Below are positions 1-64,000 of a stretch of DNA of 64,000 nucleotides, in pieces; positions within the stretch are counted from its first letter, which is position 1, and each line of letters starts with the position of its first letter. The DNA is taken from positions 1 to 64,000 of the forward strand of contig NZ_ARQK01000049.1 in NCBI RefSeq assembly GCF_000385215.1. The letters run 5' to 3'. Position numbers and translations under genes: made by a program. The notes under the pieces were generated by a model, which saw only the letters and a list, made by a program, of their open reading frames with translations, had not been told where the DNA came from and made no database searches. The stretch comes from Thioalkalivibrio thiocyanoxidans ARh2 (GTDB lineage: Bacteria > Pseudomonadota > Gammaproteobacteria > Ectothiorhodospirales > Ectothiorhodospiraceae).

Positions 1-145
1 CTCATCGCCATAGGCTCAGTCTCGCAAATCCCGCCATCCGGCGCTCCCCCTCATCGCCCGGCACACCGGGGCGCCGATATACAAGCTGCCACCCTCGGTT
101 ATCACCTGAACTGTGGTGGGCGACCAGCCGCTGTGAGGCTAAGCA

Positions 146-921
146 TGGTTCGGCATCCGGTGTTTATGGTGCCTTCGTCTGGCCGCCTGCCTGCGCTGTC
201 TCGGCAGCGCACCCCGAGGTACTTTCTTGCTTGCCCAAGAAAGTACCCAAAGAAGGGCACCCGGATTCCGCCCGGGAACCTTGCTCCAGGGCCCTCGGGC
301 CGGCGGCGCTGAAACTCGCTTCGCTCAGACAGTCAGCGCCTCTCTTCCGTCCCGAGGACCCTTCCGCAAGGGGCTTCATACGGGGGATGAAGGTCAAAAC
401 AGAAGGTATCCCCACGCCTGCAGCCAATCTGGCCTCTGTAGGGTGCAGTTGAGCGCAGCGAAACGCACCGTTCCGACGTCGGGGCAACCCTGATGCGATT
501 CGCTACGCTCATCTGCATCTACCCCTGACGCCCGCTGGCGGGCGCGGCACGCCATGGCCGTAGGCCGCGCGTGCCCAAGATGTCGGAAGACCCAACCTCC
601 ATCCATGTGCTACGCCGCTGGGACAGCCGTTGTTTGGACCTTCACCCCCGTTGTCGTCGCGCCGAGTGGAGAGGGTTTTCGCGGGAAGAGAGGCGCTGAC
701 TGTCTGAGCGAAGCCGAAGGCGCAGCGAGTTTCAGCGCCGCCCGCGAAAAGCCTCGGAGCGAGGGAAAGCCCGGCCCGCGCAGCGGGCCGGGGTCGCGGC
801 AGTCGGGCGTGTTTCTTGGGTACTTCTTTGCACGAGCAAAGAAGTACCTCGGGGCGCGCTGCCGAGACAGCGCTTGGCAGGCGGTGGACCAAAGCCACCG
901 TAAACACCAGATGCCGAACCA
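146..921. repeat. Large imperfect inverted repeat element
   Basis: Two long arms, about 146-412 and 620-921, are imperfect reverse complements. Matching blocks include TGGTTCGGCATC (left) against GATGCCGAACCA (right), the GCGCTGTCTCGGCAGCGC segment, the CCCGAGGTACTT segment and the GACAGTCAGCGCCTCTCTTC segment. The right arm has a small extra insertion of about 12 bases. The centre, around 438-469, contains a GTAGGGTGCAGTT...AACGCACC motif. Open frames run through both arms, but they mirror each other and resemble no protein family. This explains the 955-base stretch before the first gene. It is probably a non-coding repeat element or the fusion of two oppositely oriented repeats; its function is unknown. 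Confidence 0.75.
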
Positions 922-955
922 GGACCAGCCACAAAAAGGCGGGCAATAACGACCG

Positions 956-3316
956 CTACTCCGCTGCCTTCAGGGCCTGTACGCGGTCGAGCTGCTGCAG
1001 GCGTCGCCAGGCGAGGAAGGCGGTCAGGCTGGCCGCGACCAGGATGCCGAGTGCGGCGAAGCCGTAGGCCTGCGGCGTGATCACCAGCGGCACGCGGAAC
1101 AGGTCCATCGCAAAGGCCTGGTTCAGCAGCCAGGCGAAGCCCGTGCCGGTCAGCCAGGCGACCGGGATCGCCGCGATGGTGAGCACCGCGATCTCGCCGA
1201 GCAGGATCCAGCTGACCTGACCGCGCGAGTAGCCGAGCACCTCCAGCGTGGCCAGGTCGCGGGCGCGTTCGGCATAGGTGATGCGGGCGTTGTTGTAGGT
1301 CACGGCAAAGGCAATGGACACGGCCAGCGCGACGAACACCATCGCGAACACGATGACGGTCTCGCCGATGTACTCGCGGATGTTGCGCTCGGCCTCGGCG
1401 ATCAGTCCGACGCTGGCGACCCGCGGGCGGTCGGACAGGCTGCGGAACAGCGCGTCCTCCTGTGCGCGGTCGGTCAGCAGCCATGCGCCGGAGACGGCCG
1501 GCCCCTCGCCGATCAGGCGGTTCAGCGCCGGGCGGTGCATATAGGCGCCGACACCGATGGGCTCCTCCACCACGCCGGCCAGCGGCACCGTGACCGTGCG
1601 GCGGCGGCCCTCCAGGATCTCCACCTCCACCGGGTCGCCCACGCGCAGCCCGAGCTGTTCGGCCAGGTAGTCGGTCAGCAGGATGCCCTCCTCCGGCAGT
1701 CGGCCGCGCCCGCCGCCCATCGGCAGCTGACGCAGGCGCGGCTCGGCGTCCAGCCCCAGCAGGCGCACGCGCTCCTCGCGGTTCACGCCGACCAGCCGCA
1801 CCGGTACCGCCCGGAAGGTCTCCACCGCCAGCACGCCCGGCTCGTGGCGCAGCTCGCCGGCCGCGCGCGCCGGCACCGGGTCGGTGAACTGCAGGTCGAT
1901 GTCCATCTGCAGCACCTGCCCGTACTGGGTGTCCAGCATCTGGGTCACCGCGTTCAGCTGGTAGGCGCCCATCAGCAGCAGCCCGCCGGACAGGCCGATA
2001 CCGATCACCGACAGCACGGACTTGAGCCGGTGGCGCGCGAGGTTGCGCAGGATGATCCGGGTCGGCTGATCGAACGCGCCCCAGGCCGCCGAGCGCTCCA
2101 GCCAGCCGCGGTGAAAGCGCTCCGGTGCCGGCGGACGCATGGCCTCGGCCGGTTGCATGCGCACCGCCTGCCAGACCGCGCGGAAGGTGCCGAGCATGGC
2201 CGCGCCCATGGCCACGCCCACCGCCAGCACCATCACCCAGCCCTGCAGGCGAAAGCTCATCTCGGGGAAGCGGAAGTATTCCGCATAGATCCCGGCCAGT
2301 CCCTGTGCGGCCCAGGCCCCGAACGCGAGCCCCAGCGCACAGCCCACCAGCACGATGCCGCCGGTCAGCAGGGCATAGTGTCCGGCGATCGCGCCGTTGC
2401 CGTAGCCGAAGGCCTTGAGCACGGCGATCGGTTCGCGCTGGGAGCGAATGATGCGCCCGACGACGACGTTCAGCAGAAAGGCCGCGACGGCCAGGAAGAT
2501 GGTCGGCAGGATCGCCGCCTGCGCCCGCAGCTGGGTCAGCTCCTCGGACAGAAAGCGATGCGAGAACTGGTCGTCGCGGCCATAGGCCCCCATGCCGCCA
2601 TAGCGCGCCAGCTCCCGGTCCATCGCCTCGATCACGGGGGCTGGGTCCGCACCCGCCTCCAGGCTCACGGCCACCGAGTTGAACGCCCCTTCCATGCCGT
2701 GTGCCGCCGCGAGCGCACGGCGGTTCATCCACAGGATGCCGTAGCGCTCGTAGTCCGGCAGCAGATCGGTGGGGCTGATCTGATAGACGAACTCCGGCGA
2801 CAGCGCGATGCCGCTGATCTGCAGATCGGTCAGGCGCCCGTCGATGATTGCGCGCAGGGAGTCGCCGGCCCGCAGCTCGTGAGCCTCCGCGAAGGCCTCG
2901 CTGACAACCACCTCGCGCTCGCGCCCGGCCTCCGGCAGCCGCCCCTCGCGCAGATAGAGCCGGTTCAGCAGCGGCTCGCCCCCGTCGGGTATGGAGAGCA
3001 CGGTGCCACGGATGGGATCGTCAAAACCGGCGACCTCCAGACGCACCGGGGCCTGCACCCGTGTCTCGATCTGGTTGATCCCCGGCGTATCGCGAAAGCG
3101 CTCCACCGCGCTGTCCGGCGCGCGCGTGATCTCCGCGAACACGTCGGCGAACTGGTATTCCGAATAGAAGCGGTCCTTGGTAATCGTCAGGGCATCGAGG
3201 CTGGTCACGGCGATCACCAGGGTCATCACGCCGCTGGCGATCACCAGCGCAATCGCGGCCGCCTGCCCCTTCAGGTGGCCGAGATCGCGCAGGATCTTGC
3301 GGTTCAGCGCGCGCAT
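956..3316 (-). CDS. ABC transporter permease, FtsX/MacB-like (786 aa)
   Basis: Inner-membrane permease of a MacB/LolCDE-type ABC transporter. A membrane helix lies near residues 14-37, followed by a large periplasmic domain. A block of three helices falls at about 265-385, another helix is near 435-455 before a second periplasmic domain, and three C-terminal helices lie at about 660-775. The two FtsX cores in one chain give the duplicated layout typical of roughly 780-residue permeases that work without a second permease gene. It starts at an ATG 15 bases after the stop of the ATPase gene, so the two are one operon. The substrate cannot be read from sequence; lipoprotein, lipid or drug export are all possible. 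Confidence 0.93.
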   Translation of the reverse strand: MRALNRKILRDLGHLKGQAAAIALVIASGVMTLVIAVTSLDALTITKDRFYSEYQFADVFAEITRAPDSAVERFRDTPGINQIETRVQAPVRLEVAGFDDPIRGTVLSIPDGGEPLLNRLYLREGRLPEAGREREVVVSEAFAEAHELRAGDSLRAIIDGRLTDLQISGIALSPEFVYQISPTDLLPDYERYGILWMNRRALAAAHGMEGAFNSVAVSLEAGADPAPVIEAMDRELARYGGMGAYGRDDQFSHRFLSEELTQLRAQAAILPTIFLAVAAFLLNVVVGRIIRSQREPIAVLKAFGYGNGAIAGHYALLTGGIVLVGCALGLAFGAWAAQGLAGIYAEYFRFPEMSFRLQGWVMVLAVGVAMGAAMLGTFRAVWQAVRMQPAEAMRPPAPERFHRGWLERSAAWGAFDQPTRIILRNLARHRLKSVLSVIGIGLSGGLLLMGAYQLNAVTQMLDTQYGQVLQMDIDLQFTDPVPARAAGELRHEPGVLAVETFRAVPVRLVGVNREERVRLLGLDAEPRLRQLPMGGGRGRLPEEGILLTDYLAEQLGLRVGDPVEVEILEGRRRTVTVPLAGVVEEPIGVGAYMHRPALNRLIGEGPAVSGAWLLTDRAQEDALFRSLSDRPRVASVGLIAEAERNIREYIGETVIVFAMVFVALAVSIAFAVTYNNARITYAERARDLATLEVLGYSRGQVSWILLGEIAVLTIAAIPVAWLTGTGFAWLLNQAFAMDLFRVPLVITPQAYGFAALGILVAASLTAFLAWRRLQQLDRVQALKAAE

Positions 3317-3331
3317 GGTCGGCCGCGGTCG

Positions 3332-4066
3332 CTACCAGTGCAGCTCGGCCGGCGACTGGCGCGTGGCGTTTTCGTGGATCTCGCTCACGCGCCCGTCGCT
3401 CAGGTGGATCACCCGGTCGGCCATCTCGCCGATCACTGCGTTGTGGGTGATGATCGCCACGGTCGTGTCCAGGCGCTCGTTGATGTGCTGCAGCACCTCC
3501 AGCACGCGGATGCCGGTCTTCGAGTCCAGCGCGCCGGTCGGCTCGTCGCACAGCAGCACGGCCGGCTGCTTGGCGATCGCGCGGGCAATCGCCACGCGCT
3601 GCTGCTCGCCGCCGGAGAGCTGCGAGGGAAAGTGGTCCATGCGGTCCTCCAGCCCGACCAGCGCCAGCGCCTCCTCCGGTGACATCGGGTCGCGCGAGAT
3701 CTCGGTGACGATCGCCACGTTCTCACGCGCCGTCAGGCTGGCAATCAGGTTGTAGAACTGGAACACGAAGCCGACATGGTCGCGGCGAAAGGCCGTCAGC
3801 GTGCGCTCGGAGGCCTGCGCCAGGTCCTGGTCGCGGTAGCGCACCTCGCCCTCGGTCGCGGTGTCCAGCCCGCCCATGATGTTCAGCAGCGTCGACTTGC
3901 CGGAGCCCGAAGCCCCCAGCATCACCACCAGCTCACCGGTGTACAGCTCCAGGTCCACCCCGCGCAGGGCGTGGATGGTCACCTCGCCCATGCGGTAGAC
4001 CTTGGTCACCCCCGCCGCGCGAAAGATCGTCTCCCGCGTGGCCACGGGGGCCGGAGACGCGCTCAT
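3332..4066 (-). CDS. ABC transporter ATP-binding protein (LolD/MacB family)
   Basis: Cytoplasmic ATPase that powers the neighbouring FtsX-type permease. Walker A GASGSGKS is at residues 51-58, the Q-loop lies in VFQFYNL near 101-107, signature LSGGEQ is at 150-155, and Walker B LLCDEP is at 171-176, followed by the D-loop. At 244 residues it has normal length. The frame is open further upstream, but the ATG at 4066 is chosen because it overlaps the stop of the preceding small gene in an ATGA arrangement and places the domain correctly. Order of transcription is small membrane ORF, ATPase, permease. Confidence 0.95.
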
Positions 4067-4221
4067 GCGGGAGCGGCCACCACGTGCGTAGTCTGCGGCG
4101 CCGAGGCCCCGGGCTCGGGCGCGCTCGGCAGGATGCCGCCCTCGCCATCCAGGCTCATGGACCACAGGCTCAGCAGCAACAGCAGAATGATCAGGATCGG
4201 GATCAGGACACGTGGTTTCAT
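4063..4221 (-). CDS. 51-56-residue-class single-helix membrane ORF, possible remnant of an HlyD-type adaptor
   Basis: Short frame of 52 residues, starting at ATG 4221. A hydrophobic helix at residues 5-21 ([11 protein letters not shown] core) is followed by a small polar tail ending VVAAPA. Its stop overlaps the ATPase start (ATGA), so it is translationally coupled to the transporter. MacB/DevA-type transporters normally have a membrane fusion (HlyD) protein gene in exactly this place. Such adaptors begin with one N-terminal helix, and DevB-like ones then have a VVAAPG-type stretch. The ORF may therefore be a deletion remnant of the adaptor or a genuine small subunit. Real gene status is uncertain. 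Confidence 0.5.
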
Positions 4222-4313
4222 CGGACAGGCCTTCGTTCGCGGCAATACCTCCATGCTGCCACAAAGCCTTCGGCGCGGCGTCGGCAAAAGCAGCGCCGCC
4301 ACCCCGGCCGGAC

Positions 4314-4686
4314 CAGCGTCGGGGTTGCGTCCGGAGATCGCCACATCGCTTCGCGACTCGCGATGACGTTGTTTCCTGTCCCGTTATTGCGAGGCCCCTT
4401 CAGGGGCCGTGGCACACAAGCGCGCAGCGCGTTGAACGGCCGCAGGCCGGCCCGCATGGAGAGCGAAGCGAATAATCTCCTGACGCTGTCACCCACGGCG
4501 AATCGTGGACGCCCCGCCGGCTTTCGGAGGTTGCTTCGTCGCTGCGCTCCTCGCAATGACGGGGGCAAAAGCAAAGTCATTGCGAGGAGCCGAAGGCGAC
4601 GTGGCAATCGGCCAAAGCTGTCTGCACGCAGGAACAGGTGGCTTCGAACGGAGATCGCCACATCGCTTCGCGACTCGCGATGACGG
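4314..4686. repeat. Cluster of mosaic dispersed repeats (GTCATTGCGAGGAGC family)
   Basis: The 646-base gap between the ABC operon and the kinase gene is filled with short repeats. CGGAGATCGCCACATCGCTTCGCGACTCGCGATGACG-type units lie at about 4331-4368 and 4650-4686 and are nearly identical. GGTTGCTTCGTCGCTGCGCTCCTCGCAATGAC lies at 4529-4560, and the opposite-facing GTCATTGCGAGGAGCCGAAGGCGACG at about 4577-4602. A related pair occurs at 32984-33104. The units resemble bacterial interspersed mosaic elements. No gene is supported here. Confidence 0.75.
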
Positions 4687-4867
4687 GGGGTACGAACGAC
4701 GTCGCGCGAGCCCCCGATTTGTTGTTTTGCGCCCAAATACTTACCCTATGCACACCATTCGGCCCGTTTTCGGCGCGCAATCGAGGATTTCAGCGCGCGC
4801 CACGGGACCATCTGTGCCGCCTGCAAGGGCGCGCGACAACGATTTCCGCCAACGCTAAGGAGTAACA

Positions 4868-5800
4868 ATGTCCGCATTGATCTGTGGGTCCATCGCCTAC
4901 GACACCATCATGGTGTTCCCCGACCGCTTCAAGAACCACATCCTGCCGGACAAGGTGCACATGCTGAACGTGTCCTTCCTGGTCCCGGACATGCGGCGCG
5001 AGTTCGGCGGCTGCGCCGGCAACATCGCCTACAACATGAAGCTGCTGGGTGGCGATCCGACCATCATGGCCACCGTCGGCGGCGACTTCGCCCCCTATGC
5101 CGACTGGATGGACAAGCACGGCATCTCGCGCAAGCACATCAAGGAGCTGAACGACACCTACACCGGTCAGGCGTTCATCACCACCGACCAGGACGACAAC
5201 CAGATCACCGCCTTCCACCCGGGCGCGATGAGCTTCTCGCACCAGCAGAAGGTCACCGAGGCCGACGGCATCAAGGTCGGCATCGTCTCCCCCGACGGCC
5301 GTGACGGCATGATCGAGCACGCCCAGCAGTTCGCCGAGGCCGGCATCCCGTTCATGTTCGACCCGGGCCAGGGCCTGCCGATGTTCGACGGCGATGACCT
5401 GAAGCGCTTCCTGGACCAGGCGACCTATGCCGCGTTCAATGACTACGAGGCACAGCTGACCTCCGACCGCACCGGCCTGAGCCTGGACCAGATGGCCGAG
5501 ATGGTCGACGCGATGATCGTCACCCGTGGCGGCGAAGGCTCCGACATCTACACCGGCGGCAAGAAGATCACCATCCCGTCGGTCGAGCCGGCCGCGATCA
5601 AGGACCCGACCGGCTGTGGCGATTCCTACCGCGCCGGCATCCTGTTCGGCCTGGAACAGGGCTATGACTGGGAAACCACCGGCCGCATCGCCTCGCTGAT
5701 CGGCTCGATCAAGATCGCCCACTCCGGCACCCAGAACCACCACTTCACCGCCGACGAGTTCGCCGACAAGTTCGAGAAGGCCTTCGGCTACCGCTACTAA
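4868..5800 (+). CDS. PfkB-family carbohydrate/nucleoside kinase (adenosine kinase-like)
   Basis: Cytoplasmic sugar or nucleoside kinase of the ribokinase/PfkB superfamily, 310 residues. The glycine-rich FGGCAGN motif at residues 46-52 and the second PfkB signature DPTGCGDSYRAG at 246-257 are present, with D252 as the expected catalytic base and GCGD forming the anion hole. Overall it is closest to proteobacterial proteins annotated as carbohydrate kinase or adenosine kinase; the substrate is not proved by sequence. The start follows a TAAGGAG ribosome-binding site about 6 bases upstream. A clear intrinsic terminator follows, so it is probably monocistronic. Strong expression is suggested by highly regular codon use. 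Confidence 0.9.
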   Translation: MSALICGSIAYDTIMVFPDRFKNHILPDKVHMLNVSFLVPDMRREFGGCAGNIAYNMKLLGGDPTIMATVGGDFAPYADWMDKHGISRKHIKELNDTYTGQAFITTDQDDNQITAFHPGAMSFSHQQKVTEADGIKVGIVSPDGRDGMIEHAQQFAEAGIPFMFDPGQGLPMFDGDDLKRFLDQATYAAFNDYEAQLTSDRTGLSLDQMAEMVDAMIVTRGGEGSDIYTGGKKITIPSVEPAAIKDPTGCGDSYRAGILFGLEQGYDWETTGRIASLIGSIKIAHSGTQNHHFTADEFADKFEKAFGYRY

Positions 5801-5837
5801 GCGACCACACGCCGCCCCGGGCACCCGCCTGGGAACG

Positions 5838-5879
5838 CAAAAGGCCCGGCCCGAGCTCCCTCGGTCCGGGCCTTTTTTG
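5838..5879 (+). terminator. Rho-independent terminator of the PfkB kinase gene
   Basis: An A-rich flank leads into a stem AAGGCCCGG / CCGGGCCTT, with an inner CCGAG/CTCGG stem, followed by TTTTTT. It starts about 38 bases after the kinase stop. This is one of the clearest intrinsic terminators in the window. The A-run on the other side could let it act bidirectionally. Confidence 0.9.
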
Positions 5880-5909
5880 TGGATGGCACTTGCTCCGACC
5901 CCTGCCCCC

Positions 5910-5986
5910 GTGGGAGCGTGCTTGCACGCGAAGCCCCTGCCGGCATCCGACTTTGGCGGGAGCTTCGCGTGCAAGCACGCTCCCAC
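5910..5986. repeat. Palindromic REP-like element, family A
   Basis: Left arm GTGGGAGCGTGCTTGCACG (from 5910) and right arm CGTGCAAGCACGCTCCCAC (to 5986) are reverse complements, including the flanking GAAGC/GCTTC. The spacer is about 27 bases. It lies between two convergent genes. A second copy is at 11085-11158. Confidence 0.85.
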
Positions 5987-6008
5987 AACAAGAACTGTGA
6001 CTCCAGGG

Positions 6009-6485
6009 CTAGTCGCGCTGGTAGGTGCCAACCAGACGGTTCATGCCGATCACATGGGGCTCGGCGCGGTCCAGGAACTGCCAGAGCGTGAGGCCGGCAG
6101 GAAGCTGCAGGTCGCGATCCAGCGCCAGCAGCCAGAAGAAGTAATGGTGCTTGCCGTGACCCTCCGGCGGCATCGGGCCTCCGTAGCCGGTACCGCCAAA
6201 GTCGTTCTCGCCGACATCGCCCAGTTTGGCCGCCTCGGGCAGACCGTCGGTATCCGGCGGCACGTTGTACAACACCCAGTGCACAAAGCCGTAGGTGCCG
6301 GACTTGATCAGCGGGGCATCCGGGTCATGGCAGATGACGGCCAGCGAGCGGGTTTCCTGCGGGAGGTTGCTCCACTGCAGCGCCGGAGACGTGTCCTCGC
6401 CCTCGCCCGTGTGGCGCTTCGGGATCGGCTGGCCGGGGCCGAACGCGGAACTGGACAGCTGCATGTCGGACAGTGCAAAACCCAT
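6009..6485 (-). CDS. YbhB/YbcL-family (PEBP, Raf kinase inhibitor-like) protein
   Basis: Phosphatidylethanolamine-binding-protein fold, 158 residues, the normal size for bacterial YbhB/YbcL proteins. Conserved features are the HDPDAP ligand-pocket motif near residue 55, YGFVHWVLYN, and the GKHHYFFWLLALD segment typical of the family. No signal peptide is seen, so it is probably cytosolic. The start at ATG 6485 has an AGGAGA ribosome-binding site. The molecular role of bacterial PEBPs is poorly defined. It converges on the PfkB kinase gene across a repeat element and stands alone. Confidence 0.9.
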   Translation of the reverse strand: MGFALSDMQLSSSAFGPGQPIPKRHTGEGEDTSPALQWSNLPQETRSLAVICHDPDAPLIKSGTYGFVHWVLYNVPPDTDGLPEAAKLGDVGENDFGGTGYGGPMPPEGHGKHHYFFWLLALDRDLQLPAGLTLWQFLDRAEPHVIGMNRLVGTYQRD

Positions 6486-6584
6486 GACCAATCTCCTGTC
6501 GAAACGTAGCCACCACCCTACCGCGCACGGCGGACCCAAACCAACCGCTTGCAGCCGATCGCCGTCACGCGGATCATCTAAGCC

Positions 6585-7016
6585 ATGCTGAACGCCGTAA
6601 AACGCTGGCTGGGTCGCGAAGACCCCCTGACCGGGGCCGCGCGAGCGATCGACCGCGGCCGCTCGGGGATCGAGACCGTGCTGGGCCTGCCCCACCGGCT
6701 CGCGGTACCGCTGCTGCGCCGCCACTTTGGCGAGGCAGTGCATCCCTCCGACGAAGAATTCCGCGAGACGGGCAAAAACGGATACTGGTCCCTGCCCACA
6801 CCCGGTTCGGAGTTCGAAGTCCGCCTGTTCGGCGATGATACTGGGCGCGTCACGGTCGGCACGATCCGCGGTACCAGCGTCTACTCGGGTCTGGTGGTCG
6901 TCAGCGAATGGTCACCGGAAAACCCTGTCGCCGTATGGCAGGTGCGCCTGGAAGAGTCGGCCACGGACTCCGCGCGGGCCCTGCACGACTTCCTTCTGGG
7001 TGACGCCTCGTCCTGA
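6585..7016 (+). CDS. Hypothetical protein, 143 aa
   Basis: Soluble-looking protein with no recognised domain, signal peptide or membrane helix. The N-terminal half is basic and helical; the C-terminal half looks like beta strands (FEVRLFGDD, VTVGTI, GLVVVSEW, AVWQVRLEES), with a final short helix. It ends 10 bases before the patatin gene start, so the two are probably co-transcribed. It may assist or regulate the phospholipase, but that rests only on adjacency. GC-rich third positions match neighbouring genes and support it as real. Confidence 0.7.
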   Translation: MLNAVKRWLGREDPLTGAARAIDRGRSGIETVLGLPHRLAVPLLRRHFGEAVHPSDEEFRETGKNGYWSLPTPGSEFEVRLFGDDTGRVTVGTIRGTSVYSGLVVVSEWSPENPVAVWQVRLEESATDSARALHDFLLGDASS

Positions 7017-7026
7017 CGATCCGACG

Positions 7027-7989
7027 ATGCGCGACCATGAACAGTCCATCTCGCTGGTACTGGGCAGCGGCGGGGCCCGCGGCCTGACACAGATCGGGAT
7101 CATCCGCTGGCTGGAGGAACACTCGGACTACCACATCCGTTCCATCTCGGGCTCCTCCATGGGCGCGCTGATCGGCGGCATCTACGCGGCGGGCAAGCTG
7201 GATATCTACGAGGACTGGGTAAAGACCCTGCGCCGCCAGGATGTCTGGCGGCTGCTGGACTTCTCGTTCAGCGGCGCCGGGCTGATCCGGGGCGATCGCC
7301 TGATCGAAAAGCTGCGCGACATGCTCGGCGACATCGACATCGAAGAGCTGCCGATCTCCTTCACCGCCGTGGCTACCGACATCGAGCGCGAACGCGAGGT
7401 CTGGCTGAACACCGGCTCGCTGTTCGGCGCCATTCGTGCCTCCATTGCCATCCCCACCGTGTTCACCCCGGTGCGCCACCAGGGGCGGCTACTGGTGGAT
7501 GGTGGCCTGCTGAACCCGGTGCCCATCGCGCCGACGCTGAACGATCACACCGACATCACGGTGGCCGTCAGCCTCAACGGGCGCATGGGCGACGAGCTCA
7601 CGCGCGTCACCCGCCCCAATGCTTTCGATGACGCCGACGTGGACAAGCTCGCCCGCAGCGGACTGAACAAGCGGTTGCAGGAGGTATTGCCGGACCGGGT
7701 CGGTGGCTGGCTGCAGGACTGGCAGGACAAGCTGGGCCTGGGATCCACCACCGAGGGCATGAGCCGCGCCCAGGAGGCGCGGGCGCTCGGCCTGATCGAT
7801 GTTGTCTCCCACTCCATCGAGGCCATGCAGGGCTCGATTGCGCGCTTTCGCATCGCTGCCTACAACCCCGAGCACCTGATCGAGGTCCCGGTCAACGCCT
7901 GCGGCATCTTCGACTTCCACCGCGCCCAGGAGATGATCACTCTCGGCCACCACCTCGCCGAACGCAGCCTGGGCCACCAACAGCGTTAG
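7027..7989 (+). CDS. Patatin-like phospholipase (RssA-type)
   Basis: Serine acyl hydrolase of the patatin family, 320 residues. The oxyanion loop GSGGARG is at residues 13-19, the nucleophile elbow GSSMG at 42-46 (Ser44), and the catalytic Asp in the DGG motif at about 158-160, giving the Ser-Asp dyad. The length and the short N-terminus before the glycine loop match bacterial RssA-like proteins. It is probably a cytosolic or membrane-associated lipase/phospholipase. The open frame extends upstream through the previous gene, but the ATG at 7027 puts the oxyanion loop at the usual distance from the N-terminus. Confidence 0.93.
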   Translation: MRDHEQSISLVLGSGGARGLTQIGIIRWLEEHSDYHIRSISGSSMGALIGGIYAAGKLDIYEDWVKTLRRQDVWRLLDFSFSGAGLIRGDRLIEKLRDMLGDIDIEELPISFTAVATDIEREREVWLNTGSLFGAIRASIAIPTVFTPVRHQGRLLVDGGLLNPVPIAPTLNDHTDITVAVSLNGRMGDELTRVTRPNAFDDADVDKLARSGLNKRLQEVLPDRVGGWLQDWQDKLGLGSTTEGMSRAQEARALGLIDVVSHSIEAMQGSIARFRIAAYNPEHLIEVPVNACGIFDFHRAQEMITLGHHLAERSLGHQQR

Positions 7990-8000
7990 CTCCACCCCCC

Positions 8001-8069
8001 GTAGGAGGCCAGCCCCCTGGCCGACGGGGTTTTACCCGCGCCCCATCGGCCAGAGGGCTGGCCTCCTAC
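8001..8069. repeat. Palindromic REP-like element, family B
   Basis: Left arm GTAGGAGGCCAGCCCCCTGGCC and right arm GGCCAGAGGGCTGGCCTCCTAC form a long imperfect palindrome just after the patatin stop and before the convergent Smr gene end. Other copies are at 10071-10138 and, as one arm only, at 34198-34221. In RNA it would fold into a strong hairpin in either direction. Confidence 0.85.
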
Positions 8070-8091
8070 ACGGGAAAGGGAACGGCCTTGT

Positions 8092-8346
8092 TCAGTGCTT
8101 GAAATGCACGAACAGGCGCCCGTGATTCTTCGAATCCTTCTCCACCCGGTGATAGCGCTGCTTGACCTCCGGCTGCTGCAAGAAGCGCAGCACCCGCTTT
8201 TTCAGCTGCCCGCTCCCCTTGCCGTGGATGATCTCCACCGTCTTGATGCGCTTGTCGCAGGCCTCCTCGATCACGCCGTTGAGCGCTGCATCGATCTTGC
8301 GCCCGTCGCGAAAGCACTCGTGCAGGTCGATCGACAGCCGCGACAT
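8092..8346 (-). CDS. Small Smr-domain protein
   Basis: 84-residue stand-alone Smr domain, the domain named from the MutS2 C-terminus. The N-terminal DLHE element (residues 7-10) matches the LDLHG-type motif, and the HGKGSGQLK loop near 41-49 matches the HGxGxGxL motif. Smr domains are nicking endonucleases acting on DNA or RNA. This one lacks extra domains, like minimal proteobacterial YdaL/SmrA relatives. It starts 7 bases after the stop of the upstream universal stress gene, so the two form an operon read leftward. Confidence 0.85.
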   Translation of the reverse strand: MSRLSIDLHECFRDGRKIDAALNGVIEEACDKRIKTVEIIHGKGSGQLKKRVLRFLQQPEVKQRYHRVEKDSKNHGRLFVHFKH

Positions 8347-8353
8347 CCCGAAC

Positions 8354-8842
8354 TCAGTTCACCGTCACCACGATGCAGCGCGCCAACTGCTGCACCTTGT
8401 TCGACACACTGCCTGACACCAGCCCCTTCAAGTTGCCCAGGCCGCGCGCGCCCATCACGATCATGTCCGCGTGGTGATATTCGGCCTGCTGCAGGATCAC
8501 CCTGGCCGGCGAGCCGTCCTGGACGTGTCGCTCGATATCCGTCACGCCCCGTTCCGTGAAGTACTCGCTGGCCTTTTCGGTCAGTTTCTTCGCGATATCG
8601 TGAAGCACCTTCGGCGGTACAGCACCCGCGACCGCCGCACCGCCTAGCGCCACGGGCGGATCGTCCGGATCGGGCAGATCCGACAGCTTGCGGATGTGCG
8701 GGGGCACCTCCTCGCCCTGCAGTAGCACGCTAAGCAGGACCACTCGTGCCTGGTACTTCGCGGCCAGATCCGCGGCCACCTCCACCGCCCGCCAGGCGTT
8801 GTCCGAGCCGTCCACCGGCACCAACATGGTCTTCAGCTCCAT
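8354..8842 (-). CDS. Universal stress protein UspA family
   Basis: 162-residue Usp domain protein. The N-terminal MLVPVDGSDNA strand-loop and the C-terminal GARGLGNLKGLVSGSVS motif fit the ATP-binding G-2x-G-9x-G(S/T) signature, so it probably binds ATP. There is an insertion rich in Pro and Asp at about residues 50-75. The ATG at 8842 is used because of a GGGGAGGGG ribosome-binding site; longer upstream readings are intergenic. It is followed closely by the Smr gene. Expression under starvation or stress would be expected for the family. Confidence 0.92.
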   Translation of the reverse strand: MELKTMLVPVDGSDNAWRAVEVAADLAAKYQARVVLLSVLLQGEEVPPHIRKLSDLPDPDDPPVALGGAAVAGAVPPKVLHDIAKKLTEKASEYFTERGVTDIERHVQDGSPARVILQQAEYHHADMIVMGARGLGNLKGLVSGSVSNKVQQLARCIVVTVN

Positions 8843-8985
8843 TGTCCCCTCCCCATCCACTGCTGCTTGGCCAGACCGCTCCGGCGACAGCTCCAGCCTG
8901 CCAGACTTGCTGGACGGGCGCACGGCCGGCCCCCGCCCCCTATACTCCCGAACAGGAACGACCATCCCGGCCAAAGAGAGCCCCG

Positions 8986-10056
8986 ATGACGCGACTGTTC
9001 GAGAAGACCTACCCCCAGCCCGGAACCGCCCCCGGGCACGGCGCACACAGCCCCGAACACCCCGCCGGAGAGGTCCGGCTTGAAGCCTGGCGCTACCACA
9101 ACGAACAGCTCGAACCGCTGGACCCGCAACAGGCCCTGGCCGAGGGCGAACCGGAATCAGGCTTCGTCTGGCTGCACCTGCAGGGCTGCCCCGGCCCGGA
9201 ACAACTGCACGCCCTTGGCGAGGCCTTCGGGCTGCACCCGCTGGCGCTGGAGGATGTGCGCCATCGCGGCCAGCGCCCCAAGCTCGACTACTTCGGCGAG
9301 CACGCGGTAATCATCCTCAACCAGCCGCAACTGGACGGCGATAGCGTGCGCCTGGACCAGTTCAACCTGTTCGTGAATCCGCGCTTCGTCATCAGCGTGC
9401 ACAGTGGCGAGACCGACCCGTTCGAGCCCATCCGCCAGCGCATGCGCGGCACCAACCGCAACTTCAACCGCCTGGGGGCCCCGTATCTGGCCTATGCCCT
9501 GATGGACGTGGTCGTGGATCAGGCCTTTCCGCTACTGGAGGAACTCGGCGACCGCATCGAAGCCCTGGAAGAACGAGTGCTCTCGCAGCCCGACCACGAC
9601 ACCCTCGGCCGCATCCATGTCGTGCGCCGCGAGCTGCTGGTGCTGCGCCGACAGCTCTGGCCCACGCGCGACGTGATCACCCGCCTGATGCGCGACGACC
9701 AGGACCCGTTCGGCCCCGAGATGATGCCCTGGCTGCGGGACGTCCACGACCACACTATCCAGATCATGGACCTGCTGGAGTCCTACCGCGACATGGCCTC
9801 CAGCCTGATCGAGGCCTACCTGTCGGCCGTCAACCAGCGCTCCAACGACGTGATCCGCGTGCTCACCATCATCGCCACCATCTTCATCCCGCTCACCTTC
9901 ATCGTCGGCATCTATGGCATGAACTTCGACCACCCGGAAAGCCCGTGGTCCATGCCCGAGCTCTACACCTATTACGGCTACCCCATCCTGCTCGGCATCA
10001 TGTTCGCCATCGTCCTCGGCATGCTCTACCTGTTCCGCCGCCGCCGCTGGCTCTAA
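8986..10056 (+). CDS. CorA-family magnesium/divalent metal transporter
   Basis: 356-residue CorA/ZntB-type channel. A large cytoplasmic N-terminal domain is followed by a long stalk helix and two C-terminal membrane helices. Between the helices sits the selectivity motif YGMNF, preceded by VGI in the usual IVGIYGMNF context, near residue 310. The very C-terminus is basic (FRRRRWL), as in CorA. The GMN motif indicates Mg2+ (possibly Co2+/Ni2+) transport. The start at ATG 8986 lies after AAAGAGAG. Divergent from the stress protein gene. Confidence 0.94.
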   Translation: MTRLFEKTYPQPGTAPGHGAHSPEHPAGEVRLEAWRYHNEQLEPLDPQQALAEGEPESGFVWLHLQGCPGPEQLHALGEAFGLHPLALEDVRHRGQRPKLDYFGEHAVIILNQPQLDGDSVRLDQFNLFVNPRFVISVHSGETDPFEPIRQRMRGTNRNFNRLGAPYLAYALMDVVVDQAFPLLEELGDRIEALEERVLSQPDHDTLGRIHVVRRELLVLRRQLWPTRDVITRLMRDDQDPFGPEMMPWLRDVHDHTIQIMDLLESYRDMASSLIEAYLSAVNQRSNDVIRVLTIIATIFIPLTFIVGIYGMNFDHPESPWSMPELYTYYGYPILLGIMFAIVLGMLYLFRRRRWL

Positions 10057-10070
10057 CCCCCAATCACCTG

Positions 10071-10138
10071 CAGGAGGCCAGCCCTCTGGCCCATCCGGCG
10101 CAGGCAGAATCCTATCGGCCAGAGGGCTGGCCTCCTAC
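10071..10138. repeat. Palindromic REP-like element, family B
   Basis: AGGAGGCCAGCCCTCTGGCC (from about 10072) pairs with GGCCAGAGGGCTGGCCTCCT (to about 10136). The spacer is about 28 bases. It begins 15 bases after the corA stop, between convergent corA and a PilZ gene, and may serve as a transcription stop for corA. Confidence 0.85.
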
Positions 10139-10290
10139 AACCCATATCCCGTCACCCAAATGGGGACAATGGCGGGGCCGGAACATGGTAAATCTCTGTC
10201 TTTAATTGCCTTTTTGCCTTTAGGATCGGACCTTGTCTATCGCGCCTGGTCGGCGCCGAAAACAAACGGCCAGGTGTGATCCCGTGGTGT

Positions 10291-10665
10291 CTAGGGTGTG
10301 CAGAGACTGTCATGCCGCGGACCACCCTGGACCGAGCGGAGGCCGATGCTCTCGCGCATCAGATCCAGCAGGCCATCGACCGCAAACGGATCTTCAGGCT
10401 CGAACATCGCTCCCACGCCATGCTCATCCAGTCGCATCACGATGCAATGCCAGACATGGGCCCGGCCATCCCCGGACTCCTCCGGGCTCACGGTCAGCCG
10501 CAGTCTCGTATTTTTCGAGACAACCGAATCCGTCAGTTCCAGATACAACCCGCTAAGGCTGACATCGCGGACCCGGCCGCTTGCTCTGCACTCAGAGTCG
10601 CCGGCCTTAGTCTCCACCTCGGCTTCCATACGTACGGCCCTGCGGCGCCCCTCTCGAAGATCCAT
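10291..10665 (-). CDS. PilZ domain protein (124 aa)
   Basis: Single PilZ domain, a c-di-GMP receptor fold. The arginine motif RRRAVR is at residues 7-12, and the second motif (D/N)xSxxG appears as DVSLSG near residue 34. The length is that of a one-domain adaptor. No membrane segment is seen. It probably relays c-di-GMP to motility or surface machinery, in line with pilS-pilR elsewhere in the window, but the target is unknown. A second PilZ protein is at 40974-41339. Confidence 0.88.
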   Translation of the reverse strand: MDLREGRRRAVRMEAEVETKAGDSECRASGRVRDVSLSGLYLELTDSVVSKNTRLRLTVSPEESGDGRAHVWHCIVMRLDEHGVGAMFEPEDPFAVDGLLDLMRESIGLRSVQGGPRHDSLCTP

Positions 10666-11084
10666 TATCTAACTCCCGTCTTGGCCCCATCGGGCACTGG
10701 ATTTTGATTTGGCGACCCCAGACTCTAATGCATGCGGATAGCTCGGTTAACGGTACCGGGCAGTCCGTGAGCCAAGGCTCAGGACGGGATCGCACCGTGA
10801 TAACCAATTGACGTGACGCGCTTTTATATTTCGAAGTGGCACTATCGTGGTACTCGAATGCGCGTTCGGGTCCAGAAATTCCCCTCGGGGTACCAGGCTC
10901 GGCATGCCCCCCACGAGTGGGAAAAAACACGCCCACCTTTCCATTGGCAGGCCACGTCTCCCATGCACTCCGCACCTGGCGCCAGCGGGTCGGTCCACGG
11001 GCCACACGGAACCTGGTTCACTTCAGGCCGGTCTCGTCCCTCCGCCCCGACAGACCCTTTCTAGGCCTGCCACGAGTAAACATA
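10666..11084. other. Gene-free intergenic stretch
   Basis: About 420 bases between the PilZ start and the repeat element at 11085, part of a 658-base divergent intergenic region. Composition is less GC-rich around 10820-10850 (TTTTATATTTCG), which may hold promoters. No frame here resembles a protein, and no clear terminator, RNA gene or operator was found. Confidence 0.5.
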
Positions 11085-11158
11085 CAAGCCTGCTTGCAGG
11101 CGAAGCCCCGGCCAAAGCCGGACACGGGCAGGAGCTTCGCGTGCAAGCACGCTCCTAC
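11085..11158. repeat. Palindromic REP-like element, family A
   Basis: CAAGCCTGCTTGCAGGCGAAGC pairs with GCTTCGCGTGCAAGCACGC. This copy is more diverged in the left arm than the one at 5910-5986 but shares the right-arm sequence almost exactly. It lies upstream of the nitroreductase gene. Confidence 0.8.
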
Positions 11159-11323
11159 AATTTGTGCCCCCTCATCCTCCCGACCGCAACGCCACGAAGA
11201 GCCAGGGCCTCCCCCACGCAGCCCCCCTACGCGAGAAAGCTCGAGAAAGAAGACACCCATGTTCTTCGGGCTCGGGCGACGGCACCCATCGCCCGTGCGC
11301 GGCAGGGACGGTATGTTGGCGAA

Positions 11324-12271
11324 ATGGAGATCGACCCCGTCATCCGCGAATGGCTGCACCTGGCCGGTCAGGCGCCCTCCTCGCATAACACCCAGCCCTG
11401 GCGGTTCCGCGTGGACCGCGCGGGGGTGGAGGTCTGGACGGACCCGGCGCGTTCGCTTCCGGTGAACGACCCGACCGGGCGCGAGCGCATCATCAGCTGC
11501 GGCTGTGCGGTGCTGAACCTGCGCGTGGCCGCCGCCACTGACGGCCACGGGCTGAACGTGCGCCCGGAGCAGGCGGGCGACGGCCCGTTCGTGCGGTTGC
11601 TGACCGGGCACCACGGCGGGGCGGGCCGGCGGGATCTGGCGCCACTGCGGGACTGGATCGGCGAGCGTCGTTCCTGGCGCGGCCGCTTTCTGGCTGACGA
11701 GGGCTCGCCGGACATCGTCGAGAAGCTGGTGCAAGCCGCCCACCATGAGGGAGCCTGGCTGCGCCCGGTCACGGACGCCGAGATCCGCAGGGAGATCGCT
11801 GACCTGATCCGGGCGGCGACGACGGCACAATGGAAGAACCCGGCCTGGCGCCGCGAACTGGCGCACTGGATGCGCCCGCCCTCCCGCGGGGACGGGCTGC
11901 CGGTCGGGCGTGTAACCGGCAGTCTGACCCGCTGGAGCGTCCGCCATCTGGTGTCCGCCCGGGCGATGGCCCGCGGCGAGGCGCATGTGGCCCGGGCAGC
12001 CCCGCTACTGCTGGCACTGGGCACGGGGATCGAAGGCCCGATGCAGTGGCTGACGGCCGGACAGGCCCTGCAGCGCGTACTGCTCGAGGCCACCCGGCAC
12101 GGGCTCTGCGCACGCTATCTGAATCAGCCGATCCAGCAGGCCGAATGCCACCCGAAACTGGCCGAGGTCCTCGGCGGAGGCCAGCCACAACTGCTGTTTG
12201 CGCTGGGCCGCCCGGACGGCACGCCCCGCCCCACACCGCGCCGCCCGCTGGACGAGCTGCTGAAGCACTGA
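11324..12271 (+). CDS. Acg-type nitroreductase family protein
   Basis: 315-residue flavoprotein-like enzyme of the nitroreductase superfamily, Acg (Rv2032)-like branch. The N-terminus has the typical APSSHNTQPWRF flavin-contact segment at about residues 15-26. There is an RRSWRGRF element near 115, and a C-terminal QPIQQAECHPKLAEVLGGGQPQLLFALGRP-type region (shown here only in part) closes the fold. Acg proteins are often large, with a lid, and some sequester FMN rather than reduce nitro compounds. The start at ATG 11324 is preferred since it puts the SSHNTQPW motif at the normal distance; the upstream open frame is non-coding repeat. Confidence 0.85.
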   Translation: MEIDPVIREWLHLAGQAPSSHNTQPWRFRVDRAGVEVWTDPARSLPVNDPTGRERIISCGCAVLNLRVAAATDGHGLNVRPEQAGDGPFVRLLTGHHGGAGRRDLAPLRDWIGERRSWRGRFLADEGSPDIVEKLVQAAHHEGAWLRPVTDAEIRREIADLIRAATTAQWKNPAWRRELAHWMRPPSRGDGLPVGRVTGSLTRWSVRHLVSARAMARGEAHVARAAPLLLALGTGIEGPMQWLTAGQALQRVLLEATRHGLCARYLNQPIQQAECHPKLAEVLGGGQPQLLFALGRPDGTPRPTPRRPLDELLKH

Positions 12272-12457
12272 GGCAAGCGGGAGCTTGGGGTCTGCCTGCG
12301 GACTTGGCAGGTCCGGGGATCCATCACCGCGGTACAGCGTCCGCCTTTTGGTATGGCTGTGCCTGCCCCCTGCGTCGGCGGCGGAGCGGGGTCTATGCTC
12401 GAGGGGACGTGGGTTCGGTGCGGATCCGCGCGATGCTGGCGAAAAGAGAGGGGCATT

Positions 12458-13654
12458 ATGGCGGGGCCGTATCGGATGCTGCATGGGGCCGGATTGGTGC
12501 TGGTACTGCTGGCAGTGGTATCGGCCGCAGGCTGTACCATCAGCCCGCCGATGGAGGGCCTGGATGACGAGCGCAACACGATCGCGGTGGCGCGCGAGGC
12601 GGGGCCGAGCGTGGTCTCGGTACGGGTGTCGAGAGCAGCAGAAGAGGACGACGCGGACGCCGACGAGATGACCGAGGTGATCGGGGGCAGTGGCTTCGTG
12701 GTGAACGACGCGGGCCAGATCATCACCAATTTCCACGTGATCGCGGCCACGTTAGGCGAGGCGACGGAAGACCGCATCGAGCTGGCCCAGGGGGCCTCGC
12801 TGACGGTGTCGTTCCTGGGGACACCGGAGGTGGAGCACGATGTGCGGGTGGTCGGTGCCAACCCGGACGTGGATCTGGCGCTGCTGGAGCTGGTGGACCC
12901 GGAGGCGGCGCCCGACCCCGGTCCGATCCCGCTGGGGGACTCCGACCGGTTGCAGGTCGGCCAGAAGGCGATCGCGATCGGCAATCCGTTCGGTCTGCAT
13001 TCGACGGTCACCGCCGGGATCGTGTCAGCGCTGGAGCGCGAGCGCCCGGGGCTGGTGGGGATCGAGATCCCCTACATCCAGACCGATGCGGCGATCAACC
13101 CCGGCAATTCCGGCGGGCCGCTGCTCGATTCCAGCGGCGAGGCGGTGGGGGTGAACAATGCCATCCTGGCGCCGGCCGGGACCTTCGCGGGCATCGGTCT
13201 GGCGGTGCCGAGCAACCTGGTCACCGAGGCGATGGCGGAGCTTCGCGCGGGCGGTTTTTCCGGCCTGGCGGCCGCGGCGGCGCAGCTGCCGGAACGCCCG
13301 CGCATGGGCATGGAGGTGGCGCTGCGGGTAGCGGACTACCCGCGCGGCCTGCGCGCGGAACTGGGGCTGCCGGAGCATGGCGTGGTGGTGACCGACGTCT
13401 CGCCCGACGGGCCGGCCGACCGCGCCGGCATCCGGCGGCCGGAGAACGTGGTGCTGGTAAACGGGCGCGCGTTCCCGGTGGATATCGACGTGATCACCCA
13501 TATCGACGGTCAGCGCGTGACGCGGCCGATCGACATCCAGCGCGTGATCCTGGGGCGCGAGGAGGGCGACGTGGTGACGCTGAAGGTGTGGCGCGACGGC
13601 ACCGAGCGCGAGGTGGAGATCGCGCTGGAGATCGTTAAGCCGGGCGAGGATTGA
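12458..13654 (+). CDS. HtrA/DegQ-like trypsin-type serine protease with PDZ domain, lipoprotein
   Basis: Envelope protease, 398 residues. The signal sequence ends in a lipobox (VSAAGC, Cys26), so the protein is probably lipid-anchored, unlike classic periplasmic DegP/DegQ. The chymotrypsin-fold triad is visible: His93 in NFHVIAA, Asp139 in VDLAL, Ser218 in GNSGGP. One PDZ domain occupies about residues 300-398, with IDGQRV. Having one PDZ makes it DegS-like in layout. The ATG at 12458 follows a GAGAGGGG ribosome-binding site. A DUF3634 gene lies downstream on the same strand. Confidence 0.93.
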   Translation: MAGPYRMLHGAGLVLVLLAVVSAAGCTISPPMEGLDDERNTIAVAREAGPSVVSVRVSRAAEEDDADADEMTEVIGGSGFVVNDAGQIITNFHVIAATLGEATEDRIELAQGASLTVSFLGTPEVEHDVRVVGANPDVDLALLELVDPEAAPDPGPIPLGDSDRLQVGQKAIAIGNPFGLHSTVTAGIVSALERERPGLVGIEIPYIQTDAAINPGNSGGPLLDSSGEAVGVNNAILAPAGTFAGIGLAVPSNLVTEAMAELRAGGFSGLAAAAAQLPERPRMGMEVALRVADYPRGLRAELGLPEHGVVVTDVSPDGPADRAGIRRPENVVLVNGRAFPVDIDVITHIDGQRVTRPIDIQRVILGREEGDVVTLKVWRDGTEREVEIALEIVKPGED

Positions 13655-13835
13655 GCGCGAAGGGCGGGAACCGCCGCCCTCCTTGCCAGCCTGGGCAAAT
13701 TGGGCAGCCACCTTTGTGTCCCCGGTGGCCCGCGGCACGGATCGCGAAGTAGCCCATCAATCGCGCTGACTCGACGACGGAAAACCCGGAACCGCGGTGG
13801 GCGTACGCTACACTGGGCGCCGTTCCCGTCCCGCG

Positions 13836-14180
13836 ATGCAATCCATCATGCTGCTTACGTTGCTGATCATGTTCGTCCTGCTGGGCCTTGGCCTCGCGCT
13901 GATGCTCTGGCATGCACGGCAGGTGTTTTCGGTGGAGTTGCGCGATGGCGCGGCCCGCGTGCGGCGCGGCAAGCCGCCGGCCGGGTTCGTGCGTGGCTGC
14001 GAGGACGTGGCACGCCAGTTCGGCCTGACGCGGGGCCGGATCGCCGCCGTGCGCACCGACTCGGGTGTTCAACTGCGCTTCTCCCGCGATCTGCCGGAGA
14101 AGACACACCAGGCCTTTCGCAACGTCTGGACACCACCGCCGGGCGGCGGAGGTGGCGGCGGCATGCGCGCGACGGGATAG
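13836..14180 (+). CDS. DUF3634 family small membrane protein
   Basis: 114 residues. One N-terminal membrane helix (about residues 3-25) is followed by a small cytoplasmic or periplasmic domain with the family layout: VELRDGAARVRRGKPP, then a GFVRGCEDVARQFGL helix, then VQLRFSRDLPEKTHQAFRNVW, split here. The tail is a glycine run (GGGGGGG). It matches DUF3634 proteins of Vibrio and Shewanella; function is unknown. It is a paralogue of 29968-30300. Alternative ATGs are at 13797 and 13848; 13836 places the helix at the N-terminus. Confidence 0.8.
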   Translation: MQSIMLLTLLIMFVLLGLGLALMLWHARQVFSVELRDGAARVRRGKPPAGFVRGCEDVARQFGLTRGRIAAVRTDSGVQLRFSRDLPEKTHQAFRNVWTPPPGGGGGGGMRATG

Positions 14181-14372
14181 CGGGCCGATCCAGCGGATTG
14201 CCGTGGCCTCGGCAAGGGCTCGCAATGACGAAAGGGTCCACGCTCGCGGGGAAAGGCACGCCTTGAGGGGCAGGCCCTGGTTCTTTCCCTCGAACAGACG
14301 CGGGAGCAGGAGGCGTGCGGCCCAGGATACGCGCACCTGCGACCAGCAGGAGCCAACGCCCTCCGCGGCAAG

Positions 14373-14401
14373 AAAACGCCCGGGATGAACCCGGGCGTCT
14401 T
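14373..14401 (-). terminator. Intrinsic terminator of katG
   Basis: Read on the minus strand, stem ACGCCCGGG - TTCAT - CCCGGGCGT is followed by TTTTC. It lies about 40 bases past the katG stop. Stem perfect over nine pairs, U-run short. Confidence 0.8.
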
Positions 14402-14440
14402 GGCCTGCACGCCGGACAAACTGTCCAGCTCAGACCAGCA

Positions 14441-17431
<2,991 letters not shown>

Positions 17432-17686
17432 ATGAAAAACACGACGTTGCCAGCCCTGCGGGTCAGCGATGGCTTTGGGCATCAGGTGGAGCAAGCCCTT
17501 GGGGAGGGAGAGACACTGTCGGCCTTCATCGAGGAGGCCGTGCGGCACGAGATTGACCCTCGGCGAGCCCGGGGCGAGTTCCTGGCGCGCGGCCTGGAGT
17601 CAGCGCGCAGCGCCCGGGAAACGGGGGAGTACTACCCGGCCCAATCGGTGCTGGACGATCTCGACCGTCTGTTAACCAAGCAGTAG
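17432..17686 (+). CDS. ParD-like antitoxin (YlcI/YnfO-type)
   Basis: 84-residue antitoxin. The N-terminal half (LPALRVSDGF... LSAFIEEAVRHEI) looks like a ribbon-helix-helix DNA-binding unit. The C-terminal tail ETGEYYPAQSVLDDLDRLL is the typical toxin-binding segment in ParD-type partners. It sits 22 bases upstream of a ParE-like reading frame, the normal antitoxin-first order. Such antitoxins usually repress their own operon. ATG 17432 is preferred over an upstream start because the domain begins there. Confidence 0.85.
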   Translation: MKNTTLPALRVSDGFGHQVEQALGEGETLSAFIEEAVRHEIDPRRARGEFLARGLESARSARETGEYYPAQSVLDDLDRLLTKQ

Positions 17687-17708
17687 CCCGCCCGCTGGAG
17701 TCTCAAGG

Positions 17709-18007
17709 ATGAGTTACTCGGTACGCTTCACGGCGCAGGCACGCGATGATCTCCTGCGACTTGCCGCTTTCCTCGCCGATCGCGACCCGGCGGCCGCGGC
17801 CCATGCCCGAGCCGCCATCGGCGAGGCGGTATCACTACTGGAGCGCTTTCCGCTGAGCCGCCGCATGCCCGACGCCTCCTACCCCGCATCCGCGAACTCC
17901 TGATTCCGTTTGGCCGCTCTGGTGATGTCGCCCTGTTCGAGATCGACGATGCCGAGACGGTCACCCTGCTGGCGTCTCGGCACCCGCGCGAGGACGACTA
18001 TTTCTAA
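17709..18007 (+). pseudogene. ParE/RelE-family toxin disrupted by a one-base frameshift
   Basis: The first frame encodes MSYSVRFTAQARDDLLRLAAF... through SRRMPDASYP, then hits a stop at 17901-17903. Shifting by one base at about 17886-17890 restores RIRELLIPFGRSGDVALFEIDD... ETVTLLASRHPREDDYF and a TAA at 18005-18007. That downstream part is the conserved beta-sheet end of ParE toxins (ALFEIDD and RHxREDDY motif). One base appears deleted in the C-run TACCCCGC. Either the toxin is inactive or there is a sequencing error; the antitoxin remains intact. Confidence 0.85.
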
Positions 18008-18183
18008 TGCGCCCGGAGGCAATAACAGGACCAGGCCATTGGCTCAGAGGGTGTCACAGCGACCGCCAATCAATGGGCTTCCATGGAGCCATGACCGCGG
18101 ACGACATAGCCATTCGCCATCCGAGAGGAGCTGCGCAGATGGCAATCACTGAAATTCGCGGGATCCGGGTGGGTTAGTCGCGA

Positions 18184-18456
18184 ATGTTGTGGCCTGTACT
18201 TCTTCCCATTTTTGTTCTCGGGATGGCTGTCGCGATCCTCATTTCGCGGGATCGAGCGGGTTTCGGCACGCGCGCGTCGTATGCGTTGCTCGCAATCCTG
18301 GCGCCACTTGCGCTTCTTGCAGTGGGGAGCTGGCTGCAGGTGGGCCAGGCGTCCGGATGGCTGCTCAACGGATGGGTGATCCTGACTTTGGTCAGCCCCT
18401 ACTTGGTGCGGACGCTGTACGTATTCCGGGAATCCCGCCGGGGCGTCAACGACTAA
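18184..18456 (+). CDS. Small membrane protein, unknown function (90 aa)
   Basis: 90 residues with three hydrophobic segments at about 1-20, 33-50 and 58-78, ending in a basic tail (RESRRG). No recognised family. The ribosome-binding site is weak, but third-base GC bias and hydrophobic pattern suggest a real gene. It lies between the broken ParE gene and nnrS. Confidence 0.5.
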   Translation: MLWPVLLPIFVLGMAVAILISRDRAGFGTRASYALLAILAPLALLAVGSWLQVGQASGWLLNGWVILTLVSPYLVRTLYVFRESRRGVND

Positions 18457-18658
18457 TGCGGTCATCCGAACCAGCGGGGTCGGACCATGCCTTTTGCCCT
18501 TGGACCTCATCGAGTCGCTTCGCCCAAGCGACCGGTGCCTTGCGCGCCGGCTCGCATGAAGCAGTAATAAAAATGCAAGATAAGGGGAAGGGCCGATTTT
18601 CTGGGTGGTGCCCGTAGCGATGGCAGGTACCGGCTCGGCGGAGCCTAAGGGGGCAAAC

Positions 18659-19858
18659 GTGAGGGTAAACATCGAGGTTCCGGGACAGTATCGCTTCGGC
18701 CTGAGCCACCTTGGCTTCCGCCCGTTCTTTCTGCTGGCCGGGCTGTACGCCGTGCTGGTCGCGGGTCTGTGGACCTGGCTCTACCACGTCGACATGGCGG
18801 CGCTGCCCACGGCCGCCTTTGGTGGGCCCTTCGCCTGGCATGGCCATACGCTGATATTCGGCTACGGGATGGCAGTCGTCGCCGGTTTCCTGCTCACGGC
18901 CGTGCGCAACTGGACCGAGGTGCAGACGACCCACGGCCCCGCGCTGCTGGTGCTGGCCGGGCTCTGGCTCGGTGGCCGGGTCGCGGCGTTGTTCGGGGAC
19001 CCCGGGCTGGTCGCGATGGCGCTGTTCGATCTCGGCTTTACCCTCTGGCTGCTGGCCGCCCTGGCCCGCCCGGTGTGGAAGGCGCGTCAGTGGGGCCAGC
19101 TGGCGGTGATCGGCAAAGTCGCCTTGCTGGGGGCCAGTAACGGCCTGTTCTACCTGGGCGCCTTCGACCTGCTCGACGGGGGGCAGCGCCTGGGGCTCTA
19201 CTCCGGGGTCTACCTGCTGCTGTCGCTGATCCTGATGATGGGGCGCCGGGTGATCCCGTTCTTTATCGAGCGCGGGCTGGACGGGGCCTTTACGCCGGTG
19301 AACCGGGCCTGGCTGGACCGCCTGGCCCTGGTGCTGTTGCTGGCCTTCTGGCTGGTGGAGGTCTTCCTGCGCTGGCCAACGGTCGCGGCGGCGCTGGCGG
19401 CCGGTCTGGCCGTGGTGCATGGCGTGCGCTGGGCGGGCTGGCATACGCCGGCGCTGTGGGGCAAGCCGCTGCTCTGGGTGCTGATGCTGGCCTACGGCTG
19501 GATCGTGATCGGCTTTGCGCTGCGGGCCGCGGCCGAGTTCACGCCCCTCGCCCCGATAGCCGCGCTGCACGCCTTTACCTACGGGGGCATCGGCCTGATG
19601 ACCCTGGGCATGATGACGCGCGTGGCCCTGGGCCATACCGGCCGCAATGTCTTCGATCCACCGCGCATCCTCGGGGTGCTCTTCGCCCTGCTGGCCATCG
19701 GGACGCTGGTACGGGTGGCCGGCCCCCTGCTCTGGCCGGCCCTGACCGCGAGCTGGATGGGCGCCTCGCAACTCCTGTGGATCGCCGCCTTCGCGGGATT
19801 CGTCTGGGTGTACGCCCCGATGCTGGTAAAGCCGCGCATCGACGGGCGTTACGGCTAG
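18659..19858 (+). CDS. nnrS: NnrS family protein
   Basis: Polytopic inner-membrane haem-copper protein family linked to nitric oxide and nitrosative stress response, 399 residues with about 12 membrane helices. Family features include HLGFRPFFLLAG near the N-terminus, the FAWHGHTLIFGYGMAVVAGFLL stretch (given here in part) with conserved His, and the late MTRVALGHTGR motif. GTG 18659 is chosen because AAGGGGG lies 7 bases before it; ATG 18620 or GTG 18605 are possible. No denitrification genes adjoin it. It converges on rtcB. Confidence 0.92.
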   Translation: MRVNIEVPGQYRFGLSHLGFRPFFLLAGLYAVLVAGLWTWLYHVDMAALPTAAFGGPFAWHGHTLIFGYGMAVVAGFLLTAVRNWTEVQTTHGPALLVLAGLWLGGRVAALFGDPGLVAMALFDLGFTLWLLAALARPVWKARQWGQLAVIGKVALLGASNGLFYLGAFDLLDGGQRLGLYSGVYLLLSLILMMGRRVIPFFIERGLDGAFTPVNRAWLDRLALVLLLAFWLVEVFLRWPTVAAALAAGLAVVHGVRWAGWHTPALWGKPLLWVLMLAYGWIVIGFALRAAAEFTPLAPIAALHAFTYGGIGLMTLGMMTRVALGHTGRNVFDPPRILGVLFALLAIGTLVRVAGPLLWPALTASWMGASQLLWIAAFAGFVWVYAPMLVKPRIDGRYG

Positions 19859-19886
19859 TGAGACGCCCTCTTCCGGCGGGACGTGT

Positions 19887-21317
19887 TCAGCCCTTGATGC
19901 ACACCAGGGGCTCGACGCGGGCGACGAGGCGTGCAAGGCCGGCCTCGTGGGTGGCCTGCACGACCTCGGCGACGTCCTTGTAGGCGCCCGGGGCCTCCTC
20001 GGCCACGCCGCGCAGGCTGGGGCTGCGGATCACGATGCCGCGCGCGGCCAGTTCATCGACCAGGGCGCGCCCGCGCCACTGGCGGGTGGCCTGATGGCGA
20101 CTCATCGCGCGGCCCGCACCGTGACAGGCGGAGCTGAACGACAGGTCCTCCGCCTGGCGGGTACCCGCCAGGATGTACGAGGCGGTGCCCATGGAGCCGC
20201 CGATCAGCACCGGCTGGCCGGCATCCCGCAGTGCGGCCGGGAGCTGCGGATGGCCAGGGCCGAAGGCCCGGGTCGCACCCTTGCGGTGCACGTAGAGTTC
20301 ACGTTCGCGGCCGTCGATCACGTGGCGCTCGGTCTTGCAGGTGTTGTGCGAGACGTCGTAGAGCAGACCCAGCTGCGCCGCAGGCAGGACGTCGGCAAAG
20401 ACCTGGCGGGTCAGGTGGGTGATGATCTGGCGGTTGGCCAGCGCGCAGTTGATGGCGGAGCGCATCGCCCCGAGGTAGCGCTGACCCACCTCGGAACGAA
20501 TCGGCGCGCAGGCCAGTTCGCGGTCGGGCAGGTGGATCCCGTGCTCCTCGGCGGCCAGGGCCATCTCGCGCAGGAACTCGGTGCCGATCTGGTGGCCCAG
20601 CCCGCGCGAGCCGCAGTGGATGCTGACCACCACCGCACCCCCTTCCAGCCCGAAGGTGCGGGCTGTCTCCTCGTCGTAGATCTCGGTGACGTGCTGTACC
20701 TCGAGGTAGTGGTTGCCGGAGCCCAGGGTGCCCATCTCCTTGCGCTGCCGCTTGCGCGCGAGCTCGGATACCGCGTGCGGGTCGGCACCGGCCATGCGGC
20801 CGCGTTCCTCGGTGCGGTCGAGGTCGGTGTTCTCGCCATAGCCCTGGGAGACGGCCCAGGCGGCGCCGCCGTCCAGCATCTCGGTCATCTGCTGGTCCTG
20901 CAGGTGGATGCGGCCGGTGCTGCCGACGCCAGCGGGGACGGTGGCAAACAGCGCATCCGCCAGCTCGCGCTTCACCGCCTCGATGTCCTGGCGGGCGAGC
21001 CCGGTGTGCAGGGTGCGCACCCCGCAGGAGACATCGAAGCCGACCCCGCCGGCGGAGATCACGCCGCCCTCGTCGGGGTCGAAGGCAGCCACACCGCCGA
21101 TCGGAAAGCCGTAGCCCCAGTGGGCATCCGGCATCGCATAGGAGGCCTGGACGATGCCGGGCAGCGTGGCGACGTTGGTGGCCTGTTCGGCAACCTTGTC
21201 GTCCATCTGGCTGATCAACTCGGCCGTGCCGTAGATAATCGCGGGGACCCGCATATCGCCCCTGGGCTCGAGCTGCCAGGCGGTGTCGGAGAGGCGGGAA
21301 AAGCGGCTCAGGTCCAT
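19887..21317 (-). CDS. rtcB: RNA-splicing ligase RtcB
   Basis: GTP- and Mn2+-dependent 3'-phosphate RNA ligase, 476 residues. The key residues align even in number with the Pyrococcus enzyme: Asp95 and Cys98 in GFDVSCGVR, Asn202-His203 in GSGNHYLEVQ, His234 in SIHCGSRG, SHNTCKTERH near 323-332, and the guanylylated His at about 399 in CHGAGRAMS. It starts at ATG 21317 after a GGGAGGA ribosome-binding site. In bacteria RtcB mends broken tRNA or rRNA. Archease and a small unknown gene lie upstream in the same operon. Confidence 0.97.
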   Translation of the reverse strand: MDLSRFSRLSDTAWQLEPRGDMRVPAIIYGTAELISQMDDKVAEQATNVATLPGIVQASYAMPDAHWGYGFPIGGVAAFDPDEGGVISAGGVGFDVSCGVRTLHTGLARQDIEAVKRELADALFATVPAGVGSTGRIHLQDQQMTEMLDGGAAWAVSQGYGENTDLDRTEERGRMAGADPHAVSELARKRQRKEMGTLGSGNHYLEVQHVTEIYDEETARTFGLEGGAVVVSIHCGSRGLGHQIGTEFLREMALAAEEHGIHLPDRELACAPIRSEVGQRYLGAMRSAINCALANRQIITHLTRQVFADVLPAAQLGLLYDVSHNTCKTERHVIDGRERELYVHRKGATRAFGPGHPQLPAALRDAGQPVLIGGSMGTASYILAGTRQAEDLSFSSACHGAGRAMSRHQATRQWRGRALVDELAARGIVIRSPSLRGVAEEAPGAYKDVAEVVQATHEAGLARLVARVEPLVCIKG

Positions 21318-21393
21318 GGTGTTCCTCCCGGCCTCGGGTAACCCCGCAACGGCCTTCAGGGGAAGGGACAACGGGCTGCCGCACACGGCGCGT

Positions 21394-21840
21394 TCAGATG
21401 TCGAGCACGCATTGTGCGAGCCAGCGCCCGTCGTCCTCGCGGCGCACGTCGAGCTGCGTGAAAGTGGCCCCCTTCACCTCCACGCAGGGCTGGTGACGCG
21501 CAACATCGGTCTTCTCGCCCCACGCCTCGGCCAGCAGGCGGTCGCCCTCGCTCCGCACGCGAAAGCGCGAGAACAGAAGACCGTTCACGGCCATCTCGTA
21601 CACCAGGCCGTTGAGAAAATCATAGAGCAGGATTTCCGGGTCTGCGGCCTGCGCATGGATCTCCACGCGGATCTCCGGGCGCACGGCATCCGGATCGGTA
21701 ATCACCGCGGTCATCGCGTGAGCAGCAGCGGCGAAGGCCTCGTCGAGGGTGCTACCGAACCCGCGCACACCCATATCGGCCACATGCGGGAAGTGCTCCC
21801 AGCGCTCCGCCGGGACCGGCCGTGGCGGCGTTGCGCTCAT
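21394..21840 (-). CDS. Archease
   Basis: 148-residue archease, the RtcB cofactor that speeds guanylylation and turnover. Typical features are HVADMGVRGFG near residues 19-29 with its metal-binding Asp, LLYDFLNGLVYEM in the middle, and the C-terminal KGATFTQLDVR segment. It lies 76 bases upstream of rtcB, transcribed toward it. This pairing supports an active RNA ligation operon. Confidence 0.95.
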   Translation of the reverse strand: MSATPPRPVPAERWEHFPHVADMGVRGFGSTLDEAFAAAAHAMTAVITDPDAVRPEIRVEIHAQAADPEILLYDFLNGLVYEMAVNGLLFSRFRVRSEGDRLLAEAWGEKTDVARHQPCVEVKGATFTQLDVRREDDGRWLAQCVLDI

Positions 21841-21855
21841 GCCGGCGGGCCCGTA

Positions 21856-22140
21856 TCAGCGCATGCGCTGACAGGCGGCCAGCGGCCCCGCCCAGGCGTC
21901 GAGAAGCTGCTGGCGCACACGGGCATCGTCACAGCGGTGCAGTTCCTGTCGCGTGGCAGCGAAGGTGTGCGTGACCCAGCCATCGTCCGCAGCGCATTCG
22001 ACCTGGATCTCCCAGCCACCGTCACGCGGCTCGACATCGAAGGTGTAGTTGCTCAGGTGCAATTCCTCCAGCAGGCCGCTGACGACCTCCCGGGCCCGGG
22101 CAACTTCCTCAATCGACAGCACCATGGTCTCCTCCGACAT
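21856..22140 (-). CDS. Unknown small protein at the head of the RtcB/archease operon
   Basis: 94 residues, acidic, no recognised domain. The N-terminal helix (IEEVARAREVVSGLLEEL) leads into strands YTFDVEP, GWEIQVECA and VTHTFAAT, then a C-terminal helix, suggesting a small alpha/beta fold. A GGGGA ribosome-binding site precedes ATG 22140. It ends 15 bases before the archease start, so it is probably the first gene of this operon. It may take part in RNA repair, but that is based on position only. Confidence 0.75.
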   Translation of the reverse strand: MSEETMVLSIEEVARAREVVSGLLEELHLSNYTFDVEPRDGGWEIQVECAADDGWVTHTFAATRQELHRCDDARVRQQLLDAWAGPLAACQRMR

Positions 22141-22446
22141 ATTTCCCCGCAGCCACTGTCCGAACCGGCAGATGGCGTGTGCGAACGGCGGGCGCCACGT
22201 AGTGTCGGGGCGGGCCCATCCGCGCGGTCCGGCCCCTCGCGACGAGCGGCAGCAGACGCGCCCCACTCTCGAGGCCCGACATCGCTGTCACACCCGATCG
22301 GGCAGGACGCCTGGGCCTGCGCCCGTCATGCCGAGTCCGCAACAGGCTCGTGCATCTGCAATGATGTAGGCCATTGATGGCTCGCGTGCAACACAACGGC
22401 GGCCGCTGGAGCCTGGTACAGAACGCCAAAGGGAACGGGGAGAGTA
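22141..22446. other. Divergent promoter region between the rtcB operon and marC
   Basis: 306 bases between two divergently read genes, so it must carry promoters both ways. A sequence resembling a sigma-54 -24/-12 site on the minus strand at 22362-22378 has spacing one base too long. No frame, repeat or terminator was recognised. Confidence 0.45.
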
Positions 22447-23076
22447 ATGCTGGAACTGGGTGTGGTCGCGCTGGCGACCTTCTTCGTGACCGTTGGCCCC
22501 GTGGACGTGGCGGTGGTCTTCGCCGTGCTGAGCCAGGGCATGACACGCGCACAGCGCCGCCGTATGGCCTGGCGCGCCGCGTTGCTGGCGACGGGCATCC
22601 TGATGCTGTTCGCCCTGCTCGGCGAGTCGCTGCTGTCGCTGCTGGGCATCACCATGCCGGCGCTGTACACCGCCGGCGGCATCCTGCTGTTGCTGATCGG
22701 GATCGACATGGTCTTCGCCCGCAGCTCCGGCGGGGTCTCGGCAACCCCGGCGGAAACCACCGAGGCACGCAGCCGGGGCGACATCTCCGTGTTCCCGCTG
22801 GCCACACCCATGCTGGCCGGGCCGGGCGCGATGGGGGCGGCGATCCTGCTGATGAGCCGGGCCGGCGACGACTGGGCAGCCCAGGCCGTGGTGCTGGGCG
22901 CGCTGGTGGCGATCATGGTGCTGGCCCTGATCTGTCTGCTGGTGGCCTCAAGGCTGCAGCACCTGCTGGGAGTGACCGGCGCCCATGTGCTGACACGCAT
23001 CCTCGGCGTTCTACTGTGCGCGCTGGCCATGCAGTTCATGTTCGACGGCCTCGAGAAAAGCGGCCTGCTGGGGTAG
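22447..23076 (+). CDS. MarC family integral membrane protein
   Basis: 209 residues with six hydrophobic segments, matching the MarC/UPF0056 family. Family features are FFVTVGPVDVAVVFAVL at the N-terminus, FPLATPMLAGPGAMGAAI in the middle (the P-x-AGPG signature), and a late TRILGVLLCALAMQF helix. MarC proteins were once linked to multiple antibiotic resistance, but their real role is unsettled. ATG 22447 follows GGGGAGAG. An M48 protease gene follows at 116 bases. Confidence 0.92.
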   Translation: MLELGVVALATFFVTVGPVDVAVVFAVLSQGMTRAQRRRMAWRAALLATGILMLFALLGESLLSLLGITMPALYTAGGILLLLIGIDMVFARSSGGVSATPAETTEARSRGDISVFPLATPMLAGPGAMGAAILLMSRAGDDWAAQAVVLGALVAIMVLALICLLVASRLQHLLGVTGAHVLTRILGVLLCALAMQFMFDGLEKSGLLG

Positions 23077-23192
23077 GTTCGCAGGACCGCCCGGGGCCGC
23101 AGGTCTCCGGCCGGAAAATCCTCTATGCTCGGAACAAGGCGGCCCGTGTGGCCGGGGGTGGGCCCCTGCCACCACCCGCGGGAGGGCAAGCC

Positions 23193-24026
23193 ATGCGTTC
23201 CAGTCTTGCTGTGCGGCGCCAGTCCCTGGCGATCATGCTGCTGGTAGTGGTGAGTTTCGCGCTGGCGGCCTGTGCGCCGCGGGTGACGGTGCAGGAGGAA
23301 CGCGCCCTGGGGGCGGATCTGGCGCGGCAGATCAACCAGGAGCTGCCGATCGTCGACGACCCGGCGATCGACCGCTACATCAACCGGCTGGGCCGTTCGA
23401 TCGCCCGCGTGGCCGACCCGCACGGTGACTTCGACTATACCTTCTACGTTGCCAACACCCCGGAGATCAACGCCTTCGCCGTGCCGGGCGGGCATGTCTA
23501 TGTCTATCGCGGACTGATCGAACGCGCCGCGAACGAGTCGCAGCTGGCGGGGGTGCTGGCGCACGAGGTCGCCCATGTGGTGGAGCGCCACGGGATCGAG
23601 CAGTGGCAGCGGGCGCAGCAGGCCCAGCTGGGGCTGGCGGTGCTCTACGGCATCCTGCTGAACCGCGACCCCGGGGCCATCGAGCAGGTGGCGATCCAGC
23701 TCGGCGCCGCGGGGGTGTTCGCCGGTTACAGCCGCACCGCCGAACGCGAGGCCGACGATCTGGCGATCGGCTACCTGGTGGACGCGGGGATCCATCCGGC
23801 CGGGTTGGTGGAGTTCTTCGAGGTGCTGCTGGCGGAGCGTGACCGCGACCCGGGACGCCTGGAGCAGTTCTTCGCCACCCACCCGACCACGCGCGAGCGC
23901 ATCGAGCGCACCCGGGCGGAGATCGAGGCGCTGCCGCCGGGCACCCTCGCCGGGCTGCGGCGTGACCACGACGATTTCCAGCGATTCCGCCGGCAGGTGA
24001 GCGCGCTGCCCGACGGCGGGACCTGA
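23193..24026 (+). CDS. M48-family metalloprotease, lipoprotein (copy 1)
   Basis: 277 residues. A signal peptide with lipobox FALAAC (Cys27) predicts membrane anchoring. The zinc site is HEVAH at 124-128, with the third ligand in EREADD near 184-189. The domain is preceded by NAFAVPGGHVYVYRGL, classic for BepA/LoiP-like M48 peptidases that survey outer-membrane proteins. There is no TPR tail, so it is LoiP-like in layout. It is about 65-70 percent identical by eye to the protein at 29119-29961. Confidence 0.93.
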   Translation: MRSSLAVRRQSLAIMLLVVVSFALAACAPRVTVQEERALGADLARQINQELPIVDDPAIDRYINRLGRSIARVADPHGDFDYTFYVANTPEINAFAVPGGHVYVYRGLIERAANESQLAGVLAHEVAHVVERHGIEQWQRAQQAQLGLAVLYGILLNRDPGAIEQVAIQLGAAGVFAGYSRTAEREADDLAIGYLVDAGIHPAGLVEFFEVLLAERDRDPGRLEQFFATHPTTRERIERTRAEIEALPPGTLAGLRRDHDDFQRFRRQVSALPDGGT

Positions 24027-24108
24027 CGGCGCGTCCGGCGTCGCCGCATGCGCTGAACAAGGCCGGGATGACTTTGTTCGGCACTGCCCCGGAGGGAGTT
24101 GGAAGGAG

Positions 24109-24675
24109 ATGCAGGAGCGCCTTTCGCATATCGCAGGTTTCGACGACGCCCCCTTCGCCCGACGACATCGGGGCGACGTGATGGTGGTGGGCACGGTGTT
24201 CGCCGGCGCGCGGCTGGACGGGGTGATTTCGACCCGGGTGCGCCGCGATGGGGCCAACGCCACCGTGCGGCTAGCCGAATGCCTGCTGGCCAGCCCGTTC
24301 GCGCCGCAGCTGCACGCGATCCTGTTGCAGGGGATCGCCTTCGCCGGCTTCAATGTGGTGGACCTGCGGGCACTGCGCGAACGTACCGGACTGCCGGTGC
24401 TGGTGGTGACACGCCGGGCGCCGGATCTCCAGGCGGTGCGCCGGGCGCTGCTGGAGCACGTGCCGGGCGGCACCCGCAAGTGGCGGCTGATCGAGGCCGC
24501 CGGGCCAATGGAACCGCTGGCCGGGCTGCAGGTGCAGCGCTGCGGGATCAGCCGCGAGGCGGCGGGGCACTTGCTCGAAGCGCAGCAGATTCACAGCCGG
24601 CTCCCGGAGGCGCTGCGGGTCGCGCACATGATCGCGGGCGGCGTAACCGCCGGGGTCAGCCGCCATCGGCCATGA
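24109..24675 (+). CDS. DUF99 / endonuclease dU family protein
   Basis: 188 residues. The N-terminal GFDDAPF motif with paired Asp and the GDVMVVGTVF strand are hallmarks of DUF99 (UPF0215), known chiefly from archaea. One family member was characterised as endonuclease dU acting at deaminated uracil in DNA. LQGIAFAGFNVVDL and GLPVLVVTR follow as in the family. It has a good AAGGAG ribosome-binding site and starts at ATG 24109. Its stop overlaps a short frame that leads into a DUF72 gene, hinting at a small repair operon. Confidence 0.85.
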   Translation: MQERLSHIAGFDDAPFARRHRGDVMVVGTVFAGARLDGVISTRVRRDGANATVRLAECLLASPFAPQLHAILLQGIAFAGFNVVDLRALRERTGLPVLVVTRRAPDLQAVRRALLEHVPGGTRKWRLIEAAGPMEPLAGLQVQRCGISREAAGHLLEAQQIHSRLPEALRVAHMIAGGVTAGVSRHRP

Positions 24676-24779
24676 CCATGGACACACAGGCCGTGTTTCG
24701 CGAGCAGTTCGGTTTTCAGGTGCCTGGGGATGAACCGCACGGGACGCCTGCACTCGTGTCAGGCCAACCACGAGGGTGA
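24672..24779 (+). CDS. Possible 35-codon ORF coupled to DUF99
   Basis: Starts at an ATG that overlaps the DUF99 stop (ATGA) and ends 3 bases before the TTG start of the DUF72 gene. Its sequence, MTMDTQAVFREQFGFQVPGD..., has a faint likeness to the N-terminus of RecQ helicases but is then unrelated. It may be a leader peptide that couples translation, a gene remnant, or chance. Confidence 0.3.
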   Translation: MTMDTQAVFREQFGFQVPGDEPHGTPALVSGQPRG

Positions 24780-24782
24780 CCG

Positions 24783-25517
24783 TTGGCTCGCGCGTATATC
24801 GGTACCTCCGGCTGGAACTACCGCGGGTGGAAGGACGACTTCTACTGCGGGATTCCGCAACGCGAGTGGCTCGCGCATTGCGCGCGCCACTTCACCGGGC
24901 TGGAGATCAACGGCACCTTCTACCGTCTTCCGGGGAGCGATACCGTGCAGAAGTGGGCGGAACAGACCCCGCCGGATTTCGGCTTCGCGATCAAGGGCAG
25001 CCGTTACGTCACCCATGTCCGCCGGCTGAAGGACGCCGCGGATTCGGTTCGGCTGCTGCGCGAACGCATGCAGCCGATGGGCGCGCGGCTGCGGGCGGTG
25101 GTGTGGCAGCTGCCGGCGAACTTCCGGTTGAACCACGAGCGCCTGGATGGGTTCACCGCCGCGCTGGGAGGCTGGCCGGAGGTAGGGCATGCAATCGAGT
25201 TCCGCCATGCCAGCTGGTTTACCGATGCAGTGGCGGAGCAGCTGGAGGCGGCGGGTGTCGGCATCTGTCAGTCCGATGCCCCGGACTGGCCGTGCTGGGA
25301 GGCGGTGACCGGCCCGCTGGCCTACTGCCGCCTGCACGGCCACACGCGCACCTATGCCTCGGCCTACAGTGATCGCCTGCTGGAGCAGTGGGCCGGACGG
25401 GTGCGCGAGTGGCTGGCGCAGGGACGCGAGGTGCATGTCTACTTCGACAACGATGCCGAGGGGGCCGCGCCACAGGATGCCCTCCGCCTGATCGAGCGAC
25501 TGCAGGATGCCGCCTGA
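24783..25517 (+). CDS. DUF72 family protein (YecE-like)
   Basis: 244 residues, TIM-barrel DUF72 fold. Diagnostic segments are YIGTSGWNYRGWK at residues 5-17, LEINGTFYRLP near 40-50, VWQLPANFRLN, and AIEFRHASWF, followed by CRLHGH and YFDNDAEG at the C-terminus. The function of DUF72 is unproved, although its fold is likened to barrel nucleases. A TGA lies six bases upstream, so TTG 24783 is the only plausible start at this position. It is the last gene of the rightward DUF99 group. Confidence 0.9.
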   Translation: MARAYIGTSGWNYRGWKDDFYCGIPQREWLAHCARHFTGLEINGTFYRLPGSDTVQKWAEQTPPDFGFAIKGSRYVTHVRRLKDAADSVRLLRERMQPMGARLRAVVWQLPANFRLNHERLDGFTAALGGWPEVGHAIEFRHASWFTDAVAEQLEAAGVGICQSDAPDWPCWEAVTGPLAYCRLHGHTRTYASAYSDRLLEQWAGRVREWLAQGREVHVYFDNDAEGAAPQDALRLIERLQDAA

Positions 25518-25737
25518 GGCATGACAAACAGGTGGTCCCGCCTCGTGCGAGGCCATGGCCAACACGCCCCAGGCCCAATGGACGATGAACGACGCCTTCG
25601 CCTTTGCGAGCCACTGCGTGGGGCGCTGATGCGGGTTTCCGGCGTAAGTCCCGGAGCCCCGCCTGGGGCTCGACCGACAGGTTGCCGCGGCCCCTGCGGG
25701 GCGCGCAGCACGATAACGAATGGCGCACCCCGGCTGA

Positions 25738-26502
25738 CTACTGCGAGCAGAGGCCGCCGTCGACGACGTAGGTGTTCCCGGTGCAGCCGGAGGCGGCGTC
25801 GGACAGCAGGAATACCGCCATCCCAGCGCATTCCTCGTTGCTGACGTAGCGGCCCAGCGGGATCCGGGCCTCGAAGGACTTGTGCACCTCGTCGGCGTGG
25901 CCCGGGTTCGCCTGCTCCTCGATGGACTGCATCATGCGGTTGGCAACGGGCCCGGGGTTGAGCGTATTGACGCGGATGTTCTCCGGTCCCAGCTCGGCGG
26001 CCAGGCACTTCATCATACCCACCACCGCGTGCTTGCTGGACACGTACGGCGAGAGGCCGACGGCGCCGCGCAGCCCGGCCACGCTGGATGTGATCACGAT
26101 GCTGCCGCCATTGCCACGGCGCAGGGCCGGCAGGGCCGCCTCCGCGCCCAGGCGCACGCCATGCACGTTAACGGCGAAGACCTTTTCCCAGGCCGAGTCC
26201 GAGCGGCTGTCGAACGGGCCGACCTCGCCTTCGATCCCGGCGTTCAGGAACACGCCATCCAGGCGCCCGAAACGTTCCAGCGCGGTCGCGACCATGCGCT
26301 CGTTGTCCTCGCGCCGCGTGACGTCCACGGCCAGGCCCACCGCCCGTTCGCCCAGGGACTGGGCAATGGCCTCGACCGGCCCGGCCTCACGATCGGTAAT
26401 CACCACACTGGCACCCTGCTCGTACGCCATGCGCGCCGTGCTCTCGCCAATACCACCGGCGCCACCGGTGATTGCGATCACTTTTCCTTCCAAGGGACTC
26501 AT
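25738..26502 (-). CDS. Short-chain dehydrogenase/reductase (SDR)
   Basis: 254-residue classical SDR. The cofactor loop TGGAGGIG is at residues 12-19, the NAG motif at 87-89, and catalytic Ser140, Tyr153 and Lys157 (YVSSK) are visible, with the C-terminal DGGLCSQ end. Acidic D37 after the second strand favours NAD(H). The substrate cannot be inferred. ATG 26502 follows AAGGAGA. It stands alone, facing leftward. Confidence 0.92.
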   Translation of the reverse strand: MSPLEGKVIAITGGAGGIGESTARMAYEQGASVVITDREAGPVEAIAQSLGERAVGLAVDVTRREDNERMVATALERFGRLDGVFLNAGIEGEVGPFDSRSDSAWEKVFAVNVHGVRLGAEAALPALRRGNGGSIVITSSVAGLRGAVGLSPYVSSKHAVVGMMKCLAAELGPENIRVNTLNPGPVANRMMQSIEEQANPGHADEVHKSFEARIPLGRYVSNEECAGMAVFLLSDAASGCTGNTYVVDGGLCSQ

Positions 26503-26644
26503 GCTGTGTCTCCTTCGTCATGCAGTCGGGTAACCGCGGCAAGGCGCTCGCGGACAAAAACATTATCAGGCCGGCAAAGGCCCGGTATCTTGATGCGGGT
26601 CACGACTCTCTCCGCATACGCCTCCCGGCGGGACGAAGAACGAT

Positions 26645-27007
26645 TTACAGGTTCGTGTACTTGCGCGCGAGGCCACGCGCCTTGTCCACCGGGTATTTCT
26701 TCGCGTTGGTTTCCAGCTTGTCGTTCGCGGCCTGTACGAGATCGATGTCCAGCTTGCGGGCCAGCATCAGCAGATAGATCTGCACATCCGCGATCTCGGA
26801 CCGGACCTCCTCCAGCGCCTCGCCGGACAGGCCGCGCGACTGCTCCTCGGTCAGCCACTGGAAGTGCTCGATCAGCTCGCCGACCTCGCCTGCCAGCGCC
26901 ATCGAGAGATTCTTCGGCGAATGGAACTGCGCCCAGTCGCGCTCCTCGACAAACGCCTCCAGCCGCGTCGCCAGCTCATCCAGTTCGCACCTGGTGGTCG
27001 ACCCCAT
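26645..27007 (-). CDS. MazG-like nucleotide pyrophosphohydrolase (RS21-C6/dCTPase type)
   Basis: 120-residue all-alpha NTP pyrophosphatase domain. The metal site E-x2-E plus E-x2-D is seen as EVGELIEHFQWL and later EEVRSEIADVQIYLL. The ARKYTNL end and the W-x-FHSPKNLSMAL element are typical of RS21-C6-like (dCTP pyrophosphatase 1) proteins that clean the nucleotide pool. Starts at 27031, 27013 and 27007 are possible; 27007 has GGGAG at the best spacing. Confidence 0.9.
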   Translation of the reverse strand: MGSTTRCELDELATRLEAFVEERDWAQFHSPKNLSMALAGEVGELIEHFQWLTEEQSRGLSGEALEEVRSEIADVQIYLLMLARKLDIDLVQAANDKLETNAKKYPVDKARGLARKYTNL

Positions 27008-27181
27008 GGTCATCGCTCCCGTCGCATCCATTTCTCTGGACTCGACACCGTAACGAATCCGCTCGCTTCGGTAATAGCCCTGCCTCGCGCCAACCCGCCC
27101 GACACGGCATACGCCGAAATTCGGTAAGGTTTCCCGAACCGGCTTTTCAGCCCGGCAACAAGAGCGCGAAGGACTGCACCG

Positions 27182-27715
27182 ATGGGACTATCAGACCGCA
27201 ATTACGACCGCGACGGGCCACCACGGCGGAAGCGGACAAAGAGAGGACGCGCAACCCCCGAAGCGCTGCTGGATCGCAGCAGCAAGCAGCTCCTGCTGGT
27301 CGGGCTCATCCTGGCGTTCGTACTGGCGCTGGCGTACCTGGTGCATTACCACATGCAAATCCGGGCGGTGAACAACATGCTCGAGCGCCTGGGCCTGATC
27401 CAGGCCGAGACCGCCGAACGGCTCGTCACCCCGGCAGTCGACGCGCTGCACGAGCGTCAGGAACGCCTGCAGATCCAGCGCCAGCGCGAGCAAGCCGCCC
27501 GACAACGCGAGGCACAGCAAGCGCGCAGAGAACGCGCGTTCGAGCGCGCCTTCGTCGAACAGTACGAGGTCCCGGAAGGCTGCGATAGCTGGGACTCCCA
27601 GGCCCAGATGGTCGAATGCACCAACCATCGCATTCGGGCCCGCCAGGAGTTCAGGGCCGAGTTCTTCGGCGAGTCCACCCCCAACCAGATACTGCTGGAA
27701 AGCGGACCACGGTAG
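27182..27715 (+). CDS. Membrane-anchored coiled-coil protein, unknown
   Basis: 177 residues. A basic N-terminal tail (PPRRKRTKRGR) precedes one membrane helix at about 37-54 (LLLVGLILAFVLALAYLV). A long charged coiled coil follows at about 60-122, rich in Gln, Arg and Glu, and the C-terminal domain contains two Cys (EGCDS, VECTN). The topology is probably N-in with the coil in the periplasm, where the Cys pair could form a disulfide. No family is recognised. Confidence 0.7.
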   Translation: MGLSDRNYDRDGPPRRKRTKRGRATPEALLDRSSKQLLLVGLILAFVLALAYLVHYHMQIRAVNNMLERLGLIQAETAERLVTPAVDALHERQERLQIQRQREQAARQREAQQARRERAFERAFVEQYEVPEGCDSWDSQAQMVECTNHRIRARQEFRAEFFGESTPNQILLESGPR

Positions 27716-27761
27716 CCGCGATCACCCGTGGCGACCGGACCACAGCGCCCGGGAACAACAC

Positions 27762-28508
27762 TCAGGCCGGTAGCGGCAACCCACCCTGATGGAGGAACCG
27801 GGTCAGCGGGAAGTCGTGGAATGTGCCATCGCCAGGCTTGAGAAAGCGGACGTGCTCGGCGGTGAGCTGACACAGCCAGGGATCCTGGCGTGCAGGCTTG
27901 TTGCGGGTGAATGGACGCGGGCTGTAGAGCGCGAGATTCAGGCCACCCGCGGTATCGCGGGCGGATGTGTATTCGAACAGCTCGATACCGGCCTCGCGCA
28001 GGATCGCCCCCAGGGCCTGGGTGGCCTGATAGTCGGCGGGGTGGCGCAATCGCTCCGCGTATTGCGCGAATGGCGGCCCCTGGAGCCGCAGACCGTCAGC
28101 ACTTTGATAGCGGGCGGCGAACAGGGTGTGCTGGGTGTCGAGCTTGCGCGCCGGCGGCGTGGCCATACCGTGCCAGAAGACGAAGCGGTAGTAAGCGGCC
28201 TCGGCCAGGACGGTGCGCTCGCGCAGGGCACCATAGAACAGACTGGGCTCATGGCGCCGGCCAAAGCGCGAACCGTGGCGCAGTGGTGGATAACGAAACG
28301 GGGTCGCCAGCAGATAGTGCAGCCGCTCGGTACCCGGGCGCCGGGGCGGCTTGGTGGCCTCCAGCATCTCTTCCAGTACGGCCTGGCGGTCGAGCGAGGA
28401 GACAAGCTGGTTGGTGGCCACCTGCTCCTGGCTCTCGACCAGGCGCAGGACCTCGCCACGCAGCGTGACGCGCGGCGCCGTTGCCACCAGCGCATTCCAG
28501 TCCGGCAT
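27762..28508 (-). CDS. RES-domain toxin (NAD+ phosphorylase family)
   Basis: 248 residues with an RES domain. Conserved Arg, Glu and Ser-type positions appear in FRYPPL, SRFGRR, SLFYGALRERTVLAEAAYYRF (split) and SARDTAGGLNLALYSP. RES toxins of the MbcT type degrade NAD+, giving cell death or dormancy. It lies directly after an Xre/MbcA-like antitoxin, antitoxin first. Start options are TTG 28526, overlapping the antitoxin stop, or ATG 28508; the ATG is used here. It converges on the coiled-coil gene. Confidence 0.88.
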   Translation of the reverse strand: MPDWNALVATAPRVTLRGEVLRLVESQEQVATNQLVSSLDRQAVLEEMLEATKPPRRPGTERLHYLLATPFRYPPLRHGSRFGRRHEPSLFYGALRERTVLAEAAYYRFVFWHGMATPPARKLDTQHTLFAARYQSADGLRLQGPPFAQYAERLRHPADYQATQALGAILREAGIELFEYTSARDTAGGLNLALYSPRPFTRNKPARQDPWLCQLTAEHVRFLKPGDGTFHDFPLTRFLHQGGLPLPA

Positions 28509-28522
28509 GGCAGTGCGCCGAC

Positions 28523-28882
28523 TCAAAGCTTGCCGCGGATCGCGTCGAGATACTCCAGAACGCCGACCAGCCCCTGCACCGTGCGGATCTGCTCGGCCGG
28601 CACACCACCCGTGTGGTGGTTCCGCGTGTGCATCCAGTGCTTCATCGCAGCGGGATCGCCACCCGTCAGGACGTACAGGGCGCGGTAACAGCGAATCAGC
28701 AACAGCGCGAGCTCACCCGGCTTGCTGGCCGGGTCGATATTGCCCCGGCTGATGTCCGTGCGCCCGCGCCCGACGACCGCACCCAGGTCCGCCTGGGTCA
28801 GGCCCAGCGCCTTGCCGGCATTGACCAGTGCCTCGCGCAGGACATCTGCACGCTCCGCAGCCGGAATCGTTGCGACACTCAC
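28523..28882 (-). CDS. Xre/MbcA/ParS-type antitoxin
   Basis: 119 residues. A central helix-turn-helix (LGLTQADLGAVVGRGRTDISR, split) is followed by the MbcA/ParS toxin-binding domain: KPGELALLLIRCYRAL, GGDPAAMKHWMHTRN and GVLEYLDAIRGKL. GTG 28882 is chosen because GGAGG lies 6 bases upstream. It ends at the toxin start. Such antitoxins mask the RES active site and repress the operon. Confidence 0.88.
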   Translation of the reverse strand: MSVATIPAAERADVLREALVNAGKALGLTQADLGAVVGRGRTDISRGNIDPASKPGELALLLIRCYRALYVLTGGDPAAMKHWMHTRNHHTGGVPAEQIRTVQGLVGVLEYLDAIRGKL

Positions 28883-28924
28883 AGGCGACCTCCATAAACG
28901 TCCGGTTGCACAATTCCTGCAATT

Positions 28925-28941
28925 ATGTGCTTGACGCACAT
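28925..28941. promoter_or_regulatory. Possible operator of the RES/Xre operon
   Basis: Perfect inverted repeat ATGTGC-TTGAC-GCACAT, 43 bases upstream of the antitoxin start, in a locally AT-rich patch. Autoregulatory toxin-antitoxin operators are commonly palindromes in this place. Unproven. Confidence 0.45.
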
Positions 28942-29118
28942 TATGGACCCGCAGGCTCCAAAGCGCCAGTCACAAGGGTTCTCGACGTGCCTTGCAACCC
29001 GCAACGGGCGGAATGTCACGAACCGGACGTGCGCCGGCGTGACGGGGCTCCCGATCCACGACAAAACCCTCTAATGTTGGGAAGTGAGCAGACGCAATCG
29101 ACCAGAAAGAGGCATGGT

Positions 29119-29961
29119 ATGACGGCAATCGGGATGCGAGCGGTATATGGGCGACTTGCCGCCGTCTTGGCACTGGCCGGGATGTTTGTGCTGGCGAGTG
29201 CCTGCGCACCACGAGTATCGGTGCAGGAGGAGCGCCAGCTGGGCGAGGAGCTGGCCGAGGACCTGAACGCGGAGCTGCCCATCGTCGAAGAGCCGGCCAT
29301 CAACGACTACATCAATTCGCTGGGGCGCTCGATCGCGGCGGTAGCCGATGACCGCGAAGAGATCGACTACACCTTCTATGTCGTCAACGGGCCCGACGTG
29401 AATGCCTTCGCGGTGCCCGGCGGCCATATCTATGTCTACCGCGGTCTGATCGAGCGGGCCGATGACATGTCCGAGCTGGCCGGCGTGCTGGCGCACGAGG
29501 TCGGGCATGTGGTGAAGCGCCATGGCATCGACCAGTGGCGCCGCGCGCAGCAGGCGGAAATGGGGCTTGCCGTCGTCTACGGCGTGATTCTCGGACGCGA
29601 TCCTGGCGCGGCGGAGCAAGTCGCCGTGCAGGTCGGCGCGGCCGGCGTATTCGCCGGCTACAGCCGCGAGGCGGAGCGCGAGGCGGATGACGTCGCCATT
29701 GGCTATATGGTGGATGCCGGCATCCACCCCATCGGCCTCGTCTCGTTCTTCGAGACCCTGCTGGACGAGCGCGACCGCGACCCCGGCCGGGTCGAGCAAT
29801 TCTTCGCCACCCACCCCACCACCCGCGAGCGCGTCGAGGACACCCAGGCAAGCATCGACGCGCTCCCGGAGGAAACACTGGACGGACTGGCGCGAGACAG
29901 CGATGATTTCCAGCGCTTTCGCCGCCAGGTCGAGGCACTACCGGAACCGGAGTCGGATTAG
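29119..29961 (+). CDS. M48-family metalloprotease, lipoprotein (copy 2)
   Basis: 280 residues, a paralogue of 23193-24026 over its whole length. The lipobox ends in LASAC (Cys29). Zinc site HEVGH is at 126-130 with EREADD later; NAFAVPGGHIYVYRGL and QFFATHPTTRER are shared with copy 1. It is probably anchored in the envelope and acts on misassembled outer-membrane proteins. ATG 29119 follows AAAGAGG. A DUF3634 gene begins 6 bases after its stop, so the two are one operon. Confidence 0.93.
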   Translation: MTAIGMRAVYGRLAAVLALAGMFVLASACAPRVSVQEERQLGEELAEDLNAELPIVEEPAINDYINSLGRSIAAVADDREEIDYTFYVVNGPDVNAFAVPGGHIYVYRGLIERADDMSELAGVLAHEVGHVVKRHGIDQWRRAQQAEMGLAVVYGVILGRDPGAAEQVAVQVGAAGVFAGYSREAEREADDVAIGYMVDAGIHPIGLVSFFETLLDERDRDPGRVEQFFATHPTTRERVEDTQASIDALPEETLDGLARDSDDFQRFRRQVEALPEPESD

Positions 29962-29967
29962 ACCAAC

Positions 29968-30300
29968 ATGTCCATGCTCACCGCCTTACTGCTGATGATC
30001 GCGCTGCTACTGGCCGCGGCGGCATTGATCATCTGGCAGGCCAGCATCCTGTTCAGTCTCGAGATCGTGGACGGCAAGCCGCGGGCGCGGCGCGGCGACG
30101 TGCCCATGCACTTCGAGCATACCGCTCGGGATGTCGCCCGGCGCTACGGGATCCAGCGCGGGCGCGTGACCGCCATGCGTACCCGCGAGGGCGCGCGCCT
30201 GCGCGCCTCCGGCTCCATCCCCCGCGAGGCGCAGGGCGAGCTGCAAACCGCCCTGAAGCGCATCAAGCTCGGTCGCCGCAAACGCCGCAAGCGCCGCTAA
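29968..30300 (+). CDS. DUF3634 family small membrane protein (copy 2)
   Basis: 110 residues with one N-terminal helix (about 3-24), then LEIVDGKPRARRGDVP, a helix HTARDVARRYGIQRG, and a very basic C-terminus (RRKRRKRR). Same layout as 13836-14180, including the RARRG turn. It follows the M48 gene by 6 bases. The C-terminal basic tail would suit contact with nucleic acid or acidic lipid, but function is unknown. Confidence 0.8.
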   Translation: MSMLTALLLMIALLLAAAALIIWQASILFSLEIVDGKPRARRGDVPMHFEHTARDVARRYGIQRGRVTAMRTREGARLRASGSIPREAQGELQTALKRIKLGRRKRRKRR

Positions 30301-30331
30301 ACGAGCACGGGGCGCCGATCCGCGCCCTCGT
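30301..30331. terminator. Possible bidirectional hairpin between convergent genes
   Basis: ACGAG...GGGCGC-CGATCC-GCGCCC...CTCGT can fold as a hairpin with a short bulge. It has no U-run, so intrinsic termination would be weak. Confidence 0.35.
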
Positions 30332-30341
30332 ACGGCACGGA

Positions 30342-30908
30342 TCAGTGGCTGTGGTGATGGCCGTGATCGTGCTGATGATCATGCGCACCGGGCCGATCTT
30401 CGTCGTAGCCACGGGCACGCTGGTAGGCCTCCCTCTGCTCGCCAGACAGCAGCTCGTCCATTTCCAGGTGGTAGGACAGGTGGACGTGGCGTAGCCGCCC
30501 ACGCAGCTCGCCGATCTCGACCGTCAGCGCCTCGATCTGGTCGCTGGTGATCTCGCGCGAGGCAAAGCGCTCGTCGAGTTCACGCTCCAGATCGACGATC
30601 CGCTGCCCCAGCTCCCGCGCCTGCTCGCGCATGGCATCGAACAGCCGCTCGGTTTCCGCCTGCTGTTCCGCGCTGAGGTCCAGTTGATCGGCCACCTCCA
30701 GCACGTGTTGCGGACCGGGATAGCCATGCAGCTCCGCCGGCAGGGCCATCCCCAGCCCCTGCCCGTCCAGCAGACCCTCCTGCTCCTCGGCCGACAGGGC
30801 CTTGATCTCGCGGTCCTGCATCGTCGTATACGGATTGGCCAGCGCGGGCACCATACAGCCGGCCAGCGCCAGTCCGAAAACCCAGCGCATGGGGGACAGA
30901 GATTTCAT
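30342..30908 (-). CDS. Spy/CpxP-like periplasmic metal-sensor protein with His-rich tail
   Basis: 188 residues from ATG 30908, which has GGAG 6 bases upstream. The N-terminus is an export signal; it contains LAGC (Cys18), so lipidation is possible, or cleavage after ALA. The mature part is helical, with the LDLSAEQQAE element like LTxxQ motifs of Spy/CpxP-type proteins (heavy-metal resistance/sensor families). The C-terminus is HDHQHDHGHHHSH, a likely metal-binding tail. It probably acts as a periplasmic chaperone or metal buffer. It converges on DUF3634. Confidence 0.8.
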   Translation of the reverse strand: MKSLSPMRWVFGLALAGCMVPALANPYTTMQDREIKALSAEEQEGLLDGQGLGMALPAELHGYPGPQHVLEVADQLDLSAEQQAETERLFDAMREQARELGQRIVDLERELDERFASREITSDQIEALTVEIGELRGRLRHVHLSYHLEMDELLSGEQREAYQRARGYDEDRPGAHDHQHDHGHHHSH

Positions 30909-31034
30909 CGGGGACTCCATGGGTGATGATTCCTGGGGCATGACGCCTGATCGAGCCCAAAGGGATGGCCGGGTTCCGCCACAAGCCGCGGGCAACTGTC
31001 CGAGCGCGGACACATGTGTTGGCACGTGATCTCG

Positions 31035-32975
<1,941 letters not shown>

Positions 32976-32983
32976 TCATGCAC

Positions 32984-33104
32984 CGTCATTGCGAGGAGCT
33001 GCAGGCGACGAAGCAACCTCCCAACGAAACCCCCGGCGTTGGTCCGGGCCAGCGTCGGGGCCGCCCGCGGAGATCGCCACGGCGCTGCGCGCCTCGCGAT
33101 GACG
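32984..33104. repeat. Mosaic repeat pair (same family as 4314-4686)
   Basis: GTCATTGCGAGGAGCTGCAG at about 32985 and, facing it, the CGGAGATCGCCACGGCGC...CTCGCGATGACG unit at about 33067-33102. The two flank CAGCGTCGGGG, also seen near 4315. The element fills the 333-base gap between parE and the thioredoxin gene. Confidence 0.75.
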
Positions 33105-33254
33105 AGGCTGGCTGGTATTACGTTGCCGGCGACCCGTGTGCCGAACTGTGCGCAGCGTACCAAAGCCCGCCGGGGAAAGGCTGCTTGCAATCCCGGTTCC
33201 GATCCCAACAATGCAGGGCAGATTCCGTATCCCCGCCTTCACAGGAGGTTTCCG

Positions 33255-34130
33255 ATGGCAGAGGCCGCAAGCGTAACCGACGAGGACATCCTCGACGTCA
33301 CCCAGGAAAGCTTTCAACAGGCCGTACTGGACGAGTCGCACCAACGCCCGGTGGTGGTCGACTTCTGGGCCGCCTGGTGCGGGCCGTGCCAGCAGCTGAT
33401 GCCGCTGCTGCAGCAACTGGCCGCGCAGTACGCCGGCAAGTTCCGCCTGGCCAAGGTCAACAGCGACGAGCAGCAGGCCCTGGCCCAGCAGTACGGCGTG
33501 CGCAGCCTGCCCACCGTGATGGTCTTCCGCCACGGCAAGCCGGTGGACCAGTTCATGGGCGTGCAGCCGGAGCCGAACATCCGCGCGATGATCGACCGCT
33601 ACCTGGAAAAGCCCTCGGACAAGATCCTCGAGCAGGCGCGTGAACAGGCCAGGACCGGCGACGTGGACGGGGCCCTGGCCACGCTCAAGGCCGCACTCGA
33701 GGAAGACCCCGACAATGGCGACCTGCGCATCGAGCTGGCCCGCGCACTGGCCCAGTCCGGCGATGCCGAAGCCGCCGAGGCGGAGCTGAACAGGCTGCCG
33801 ATGGACCAGCACGAACAGGACGCGGTGAAGGAATTGCGCGCGCGGCTGGTATTCGCGAAGACCGCGGCGGGCATCGACCCGCAGGCCGTGGCAAAGGAGA
33901 TCCAGTCCGGCGACCCCAGTCCCGAGGCGCTGGAGAAGATGGCCGCCTACGCGATGCTCTCCGGGCGGGCCGAGGAGGCGCTGGGGCTTTACCTGCAACT
34001 GATGAAGCAGCACCGCGCCTACAACGACGGCGCCGGTCAGAAGGGCCTGCTGGCCGCGTTCAAGGTGCTGGGCGATGACCATCCGCTGGTCGGACAGTAC
34101 CGACGGCAGATGGCCTCGCTATTGTATTGA
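33255..34130 (+). CDS. ybbN: YbbN-type thioredoxin with TPR-like tail
   Basis: 291 residues. The N-terminal thioredoxin domain has an intact active site WCGPC (Cys42, Cys45) and cis-Pro in SLPTVMVF. It is followed from about residue 125 by a helical, TPR-like region (DVDGALATLKAALEEDPDNGD style, in part). This is the layout of YbbN/CnoX, a chaperone that protects and hands clients to GroEL/DnaK. E. coli YbbN lacks the first Cys; here both are present, so redox activity is likely. ATG 33255 follows AGGAGG. Confidence 0.93.
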   Translation: MAEAASVTDEDILDVTQESFQQAVLDESHQRPVVVDFWAAWCGPCQQLMPLLQQLAAQYAGKFRLAKVNSDEQQALAQQYGVRSLPTVMVFRHGKPVDQFMGVQPEPNIRAMIDRYLEKPSDKILEQAREQARTGDVDGALATLKAALEEDPDNGDLRIELARALAQSGDAEAAEAELNRLPMDQHEQDAVKELRARLVFAKTAAGIDPQAVAKEIQSGDPSPEALEKMAAYAMLSGRAEEALGLYLQLMKQHRAYNDGAGQKGLLAAFKVLGDDHPLVGQYRRQMASLLY

Positions 34131-34197
34131 TAAGGCAAGCCGCCCCATCCGCGCGGACGGGGGCCTCGTGGGCAGCCCCGCTCCCGCAGGTGCTGCA

Positions 34198-34221
34198 TCG
34201 GCCAGAGGGCTGGCCTCCTAC
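34198..34221. repeat. Solo arm of REP-like family B
   Basis: TCGGCCAGAGGGCTGGCCTCC matches the right arms of the elements at 8001-8069 and 10071-10138 exactly. No matching left arm is seen upstream. Sits between convergent ybbN and dsbC. Confidence 0.8.
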
Positions 34222-34235
34222 AGGGAGGTGCTGGC

Positions 34236-34949
34236 TCAGCTACCGCCGATGATCCGCTCGATCACGGCCTCCGGCTCCTGGTAGCCGGACATCTGCTGGC
34301 CGTCCTCGGTGATCAGCGCCGGGGTCCCGCGCACGTTCAGCTGCTGCCCCAGCGCCATGTGCATGTCCTGCGGGGTGTCGCAGCTGCCATCAATGTCTTC
34401 CAGCTTTTCACCGACCTTGGCGCGATCCATCGCATCCTCGCGATCGTCCGCACACCAGATGCGGTCCATGATCTGCGGGGAATCACGCCCCAGCACCGGG
34501 AACATCAGGTAGCGCACCTTGATCCCGGCCTCCAGGTACTGCGGGATGTCCTGGTGAAGCTCGCGGCAGTAGGGGCAGTTCGGATCGGTGAACACGTTCA
34601 GCACGCCGCGGGTGTCGCCGTTCGGCGAATAGACGACCAGCTCCCCGTCGTCGATCGCGGCAAACATGTCGGCACGCACCCCGCGCAGCGATTCCTGGGT
34701 CAGGTTGTCGCGGGTTTCGAGATCGATCAGGTTGCCTTGAAGCAGATACTGACCGTCCCCTGAGACATAGAAGATCTCGGTGCCGTAACGCACTTCAAAG
34801 ACCCCTTCCATGCCGGTTTCCTGGATGCTGTCGATCTCGGCATCGGGGATAACCTGCGCCATGCGTTCCTCGATGGCATCGGTCGCAGCGGCGGTGGAGG
34901 TGAAGGCGGCCAGCAGGATGGCCAGGGGCAGTGCGCGTTTTACAAACAT
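34236..34949 (-). CDS. dsbC: Thiol:disulfide interchange protein DsbC
   Basis: Periplasmic disulfide isomerase, 237 residues. A cleavable signal (about 1-22, ending TAAAT), an N-terminal dimerisation domain (about 25-80), and a thioredoxin domain with CPYC at 125-128 and cis-Pro in RGTPALI. A second Cys pair (WCADD and SCDTP) matches the structural disulfide of DsbC. Located just downstream of xerD, a common gene order. Final electron donor DsbD is not in the window. Confidence 0.95.
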   Translation of the reverse strand: MFVKRALPLAILLAAFTSTAAATDAIEERMAQVIPDAEIDSIQETGMEGVFEVRYGTEIFYVSGDGQYLLQGNLIDLETRDNLTQESLRGVRADMFAAIDDGELVVYSPNGDTRGVLNVFTDPNCPYCRELHQDIPQYLEAGIKVRYLMFPVLGRDSPQIMDRIWCADDREDAMDRAKVGEKLEDIDGSCDTPQDMHMALGQQLNVRGTPALITEDGQQMSGYQEPEAVIERIIGGS

Positions 34950-35045
34950 GGACTCTCTCGTGGCTGTGCAGGAAAAGGGGGCCAGTCTAGCAGGCTCACC
35001 AAATGCGGCCCGCGGGATTCCGGCGCAAGACTGGACTAGTAGACG

Positions 35046-35951
<906 letters not shown>

Positions 35952-35965
35952 TTCCCGTGCTCGGC

Positions 35966-36781
35966 CTACGGGTTGCCTCCCGGGTTAGCAGGATTGCCCG
36001 GGGCTTCCGGGTTCTCCGCGCGGAACTTGCCGGCCAGGTTCTCGAACACCTTGGTCAACTCCAGCGGCAGCGGGAAGAAGATCGAGTTCGCGTTGCCGTT
36101 GGTCGACATGTCGGACATCGTCTGCAGGTAGCGCAGCTGCAGCGCGGCCGGACTGGACTCCATCTTCTGCGCCGCCTGCACCAGCTTCTCGGCCGCCTGC
36201 AGTTCGCCCTCGGCGTGGATGACCTTGGCACGCCGTTCGCGTTCGGCCTCGGCCTGGCGGGCGATCGCGCGGATCATCGAGTCGTCCAGGTCCACATGCT
36301 TGATCTCGACGTTGGTGACCTTGATGCCCCAGGCATCGGTCTGCGAGTCGAGGATCTCCTGGATGTCGTTGTTGAGTTTGTCACGCTCGGAGAGCATCTC
36401 GTCCAGGTCATGCTTGCCGAGCACCGAACGCAGCGTGGTCTGCGCGAGCTGGCTGGTCGCGGCATAGTAGTCCTCGACCTGGATCACCGACTTGGCGGAA
36501 TCCACCACGCGAAAGTACAGCACCGCGTTCACCCGTACCGTCACATTGTCCTGCGAGATCACGTCCTGACTGGGCACGTCGAGTGTGATGATGCGCAGGT
36601 CGATCCGGACCATCTGCTGGATGCCCGGGATCACGATGATCAGGCCCGGGCCCTTCACCGACTGGAAGCGGCCGAGGAAAAAGATGACACCGCGCTCGTA
36701 CTCGCGCAGCACCTTGATCGACATCACGATGATGGCGACCAGGATGACTAGCGGGACGACAAAGAAACCGAGATCGTTCAT
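35966..36781 (-). CDS. Slipin (stomatin/prohibitin-family) protein
   Basis: 271 residues. One N-terminal membrane helix (about 5-23), then an SPFH/band 7 domain ([13 protein letters not shown]... [17 protein letters not shown]), a coiled coil rich in Glu/Ala ([19 protein letters not shown]), and a Pro/Gly/Asn tail. Paired with the NfeD protease gene just upstream, the classic STOPP arrangement, in which NfeD cleaves or works with the slipin at membrane microdomains. Confidence 0.94.
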
Positions 36782-36820
36782 GTCCTGCTCCTTCTGGGTT
36801 GTAGGCCTTGCGGCGGCGGG

Positions 36821-38341
36821 TCAGCCGGCCGACGCAGCGCCCGGGGTGTCCTCTTCGGTCACGGGTTCGACCCGAAGCCTGAGCCCTTCGATGGCGGTCA
36901 CGCGCACCTTCTGACCTTCGCGGACCGGTGCCGAGGTCTCCGCGTTCCACTGTTCGCTGTGGACCCAGACCCGACCGCTGCGGTCGAAGTCCTCGCGTGC
37001 CTCGCCGACCATGCCGATCATCTCTTCATAGCCGGTGGCGGGCTTCTTGCCGCGCAGGCTGAACAGCCGGCCCAGCACCCAGACCGACAGGATGCCAATG
37101 GCGATCGCCGTACCGACCACCAGCGGGATCGCCACATTCAGCTGCGGGTCGTCCCACAGGATGATGGAGCCAACGATGAAGGCCACGATTCCTCCTATGC
37201 CCAGCGCCCCGAAACTGGGTACGAAGGCCTCTGCAATCATGAAGATCATGCCCAGCAGCATCAGCGCCAGGCCCGCGTAGTTCACCGGCATCACCTGCAG
37301 CGCGAAGAACGCCAGGATCAGCGCAATCGAACCGATCACACCGGGATAGATCGCGCCCGGATTGGCCAGCTCGAAGATGATGCCGTAGATCCCGATCAGC
37401 ATCAGGATATAGGCGATGTTCGGGTTGGTGATCAGCGACAGCAGCTGGGTGCGCCAGTCCGGGTCCATGCGCACGATCTCCAGCCCCTCGGTGGCCAGCG
37501 TGCGTTCGCCGTCGTGCATGCGCACGGTATGGCCGTCGATTTGCGCGAGCAGGTCGTCGAGGTTGTTCGCGACGAAGTCGATGACGTTCTGTTCCAGCGC
37601 GGCGGTCGCGGTCAGGTTGGAGCCCTCGCGCACCGTCTCCTCGGCCCACTCGGCGTTGCGATCATAGCGCTCGGCCAGCCCGCGGATGTAGGACACCGCA
37701 TCCTCCAGCACCTTGCGCTCCATCGCATCGTCGCCCCGGCGTGGCGAGGGGGGATCGTCGTCCAGCAATTCTTCCTCGGTGGCCGGCTCGACCTCGCCGT
37801 TGTTGCCATTGCCATTACCGTTCTCGCCGTTCTCCCCGTTCTCGCCGTTGCCATTGTCCTTGGCCTCGTCGGCCGCTTCTTCTTCCTCTTCCGGCGGATC
37901 CATGCCCGGCAGGCCGCCCCCGCCCATTTGCACCGGCGTGGCAGAACCAAGGTTGGTCGCCGGGGTCATCGCGGCGACATGCGAGCCGTAGAGGATGTAG
38001 GTCCCGGCGCTGGCCGCGCGGGCGCCCGAGGGATGGACGTAGGTCACCACCGGGACATCCGACTGCAGGATGTTGCGGATGATGCTGCGCATGCTGGTAT
38101 CCAGCCCGCCGGGGGTATCCAGCATCAGCACCATGATCTCGGCGTCCTCGGCCTCCGCACGCTCGATACCACGGCGGATGTAATCCCCGGTGGCTGGACC
38201 AATGGCATCTTCCACGGTCAGCACCAGTGCCTGCCGTTGCCCGGTGTCCGCCAGTGTGGACACCGCCAGCCAGCCAGCCCCCAGCAGCAGGAACGCCAGC
38301 CAGATTACGGTTCGCCAGAGGCGCATGCCGCCTCGCTTCAT
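36821..38341 (-). CDS. NfeD family membrane-bound serine protease (ClpP class)
   Basis: 506 residues. A signal/anchor helix at about 11-28 is followed by a ClpP-like protease domain with Ser111 in RAASAGTYI as nucleophile. The predicted Lys of the Ser-Lys dyad is K210 in AMERKVLEDA. Four to five membrane helices lie at about 330-450, and the OB-fold NfeD domain ends the chain. Between Ser and Lys lies an unusual insertion (about 139-205) of Glu runs and NGENG repeats. Operon with the slipin gene; substrate family is slipins. Confidence 0.94.
   Translation of the reverse strand: MKRGGMRLWRTVIWLAFLLLGAGWLAVSTLADTGQRQALVLTVEDAIGPATGDYIRRGIERAEAEDAEIMVLMLDTPGGLDTSMRSIIRNILQSDVPVVTYVHPSGARAASAGTYILYGSHVAAMTPATNLGSATPVQMGGGGLPGMDPPEEEEEAADEAKDNGNGENGENGENGNGNGNNGEVEPATEEELLDDDPPSPRRGDDAMERKVLEDAVSYIRGLAERYDRNAEWAEETVREGSNLTATAALEQNVIDFVANNLDDLLAQIDGHTVRMHDGERTLATEGLEIVRMDPDWRTQLLSLITNPNIAYILMLIGIYGIIFELANPGAIYPGVIGSIALILAFFALQVMPVNYAGLALMLLGMIFMIAEAFVPSFGALGIGGIVAFIVGSIILWDDPQLNVAIPLVVGTAIAIGILSVWVLGRLFSLRGKKPATGYEEMIGMVGEAREDFDRSGRVWVHSEQWNAETSAPVREGQKVRVTAIEGLRLRVEPVTEEDTPGAASAG
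37727..37927 (-). repeat. Low-complexity insertion with short tandem repeats inside nfeD
   Basis: Codes for residues about 139-205: GGGG, PPEEEEE, then NGNGENGENGENGNGNGNN (tandem 9-base units, TTCTCGCCG on the plus strand at about 37800-37855), then acidic PATEEELLDDD. The unit copy number could vary by slippage. It falls between catalytic Ser and Lys. Confidence 0.7.
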
Positions 38342-38451
38342 GGGCTTCCTCTCCCGTCAGTCCTGTTTCGTCGTACACTCGGCAACGGTTCGCCCGGTAC
38401 GCACTCCCACCCTAAACCATAGGCTATTGCGCCGCTGATTCCCCAATCCCG

Positions 38452-39045
38452 ATGTCCACATCCCAAACGAACAAGGCAATGCATCGGCCACTCGGCCTGA
38501 TCCTGGCCGGCGGGCGGGGGCAGCGCATGGGCGGGCGCAACAAGGGCTGGGTGGAGTACCAGGGCCACCCACTGGTGGAACAGGTGATCGAACGCCTCCG
38601 GCCGCAAGTGGACTCCATCGTGATCAGCGCCAACACCGATATCGACCGTTATCGCGCGCTGGGGTTTCCCTGTCTGCCGGATACCCGCCCGGACTATCCC
38701 GGACCGCTGGCCGGCATCGCCACGGCATGGGCGCACTACCCCGGGCACACCCTGCTCTGTGTCCCGGTGGACGCCCCGCACCTGCCAACGGACCTGGCCA
38801 AACGCCTGAGTCAGACACTGGAAGCCGGCGATGCCCAGGCCGCGATCGCCCACGACGGTGATCGCCTGCAACCGCTGTTCGCCCTGCTCGGGCCCGGGCT
38901 GGCCGCGCGCCTGGAGGCGGACCTCGCGGGTAGATCGCTGGCGGTCGGCCGCTGGTTCCGCGATATCGGTGCGACCGTGGTCGACTTCTCCGACCAGCCC
39001 GGGGCCTTCGTCAATCTCAACACCCCCGAGGATCTGGTCCGTTGA
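38452..39045 (+). CDS. mobA: Molybdenum cofactor guanylyltransferase MobA
   Basis: 197 residues. N-terminal nucleotide-binding loop LAGGRGQRMGGRNKG (about 18-32), with PDYPGPLAGIATAW and VPVDAPHLP later as in MobA. It joins GMP to Mo-molybdopterin to make bis-MGD for DMSO-reductase-family enzymes. First of a run mobA-mobB-moeA. ATG 38452 is used; M10 would also be possible. It diverges from nfeD. Confidence 0.94.
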   Translation: MSTSQTNKAMHRPLGLILAGGRGQRMGGRNKGWVEYQGHPLVEQVIERLRPQVDSIVISANTDIDRYRALGFPCLPDTRPDYPGPLAGIATAWAHYPGHTLLCVPVDAPHLPTDLAKRLSQTLEAGDAQAAIAHDGDRLQPLFALLGPGLAARLEADLAGRSLAVGRWFRDIGATVVDFSDQPGAFVNLNTPEDLVR

Positions 39046-39121
39046 GCGTCCATTCCCCCGTTCCGCTACAACCAGTTGTCGCTATACTCGGGCGGGCTCA
39101 AGGAAACGCAAGCATACCGCC

Positions 39122-39658
39122 ATGACCCAGCACCCGACCAACCTCCCGCGCATCGGCTTTGCCGCCTGGAGCGGCAGTGGCAAAACCACTCTGCTCAAGG
39201 CGGTGATCCCCGCCCTGCGCGCCCGCGGCCAGCGCCCGGCCGTGATCAAGCATGCCCATCACGCCTTCGATGTGGACACCCCCGGCAAGGACAGCTACGA
39301 GCTGCGCCACGCCGGCGCGGACCAGATGCTGGTCGCCTCCTGCCGCCGCTATGCGCTGATGGTGGAGACCCCGGAGACCGACGATGGCCGCGCGCCGGAC
39401 CTGGACATGCTCTGCTCGCACCTGGACCCGGAGCGCACGGACCTGATCCTGGTCGAGGGCTTCAAGCAGGCCGATTTTCCGAAGATCGAGATCCACCGTC
39501 CCTCTGTCGGCAAGCCCCCGCTCTACCCGGAGGTCCCCGGCGTGATCGCGGTCGCGACCGATGCCACCGAACTGGACTTCGACGGCCCCCTGCTGCCGAT
39601 CAACGACCCCGATGCGGTCGCCCGCTTCATCATCGACTACTTCAACCTGCACCCCTGA
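39122..39658 (+). CDS. mobB: Molybdopterin-guanine dinucleotide biosynthesis adaptor MobB
   Basis: 178 residues. P-loop WSGSGKTTLL at about 16-25, followed by VIKHAHHAFDVD and DSYELRHAGADQ, then LVEGFKQADFPKIEI, which together define MobB. GTP-binding helper of MobA. It starts 76 bases after mobA, and moeA begins 19 bases after its stop. Confidence 0.95.
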   Translation: MTQHPTNLPRIGFAAWSGSGKTTLLKAVIPALRARGQRPAVIKHAHHAFDVDTPGKDSYELRHAGADQMLVASCRRYALMVETPETDDGRAPDLDMLCSHLDPERTDLILVEGFKQADFPKIEIHRPSVGKPPLYPEVPGVIAVATDATELDFDGPLLPINDPDAVARFIIDYFNLHP

Positions 39659-39677
39659 TCCGGAGACGCCGAGCGCC

Positions 39678-40922
39678 ATGTCCGTGCCCAGCTGCGACGA
39701 GTTCGACCCCAACGCCCTGACCCTGGAGCAGGCGCGCGCGGCCATCCTGCAGGCCTGCGATGCGCTGGCCGAATCCGAGACGGTGCCGCTGGCATCGGCC
39801 CTCGGCCGCACCCTGGCCGAACCGATCGCCGCCCGCATCGACGTCCCGCCGGCCGCGGTCTCCGCCATGGATGGCTATGCCCTGCGTGCCGGCGACGCGG
39901 TCGAGGGCCGCGAGCTGATGCTGGCCGGGACCTCGGCCGCCGGGCACCCCTGGGACGGCACGGTGGCACCGGGCCAGTGCGTGCGCATCCTGACCGGCGC
40001 CGTGGTCCCGGAGGGGGCCGACGTCGTGATCATGCAGGAGCAGATCGAGCGCGTCGGCGAGACCGGGATCCGCCTGCACAACGGCGGCCTTGCGTTCGGG
40101 CACAACATCCGCGGCCCGGGCAGCGACACTGCCCGCGGTACCGCTCTGTTCAACCAGGGGCAGGTCATTGGCGCCGCCGAGATCGGCGTACTGGCCAGCC
40201 AGGGGATCGCGGAACTGCGCGTGCTGCGCAAGCCGCGCGTCGCGTTCTTCTCCACCGGCGACGAGCTGGTGCCGCTGGGCGAGCCGCTGGGCCCGGGCCA
40301 GATCCACGACTCCAATCGCCACACCCTGCGCGCGCTGCTGGCGTCCTACCCGGTCGAGGCGCTGGACTACGGCGTGATCCGCGATACCGAGGCGGCGGTG
40401 CGCGAGGCGCTGGAGCGCGCCGGACAGGAGGCGGACCTGATCATTACCACCGGTGGGGTCTCGGTCGGCGACGCCGACCACGTGACCCGCGTGCTGCAGG
40501 CCTCGGGGCAGGTCGGCTTCTGGAAGATCGCGATCAAGCCCGGCCGCCCGCTGGCCTTCGGGCGTTTCGGCAACGCCCACTTCCTGGGCCTGCCCGGCAA
40601 CCCGGTGGCGGTAATGACGACCTTCGCGCTGCTGGTACGCCCTGCCCTGCAGGCCCTGGCCGGACGCGACACCACGCCGCCGCACACCATCAGCGCGCGC
40701 CTGGTGGAGGACCTGCGCAAGACCCCCGGGCGCAAGGACTTCCAGCGGGCGGTGCTCGCCACCGATGAGCGTGGATGGGTCGTACGTTCGGCCGGCGGCC
40801 AGAGCTCGCACCAGCTGCGCGCGATGAGCGAGGCCAATGCCTACATCGTGCTGCCGCGCGAGTCCGACGGGGCGCGCGTGGGCGAATGGGTGGAGGTGCT
40901 CCCGTTCCGGGAGGTGTTCTGA
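39678..40922 (+). CDS. moeA: Molybdopterin molybdenumtransferase MoeA
   Basis: Inserts molybdate into adenylylated molybdopterin, 414 residues. Domain order is as usual: AMDGYALR near 63-70, GAVVPEGADVVIMQE, the MPT-binding TTGGVSVGDADHV, and GLPGNPVAVMTTF. The C-terminal domain IV is complete. It is the third gene of the rightward cofactor cluster. No molybdoenzyme is in the window. Confidence 0.96.
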   Translation: MSVPSCDEFDPNALTLEQARAAILQACDALAESETVPLASALGRTLAEPIAARIDVPPAAVSAMDGYALRAGDAVEGRELMLAGTSAAGHPWDGTVAPGQCVRILTGAVVPEGADVVIMQEQIERVGETGIRLHNGGLAFGHNIRGPGSDTARGTALFNQGQVIGAAEIGVLASQGIAELRVLRKPRVAFFSTGDELVPLGEPLGPGQIHDSNRHTLRALLASYPVEALDYGVIRDTEAAVREALERAGQEADLIITTGGVSVGDADHVTRVLQASGQVGFWKIAIKPGRPLAFGRFGNAHFLGLPGNPVAVMTTFALLVRPALQALAGRDTTPPHTISARLVEDLRKTPGRKDFQRAVLATDERGWVVRSAGGQSSHQLRAMSEANAYIVLPRESDGARVGEWVEVLPFREVF

Positions 40923-40925
40923 TCG

Positions 40926-40966
40926 CCGCATCCTCGATGGATGCGGACCGGAGGCTCCACCTGGAG
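40926..40966. terminator. Two tandem hairpins at the moeA/PilZ junction
   Basis: CCGCATCC-TCGAT-GGATGCGG is a perfect 8-bp stem starting 4 bases after the moeA stop. A second small hairpin CTCCA-CC-TGGAG follows. There is no U-run. They lie between convergent genes and may end transcription or protect 3' ends. Confidence 0.5.
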
Positions 40967-40973
40967 GGCGGAC

Positions 40974-41339
40974 CTACTCGCGGGTCGGGATGGACTCGGC
41001 CATGGCGGCAAACTCGCGCTCCAGCAGGGCCTCGTCGCCCAGATTGAGCTCGACTAGCCGGCGCAGGTGCGTCGCCGATTCCAGCGGCATCGCCTCGATC
41101 TCGAGCCCCAGCCACAGGCCCTCCTGCCAGCGCGCGCGGCCCTCGAACGCGATGCGCGCCTCGTCGGACAATGGGATGTCCAGCGTAACCTCCGCACCCG
41201 ACTCCAGTACGGGGATCTGCGACCCCTCGACCAGGACACCGCGCAGCGAGATATCCTCGACGCGCACGGGACACTCCCCGTTCGCATGGATCAGGGTGGC
41301 CGGAAACTCCAGGGGGATACGTTGAAACCGTCGCTCCAT
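40974..41339 (-). CDS. PilZ domain protein (121 aa)
   Basis: Single PilZ domain. RRFQR at residues 3-7 is the arginine motif and DISLRG near 29-34 the second motif; both c-di-GMP contacts are retained. The C-terminus adds a helix (LVELNLGDEALLEREFAAM). It diverges slightly from the copy at 10291-10665. It stands alone; target unknown. Confidence 0.88.
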   Translation of the reverse strand: MERRFQRIPLEFPATLIHANGECPVRVEDISLRGVLVEGSQIPVLESGAEVTLDIPLSDEARIAFEGRARWQEGLWLGLEIEAMPLESATHLRRLVELNLGDEALLEREFAAMAESIPTRE

Positions 41340-41401
41340 ACAGGAAGACTACGCGCTCCTTGCCCATTCCACCAACCCGTGCCCCGAACCCGACCCTGCC
41401 C

Positions 41402-41938
41402 ATGAGCCAAGACCCCAAGAATATCGAAGGCCTGCCCGCCGGCCTGCTGCGCCGCTTCGGCGCAATCATCTACGACGCCCTGTTGCTGGTCGCAATCTGG
41501 ATGGTGCTGGGCATGATCGTGGTGGCACTGGGCAACCTGACCGGCTGGTACTCCACCCGTGTGCATTTCATCGCCAACCTGTTCGTGGGCTGGGCGTTGT
41601 TTTTCTGGTTCTGGACACGCACCGGGCAGACGCTGGGCATGCAGACCTGGAACATCCAGCTGCGCACCGAGCATGGTCAGCCGGTCACCGCCTGGCAGGC
41701 CACGCTGCGCTATCTGGTGGCAGCCGCCCAGTGGCTAGTGATACTGATGGCGATCTGGGCGGTACGCCAGCACGGCGCCGTGGCGACCGTGGCGGTCACC
41801 GCCGCGGCGATCTTCGCGCTGGGGCTGTCGCAGTTCCATCCGCGGCGCTGGATGCTGCACGACTGGCTGTCCGGTACCGAGCTGGTGCGCATCCCGGGCC
41901 TGGCCAAGCCACGCTGGAAAAAGGACAAGACGGACTGA
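41402..41938 (+). CDS. RDD family membrane protein
   Basis: 178 residues with an RDD domain: the family's Arg is in LLRRFGAIIYDALLL and the Asp pair in HDWLSGTELV near the end. Four hydrophobic segments lie at about 23-43, 55-75, 100-120 and 125-145. Some RDD proteins act as Na+/H+ antiporters in salt-loving bacteria, which would suit a haloalkaliphile; others have no known role. It begins 62 bases after the divergent PilZ start. Confidence 0.88.
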   Translation: MSQDPKNIEGLPAGLLRRFGAIIYDALLLVAIWMVLGMIVVALGNLTGWYSTRVHFIANLFVGWALFFWFWTRTGQTLGMQTWNIQLRTEHGQPVTAWQATLRYLVAAAQWLVILMAIWAVRQHGAVATVAVTAAAIFALGLSQFHPRRWMLHDWLSGTELVRIPGLAKPRWKKDKTD

Positions 41939-41939
41939 G

Positions 41940-41961
41940 CCGTGGCCGCCGGCGGCCACGG
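41940..41961. terminator. Perfect 22-base palindrome between convergent rdd and esterase genes
   Basis: CCGTGGCCGCC followed directly by its reverse complement GGCGGCCACGG, starting 2 bases after the rdd stop. As RNA it forms a strong hairpin in both directions. No U-run follows. Confidence 0.55.
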
Positions 41962-41981
41962 AGCCCGCAGGGTCCTTTACA

Positions 41982-42638
41982 TCAGGGGGCAAGCCACAGG
42001 CCAAGATCCTCCAGCCCGTCGGCGATTTGTTCCGCCATTTGCTGATAGCCCGCCGCATTGGGGTGGATGCGGTCCGCACGTAGATCACCATTCGAGAGCA
42101 CCCCCGACAGCACCCCGCCGATCAGCGGGACATCTTCCTCGCGCGCCAGCTCCCCATAGATGCCGTCGTCGCGCAGGCGTCCCGTCGCCGCCGCAAAGGC
42201 CGAGGCCGAGGGCACACCAATCAGCAGCGGCTGGGCACCATGGTTGCGCACCTCGTGGATCAGGGCCCGCAGGTCCTCCTTGACCGCCGACGCGGCACGC
42301 TGGCGCAGGAAGTCATTGCCGCCGAGGCCGATGATCACCAGATCGGGATCGTGCTCGCGCAGGCTCGGGCCCAGCCGGTCGCGCGCGCTGTCCGCCCGGT
42401 CGCCCGGTACACCGTCGTTCACCACCTGCCAGCCGGTGATCTCGGCCAGCCGCGCCGGAAAATCCTCGCCGCGCGAGGCGCCGGTCCCGTGGGTCACGCT
42501 GTCCCCGAACGCCAGCACGGTGGCCGCGCGCGGCAGCGGATCCAGGTCACCGGGTCCGCTGCCGCCACAGCCGGCGAGCAGGGCCAGCAGCCCGGCCATC
42601 CCGCCTGCGAGAAACAGCCGCCGCGACCAGGCCATCAT
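41982..42638 (-). CDS. SGNH-hydrolase / arylesterase (TesA-like), lipoprotein
   Basis: 218 residues. Lipobox LALLAGC (Cys24) after a twin-Arg-like start (WSRRLFLAGG). Block I GDSVTHG has the nucleophile Ser, block III GGNDF the oxyanion Asn, and block V DRIHPNAAGY the Asp and His. It cleaves acyl or aryl esters, like TesA. The ATG overlaps the lptG stop by 4 bases, so it is transcribed as the tail of the lptF-lptG operon. The RR followed by FLA could be a Tat signal. Confidence 0.92.
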   Translation of the reverse strand: MMAWSRRLFLAGGMAGLLALLAGCGGSGPGDLDPLPRAATVLAFGDSVTHGTGASRGEDFPARLAEITGWQVVNDGVPGDRADSARDRLGPSLREHDPDLVIIGLGGNDFLRQRAASAVKEDLRALIHEVRNHGAQPLLIGVPSASAFAAATGRLRDDGIYGELAREEDVPLIGGVLSGVLSNGDLRADRIHPNAAGYQQMAEQIADGLEDLGLWLAP

Positions 42639-43708
42639 GCCCGTGCCGCCGTACGCCGCAGGGCGAGAAGGGCAATCACCAGGAACAGCAGCACCGGCAG
42701 ACTGGCAGCCAGCAGCGGTGGCAGGTTGTACACCAGCCCGAGGTGGGTGATGGCCCGCATCACGATCACGAACGAAACCCCGATCGCGATCCCGATGAAC
42801 AGGCGCTGGCCAGCACCGCCCTCGCGCTGCGAGCCGAACAGGAACGGGATCGCCAGCAGCAGCATCACGAAGGTGCTGGCCGGAAGGGTGAAGCGCTGCC
42901 AGAACGCGACCTCGTACGGGGCCGCGTCCAGCCGGTTCTCGCGCAAATAGTCGATATAGCGGGACAGATCGAGCGCGGCCATCTGGCTCGGCTCGACCAC
43001 CAGCACATCGAAATACTCGGGCGCGATCAGCCGATCGATCGTCTCCTCCGCCCGGTGCTCGGTGACCACACGCTCATGCGACAGGCGCGAACGCTCCACG
43101 TCCTCCAGACGCCAGTCGCCGTCGCCGTACTGCGCCCGCGCCGCGCGGGTAATCTGACTCGGCTCGCGATCACCGGTGAACTCGATGATGCGCACACCCA
43201 TCAGCTGATTCCCGGCCAGCACCGATTCGGCATGGATCATCCGCTGACCATCACGCGCCCAAAGCCCCATGGAGCCCACACTGATCTCCTCGTCGAAGGC
43301 CGAGGCCTTCAGTGCCTGGGCATGCGTCTCGGAGGCCGGGGCAAAGAACTCGCCGATAACGAGCATTACCATCACCACAACCAACCCGGCCTGCAGCACC
43401 CAGGCGATGAACCGGCCCAGGGTCATGCCCGCGGCCCGCATCGCCGTCAGTTCGCTGTTCGCGGCCAGGTTGCCGAGCCACAAGAGCCCGCCGACCAGTG
43501 CGGCCGGGGGCAGCATTTCGTACATCCGCCGCGGCAGAGTCAGGGCCACGTAGAGCATCGCCTCGGCCACCCCATAGTCGCCGGTGCCGGTGTCGCGCAG
43601 CTCGTCGATCATCGCGAACACCGCATCCAGCGCAACCAGCAGCACGACGGCCAGCGAGGTGCCGATCAGCACCTGGCGGATCACATAGCGCCCCAGCACC
43701 GTGGTCAT
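42635..43708 (-). CDS. lptG: LPS export permease LptG
   Basis: 357 residues. Three N-terminal helices (about 10-35, 60-80, 100-125), a periplasmic jellyroll domain, and three C-terminal helices, typical of the YjgP/YjgQ family. The MRAAGMTLGRF segment lies near residue 95 at the LptB contact. Together with LptF and LptB2 it extracts LPS from the inner membrane. The start overlaps the lptF stop by 4 bases. Confidence 0.95.
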   Translation of the reverse strand: MTTVLGRYVIRQVLIGTSLAVVLLVALDAVFAMIDELRDTGTGDYGVAEAMLYVALTLPRRMYEMLPPAALVGGLLWLGNLAANSELTAMRAAGMTLGRFIAWVLQAGLVVVMVMLVIGEFFAPASETHAQALKASAFDEEISVGSMGLWARDGQRMIHAESVLAGNQLMGVRIIEFTGDREPSQITRAARAQYGDGDWRLEDVERSRLSHERVVTEHRAEETIDRLIAPEYFDVLVVEPSQMAALDLSRYIDYLRENRLDAAPYEVAFWQRFTLPASTFVMLLLAIPFLFGSQREGGAGQRLFIGIAIGVSFVIVMRAITHLGLVYNLPPLLAASLPVLLFLVIALLALRRTAARA

Positions 43709-44820
43709 GAGGTCCCTCCGGCATCCCGCAGCCGGGGCGTGGCCGGTCGCAGTCGCAGCAGGCCCTTGTGCCAGGCCAGGCCCACCCACAACAGCAGCAT
43801 CAGGCCGTGGGTCCACCACAGCCCCAGGGCCAGCGGTGTGCGGCCGTCGGCCAGCTGCCCCTGCCCGAGGATCAGGAAGTTCGCGTACAGCACGTACACG
43901 CCGATCGCGGCGGGGATGCGCGCATAGCGCCCCGTGCGGGGCGGCACCTGTGCCAGCGGCAGCGCGAGCAATGCCAGCACCAGGATCGACAGCGGCATCG
44001 CCAGACGCCATTCCAGCTCGGCGCGGGCTTCGGGGTCGTCGCGCTGCGCCCACAACGCGGCGGTCGGCAACGCATCCAGGCTGGCGCGCCGCGTGGTTGG
44101 ATCCGGCTCGGTGATCTGGGTGCGCAGACGCTCGAACTCCAGCATGCGGAAGCTCGCGGTACCGGGCTCGCCTACATACCGGTAGCCGTTCTCCAGCAGC
44201 AGGAAGCCGCTGCCCTCGGCGTCGGGATCGGGCACCGCGCGCTCGGCCACGGTGATCTGCGACTCGCCGTCCACCTCGCGATAGATGAAGACCTCCAGCA
44301 AGGCCTCGCGGTCCTCGCTCATGCGCTCGGCAAAGAAGACCTGGTCGCCCACCCGCGAACGCAGGAACCGGCCCGGGGCAATCCCCACCAAGTCGGAGCG
44401 CTGCTCGGCCAGGTCGCGCAGCTGGTCGATCTGCGCCTCGGTGCGGGGCACGACCATGGTCATCAGCACCAGCAACAGGATCGCGGCCGGGGCCGCCACC
44501 CAGAACAACGCACGGTAGAGGGCCGCGAACGACATCCCGCTGGCCTGCAGCGCGGTCATCTCGCTGTCGCGCTGCATGCGCCCGAACACCAGCATGAACG
44601 CCAGAAACAATGCGACCGGCCAGAGAAAGACGATGCCCTTGAACGCCCCGAACGCGACCATCCCGGGGAGGAAATCGACCGGCAGGCTGCCCTCGGCGAC
44701 GTCGCGCAGTACCCGCGCCAGCACACCGCCGATAATGACCAGCAGCAGGACCACGCTCACCGCGGCCTGGGTCAGCCACAGCTCGCGGGCGATGAAGCGC
44801 TCGGCGCGACGCAGGATCAT
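43705..44820 (-). CDS. lptF: LPS export permease LptF
   Basis: 371 residues with the same 3+3 helix layout as LptG. The LQASGMSFAALYR coupling segment near 90-103 and a large periplasmic beta-jellyroll domain are visible. It partners LptG and the LptB ATPase (not in the window). It is divergent from pepA with 89 bases between them, the standard gammaproteobacterial layout. Confidence 0.95.
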   Translation of the reverse strand: MILRRAERFIARELWLTQAAVSVVLLLVIIGGVLARVLRDVAEGSLPVDFLPGMVAFGAFKGIVFLWPVALFLAFMLVFGRMQRDSEMTALQASGMSFAALYRALFWVAAPAAILLLVLMTMVVPRTEAQIDQLRDLAEQRSDLVGIAPGRFLRSRVGDQVFFAERMSEDREALLEVFIYREVDGESQITVAERAVPDPDAEGSGFLLLENGYRYVGEPGTASFRMLEFERLRTQITEPDPTTRRASLDALPTAALWAQRDDPEARAELEWRLAMPLSILVLALLALPLAQVPPRTGRYARIPAAIGVYVLYANFLILGQGQLADGRTPLALGLWWTHGLMLLLWVGLAWHKGLLRLRPATPRLRDAGGTS

Positions 44821-44909
44821 GCGCCCGTCACCCCGCGTCGGACGCGACGCGTGGTCGGGCGCCGCTCGGCGCTGGTAACATGCTCGGACTCATTTTCGGG
44901 AGGCATTTG

Positions 44910-46388
44910 ATGCAATTCTCCGTCACCACCTCGACCCTCGACAAACCCCGCGCCGGCATCCGCGCCGCCGGGATCGTCCACAAGCGCAAGCCGGCCGCGG
45001 GCGCCAGCGCCCTGGATGCCGTGCGCGACGGCGAGATCGCGGCCCTGCTGAAGGCCGGCGAGATGGATGGCGACGCCGGCAGCCGCTTGTTGCTACCCGG
45101 CAGTGGCAGCAAGGGTAGCGCACTCCTGATTGGCCTGGGTGCGAAGAAGGACTTCGACGCCCGCGCCGCGCGCAAGGCGGCGCAGGCCCTGGCCGCCGCG
45201 CTGGTCGAGCGCCCGGCCACCAGCGCCGCGATCGCGGTCGCGGACTTCCAGCCGCGCGGCAAGGACATCGCCTGGGTGGTGCACACCCTGGTCGCGGCGA
45301 TCGCGGAGGCCGCCTACCGCTTCACCCCGTTCAAGGGCAAGGAGAAGACCACTCCGGTGAAGCTGGCCAAGATCCAGCTGTGCGTGGAGCGCAAAGACGC
45401 CGAGGCCGCGAAAAAGGCCTGCACCGAGGCCGCGGCGATCGCCACCGGCGTGAACCGCGCGAAGGACCTGGGCAACACCCCGCCGAATGTCTGCTACCCG
45501 GAGAGCCTGGCCGACACCGCCCGCGAGATGGCGAAGCAGTACAAGCAGCTGAAGGCCACGGTGCTGGACGAGAAGGACCTGGAGAAACTCGGCGCCGGGG
45601 CCATCCTGGCGGTGGGCAAGGGTTCCGAGCGCCCACCGCGCCTGATCGCGATGGAGTACTCCGGCGGCAAGAAGGGCGACGCCCCGGTGGTGCTGGTCGG
45701 CAAGGGCATCACCTTCGACACCGGCGGCATCTCGCTGAAGCCTGGTGCCGAGATGGACGAGATGAAGTACGACATGTGCGGCGCCGCCAGCGTGTTCGGG
45801 GTGATCGAGGCCTGCTGCGAGCTGGGGCTGCCGGTCAATGTGGTCGGCGTGGTCACCAGTGCCGAGAACATGCCCGACGGCCGCGCAACGCGCCCCGGCG
45901 ACATCGTCACCACGCTGTCCGGGCAGACCGTCGAGATCCTGAACACCGACGCCGAGGGCCGCCTGGTACTGGCCGATGCGCTGACCTGGGTGGAGCGCTA
46001 CAAGCCGAAGGCGGTCATCGACATCGCCACGCTGACCGGGGCCTGCATCATCGCCCTGGGCCACCAGGGGGCGGCGATCCTGGGCAACAACGAGCGCCTG
46101 GCGAAGGGCCTGCTGGCCGCCGGCGAGGAGACCGGCGATCGCGGCTGGCAGCTCCCGCTGTGGCCGGAGTACCAGGAACAGCTGAAGAGCAATTTTGCCG
46201 ACATGGCCAATATCGGCGGGCGTCCGGCCGGCACCATCACCGCCGCCTGCTTCCTGTCGCGCTATACCGAGGACTACACCTGGGCGCATGTCGACATCGC
46301 CGGCGTGGCCTGGAAGAGCGGCAAGGAGAAGGGCGCGACCGGCCGCCCGGTGCCGATGCTGATGCGCTACCTGCTCGACCAGGCCTGA
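44910..46388 (+). CDS. pepA: Leucyl aminopeptidase PepA
   Basis: 492-residue M17 aminopeptidase, also a known DNA-binding accessory in plasmid dimer resolution. The two-metal site is intact: Lys265 and Asp270 in GKGITFDTGG, Asp288 in KYDMCGA, and Asp347/Glu349 in NTDAEGRL (345-352). Typical length. ATG 44910 follows GGGAGG. holC follows 16 bases later. Confidence 0.97.
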   Translation: MQFSVTTSTLDKPRAGIRAAGIVHKRKPAAGASALDAVRDGEIAALLKAGEMDGDAGSRLLLPGSGSKGSALLIGLGAKKDFDARAARKAAQALAAALVERPATSAAIAVADFQPRGKDIAWVVHTLVAAIAEAAYRFTPFKGKEKTTPVKLAKIQLCVERKDAEAAKKACTEAAAIATGVNRAKDLGNTPPNVCYPESLADTAREMAKQYKQLKATVLDEKDLEKLGAGAILAVGKGSERPPRLIAMEYSGGKKGDAPVVLVGKGITFDTGGISLKPGAEMDEMKYDMCGAASVFGVIEACCELGLPVNVVGVVTSAENMPDGRATRPGDIVTTLSGQTVEILNTDAEGRLVLADALTWVERYKPKAVIDIATLTGACIIALGHQGAAILGNNERLAKGLLAAGEETGDRGWQLPLWPEYQEQLKSNFADMANIGGRPAGTITAACFLSRYTEDYTWAHVDIAGVAWKSGKEKGATGRPVPMLMRYLLDQA

Positions 46389-46404
46389 TCCGGGTCGGGC
46401 GCGG

Positions 46405-46824
46405 ATGACCCACGTCAGCTTCTACCTGCTGCAGGACCCGGACCCGGAGGCGCGCCTGCGCTTCACCTGCCGCCTGGCGAAAAAGGCCAGCGGCCAAGGG
46501 CATCGCGTGCACATCCACACCGGCTCGCCAGAGCTGACGCGCACGCTGGACGAGTGGCTGTGGACCTTCGAGGACACCGCCTTCCTGCCACACAGCACCG
46601 ACGTGCGCGACGCGGACGTCCCGGTCTCCCTGCACGAGGCCCATGCCCCGTCGGATCGCTGCGATGTGCTGATCAACCTGGCGCCGGAGGTGCCGCAGTA
46701 CTGCGGGCGCTTCGAGCGCGTCGCGGATATCGTCGGCGGCGAGGAGTCGGCGCGCGAGGCGGGCCGCGCCCGCTATCGCTACTTCAAGGAACGCGGCTAC
46801 CCGCTGAAGCACCACAACATCTGA
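46405..46824 (+). CDS. holC: DNA polymerase III subunit chi
   Basis: 139 residues. It starts with the family's VSFYLLQ strand, followed by CRLAKKASGQGHRVHIHT, LDEWLWTFEDTAFLPH and VLINLAPEVP. It links the clamp loader to SSB. Usually pepA-holC is followed by valS; here valS is absent and a convergent methyltransferase gene comes next. Confidence 0.94.
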   Translation: MTHVSFYLLQDPDPEARLRFTCRLAKKASGQGHRVHIHTGSPELTRTLDEWLWTFEDTAFLPHSTDVRDADVPVSLHEAHAPSDRCDVLINLAPEVPQYCGRFERVADIVGGEESAREAGRARYRYFKERGYPLKHHNI

Positions 46825-46854
46825 CACGCACCACGCCAGGGAAACACGGACCCT

Positions 46855-47454
46855 TCAGGCCTTGTGCCAGATCAGCACCTGGTTGTTGACCGGCATCTCC
46901 ACCACCTCGGCCCGACCGAGTCCATGCTGCCCCGCCAGCGCGTCCAGATCGGCGCGGTCGCGCACGCCCATGCCCGGGTCCTGCTGGCGCAGCATCGCGT
47001 CGAAACGGGCATTGGACGCCGCCGTGTGCACGCCGTCATGCGCGAACGGACCGTACAGGGCGAAGACCCCGCCCGGCGCCAGCACCCGCCCCACGCCGGC
47101 AAAAAAGGCCTCGACCGCCGGCCAGTGCATGATGTGCACGGTATTCGCGCTGTAGACGTAGTCGAACGGCCCCTCGGGCCAGGGGTCGGCCAGCACGTCC
47201 AGCGCCACCGGCGCCCGCAGATTCGGCAGCGCCGCGTCCGCCCGCCAAGCCTCCACCCCCGGAAGATTCTCCGCGACATCGCTCGGGAGCCAGTCGAGGT
47301 GTGGCAGGGCACCGGCGAAATACACCGCGTGCTGCCCCGTTCCTGCCCCGACCTCCAGTACGCGCCCGGGTGCCGCAAAACGCGCGCGCAGCACGGACAG
47401 GATGGGGTCGCGGTTCTCCTCCGCGGCCGGGGCATGGGGCTTGTGGCGGGACAT
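46855..47454 (-). CDS. DUF938 SAM-dependent methyltransferase
   Basis: 199 residues, class I methyltransferase fold of the DUF938 family. SAM-binding loop EVGAGTGQHAVYFA near residues 34-47, then DYVYSANTVHIM and GGVFALYGPF as in the family. Start options ATG 47457 and 47454; the latter has better spacing from GGAGAG. Substrate unknown. Divergent from the exported nuclease-family gene. Confidence 0.9.
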   Translation of the reverse strand: MSRHKPHAPAAEENRDPILSVLRARFAAPGRVLEVGAGTGQHAVYFAGALPHLDWLPSDVAENLPGVEAWRADAALPNLRAPVALDVLADPWPEGPFDYVYSANTVHIMHWPAVEAFFAGVGRVLAPGGVFALYGPFAHDGVHTAASNARFDAMLRQQDPGMGVRDRADLDALAGQHGLGRAEVVEMPVNNQVLIWHKA

Positions 47455-47544
47455 CATCTCTCCTGCATCGGATTTCGGGTCATTCTGGACGCACCCGGGA
47501 CGGACTGCCATGATCGAGGGACATCCTGACCACAGGCCCGCCCC

Positions 47545-48411
47545 ATGTCGCATCCCCGCTGGTTTGCCTGGCCCCGGCTCCTGCTGCTTTCGCTGGCGCT
47601 CGCCCTGGTGCTTGCCGTCAGTGACGCCCTCGCCCGCGAAGTCGATCCGGAGGCGCTGGAACGCGTGCTGCCAGTGGAACTGGCGACCGTCGGCATGGAC
47701 GCCCAGACCGGCGCCCCGATCGCCCTGCTGCGTGACCCCGACTCCGGCGACGTGGTACCGATCGTGATCGGCCCCGAGCAGGCGCAGTCCATCCTGCTGG
47801 CGATGCACGAGGTCCAGCTGTCGCGCCCGCAGACGCACGACCTGATGATCGACCTGCTGGAAGAGCTGGATGCGACCCTGGAACGCGTGATCGTTGACGG
47901 CCTGGTCGACGGCACCTACCTCGGCTGGCTGGAACTGCGTGTGGAGGGCGAGGACGAGCCGCGCTACGTCGACACCCGCCCCAGTGACGGCCTGGCCCTG
48001 GCCGTGCGCACCGGGGCCACGATTGCGGTGTCGCCCGACGTCCTCGAGGCCGACGTGCCGTTCGAATACAGCCCGCCCGGTGACGACGAGGTGGTGACCG
48101 CGCTCGGTATCACCGTGATCGCGGTGCGCGACGACCTGCGCGAGGCACTGGAACTGCCGGATGAACCCGGCGTGCTGGTCAGCCGCGCCCAGGGCGCGGC
48201 CGCAGCCGCCGGCCTGGCGCAGGGCGCGCTGATCCTGGAGGTGAACGGGCAAACACCCGAGACCCCGATCGAGTTCCTGGATGCGGTCTCCGAGACCCCG
48301 GATGGCGAAGAGGCGGAGATCCGCTTCTGGCTGGACGGCGAGGAACAGACCATCACCCTGCCCACCGACGTCCCGCAGATCGAGGAGGCGGACGACGCCC
48401 TGGCCGTGTAG
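47545..48411 (+). CDS. Exported bifunctional nuclease (BFN/DUF151) family protein with C-terminal PDZ domain
   Basis: 288 residues. Signal peptide (LLLLSLALALVLAV core, cleavage after ALA30), a BFN domain at about 42-172 (ALLRDPDSGDVVPIVIG, ILLAMHEVQLSRPQTHDLM, and RPSDGLALAVR), and a PDZ domain at about 183-275 (GVLVSRAQGAAA, GLAQGALILEVNG). BFN proteins are usually cytoplasmic or plastid nucleases; this export plus PDZ pairing is unusual. Its role may be periplasmic DNA handling or a protein-quality function. It converges on pgi. Confidence 0.85.
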   Translation: MSHPRWFAWPRLLLLSLALALVLAVSDALAREVDPEALERVLPVELATVGMDAQTGAPIALLRDPDSGDVVPIVIGPEQAQSILLAMHEVQLSRPQTHDLMIDLLEELDATLERVIVDGLVDGTYLGWLELRVEGEDEPRYVDTRPSDGLALAVRTGATIAVSPDVLEADVPFEYSPPGDDEVVTALGITVIAVRDDLREALELPDEPGVLVSRAQGAAAAAGLAQGALILEVNGQTPETPIEFLDAVSETPDGEEAEIRFWLDGEEQTITLPTDVPQIEEADDALAV

Positions 48412-48430
48412 CGGATCTCCGGGAAAGGAA

Positions 48431-50089
48431 TCAGTCGGCAGCCGGCAGCCGCGGGCGCAGCCAGTCCAGCGTCGCGGCGGTGGCCGCGTCCGGCTGCCCA
48501 CCCTCGCCGCGCAGGGCCTGCAGGGCCTCGCCGGCCAGCTGCTTGCCAAGCTCCACGCCCCACTGGTCGAAGGCATTGATGCCCCAGAGCGTCGCGAGCA
48601 CATAGATCTTGTGCTCGTACAGCGCGATCAGTGCCCCGAACGTGGCCGGGTCGAGCTGCTCCAGCAGGATCACGGTGCTCGGCCGGTTGCCCGGGAAGGT
48701 GCGGTGCGGGGCCAGGGCATCGATCTGCTCGGGGGCGACCCCGGCCGCGGCCATCTCCGCGCGCACCGCGTCCTCGTCCTTGCCCAGCGCCAGGGCCTGC
48801 GCCTGCGCCACCAGGTTCGCCAGCAGCAGCGGGTGCTGGGCCGGCAGATCGTGCTCCGGCCGGGCCACGCCGATGAATTCCGCCGGGATCACCCGCGTGC
48901 CCTGATGCAGCAGCTGGAAGAACGCGTGCTGGCCATCAGTGCCGACCGCCCCCCAGACGATACTGCCGGTCTCCTCCTCCACCGGCCGGCCGTCCAGCCG
49001 CACCCGCTTGCCGAGACTCTCCATCTCCGCCTGCTGCAGATAGGCGGGCAGCAGGGCCAGGCGCTCGTCATAGGGCAGGACCGCGCGGGCGCAGGCCCCC
49101 AGCAGGTTCTGGTTCCAGTAATCGACCAGGGCCATGCGCACGGCGGCATTGCCGGCCAGGGTCGTGCCGCGCACGTGCTCGTCCATCGCATGCGCCCCGC
49201 CGAGGAAGGCGCGAAAGCCGTCCATGCCCAGCAGCAGCGCTACCGGCAGACCGATCACCGACCACACCGAATAGCGGCCGCCAACCCAGTCCCAAAAGCC
49301 AAACATGTTGGCCGGGTCGATCCCGAACTCCACCACCCGCTCGCGCGCGGTGGACACCGCGACGAAATGGCGCGCGACCGCCTCCTCGGGAAAACGGCCG
49401 AGCAGCCAGTCGCGCGCGGCGCGGGCATTGGTCAGGGTCTCCTGCGTACCGAAGGTCTTGGAGGCGACGATGAACAGGGTCGTCTCGGGGTCGGCCTCGC
49501 GCAGCTCGGCGGACAGCGCGGCACCATCCACGTTGGAGACAAAGCGCACGGTCAGGGGACCACCCTCGGCGGTCGGCCGGGCATGCGCGGCCAGTGCACG
49601 GCAGACCATGCGTGGCCCCAGGTCGGAGCCGCCGATGCCGATATTGATCACGCGCCGGATCGGCCGGGCGGTGTAGCCCGTGTGTTCGCCCGCGTGGACC
49701 CGGCGCACGAAGGTCTCCATGCGCTCGAGTTCGGCGTGCACCGGCCGGGCCAGATCCTCGCCTTCGACCTCGCAGCGAGCCCCGGGCGGCAGGCGCAGCG
49801 CCGAATGCAGGGCCGCGCGCCCTTCGGTGGTATTCACACGCTCGCCCGCGAACAGGCGTTCCAGCGCCCCGGCCACACCGCAATGCTCCGCATGCGCCGT
49901 CAGGGCCTGCCAGGCCGGGCCGTCCAGCCGCTGGCGCGTCCAGTCCAGCCGCAGCCCCGCGATCGCCTGCACATCCCGCTGCACCCGGCCCGCATCCTGT
50001 TCCAGCAGGCTTCGCAGGGGGTGCTCGTTCAGTCGCTCCGCATGTCCAGCCAGATCATCGTGCCGTACCGATCGGTTCCCTGACGCCAT
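48431..50089 (-). CDS. pgi: Glucose-6-phosphate isomerase
   Basis: 552 residues, cytoplasmic, interconverts glucose-6-P and fructose-6-P. GIGGSDLGPRMV, SKTFGTQET (phosphate loop), the GGRYSVWSVIGL segment, and the C-terminal FDQWGVELGKQLA with the catalytic Lys are all present. ATG 50089 has AGGAGC upstream. Divergent from glgA, so sugar supply and glycogen making share a promoter region. Confidence 0.97.
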   Translation of the reverse strand: MASGNRSVRHDDLAGHAERLNEHPLRSLLEQDAGRVQRDVQAIAGLRLDWTRQRLDGPAWQALTAHAEHCGVAGALERLFAGERVNTTEGRAALHSALRLPPGARCEVEGEDLARPVHAELERMETFVRRVHAGEHTGYTARPIRRVINIGIGGSDLGPRMVCRALAAHARPTAEGGPLTVRFVSNVDGAALSAELREADPETTLFIVASKTFGTQETLTNARAARDWLLGRFPEEAVARHFVAVSTARERVVEFGIDPANMFGFWDWVGGRYSVWSVIGLPVALLLGMDGFRAFLGGAHAMDEHVRGTTLAGNAAVRMALVDYWNQNLLGACARAVLPYDERLALLPAYLQQAEMESLGKRVRLDGRPVEEETGSIVWGAVGTDGQHAFFQLLHQGTRVIPAEFIGVARPEHDLPAQHPLLLANLVAQAQALALGKDEDAVRAEMAAAGVAPEQIDALAPHRTFPGNRPSTVILLEQLDPATFGALIALYEHKIYVLATLWGINAFDQWGVELGKQLAGEALQALRGEGGQPDAATAATLDWLRPRLPAAD

Positions 50090-50246
50090 CCGTGTGCTCC
50101 TCGCGATAGTGTTCCCAGATTGCAGTGCTCGATCCGGCGGTTCAATGCCCCCGCCCTGCGGGCCACCCCGTTCCATATTGCCGCGGGCGCCTGCGTTACA
50201 CTCTTGGAAACGCAACCGGGGCTTCCGGTTCCACCAGGGAAATATC

Positions 50247-51722
50247 ATGCGCATCCTTTTCGCCAGCAGCGAGGCCTACGGCCTGACCAAGACCGGGGGC
50301 CTCGCCGACGTCAGCGCCAGCCTGCCCGTCGCCCTGCGCCGGCGTCGGCAGGACGTGCGGCTGGTCGTGCCCGGCTATCCGGAGGCCTGCAGCCAGCTGG
50401 CCCACGCGCAACCCCTGCCCGGGCCCCCAGATGCGCCCTGGCAGCTGATTGAGGGCCATCTGCCCGGTACCAAACTGCCTGTCTACCTGGTCGACTGGCC
50501 GGAGTATTTCCAGCGGGCCGGCAACCCCTACAGCGCCAGCAATGGCATGGACTGGCCGGACAACGCCCAGCGTTTCGCCGGGTTCGCCCGGGCGATCACG
50601 GCCATCGCCCGCGACGAGGCCGGGCTCGACTGGGCACCGGAACTGGTGCACCTGAATGACTGGCAGACCGGCCTGGTCCCCATATTCCTGGACCCCGAAC
50701 GCAGCGGCGCCCCGCGCCCGCGAACGATCTTCACGATCCACAACCTCGCCTATCAGGGCCTGTTCCCGGCGCAGGCGATGGACGATCTGGGACTGCCGTC
50801 CGATTTATGGACCCCGGACGCCCTGGAGTTTCACGACCAGTTGTCGTTCATGAAGGCCGGGCTGGTGTTCGCCGATGCCATCACCACCGTCTCGCCCACC
50901 TACGCCGGCGAGATCCAGGAACCGGAATCGGGCATGGGCCTGGACGGCGTGCTGCGCGCCCGCGCCGAGGATCTCTACGGCATCCTGAACGGGGTCGACT
51001 ACCGCGCCTGGGATCCCTCCCGCGATCGCCATATCGCCCGGCACTACTCGGCAGAGGACCTGGCCGGCAAGGCCGAGAACAAGGCCGCCCTGCAAAAACG
51101 CATGGGACTGGACGTGGACCCCGACGTACCGCTGCTCGGGCATGTCGGGCGCATGGTCGAGCAAAAGGGCGTGGACCTGATCCATGCGGCCTGCACCCCG
51201 TTGCTGGAGGCCGGTCGCGTGCAGCTCGCATTGGTCGGTTCCGGACAGAAGGACCTGGAGCACGCGACCGGCGCCCTGGCGCGGACCTACACCGGCCGCG
51301 TCGGGGTACATATCGGCTACGACGAGCCGCTGGCGCACCAGATCGAGGCCGGTTCCGACCTGTTTCTGATGCCCTCGCGCTTCGAGCCTTGCGGCCTGAA
51401 CCAGATGTACAGCCTGCGCTACGGCACCCCGCCGGTGGTGCATGCCACCGGGGGTCTGGCGGACACCGTAGTGGACGCCACTGCCGAGCACCTGGCCGAT
51501 GGCACGGCCACCGGGTTCAGCTTCACGCCGGACACGGTCAGTGCGCTGACACAGAGCCTGGAACGCGCCCTCGAGCTCTACCACCAGCGCGCCGACGGGC
51601 GCTGGGAACAGCTCCAGCGCACCGGCATGAGCCAGGAATTCGACTGGGGCACCAGCGCCGAGTGCTACCTCGCCCTGTATCGCCAGCTGGCTCCCCGCAA
51701 GCGCCAGGCTACGACGGCCTGA
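50247..51722 (+). CDS. glgA: Glycogen synthase
   Basis: 491 residues, GT5 glycosyltransferase using ADP-glucose. N-terminal KTGGLADV at 15-22 binds ADP-glucose; FTIHNLAYQGLF, GILNGVDYRAWDP and the C-terminal PSRFEPCGLNQMYSLRYG motif are conserved. Full length. No glgB/C/P neighbours, so this is an isolated member of the pathway. Confidence 0.96.
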   Translation: MRILFASSEAYGLTKTGGLADVSASLPVALRRRRQDVRLVVPGYPEACSQLAHAQPLPGPPDAPWQLIEGHLPGTKLPVYLVDWPEYFQRAGNPYSASNGMDWPDNAQRFAGFARAITAIARDEAGLDWAPELVHLNDWQTGLVPIFLDPERSGAPRPRTIFTIHNLAYQGLFPAQAMDDLGLPSDLWTPDALEFHDQLSFMKAGLVFADAITTVSPTYAGEIQEPESGMGLDGVLRARAEDLYGILNGVDYRAWDPSRDRHIARHYSAEDLAGKAENKAALQKRMGLDVDPDVPLLGHVGRMVEQKGVDLIHAACTPLLEAGRVQLALVGSGQKDLEHATGALARTYTGRVGVHIGYDEPLAHQIEAGSDLFLMPSRFEPCGLNQMYSLRYGTPPVVHATGGLADTVVDATAEHLADGTATGFSFTPDTVSALTQSLERALELYHQRADGRWEQLQRTGMSQEFDWGTSAECYLALYRQLAPRKRQATTA

Positions 51723-51729
51723 TCTGCGC

Positions 51730-51735
51730 TATAAT
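51730..51735 (+). promoter_or_regulatory. Candidate -10 box of a ppc promoter
   Basis: A perfect TATAAT in otherwise very GC-rich DNA, 8 bases past the glgA stop and 72 before the ppc start. A matching -35 is not clear. Transcription from here would put the hairpin at 51766-51788 in the 5' leader. Confidence 0.45.
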
Positions 51736-51765
51736 AATGGTCTTTTCGCGCGTGCAACGATCCCC

Positions 51766-51788
51766 AAGGCCGGCCCAGCGCCGGCCTT
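51766..51788. other. Hairpin in the glgA-ppc spacer
   Basis: AAGGCCGG-CCCAGCG-CCGGCCTT, a perfect 8-bp stem, 18 bases before the ppc ATG. It lacks a U-run. Could be a weak glgA terminator or a leader structure near the ppc ribosome-binding site (AGAAGGG). Confidence 0.5.
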
Positions 51789-51806
51789 GTGCTTGCAGAA
51801 GGGCCT

Positions 51807-54647
51807 ATGACTCAGAGCGACCAAGACGACCGATTCCTGCCCAAGGACAAGGAACTGCGCGCCCGCGTGCGCCTGTTCGGCGAACTGCTGGGTAACGTGA
51901 TCCGCAAGCTGGAAGGCCAGACCGTGTTCGACGCGGTGGAAAAACTCCGCCGTGGTTTTGTGAGCCTGCGCAAGGAAGAAGACCCTGAGCTGCGCCAGCG
52001 CCTGATGGCGGACATCACGCACTTCGATGCGGCCCTGACCGAGCGCGTAATCCGAGCGTTCAGCATCTACTTCAGCCTGGTCAACATCGCCGAGGAGGAC
52101 CTGTTCTACCGCTGGCGGCGCGCCCAGGTCTCCAGCGGCGAACCGCTGTGGACCGGCTCGTTCGACCAGACGCTGCGCGAACTGCACGACGAGGGCGTGA
52201 CCGCCGCCGAGCTGGAGCAGCTTCTCTCGGAACTCCACTACCAGCCGGTGTTCACCGCGCACCCCACCGAGGCCCGTCGCCGGACCACGATGGAGAACCA
52301 GCGCCGGGTGTTCGAGACAGCCGACCGCCTCAACCAGCCGGGGCTGGGCGAGGACGAACGCCGGCTCATCATCGAGGAGCTGGAGACCCAGATCCAGTTG
52401 TTGTGGCGCACCAACGAAGTGCGCGTGAAAAAGCCGCAGGTGCAGGACGAGATCAAGTACGGGCTGTTCTATTTCGAGGAGAGCCTGTTCGAGGCGATAC
52501 CGCAGTCCTACCGCTTCCTGGAGAAGGCGATCCGGCGCATCTACGGCGTGCACGCCGACGGCAGCCTGCCGGTGCGCATCCCGGCCTTTCTGCACTTCGG
52601 TTCCTGGATCGGCAGTGACCGCGACGGCAACCCGAACGTCACCCCGGAAGTCACCGAACTGGCCTGCCGCCTGGCGATGGAGCAGGTCCTGCGTGAATAC
52701 ATCAAGCGGGTGAACCACCTGCGCAATGTCCTGACCCACTCGGCCTACATGTGCCAGCCGTCACAGGTATTCCTCGACAGCCTGGACGCCGACAGCAACA
52801 TCGCCAACGCCGTCTTCCATGGCGCCTCCGACCGCTTCGAGAGCGAACCCTACCGGCGCAAGCTGTACATCATGCGCTATCGCCTGCGCGAGACGCTGGG
52901 GACGGTCTGCCGCCGCATCCAGGGCGAGGCGGCCGTACTGCCGACCAACAGCACCTACGCCAACGCCGATGCCTTCCTGCAGGACCTGAACCTGATCCGC
53001 GACTCGCTGATCAGCCATGGCGACCGCAACATCGCCTCCGGCGCGCTGACCGACCTGATCCGCCTGGTCGAGACCTGCGGCTTCCACCTGCACCACCTGG
53101 ATGTGCGCCAGGAGTCCACGGTCCACAGCGAGGCCGTCACCCAGTTGCTGCAGCAACTGGCCCCGGAAGACGACTACAACGCGCTGGACGAGACCGGCCG
53201 CCAGAAGGTGCTGAGTGACCTGATTGCAGCCCCGTCACTGCCCGAGCTGAACCGCGAGGCCCTCGGCGAGAGCGCGCTGGAGACCCTGCGCGTGTTCGAG
53301 GTCATCCAGGCGATGCGTCGCGAGATCGGCCCGAATGGCATCGGCACCTACGTGATCTCGATGACCCACGCCGCCTCGCATGTATTGGAGGTCCTGCTGC
53401 TGGGCCGCCTGGCGGGTCTGGCCGGCGAGGACGAGAACGGCGAGCCGTTCTGTCACCTGCGCATCTCGCCGCTGTTCGAGACCATCGAAGACCTGCTGCA
53501 TGTCGAGGACGTGCTGGAAGGCCTGCTGTCCAACCCCGTGTATGCCCGCCTGCTGGCCGCCTCCGGCAACATCCAGGACGTGATGCTCGGCTACTCCGAC
53601 TCGTGCAAGGACGGTGGCATCCTCGCCTCCTCCTGGAACCTCTACGAGGCCCAGAAGAAGATCGTCGGTATCACCGACCGCTTCGGCGTGCGCTGCCAGC
53701 TGTTCCACGGGCGTGGCGGCACCGTCGGGCGCGGCGGCGGCCCGACCCACGAATCCATTCTCGCCCAGCCCCCGGCCACCGTGCAGGGCCGGATCAAGTT
53801 CACCGAGCAGGGCGAGGTGCTGTCGTACAAGTACTCCAACGTGGAGACGGCGGTCTACGAACTGGGCATGGGCGCGACGGGATTGATGCTCGCCTCGCGC
53901 AGCCTGATCCGCCCGGCGCGCCAGGACCGCGATGACTACCGCGCGACCATGGACGAACTGGCCCGCGCCGGCGAGGACGCCTACCGCGACCTGATCGACC
54001 GCACCCCGGGGATCCTCGACTACTTCTACGAGATCACGCCGGTACAGGAGATCGGCTTCCTGAATATCGGCTCGCGCCCCTCGCACCGGCGCAAGACGGA
54101 TCGCTCCAAGAGCTCGATCCGCGCAATACCCTGGGTGTTCGGCTGGGCGCAGTCACGCCATACCCTGCCTGCCTGGTACGGGATCGGTTCAGCCCTGCAA
54201 CAGTGGCGCGGCGACAACCCGGAACGTCTGGAACAGCTGCAGCGGATGTACCAGGAATGGCCGTTCTTCCGCTCCCTGCTGTCGAACTGCCAGATGGCGC
54301 TCACCAAGGCCGACATGCGCACCGCGGCCGAGTACGCGCGCCTTTGCAGCGACCCGGAACTGGCCGAGCGGCTGTACTCGCGCGTGCGCGAGGAACACAC
54401 GCGCACGGTCAACGAGGTCCTGCGCGTGGCCCGGCTGGACAACCTGATGAACGAGACACCGCTCCTGGCGCGCTCGCTGCAACGGCGCAACCCGTATCTG
54501 GACCCGCTCAACAGCATCCAGATCCACCTGCTGCGCGAGTCCCGCCAGTTCGACGCCCACGCCGACGACGGCGCGGACAACCCCTGGCTGTCGCCCCTGC
54601 TGCGCTCGATCAACGCCATCGCCGCCGGGATGCGCAACACCGGCTGA
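51807..54647 (+). CDS. ppc: Phosphoenolpyruvate carboxylase
   Basis: 946 residues; makes oxaloacetate from PEP and bicarbonate. Catalytic His152 in TAHPTEARR, GYSDSCKDGG near 597, GRGGTVGRGGGP near 635, and the carboxylase C-terminus MRNTG, as in bacterial PEPC. Refills the TCA cycle, important in autotrophs with an incomplete cycle. Start ATG 51807. Confidence 0.97.
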   Translation: MTQSDQDDRFLPKDKELRARVRLFGELLGNVIRKLEGQTVFDAVEKLRRGFVSLRKEEDPELRQRLMADITHFDAALTERVIRAFSIYFSLVNIAEEDLFYRWRRAQVSSGEPLWTGSFDQTLRELHDEGVTAAELEQLLSELHYQPVFTAHPTEARRRTTMENQRRVFETADRLNQPGLGEDERRLIIEELETQIQLLWRTNEVRVKKPQVQDEIKYGLFYFEESLFEAIPQSYRFLEKAIRRIYGVHADGSLPVRIPAFLHFGSWIGSDRDGNPNVTPEVTELACRLAMEQVLREYIKRVNHLRNVLTHSAYMCQPSQVFLDSLDADSNIANAVFHGASDRFESEPYRRKLYIMRYRLRETLGTVCRRIQGEAAVLPTNSTYANADAFLQDLNLIRDSLISHGDRNIASGALTDLIRLVETCGFHLHHLDVRQESTVHSEAVTQLLQQLAPEDDYNALDETGRQKVLSDLIAAPSLPELNREALGESALETLRVFEVIQAMRREIGPNGIGTYVISMTHAASHVLEVLLLGRLAGLAGEDENGEPFCHLRISPLFETIEDLLHVEDVLEGLLSNPVYARLLAASGNIQDVMLGYSDSCKDGGILASSWNLYEAQKKIVGITDRFGVRCQLFHGRGGTVGRGGGPTHESILAQPPATVQGRIKFTEQGEVLSYKYSNVETAVYELGMGATGLMLASRSLIRPARQDRDDYRATMDELARAGEDAYRDLIDRTPGILDYFYEITPVQEIGFLNIGSRPSHRRKTDRSKSSIRAIPWVFGWAQSRHTLPAWYGIGSALQQWRGDNPERLEQLQRMYQEWPFFRSLLSNCQMALTKADMRTAAEYARLCSDPELAERLYSRVREEHTRTVNEVLRVARLDNLMNETPLLARSLQRRNPYLDPLNSIQIHLLRESRQFDAHADDGADNPWLSPLLRSINAIAAGMRNTG

Positions 54648-54715
54648 ACGGCGCTACCCACTGCCCCTGCCGACCCGTGGGGGCGGCGCGCACATCCATG
54701 CGTTAGAATCGCAGC

Positions 54716-54997
54716 ATGCGCCTGCTGCTGCTCATTGTTGCCATCGTCGCCATCTTTCTGGCGGTCCGCACCCTGGTGCGCTCCACCGGCGCACGCAAGA
54801 AGCCCGTCTCGCGCGACGCCCGCCCCGAGCGCCTGAAGGAAGGCGGTGCGGTGATCCGCTGTGCCTTCTGTGGCGTACACGTCCCGGAGGCCGAGGCCTA
54901 CCGCGATGGCGATCGCCTGTACTGCTCCCCGCAACACGCCCAGGTCGACCGCAACCGGCAGAACACCGGGTCCGGCTCCGACTCGGGCCCCGACTGA
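54716..54997 (+). CDS. PP0621 family protein
   Basis: 93 residues. One N-terminal membrane helix (about 2-18) followed by a small zinc-ribbon-like domain: CAFCG, then YCSPQH, with a disordered Gly/Ser/Asp tail. The family is found just before pilS-pilR in Pseudomonas, the same order as here. Function unknown. It starts at ATG 54716. Confidence 0.9.
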   Translation: MRLLLLIVAIVAIFLAVRTLVRSTGARKKPVSRDARPERLKEGGAVIRCAFCGVHVPEAEAYRDGDRLYCSPQHAQVDRNRQNTGSGSDSGPD

Positions 54998-55018
54998 CTG
55001 ACCGGGAGGTCGGCATTC

Positions 55019-56653
55019 ATGGGGGAGCCCATCGCGCTTGATGCCGACACGCGCCGCTCGGCCTGGCTGTTCGCACTCTATCGAGTCTTTGTCGCCAGCG
55101 TCCTGCTGATCCTGGGACTAATCCCCGAGGGTCCGGTGGGGCTGCACGCCGCGGCCCCGGAGATGTATCCGGCAGTCGCCGGCGGCTATCTGGTCTTTGC
55201 GCTGTTTGTCGCGGCGATGACCTGGCACCCGACCCGCGATCCCGCCACGACCAGCCTGGCGACCCTGGCGCTGCTGGGCGGGATTGGCGACACGATCAGC
55301 CTGGTCGCGCTGGTCCTGGTCGCCGGTGGTGTAGGCACCGGCATCGGCCTGTTGCTGATCCCCGCGGTGGTGGCCGCCACCCTGCTCTCCGGCGGACGCC
55401 TGAGCCTGTCGCTGGCGGCCGTGGCCACCCTGGGCCTGCTCACAGCCGAAGCAGCCGCGATTGTCCTGCTGGGCCAGGATGGCTCGGGCCTGACACAGGC
55501 CGGGCTGCTCGGTGCCACGCTCTTTGCCGCCGGGCTGCTGGCGCGGCACGTCGCACGCCGCGCGGGGGCGACCCGCGCCCAGGTCGAGCGTCAGGAAGAG
55601 GACCTTGCCAGTCTCGCCGAGCTCAACGCCCAGATCATCGCGCGCATGAGCGCCGGGGTCATCGCGGTCGACCCGGATGGCGAGATCCGCTCGATCAACG
55701 AGGCCGCTCGCCGCCTGCTCCCGCCCCGTCCCGGCCGCCAGCTCGCCGCGATCTCGCCCTCGCTGGCCCGGCTGGTCGAGCAATGGCAAAAGGCCGGGAT
55801 GCGCACGGACACGCAACAGCTGCCGGGGGATCGTGACCAGCCCGCCCTGCAGGTCCGCCTGACTCCTCTGGGCGAGCGCGGGACGCTGCTGATCCTCGAG
55901 GATCTCGCGGAGATCCAGCGCCAGGCGCAGGCCAGCAAGCTGCAGGCCCTAGGTCGGCTGACCGCGAGCATCGCGCACGAGATCCGCAACCCGCTGGGTG
56001 CGATCAGTCACAGCGCCCAGCTGCTCGCCGAATCGCCCCAGCTGACCCGACCCGACCAGCGCCTGCTGACCATCATCAACAAGCAGAGCAAGCGCGTGAA
56101 CGAGCTGATCTCCAACGTGCTGAGCCTGTCGCGGCGCGATACCGGGCAACGCGAGCGCCTGAACCTGCAGGAGTTTCTCGACCGCTTCGTCGACGAATTC
56201 TGCGGCGCGATGCAGATCCCTCGCGTCGCGCTGCACGCCAGGGTCGAGCCGCATGACTCCGAGGTGCTGTTCGACCCGTCGCAGTTGAACCAGGTCCTGT
56301 GGAACCTGTGCACCAATGCCCGCGTGCACGGTGGCCACGACCAGCCGGGCGCACCGCCGATCGTGCTGCGTGGCGGGGCCGGGCAGGTCGCCCGTGTTGT
56401 CAGCCTCGACGTGCTCGACGCGGGTCCCGGCATTCCGCCGGACCAGCGTTCCGACCTGTTCGAACCGTTCGTCTCGGGCAGCAACGGGGGCTCCGGGCTG
56501 GGCCTGTACATCTCGCGCATGTTGTGCGAGAACAACGGGGCAACCCTGGAATACGTCAGCACACCCACCGGCGGGTGCTTCCGCATCCTGTTCGCCCCGA
56601 CTGAAGGCAGCACGGAAGCATCGTCGACGGAGTCCGCGAGGGAACGCGCATGA
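55019..56653 (+). CDS. pilS: Sensor histidine kinase PilS
   Basis: 544 residues. Six membrane helices in residues about 20-175, a PAS-like domain (about 205-300), a HisKA with phosphorylated His320 in ASIAHEIRNPLG, and an HATPase domain (NLCTNARVHGG, DAGPGIP, GSGLGLY). Matches PilS, which senses pilin levels and controls type IV pili. It ends overlapping pilR by 4 bases. Confidence 0.93.
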   Translation: MGEPIALDADTRRSAWLFALYRVFVASVLLILGLIPEGPVGLHAAAPEMYPAVAGGYLVFALFVAAMTWHPTRDPATTSLATLALLGGIGDTISLVALVLVAGGVGTGIGLLLIPAVVAATLLSGGRLSLSLAAVATLGLLTAEAAAIVLLGQDGSGLTQAGLLGATLFAAGLLARHVARRAGATRAQVERQEEDLASLAELNAQIIARMSAGVIAVDPDGEIRSINEAARRLLPPRPGRQLAAISPSLARLVEQWQKAGMRTDTQQLPGDRDQPALQVRLTPLGERGTLLILEDLAEIQRQAQASKLQALGRLTASIAHEIRNPLGAISHSAQLLAESPQLTRPDQRLLTIINKQSKRVNELISNVLSLSRRDTGQRERLNLQEFLDRFVDEFCGAMQIPRVALHARVEPHDSEVLFDPSQLNQVLWNLCTNARVHGGHDQPGAPPIVLRGGAGQVARVVSLDVLDAGPGIPPDQRSDLFEPFVSGSNGGSGLGLYISRMLCENNGATLEYVSTPTGGCFRILFAPTEGSTEASSTESARERA

Positions 56654-58077
56654 GCATTCGCCACGTCCTGGTCGTGGACGACGAACCGGACATCTGCGAA
56701 CTCCTCGAGATCACCCTCTCCCGCATGGGGATCGAGGCCACCACGACCGAACGCCTGAACGGGGCGCGCGAACTGCTCGCCAAGCAGGACTTCGATCTCT
56801 GCCTGACCGACATGCGCCTGCCCGATGGCGACGGGCTGGACCTGGTGCGCCACATCCAGGGGAAGCGCCCGGACCTTCCCGTGGCCGTGATCACCGCCCA
56901 TGGGAGCGTGGACACCGCCGTCCAGGCCCTGAAGCTGGGCGCATTCGACTTCGTCAGCAAGCCGGTGGACCTGCAGCAGCTGCGCGAACTGATCGACACC
57001 GCGCTGCGAATGGAACCCGCCCCCGACCTGCCCGGCGCACTCAATGCCGACACAGCCCCGGTGGTCGCCACCAGCACCCGCACCGACAGCCCCCTGCTCG
57101 GTCAGGCCCCGCCGATGCAGAGCCTGCGCGCGACGATCCAGAAGCTGGCGCGCAGCCAGGCGCCGGTGTTCATCCGCGGCGAATCCGGCTCCGGAAAGGA
57201 GCTGGTGGCGCGCGAGATCCATCGCCTGGGGCCGCGCAGCGATCGCCCGTTCGTGCCGGTCAATTGCGGGGCGATCCCCGGCGAACTGATGGAGAGCGAG
57301 TTCTTCGGCCACCGCAAGGGGGCCTTCACCGGGGCCACGCAAGATCACACCGGGCTGTTCCAGGCCGCCAGCGGCGGCACGCTGTTTCTCGACGAGGTCG
57401 CCGACCTGCCGCTGCCCATGCAGGTCAAGCTGCTGCGCGCGATCCAGGAACGCGCGATCAAGCCCGTCGGGGGCACGCGCGAGATCCCGGTAGACGTGCG
57501 CCTGTTGTCGGCCACGCACCACGACCTGGAGCGCGCGGTGACCGAGGGGCGCTTCCGCCAGGATCTCTACTACCGCCTGAACGTGATCGAACTGAAGGTC
57601 CCCGCCCTGCGCGAACGGCGCGAGGACATCCCGGCGCTGGCCCAGTCCGTGCTGGCCCGGATCAGCGAGCAGTGGAGTACCGAACCGCTGGACCTGGCGC
57701 CGGACGCGCTCGAGGCCCTGGCCCGGCATCCCTTCCCGGGGAACGTGCGCGAACTGGAGAACATCCTCGAACGCGCGGCCACCCTCAGCGAGGGCCCCAC
57801 GATTCACGCCGACAGCATTGACCTACCCCGTTCCGCACATGGCGAACCCTTGCCATCGGCCGAGGCCCCGGGCTTTGTACCCCCCCCGCCCCGGCGCGAG
57901 ATACCGACGGCAACGGCGGACGACGTCGCCCTGGACCAGCGCCTGGCCGAGCAGGAACGCCAGGCCATCGCCACGGCCCTGCAGCAGACCGGCGGCAACC
58001 GCACGGCGGCGGCACGCCTGCTCGGGCTCAGCTTTCGCCAGCTGCGCTATCGACTCAAGAAGCTTGGGATCGAGTGA
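56650..58077 (+). CDS. pilR: NtrC-family response regulator PilR
   Basis: 475 residues. The receiver domain has Asp54 (TDMRLPDG); the AAA+ sigma-54 domain has GESGSGKE near 176-183 and GAFTGAT, and an HTH at the C-terminus ([19 protein letters not shown]). Close in wording to Pseudomonas PilR throughout. It switches on pilA with RpoN. No pilin gene is in the window. Confidence 0.94.
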
Positions 58078-58087
58078 GAGGGACGTA

Positions 58088-58684
58088 TCAGGCGCGGCGC
58101 AGCGGCGGGTCGGGGATCTCCGCCAGCCACTGCTCCAGTTCGAACAGCGGAAGCCCGACCACATTGGTATAGGAACCGGCGATCCATTCGACAAAGGCGG
58201 CACCGCGCCCCTGGATCGCATAGGCCCCGGCCTTGCCGCGCGGCTCGCCCGTCGCCCAGTAACGCTCGATGTCGGATGGCGTCAGCGGCCGCATGCGTAC
58301 GCGGGTCGTCACGGTGCGCGCCCGCATGGATTCACCGGGCCGGCCCAGCGCCATCCCGGACACCACCCGGTGCTCCCCGCCGGAGAGGCGCTGCAGCATG
58401 GCCGCGGCATCGGCGAAATCCGCGGGCTTTCCCAGGGCCTCGTCATCCACGACCACCACGGTATCCGCCGCCAGCACCCACTGCCCCGGGATGCCGCGCT
58501 CGAGGGCCGCCTCCGCCTTGGCGATGGCGAGGCGCTCGACCAGCACCTCCGGTGACTCGCCCGGGCGCGGCGTCTCGTCCACGTCCATCGGGGCCACCTC
58601 GAAGGCGAGCTGGATCTGCTCCAGCAGTTCGCGGCGGCGCGGGGAGGCGGAGGCCAGCAGCAGCGGATGCGGCACGGGCGTCAC
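58088..58684 (-). CDS. maf: Maf family nucleoside triphosphate pyrophosphatase
   Basis: 198 residues. LLASASPRRRELLEQ at the N-terminus and ADTVVVVDDEALGKP with catalytic Asp are family marks; VVGLPLF near the end. House-cleaning dTTP/UTP or 7-methyl-GTP pyrophosphatase (YhdE/YceF-type; which one is not decided). GTG 58684 overlaps the rlmH stop (GTGA); GTG 58675 is the alternative. Confidence 0.93.
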   Translation of the reverse strand: MTPVPHPLLLASASPRRRELLEQIQLAFEVAPMDVDETPRPGESPEVLVERLAIAKAEAALERGIPGQWVLAADTVVVVDDEALGKPADFADAAAMLQRLSGGEHRVVSGMALGRPGESMRARTVTTRVRMRPLTPSDIERYWATGEPRGKAGAYAIQGRGAAFVEWIAGSYTNVVGLPLFELEQWLAEIPDPPLRRA

Positions 58685-59151
58685 GCGCGATGGTAGGGAT
58701 GGTTGTTCAGCAGCGACCAGGCGCGGTAGAGCTGCTCGGCGACCAGCACCCGTACCAGCATGTGCGGGAAGGTCAGCGGCGACAGCGACCAGGCCCATTC
58801 CGCGCGGGCACGCACGGCGTCATCGAGTCCGGCGGCCCCGCCGATCACCAGTGCGACATCGCGCCCGTCCCGCTGCCAGTCCGCCAGGCGCCGCGCGACG
58901 CCCTTGGTGTCCACGCCCTTGCCGCGTTCGTCCAGCAGGATCACGCGGGCGCCCTCGGGGATGGCCTTCAGCAGGATCTCGCCCTCGCGTCGCAGCAGCG
59001 TGGCCGTATCCATGGACTTGGCCCCGGAGGGGCCGGCCAGGGCCTGCAGGTTCAGGTTCAACTCGCGCGGGAGACGACCGGCATATTCATCGAAACCGGC
59101 TGCCACCCAGTCGGGCATGCGCTTGCCGATCGCGATCAGGTCCAGGCGCAT
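58681..59151 (-). CDS. rlmH: 23S rRNA (pseudouridine1915-N3)-methyltransferase RlmH
   Basis: 156-residue SPOUT methyltransferase. The knot region VIGGAAGLDD, then SLSPLTFPHMLVRVLVAEQLYRA (split) and NHPYHRA at the C-terminus are diagnostic. It follows rsfS by 15 bases in the usual order. Confidence 0.97.
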   Translation of the reverse strand: MRLDLIAIGKRMPDWVAAGFDEYAGRLPRELNLNLQALAGPSGAKSMDTATLLRREGEILLKAIPEGARVILLDERGKGVDTKGVARRLADWQRDGRDVALVIGGAAGLDDAVRARAEWAWSLSPLTFPHMLVRVLVAEQLYRAWSLLNNHPYHRA

Positions 59152-59166
59152 GGCTGCGCTCGGCGG

Positions 59167-59559
59167 TCAGCCGCGCAGGCGGCGGACGCGCTCCAGGCTG
59201 GGGTCTTCCGGGGCGGCCTTTTCGGTATCCGCGGCCTCCTCGGCCAGCCAGAGCTTTTCCAGGTTGTAGAAGTCGCGGGTCTCCGGGAGCATCACGTGGA
59301 CGATCACGTCGTTCAGGTCCACCAGTACCCACTCCTGACTCTCCTGGCCCTCGACCCCCAGCGGCTGGATGCCGGCCTTCTTCGCCTCGAGCGCGACCGA
59401 TTCAGCGGCCGACTGCACATGCCGCCCGGAGGTCCCGGAGGCGATCACCATGAAGTCGGCCAGTGTAGTCTTGCCACGCACATCGAGGGTGCGGATGTTC
59501 TGCGCCTTGATGTCTTCCAGCGCGGCGGTCACGAGTTCAAGCAGTTGTTCGCTGTTCAT
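59167..59559 (-). CDS. rsfS: Ribosome silencing factor RsfS
   Basis: 130 residues, Iojap/RsfS family. Core TLADFMVIASGTSGRHV, EWVLVDLNDVIVHVM and FYNLEKLW (split at natural points) are present. It blocks subunit joining by binding uL14 in stationary phase. The C-terminus adds about 20 residues. It starts 7 bases after nadD. Confidence 0.95.
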   Translation of the reverse strand: MNSEQLLELVTAALEDIKAQNIRTLDVRGKTTLADFMVIASGTSGRHVQSAAESVALEAKKAGIQPLGVEGQESQEWVLVDLNDVIVHVMLPETRDFYNLEKLWLAEEAADTEKAAPEDPSLERVRRLRG

Positions 59560-59566
59560 CTGTCGA

Positions 59567-60250
59567 TCAGGTTCCGTGATGTCGGTTGGCCCCGGCCCGG
59601 TACAGGCCGTGGTCCTGAATGTAGCGGTTGACGGCCCCGGGCAGCAGGAAGCGCGGGCTGCGACCGGCGCGCAGCTCGTCGCGGATGGCCGTGGCGGAGA
59701 TATCGAGCTGGGTCACCGGCTGGAAGTACACCCGGCCCGCCGGACTGGAGCGCAACGCGGCCGGATCATGGGTGGCCGCGTTGCCCAGCCAGCCACCCAG
59801 TTCCTGCGAGGCGGGACTGCCCGGGCGGTGCGAGACCACGATATGCGCCAGCTCGAACAGCTGTTCCCAGCGGTTCCACGACGGCAGACCGGCGAAGGCG
59901 TCCATGCCCATGATCAGCACCAGCGGGGCCTCCGGCCCCAGTTCCTCGCGAAAGCTCAGCAGGGTATCGACCGTGTAGGAGGGCCCTTCGCGGTCCAGCT
60001 CGCGGCGGTCGGCCACGAAGCCGGGCACATCGCGGATCGCCCGCTCCACCATCGCCAGACGGTCATCGCTGCCGGTGCCCGGGCTCGCGCGGTGCGGCGG
60101 CACGTGGCAGGGGATGAAATGCACCCGCTCCAGGCCCAGGTGCTGCTGGATCTCCAGGGCCGGGCGCAGGTGGCCGAAGTGGATCGGGTCGAAGGTGCCG
60201 CCGAGAATCCCGATCACGCGGGCATCGCCCCAGGGAGACGCTGATTCCAT
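59567..60250 (-). CDS. nadD: Nicotinate-nucleotide adenylyltransferase
   Basis: 227 residues; adenylylates nicotinate mononucleotide for NAD. GGTFDPIHFGHLR near 17-29 is the HxGH-type nucleotidyl-transfer motif, with ISATAIRDELRAG near the C-terminus. ATG 60250 used. Between proA and rsfS, usual order. Confidence 0.96.
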   Translation of the reverse strand: MESASPWGDARVIGILGGTFDPIHFGHLRPALEIQQHLGLERVHFIPCHVPPHRASPGTGSDDRLAMVERAIRDVPGFVADRRELDREGPSYTVDTLLSFREELGPEAPLVLIMGMDAFAGLPSWNRWEQLFELAHIVVSHRPGSPASQELGGWLGNAATHDPAALRSSPAGRVYFQPVTQLDISATAIRDELRAGRSPRFLLPGAVNRYIQDHGLYRAGANRHHGT

Positions 60251-60286
60251 CGCGCGCAGCAGATCAGCCCCAAACCCGGCAGCCCC

Positions 60287-61591
60287 CTAGCCACGCACAT
60301 GACCGTCGCCGAACACCACATACTTGAGGGTGGTCAGGCCATGCAGGCCCACCGGGCCGCGGGCGTGCAGCTTGTCGGTGGAGATGCCGATCTCCGCGCC
60401 CAGGCCGTATTCGAAGCCATCGGCGAAGCGGGTGGAGGCGTTCACCATCACCGAGCTGGAGTCCACCGCGCGCAGGAAGCGCCGGGCCCGGGTGTAGTCC
60501 TCGGTCACGATGCTGTCGGTATGGTGCGAGCCATAGGTATTGATGTGGTCGATCGCCGCGTCCAGGTCGTCGACCACGCGGATCGCGAGGATCGGTCCCA
60601 GATACTCGGCCACCCAGTCGTCCTCGCTAGCCTCGGCGATATCCGCCGCGCGGTCAGCGAGGATGGCACGGGTGCGCGCACAGCCGCGCAGGCTCACCTG
60701 GTGTTCGCCCAGGGCGGCCGCCAGGCGCGGCAGGAAGGCCTCGGCCCGGTCCGCGTGCACCAGCAGGGTCTCCATGGTGTTGCAGGTGCCGTAGCGCTGG
60801 GTCTTGGCGTTCACCGCCACGGCCAGCGCCTTATCGAGATCGGCCCCGCCATCCACATAGACATGGCAGACGCCGTCCAGGTGCTTGATCACCGGGATCT
60901 GCGACTCGTTGCTGACCCGCTCGATCAGGCCCTTGCCGCCGCGCGGGACGATCACGTCCACGTACTGCGGCATGCGCAGCAGCGCCCCCACCGCCGCGCG
61001 GTCGGTGGTCGGCACCACCTGCACCGCCTCGCGCGGCAGCCCGGCCTGCTCGAGCCCGGCCTGGATGATCGCGGCCAGGGCCTGATTGGAGTGCAGGGCC
61101 TCGGAGCCGCCGCGCAGGATCGCGGCGTTGCCGGACTTCAGGCACAGGGCGGCGGCGTCGATGGTCACGTTCGGGCGCGACTCGTAGATGATGCCGATCA
61201 CGCCCAGCGGCACGCGCATCTGGCCCACCTGGATGCCGCTCGGCTGGTAGGCCATGTCGGTGATGGTGCCCACGGGATCGGGCAACCCCGCCACCTGGCG
61301 ACAGCCCTCGATCATGGTGTCGATGCGCGCGTCGGTCAGCGCCAGGCGATCCAGCATCGCGGCGTCCAGGCCGCGCTCGCGACCGGCCTCCAGATCGCGG
61401 CTGTTGGCCTCCGCCAGCTCCGCACGGCGCGCGGCGATGCCCTCGGCGATCGCGAGCAGAGCCGCGTTCTTCGCGCCCGGCTCGGCCTCGGCCATGCGCC
61501 GCGAGGCCACGCGCGCGGCACGGCCCAGGGCCTCGACCTGGGCGATCACGTCGGCGGCAGCGGATTCGGTCGGGTGTACGGCAGCGTTCAT
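60287..61591 (-). CDS. proA: Gamma-glutamyl phosphate reductase
   Basis: 434 residues; second step of proline biosynthesis, giving glutamate-5-semialdehyde. Catalytic Cys in [23 protein letters not shown]-like start as [23 protein letters not shown] and [14 protein letters not shown] near the end. Proline also serves as an osmolyte, which would suit salt stress. It lies 4 bases after holA. Confidence 0.97.
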
Positions 61592-61595
61592 GCAA

Positions 61596-62633
61596 TCAGA
61601 CTCGTTCGGTGTTCAGTGCGGGCAATGGCCGGGACAACCGGCGGCCCGCCATACGGGCCACCAAGTCTAGCAACCCCTGCCGGGCGTTGCCGTTTTCCTG
61701 ACCCTTGATGACGCGATCCACGCGCGCGGCCTCGCCCAGCAACCCGCGCGCCGCCGGCAGGCTCAGCCGCGACATCGCCTGGCGCAGGGCCTTCTGGCCG
61801 TCCCCGAAGCTGCCCTGAAAGGCCTCGCGATCCGATGCCCCGGCCGCCTTGCGCTCCATCGCCTGTACCAGCAACCGGCATTCGCGCGCCAGCGCCCAGA
61901 GGATCAGGGGCTCCGGCTGCCCCTCGTCCAGCAGGCCCTCCAGCATGCGCAGGGCATGGCGGGCATCGCCACGCAGTGCGGTCGGGGCCAGCGCAAACAG
62001 CTCGAAGCGCGCGGCGTCGGTGGTGGCCTCCGCCAGTACGGCCTCGTCGATCTCGGTCACGCCCGCCAGCGCCAGCTTCTCGATCTCCTGGCGCGCGGCC
62101 AGCAGATTGCCCTCGATGCGCGAGACCAGCAGCGCCAGCGCCGGGTCGGTGATCGTCAGGCCGTGGCGCTGCAGGCGGGCGCGGACCCACGGACCCAGCT
62201 GGGATGGAGGGATCGGGCGCGCGTGCAGTACCACCGCGCGGTTCTCCAGCGCCTTGAACCAGGCCGCCCGGCGCATGTCCCGATCCGGCCGCGGGAGCTG
62301 CAGTAGCAGCACGAGGTCATCCTGAGGATCGGCCGCATAGGCCTTCAGGTGATCGCCGCCCACCTTGCCCGGCTTGCCGGTGGCCAGGCGCAGGTCCAGC
62401 ACGCTGCGCTCGGCGAACAGGGATCGGTCGCGGATCGCGGCCTCGAACGGCGCCCAGTCGGACTGCGCGGTCAGGTCCAGCACGGTCCGCTCCAGATAGC
62501 CCTGATCGCGGGCCGCCGCGCGGATCGCATCGGCCGCCTCGATCGCCTGCAATGGCTCCTCGGCCAGCAGCAGGTAGATCGGCGCCACACCGCGCGCCAG
62601 ATCCTGCTCCAGGCGGGCGAGATCCTGGGCCAT
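61596..62633 (-). CDS. holA: DNA polymerase III subunit delta
   Basis: 345 residues, clamp-loader delta. [12 protein letters not shown] at the N-terminus, then the AAA-like fold without a working P-loop, and the C-terminal collar region ([18 protein letters not shown]). The ATG overlaps the lptE stop by one base. Normal length. Confidence 0.95.
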
Positions 62634-63199
62634 CAGTCGGTGGGTTCTCCGGTCATCGGTTCTTCGTCCTCGAACTCGACGTCCTCGCGCAACTGCCCGT
62701 CGGGGCCGATCACCGCCTCGATGCGGCGCTGCAGCTGGCTGACGATATCCCGGTTCATCGCCTCGCGCAGGGTCTCCTCGCGCTCGGAACGGCTGAGCAC
62801 CGCCGAGCCGTCGAACAGGTAGATCCGGCTCGCGTGCAGCGTGCCCAGATCCACGGCCTCGCCGTCCACCGGGCGCAGGCGCACCTCCACCGACCGGATC
62901 AGTTCGTACTCCGCGACCCGCGCCGCGTCGGTCACCGACAGCGTGCGCCGGCGGTCGCGCACGGAACGCACATCCAGGGTCGCGCCCTGCCCCTCGGGGC
63001 GCTGATCGACAACCTCGACCCCGGCCGAGCCGAAGGCCACCGCCAGCTCGCGGTACAGGGAATCACGCGGGTTCACACCGGTGATATGCACCGGGGCCAG
63101 GGCCTCCGGCCAGTCCATGCTGCCGCGCAGCTGGAAGCCGCAGGCGGCCACGGAGACCGCCAGCCACACCACCAGCCCTGCGCGCAGCAGCGCGCTCAT
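62633..63199 (-). CDS. lptE: LPS-assembly lipoprotein LptE
   Basis: 188 residues. Signal with lipobox SVAAC (Cys20), then GFQLRG, the standard LptE start after the Cys. It plugs the LptD barrel at the outer membrane. The C-terminal acidic tail (EFEDEEPMTGEPTD) is long. The start overlaps the leuS stop by 4 bases. Confidence 0.95.
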   Translation of the reverse strand: MSALLRAGLVVWLAVSVAACGFQLRGSMDWPEALAPVHITGVNPRDSLYRELAVAFGSAGVEVVDQRPEGQGATLDVRSVRDRRRTLSVTDAARVAEYELIRSVEVRLRPVDGEAVDLGTLHASRIYLFDGSAVLSRSEREETLREAMNRDIVSQLQRRIEAVIGPDGQLREDVEFEDEEPMTGEPTD

Positions 63200-64000
63200 T
63201 GCGGCTTGACCACGAAGTTCACCAGGCGCCCGGGCACCACGATCACCTTCACCACGTTCTGCCCCTCGATGTGCCGCTGCACGTTCTCGTCACCCCGCGC
63301 GGTGGCCTCGATCGCGTCGCGGTCGGCACCGGCCGGGACCGCGATCTCGGCGCGGCGCTTGCCGTTCACCTGCACCGCCAGGGTCTCCTGCGCGGCCTGG
63401 CGCGCGGCCTCGTCGACCGTCGGCCAGGCGGTGGTCGCGACCAGCTCGTCATGGCCCAGCGCGCGCCACAGGGTCTCGGTCACATGCGGGATGATCGGCG
63501 CCAGCATGCGCACGATGCCCTCCAGGGCCTCCTGGCGCACGGCCGCGGCCTGCGCACCATCTTTCGGGAATTTCCCGAGGTCGTTCAGCAGCTCCATGTT
63601 CGCGGCCACGGCCGTGTTGAAGGTCTGGCGCCGGCCGATGTCGTCGGTGACCTTGGCGATGGTGTCGTGCAGCTTGCGCCGCAGCTCGCGCCCGGCGTCG
63701 TCCAGCGCGTCCACGTCCAGCGTACCCGGGGCATCGCCGTTCACGTGCTCGTGCACCGCCCGCCACAGGCGCTTGATGAAGCGCTGCGCGCCCTCGACGC
63801 CGGAGTCGGACCACTCCAGCGACAGGTCCGGCGGTGCGGCGAACATGGTGAACAGCCGCGCGGTATCGGCGCCGAAGCGCTCGATCAGTGCCTGCGGGTC
63901 CACGCCGTTGTTCTTCGACTTGGACATCTTCTCCATGCCGCCCACGACGACCGGCTGGCCGTCCTCGCGGTGGCGTGCGGCCTTCACCGAACCGTCCTCC
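63196..64000 (-). CDS. leuS: Leucyl-tRNA synthetase, C-terminal part (5' end beyond window)
   Basis: The visible 268 codons cover the end of the catalytic core, with the KMSKS motif in MEKMSKSKNNGVDP, the anticodon-binding helical domain (WRAVHEHVNG..., LAPIIPHVTETLW), and the C-terminal domain ending VVPGRLVNFVVKPQ. The N-terminal two-thirds lie to the right of base 64000. It heads the operon leuS-lptE-holA-proA-nadD-rsfS-rlmH-maf. Confidence 0.97.
   Translation of the reverse strand, partial: EDGSVKAARHREDGQPVVVGGMEKMSKSKNNGVDPQALIERFGADTARLFTMFAAPPDLSLEWSDSGVEGAQRFIKRLWRAVHEHVNGDAPGTLDVDALDDAGRELRRKLHDTIAKVTDDIGRRQTFNTAVAANMELLNDLGKFPKDGAQAAAVRQEALEGIVRMLAPIIPHVTETLWRALGHDELVATTAWPTVDEAARQAAQETLAVQVNGKRRAEIAVPAGADRDAIEATARGDENVQRHIEGQNVVKVIVVPGRLVNFVVKPQ

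Follow-up and report, generated by a model that had tools for sequence, protein, structure and literature searches.

An established structural counterpart of the protein described here is TM0160 from Thermotoga maritima (PDB 1vjl, 1sj5), a 164-residue DUF151 chain for which PMC7249048, in the part that deals with it, proposes a putative triad of residues and terms the molecular function of the domain unknown. The same part of that source describes DNA degradation in vitro by the plant proteins BBD1 and BBD2, and it is from plant proteins that the 'nuclease' label of the BFN domain is inherited. Plant BBD and UVR-DUF151 proteins resemble the protein studied here in that a BFN domain is fused to a protein-interaction module; however, in the sections of PMC7249048, PMC8889267 and PMC8001636 that bear on them, the modules are UVR and HCR rather than PDZ, and the proteins are plastid, nuclear or cytoplasmic rather than resident in a bacterial envelope. 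For PDZ domains, the portion of PMC2891790 on ligand classes states that class II domains recognise a C-terminal hydrophobic-x-hydrophobic sequence, and reports that in X11alpha, a eukaryotic scaffold with tandem PDZ domains, the C-terminal tail binds and closes a PDZ of its own protein.

We analysed a window of 64,000 nucleotides from Thioalkalivibrio thiocyanoxidans ARh2, in which an open reading frame with an ATG start (288 aa plus stop) exactly fills positions 47545-48411 on the + strand. A preliminary description had read this frame as a signal peptide, a BFN domain and a PDZ domain in one chain, and profile searches, phmmer and fold matches all bear out that observation. The product, an exported BFN-PDZ protein with a ligand-like tail, is a variant of the already known BFN/DUF151 family; what is new here, and had not been noted in the preliminary description, is the hydrophobic-x-hydrophobic, PDZ-ligand-like C-terminus of these exported proteins.

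By our own hydrophobicity scoring and the -3/-1 rule, a Sec signal peptide is predicted at residues 1-30 (47545-47634, +). In line with the earlier claim of export, it has a positively charged start and a hydrophobic core, and ends in ALA before REVD, giving a cleavage site (ALA/RE) with small residues at -3 and -1. The mature protein (47635-48408, 258 residues) has a pI of 4.05 and contains neither lysine nor cysteine; cysteine is absent downstream of the predicted cleavage site in all 39 scored rows, the start codons of relatives having been picked so as to favour a signal-like N-terminus. In one BFN-PDZ relative (L109, genome G901) a lipobox-like LLAC replaces the ordinary signal. Judged from this motif, the relative may be a lipoprotein, and the motif also points to the envelope.

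The BFN/DUF151 domain, delimited by Pfam and structure comparison, spans residues about 41-170 (47665-48054, +). The Pfam profile BFN_dom (PF02577) matches residues 61-169 (102.2 bits, cut-off 27; E 1.9e-29), is matched at E 0.001 or better by 22 of 22 relatives of set A1, and finds a single gene in the window genome. Searches of the PDB with phmmer matched residues 47-169 to TM0160, and the BFN model superposes on that structure with a TM-score of 0.82-0.87, normalised by target length, and a VIA-align Z of 18.3 (rmsd 2.0 over 133 residues, 33% identity). The likeness to TM0160 lies in the BFN fold and in the three residues, T, H and D, proposed as its triad; the difference is that the TM0160 chain matches the BFN part only, with neither a PDZ region nor such a tail. 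In the phmmer alignment T97 and H98 (47833-47838, +) correspond to T57 and H58 of TM0160, and D148 of the RPSD motif (47986-47988, +) to D115, which together form the proposed active site as named in the part of PMC7249048 cited above. Loss of BFN active-site residues had been put forward beforehand as something that would refute the BFN-PDZ reading, and T97, H98 and D148 of the proposed site proved to be present; they are invariant in all 59 distinct relatives and in all 7 ordinary BFNs on our tree.

This invariance speaks for a periplasmic nuclease, whose BFN domain would cut DNA or RNA from outside and whose PDZ would merely anchor it to an envelope partner, as do the in vitro activity of BBD1 and BBD2 and a nucleoside transporter gene adjoining ordinary BFN genes in Bacteroides and Parabacteroides. 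The active site is putative, however, with mutational proof not found in the portions of the literature concerned with it; no nucleotide-uptake gene was recognised next to the window gene, and a mature protein with this pI and zero lysine seems ill suited to binding nucleic acids. That last argument is weakened because ordinary BFNs are likewise acidic. We regard this explanation, a nuclease anchored by its PDZ, as rather unlikely. A link to carbon-monoxide resistance (Rv1829), which has a single sentence of PMC7249048 as its basis, was set aside.

The HtrA-type PDZ domain (residues about 185-275; 48097-48369, +) was placed by a Pfam match just under cut-off, phmmer, structure comparison and AlphaFold2. 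PDZ_6 matches residues 213-262 (E 6.2e-6), and since its 26.3 bits fall 0.7 bits under the Pfam cut-off of 27, routine annotation could miss the domain; among 22 relatives, a PDZ_6 match at E 0.001 or better is present in 16. In the PDB, phmmer matched residues 187-274 to DegP-type PDZ domains. Structure prediction, which the preliminary description had thought might speak against a PDZ, supports one: over residues about 175-278 of the model, VIA-align gives a Z of 14.1 to DegQ (99 residues, rmsd 1.8) and of 14.8 to MamP. The resemblance to the first PDZ domain of HtrA/DegQ/DegP and to the PDZ of MamP extends over about 98 residues of fold (Z 13-15) and includes the envelope setting. Unlike HtrA/DegQ/DegP, however, the protein joins its PDZ to a BFN domain, and a Pfam scan of the protein found no trypsin-like protease domain, so it does not classify as an HtrA serine protease; the NCBIfam models for HtrA align to no more than residues about 184-275, with scores far under cut-off. 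The motif ALGITV (residues 186-191; 48100-48117, +) resembles a carboxylate-binding loop, a role suggested by the PDZ literature, and its G188 is kept in 57 of 59 rows, the exceptions being one S and one gap. In the window genome (G000) three further HtrA-type PDZ matches were counted, two of them with coordinates.

The Pfam PDZ score below cut-off might be taken to favour an artefact, in which a cytoplasmic BFN protein with a misread start had acquired a chance PDZ-like end. Conservation already refutes this, and we consider it extremely improbable: the architecture occurs in at least six families and in one clade, is under purifying selection, and its folds score Z 14-18. Across the genus, the median pN/pS over residues 31-288 is 0.33 (15 sequences, 105 non-independent pairs), and selection on the BFN-PDZ protein is purifying.

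A survey of BFN-PDZ architectures, proposed in the preliminary description, showed that within the genus 28 of 30 genomes have them (the two misses being 58% and 80% complete) and that they also occur in several other gammaproteobacterial families. Two near relatives, with 93% identity, are in Thioalkalivibrio ALJ21 and ALJ3, and the 28 positive genomes among the 47 of the window's family (and order) all belong to this one genus. In a class-wide sample a BFN gene was present in 11 of 369 genomes, nine with the exported BFN-PDZ form (in one, L041, the gene is cut by a contig end where the PDZ begins) and two with ordinary BFNs (L033, L034). A phylum-wide sample gave 3 of 398 genomes, all of the window's class; with a full-length profile and at most six candidates scored per genome, the same three were recovered, and the other matches listed were confined to the PDZ part or reached only slightly past it. 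The family of genome G485 has a BFN gene in 19 of 111 genomes (8 of 24 genera) and is taken to be Halomonadaceae because one member is identical to the Aidingimonas halophila protein (L032) over the last 230 residues. Other families have BFN genes in 3 of 3, 2 of 3 and 4 of 4 genomes, one order in 2 of 9, and an Alcanivorax bin also has the BFN-PDZ architecture. Plasmid records yielded six BFN matches, in all of which less than 80% of the query was covered; in two such records, from Bacteroides and Parabacteroides (L086, L090), an ordinary BFN gene adjoins a nucleoside transporter gene.

In a tree built from the BFN domains of 33 BFN-PDZ proteins and 7 ordinary BFNs, all BFN-PDZ proteins fall on one side of a branch with support 98/97. 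The ordinary BFN branches are long, and the joins among these rows and the exact root are therefore unsure; since G200, G310 and G405, all of one genus, are scattered on the tree rather than grouped, some transfer or mis-binning is likely. The 'so far undescribed role' claimed for the protein is a fair statement within the open-access full-text literature, because we found there no paper on DUF151 or a bifunctional nuclease with PDZ, or on a bifunctional nuclease with Thioalkalivibrio. The protein is nevertheless not a lone curiosity, but one of a conserved exported family of Gammaproteobacteria that, by their apparent lifestyle, are mostly salt-loving.

Following the PDZ is an acidic flexible linker (residues 276-284; 48370-48396, +; pLDDT <50 from residue 278) and then the C-terminal ALAV (48397-48408, +), which, by tail alignment and the class definition in the cited portion of PMC2891790, is class II PDZ-ligand-like (hydrophobic-x-hydrophobic-COOH). 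The linker varies between relatives and is rich in Pro, Asp, Glu and Arg, with 11% hydrophobic residues (V, L, I, M, F). At the tail, by contrast with this composition, such residues are found in 58 distinct proteins at position 0 in 48 and at -2 in 43 (at both in 37), with 1 at -1, 3 at -3 and 0 at -4. Counting each distinct last-four-residue tail once, 21 of 28 have a hydrophobic last residue (in a binomial test, p 4e-15 relative to linker composition and 1e-6 relative to 30%); the tail counts and p values are uncorrected for relatedness among the proteins. As a rough control, 69 neighbouring ORFs, some in wrong frames, gave a hydrophobic residue at position 0 in 12, at -2 in 9 and at both in 1.

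The 21 proteins without the full pattern fall into three groups. Eleven have a hydrophobic last residue without one at -2 (L038, L039, L040, L101-L104, L108-L111), six are hydrophobic at -2 with A or T as the last residue (L002, L003, L085, L092, L095, L099), and four have neither (L035, L036, L105, L028). Among the last, L035 and L036 are the two rows of the deepest branch, with the PDZ present and the tail motif absent, and in L028 (G035) the reading frame continues ~20 residues beyond GLRV, where close relatives stop, through either stop loss or an assembly error. Read at the level of sequence, then, the protein seems both to recognise C-termini and to carry a PDZ-ligand-like one of its own. 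Neither AlphaFold2 model shows docking of the tail in cis: it is undocked in the full-length model (5 sequences, mean pLDDT 75.5; residues 278-288 with pLDDT <50) and in a PDZ-plus-tail model (5 sequences; residues 107-117 with pLDDT <50).

One draft genome (L107, G795; 1264-1884) encodes a signal and a BFN domain followed almost directly by EEPTPGIRL and a stop, and its genus-mate L106 (G817) encodes the full protein, ending in PGIRM. Relative to L106, L107 has therefore had linker and PDZ deleted in frame and the tail retained, and because it keeps the tail without the PDZ, the PDZ that reads the tail may belong to another protein. The tail could then serve as a docking site or degron that is recognised by a different PDZ protein of the envelope, such as HtrA or a tail-specific protease, and set turnover, with the protein's own PDZ serving something else. 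Tail-specific proteases read nonpolar C-termini, and the other HtrA-type PDZ genes of the window genome would offer candidate readers; but a degron has no need of a PDZ in the same chain, and L107 is a single draft genome. We judge this explanation to be on the unlikely side.

The scheme we put forward, with slightly less than even confidence, is that of a protein exported by Sec to the envelope of mostly halophilic or haloalkaliphilic Gammaproteobacteria, in which the tail sits in a PDZ groove until displaced. The BFN part would probably dimerise in the manner of TM0160, the proposed Thr/His/Asp pocket lying between the subunits, and the HtrA-type PDZ would bind exposed hydrophobic C-termini of other envelope proteins. 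On its flexible linker, the tail would occupy a PDZ groove, on an adjacent copy of the protein and not on the same chain, and better C-termini, for example those of unfolded outer-membrane or periplasmic proteins, would displace it, whereby the BFN part would be brought to, or switched by, such clients. Evidence against this scheme comes from the undocked tail in both five-sequence AlphaFold2 models, the PDZ-less L107, the two deepest rows with their PDZ but no tail motif, the eleven proteins hydrophobic at the last residue only, and the lack of a conserved neighbour gene. X11alpha, with its tail reported to bind in the portion of PMC2891790 cited above, provides a precedent, although it is a eukaryotic scaffold and the BFN-PDZ tail is ligand-like by sequence. 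A more specific version, in which the tail fills the partner subunit's groove as a self-cap, unfolded clients displace it and the BFN pocket is thereby turned on, appears doubtful; if true, it would represent a PDZ sensor with an enzyme-like, non-protease output. BFN-PDZ proteins could bring into envelope PDZ sensing a member that is not a protease, and an exported BFN whose PDZ and tail hint at its partners offers a short, testable route to the function of the widespread BFN/DUF151 domain.

Clients might instead be engaged by a non-catalytic binding protein or chaperone-like adaptor, the BFN dimer acting as a scaffold that presents the PDZ to misfolded envelope proteins. The relevant part of PMC8889267 describes enrichment of plant UVR-DUF151 proteins in a ClpC1 trap, which ties another DUF151 fusion to proteostasis, and PMC3579733, in the section concerned, lists an archaeal DUF151 protein as a CheA interactor; the strict invariance of T, H and D nonetheless suggests more than a scaffold, and we find the adaptor somewhat improbable.

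Gene neighbourhoods, taken from our own ORF picks, were rejected as a functional guide because no partner is common to the lineages. The window gene is flanked by LptF/G, PepA, HolC, an unassigned minus-strand ORF that by eye resembles a methyltransferase, and PGI; elsewhere the neighbours are FabH and T2SSF (L075), an AraC-type gene and TIR-nSTAND1 (L079), Rhomboid and an N-acetyltransferase (L032), a CitMHS transporter (L031) and a short-chain dehydrogenase (L080), and these six loci share no neighbour pointing to a pathway. Within the class sample, ectoine synthase (PF06339), absent from the window's own genome, passed its cut-off in 5 of the 9 genomes with BFN-PDZ and in 47 of the 360 others (Fisher p 0.004 by genome and 0.03 by genus, uncorrected for kinship), a link to salt lifestyle that is suggestive only. 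Just downstream of the BFN-PDZ gene in L079 (genome G775) lies the TIR-nSTAND1 gene (9079-13506), which also encodes WD40 and is possibly of a defence type.
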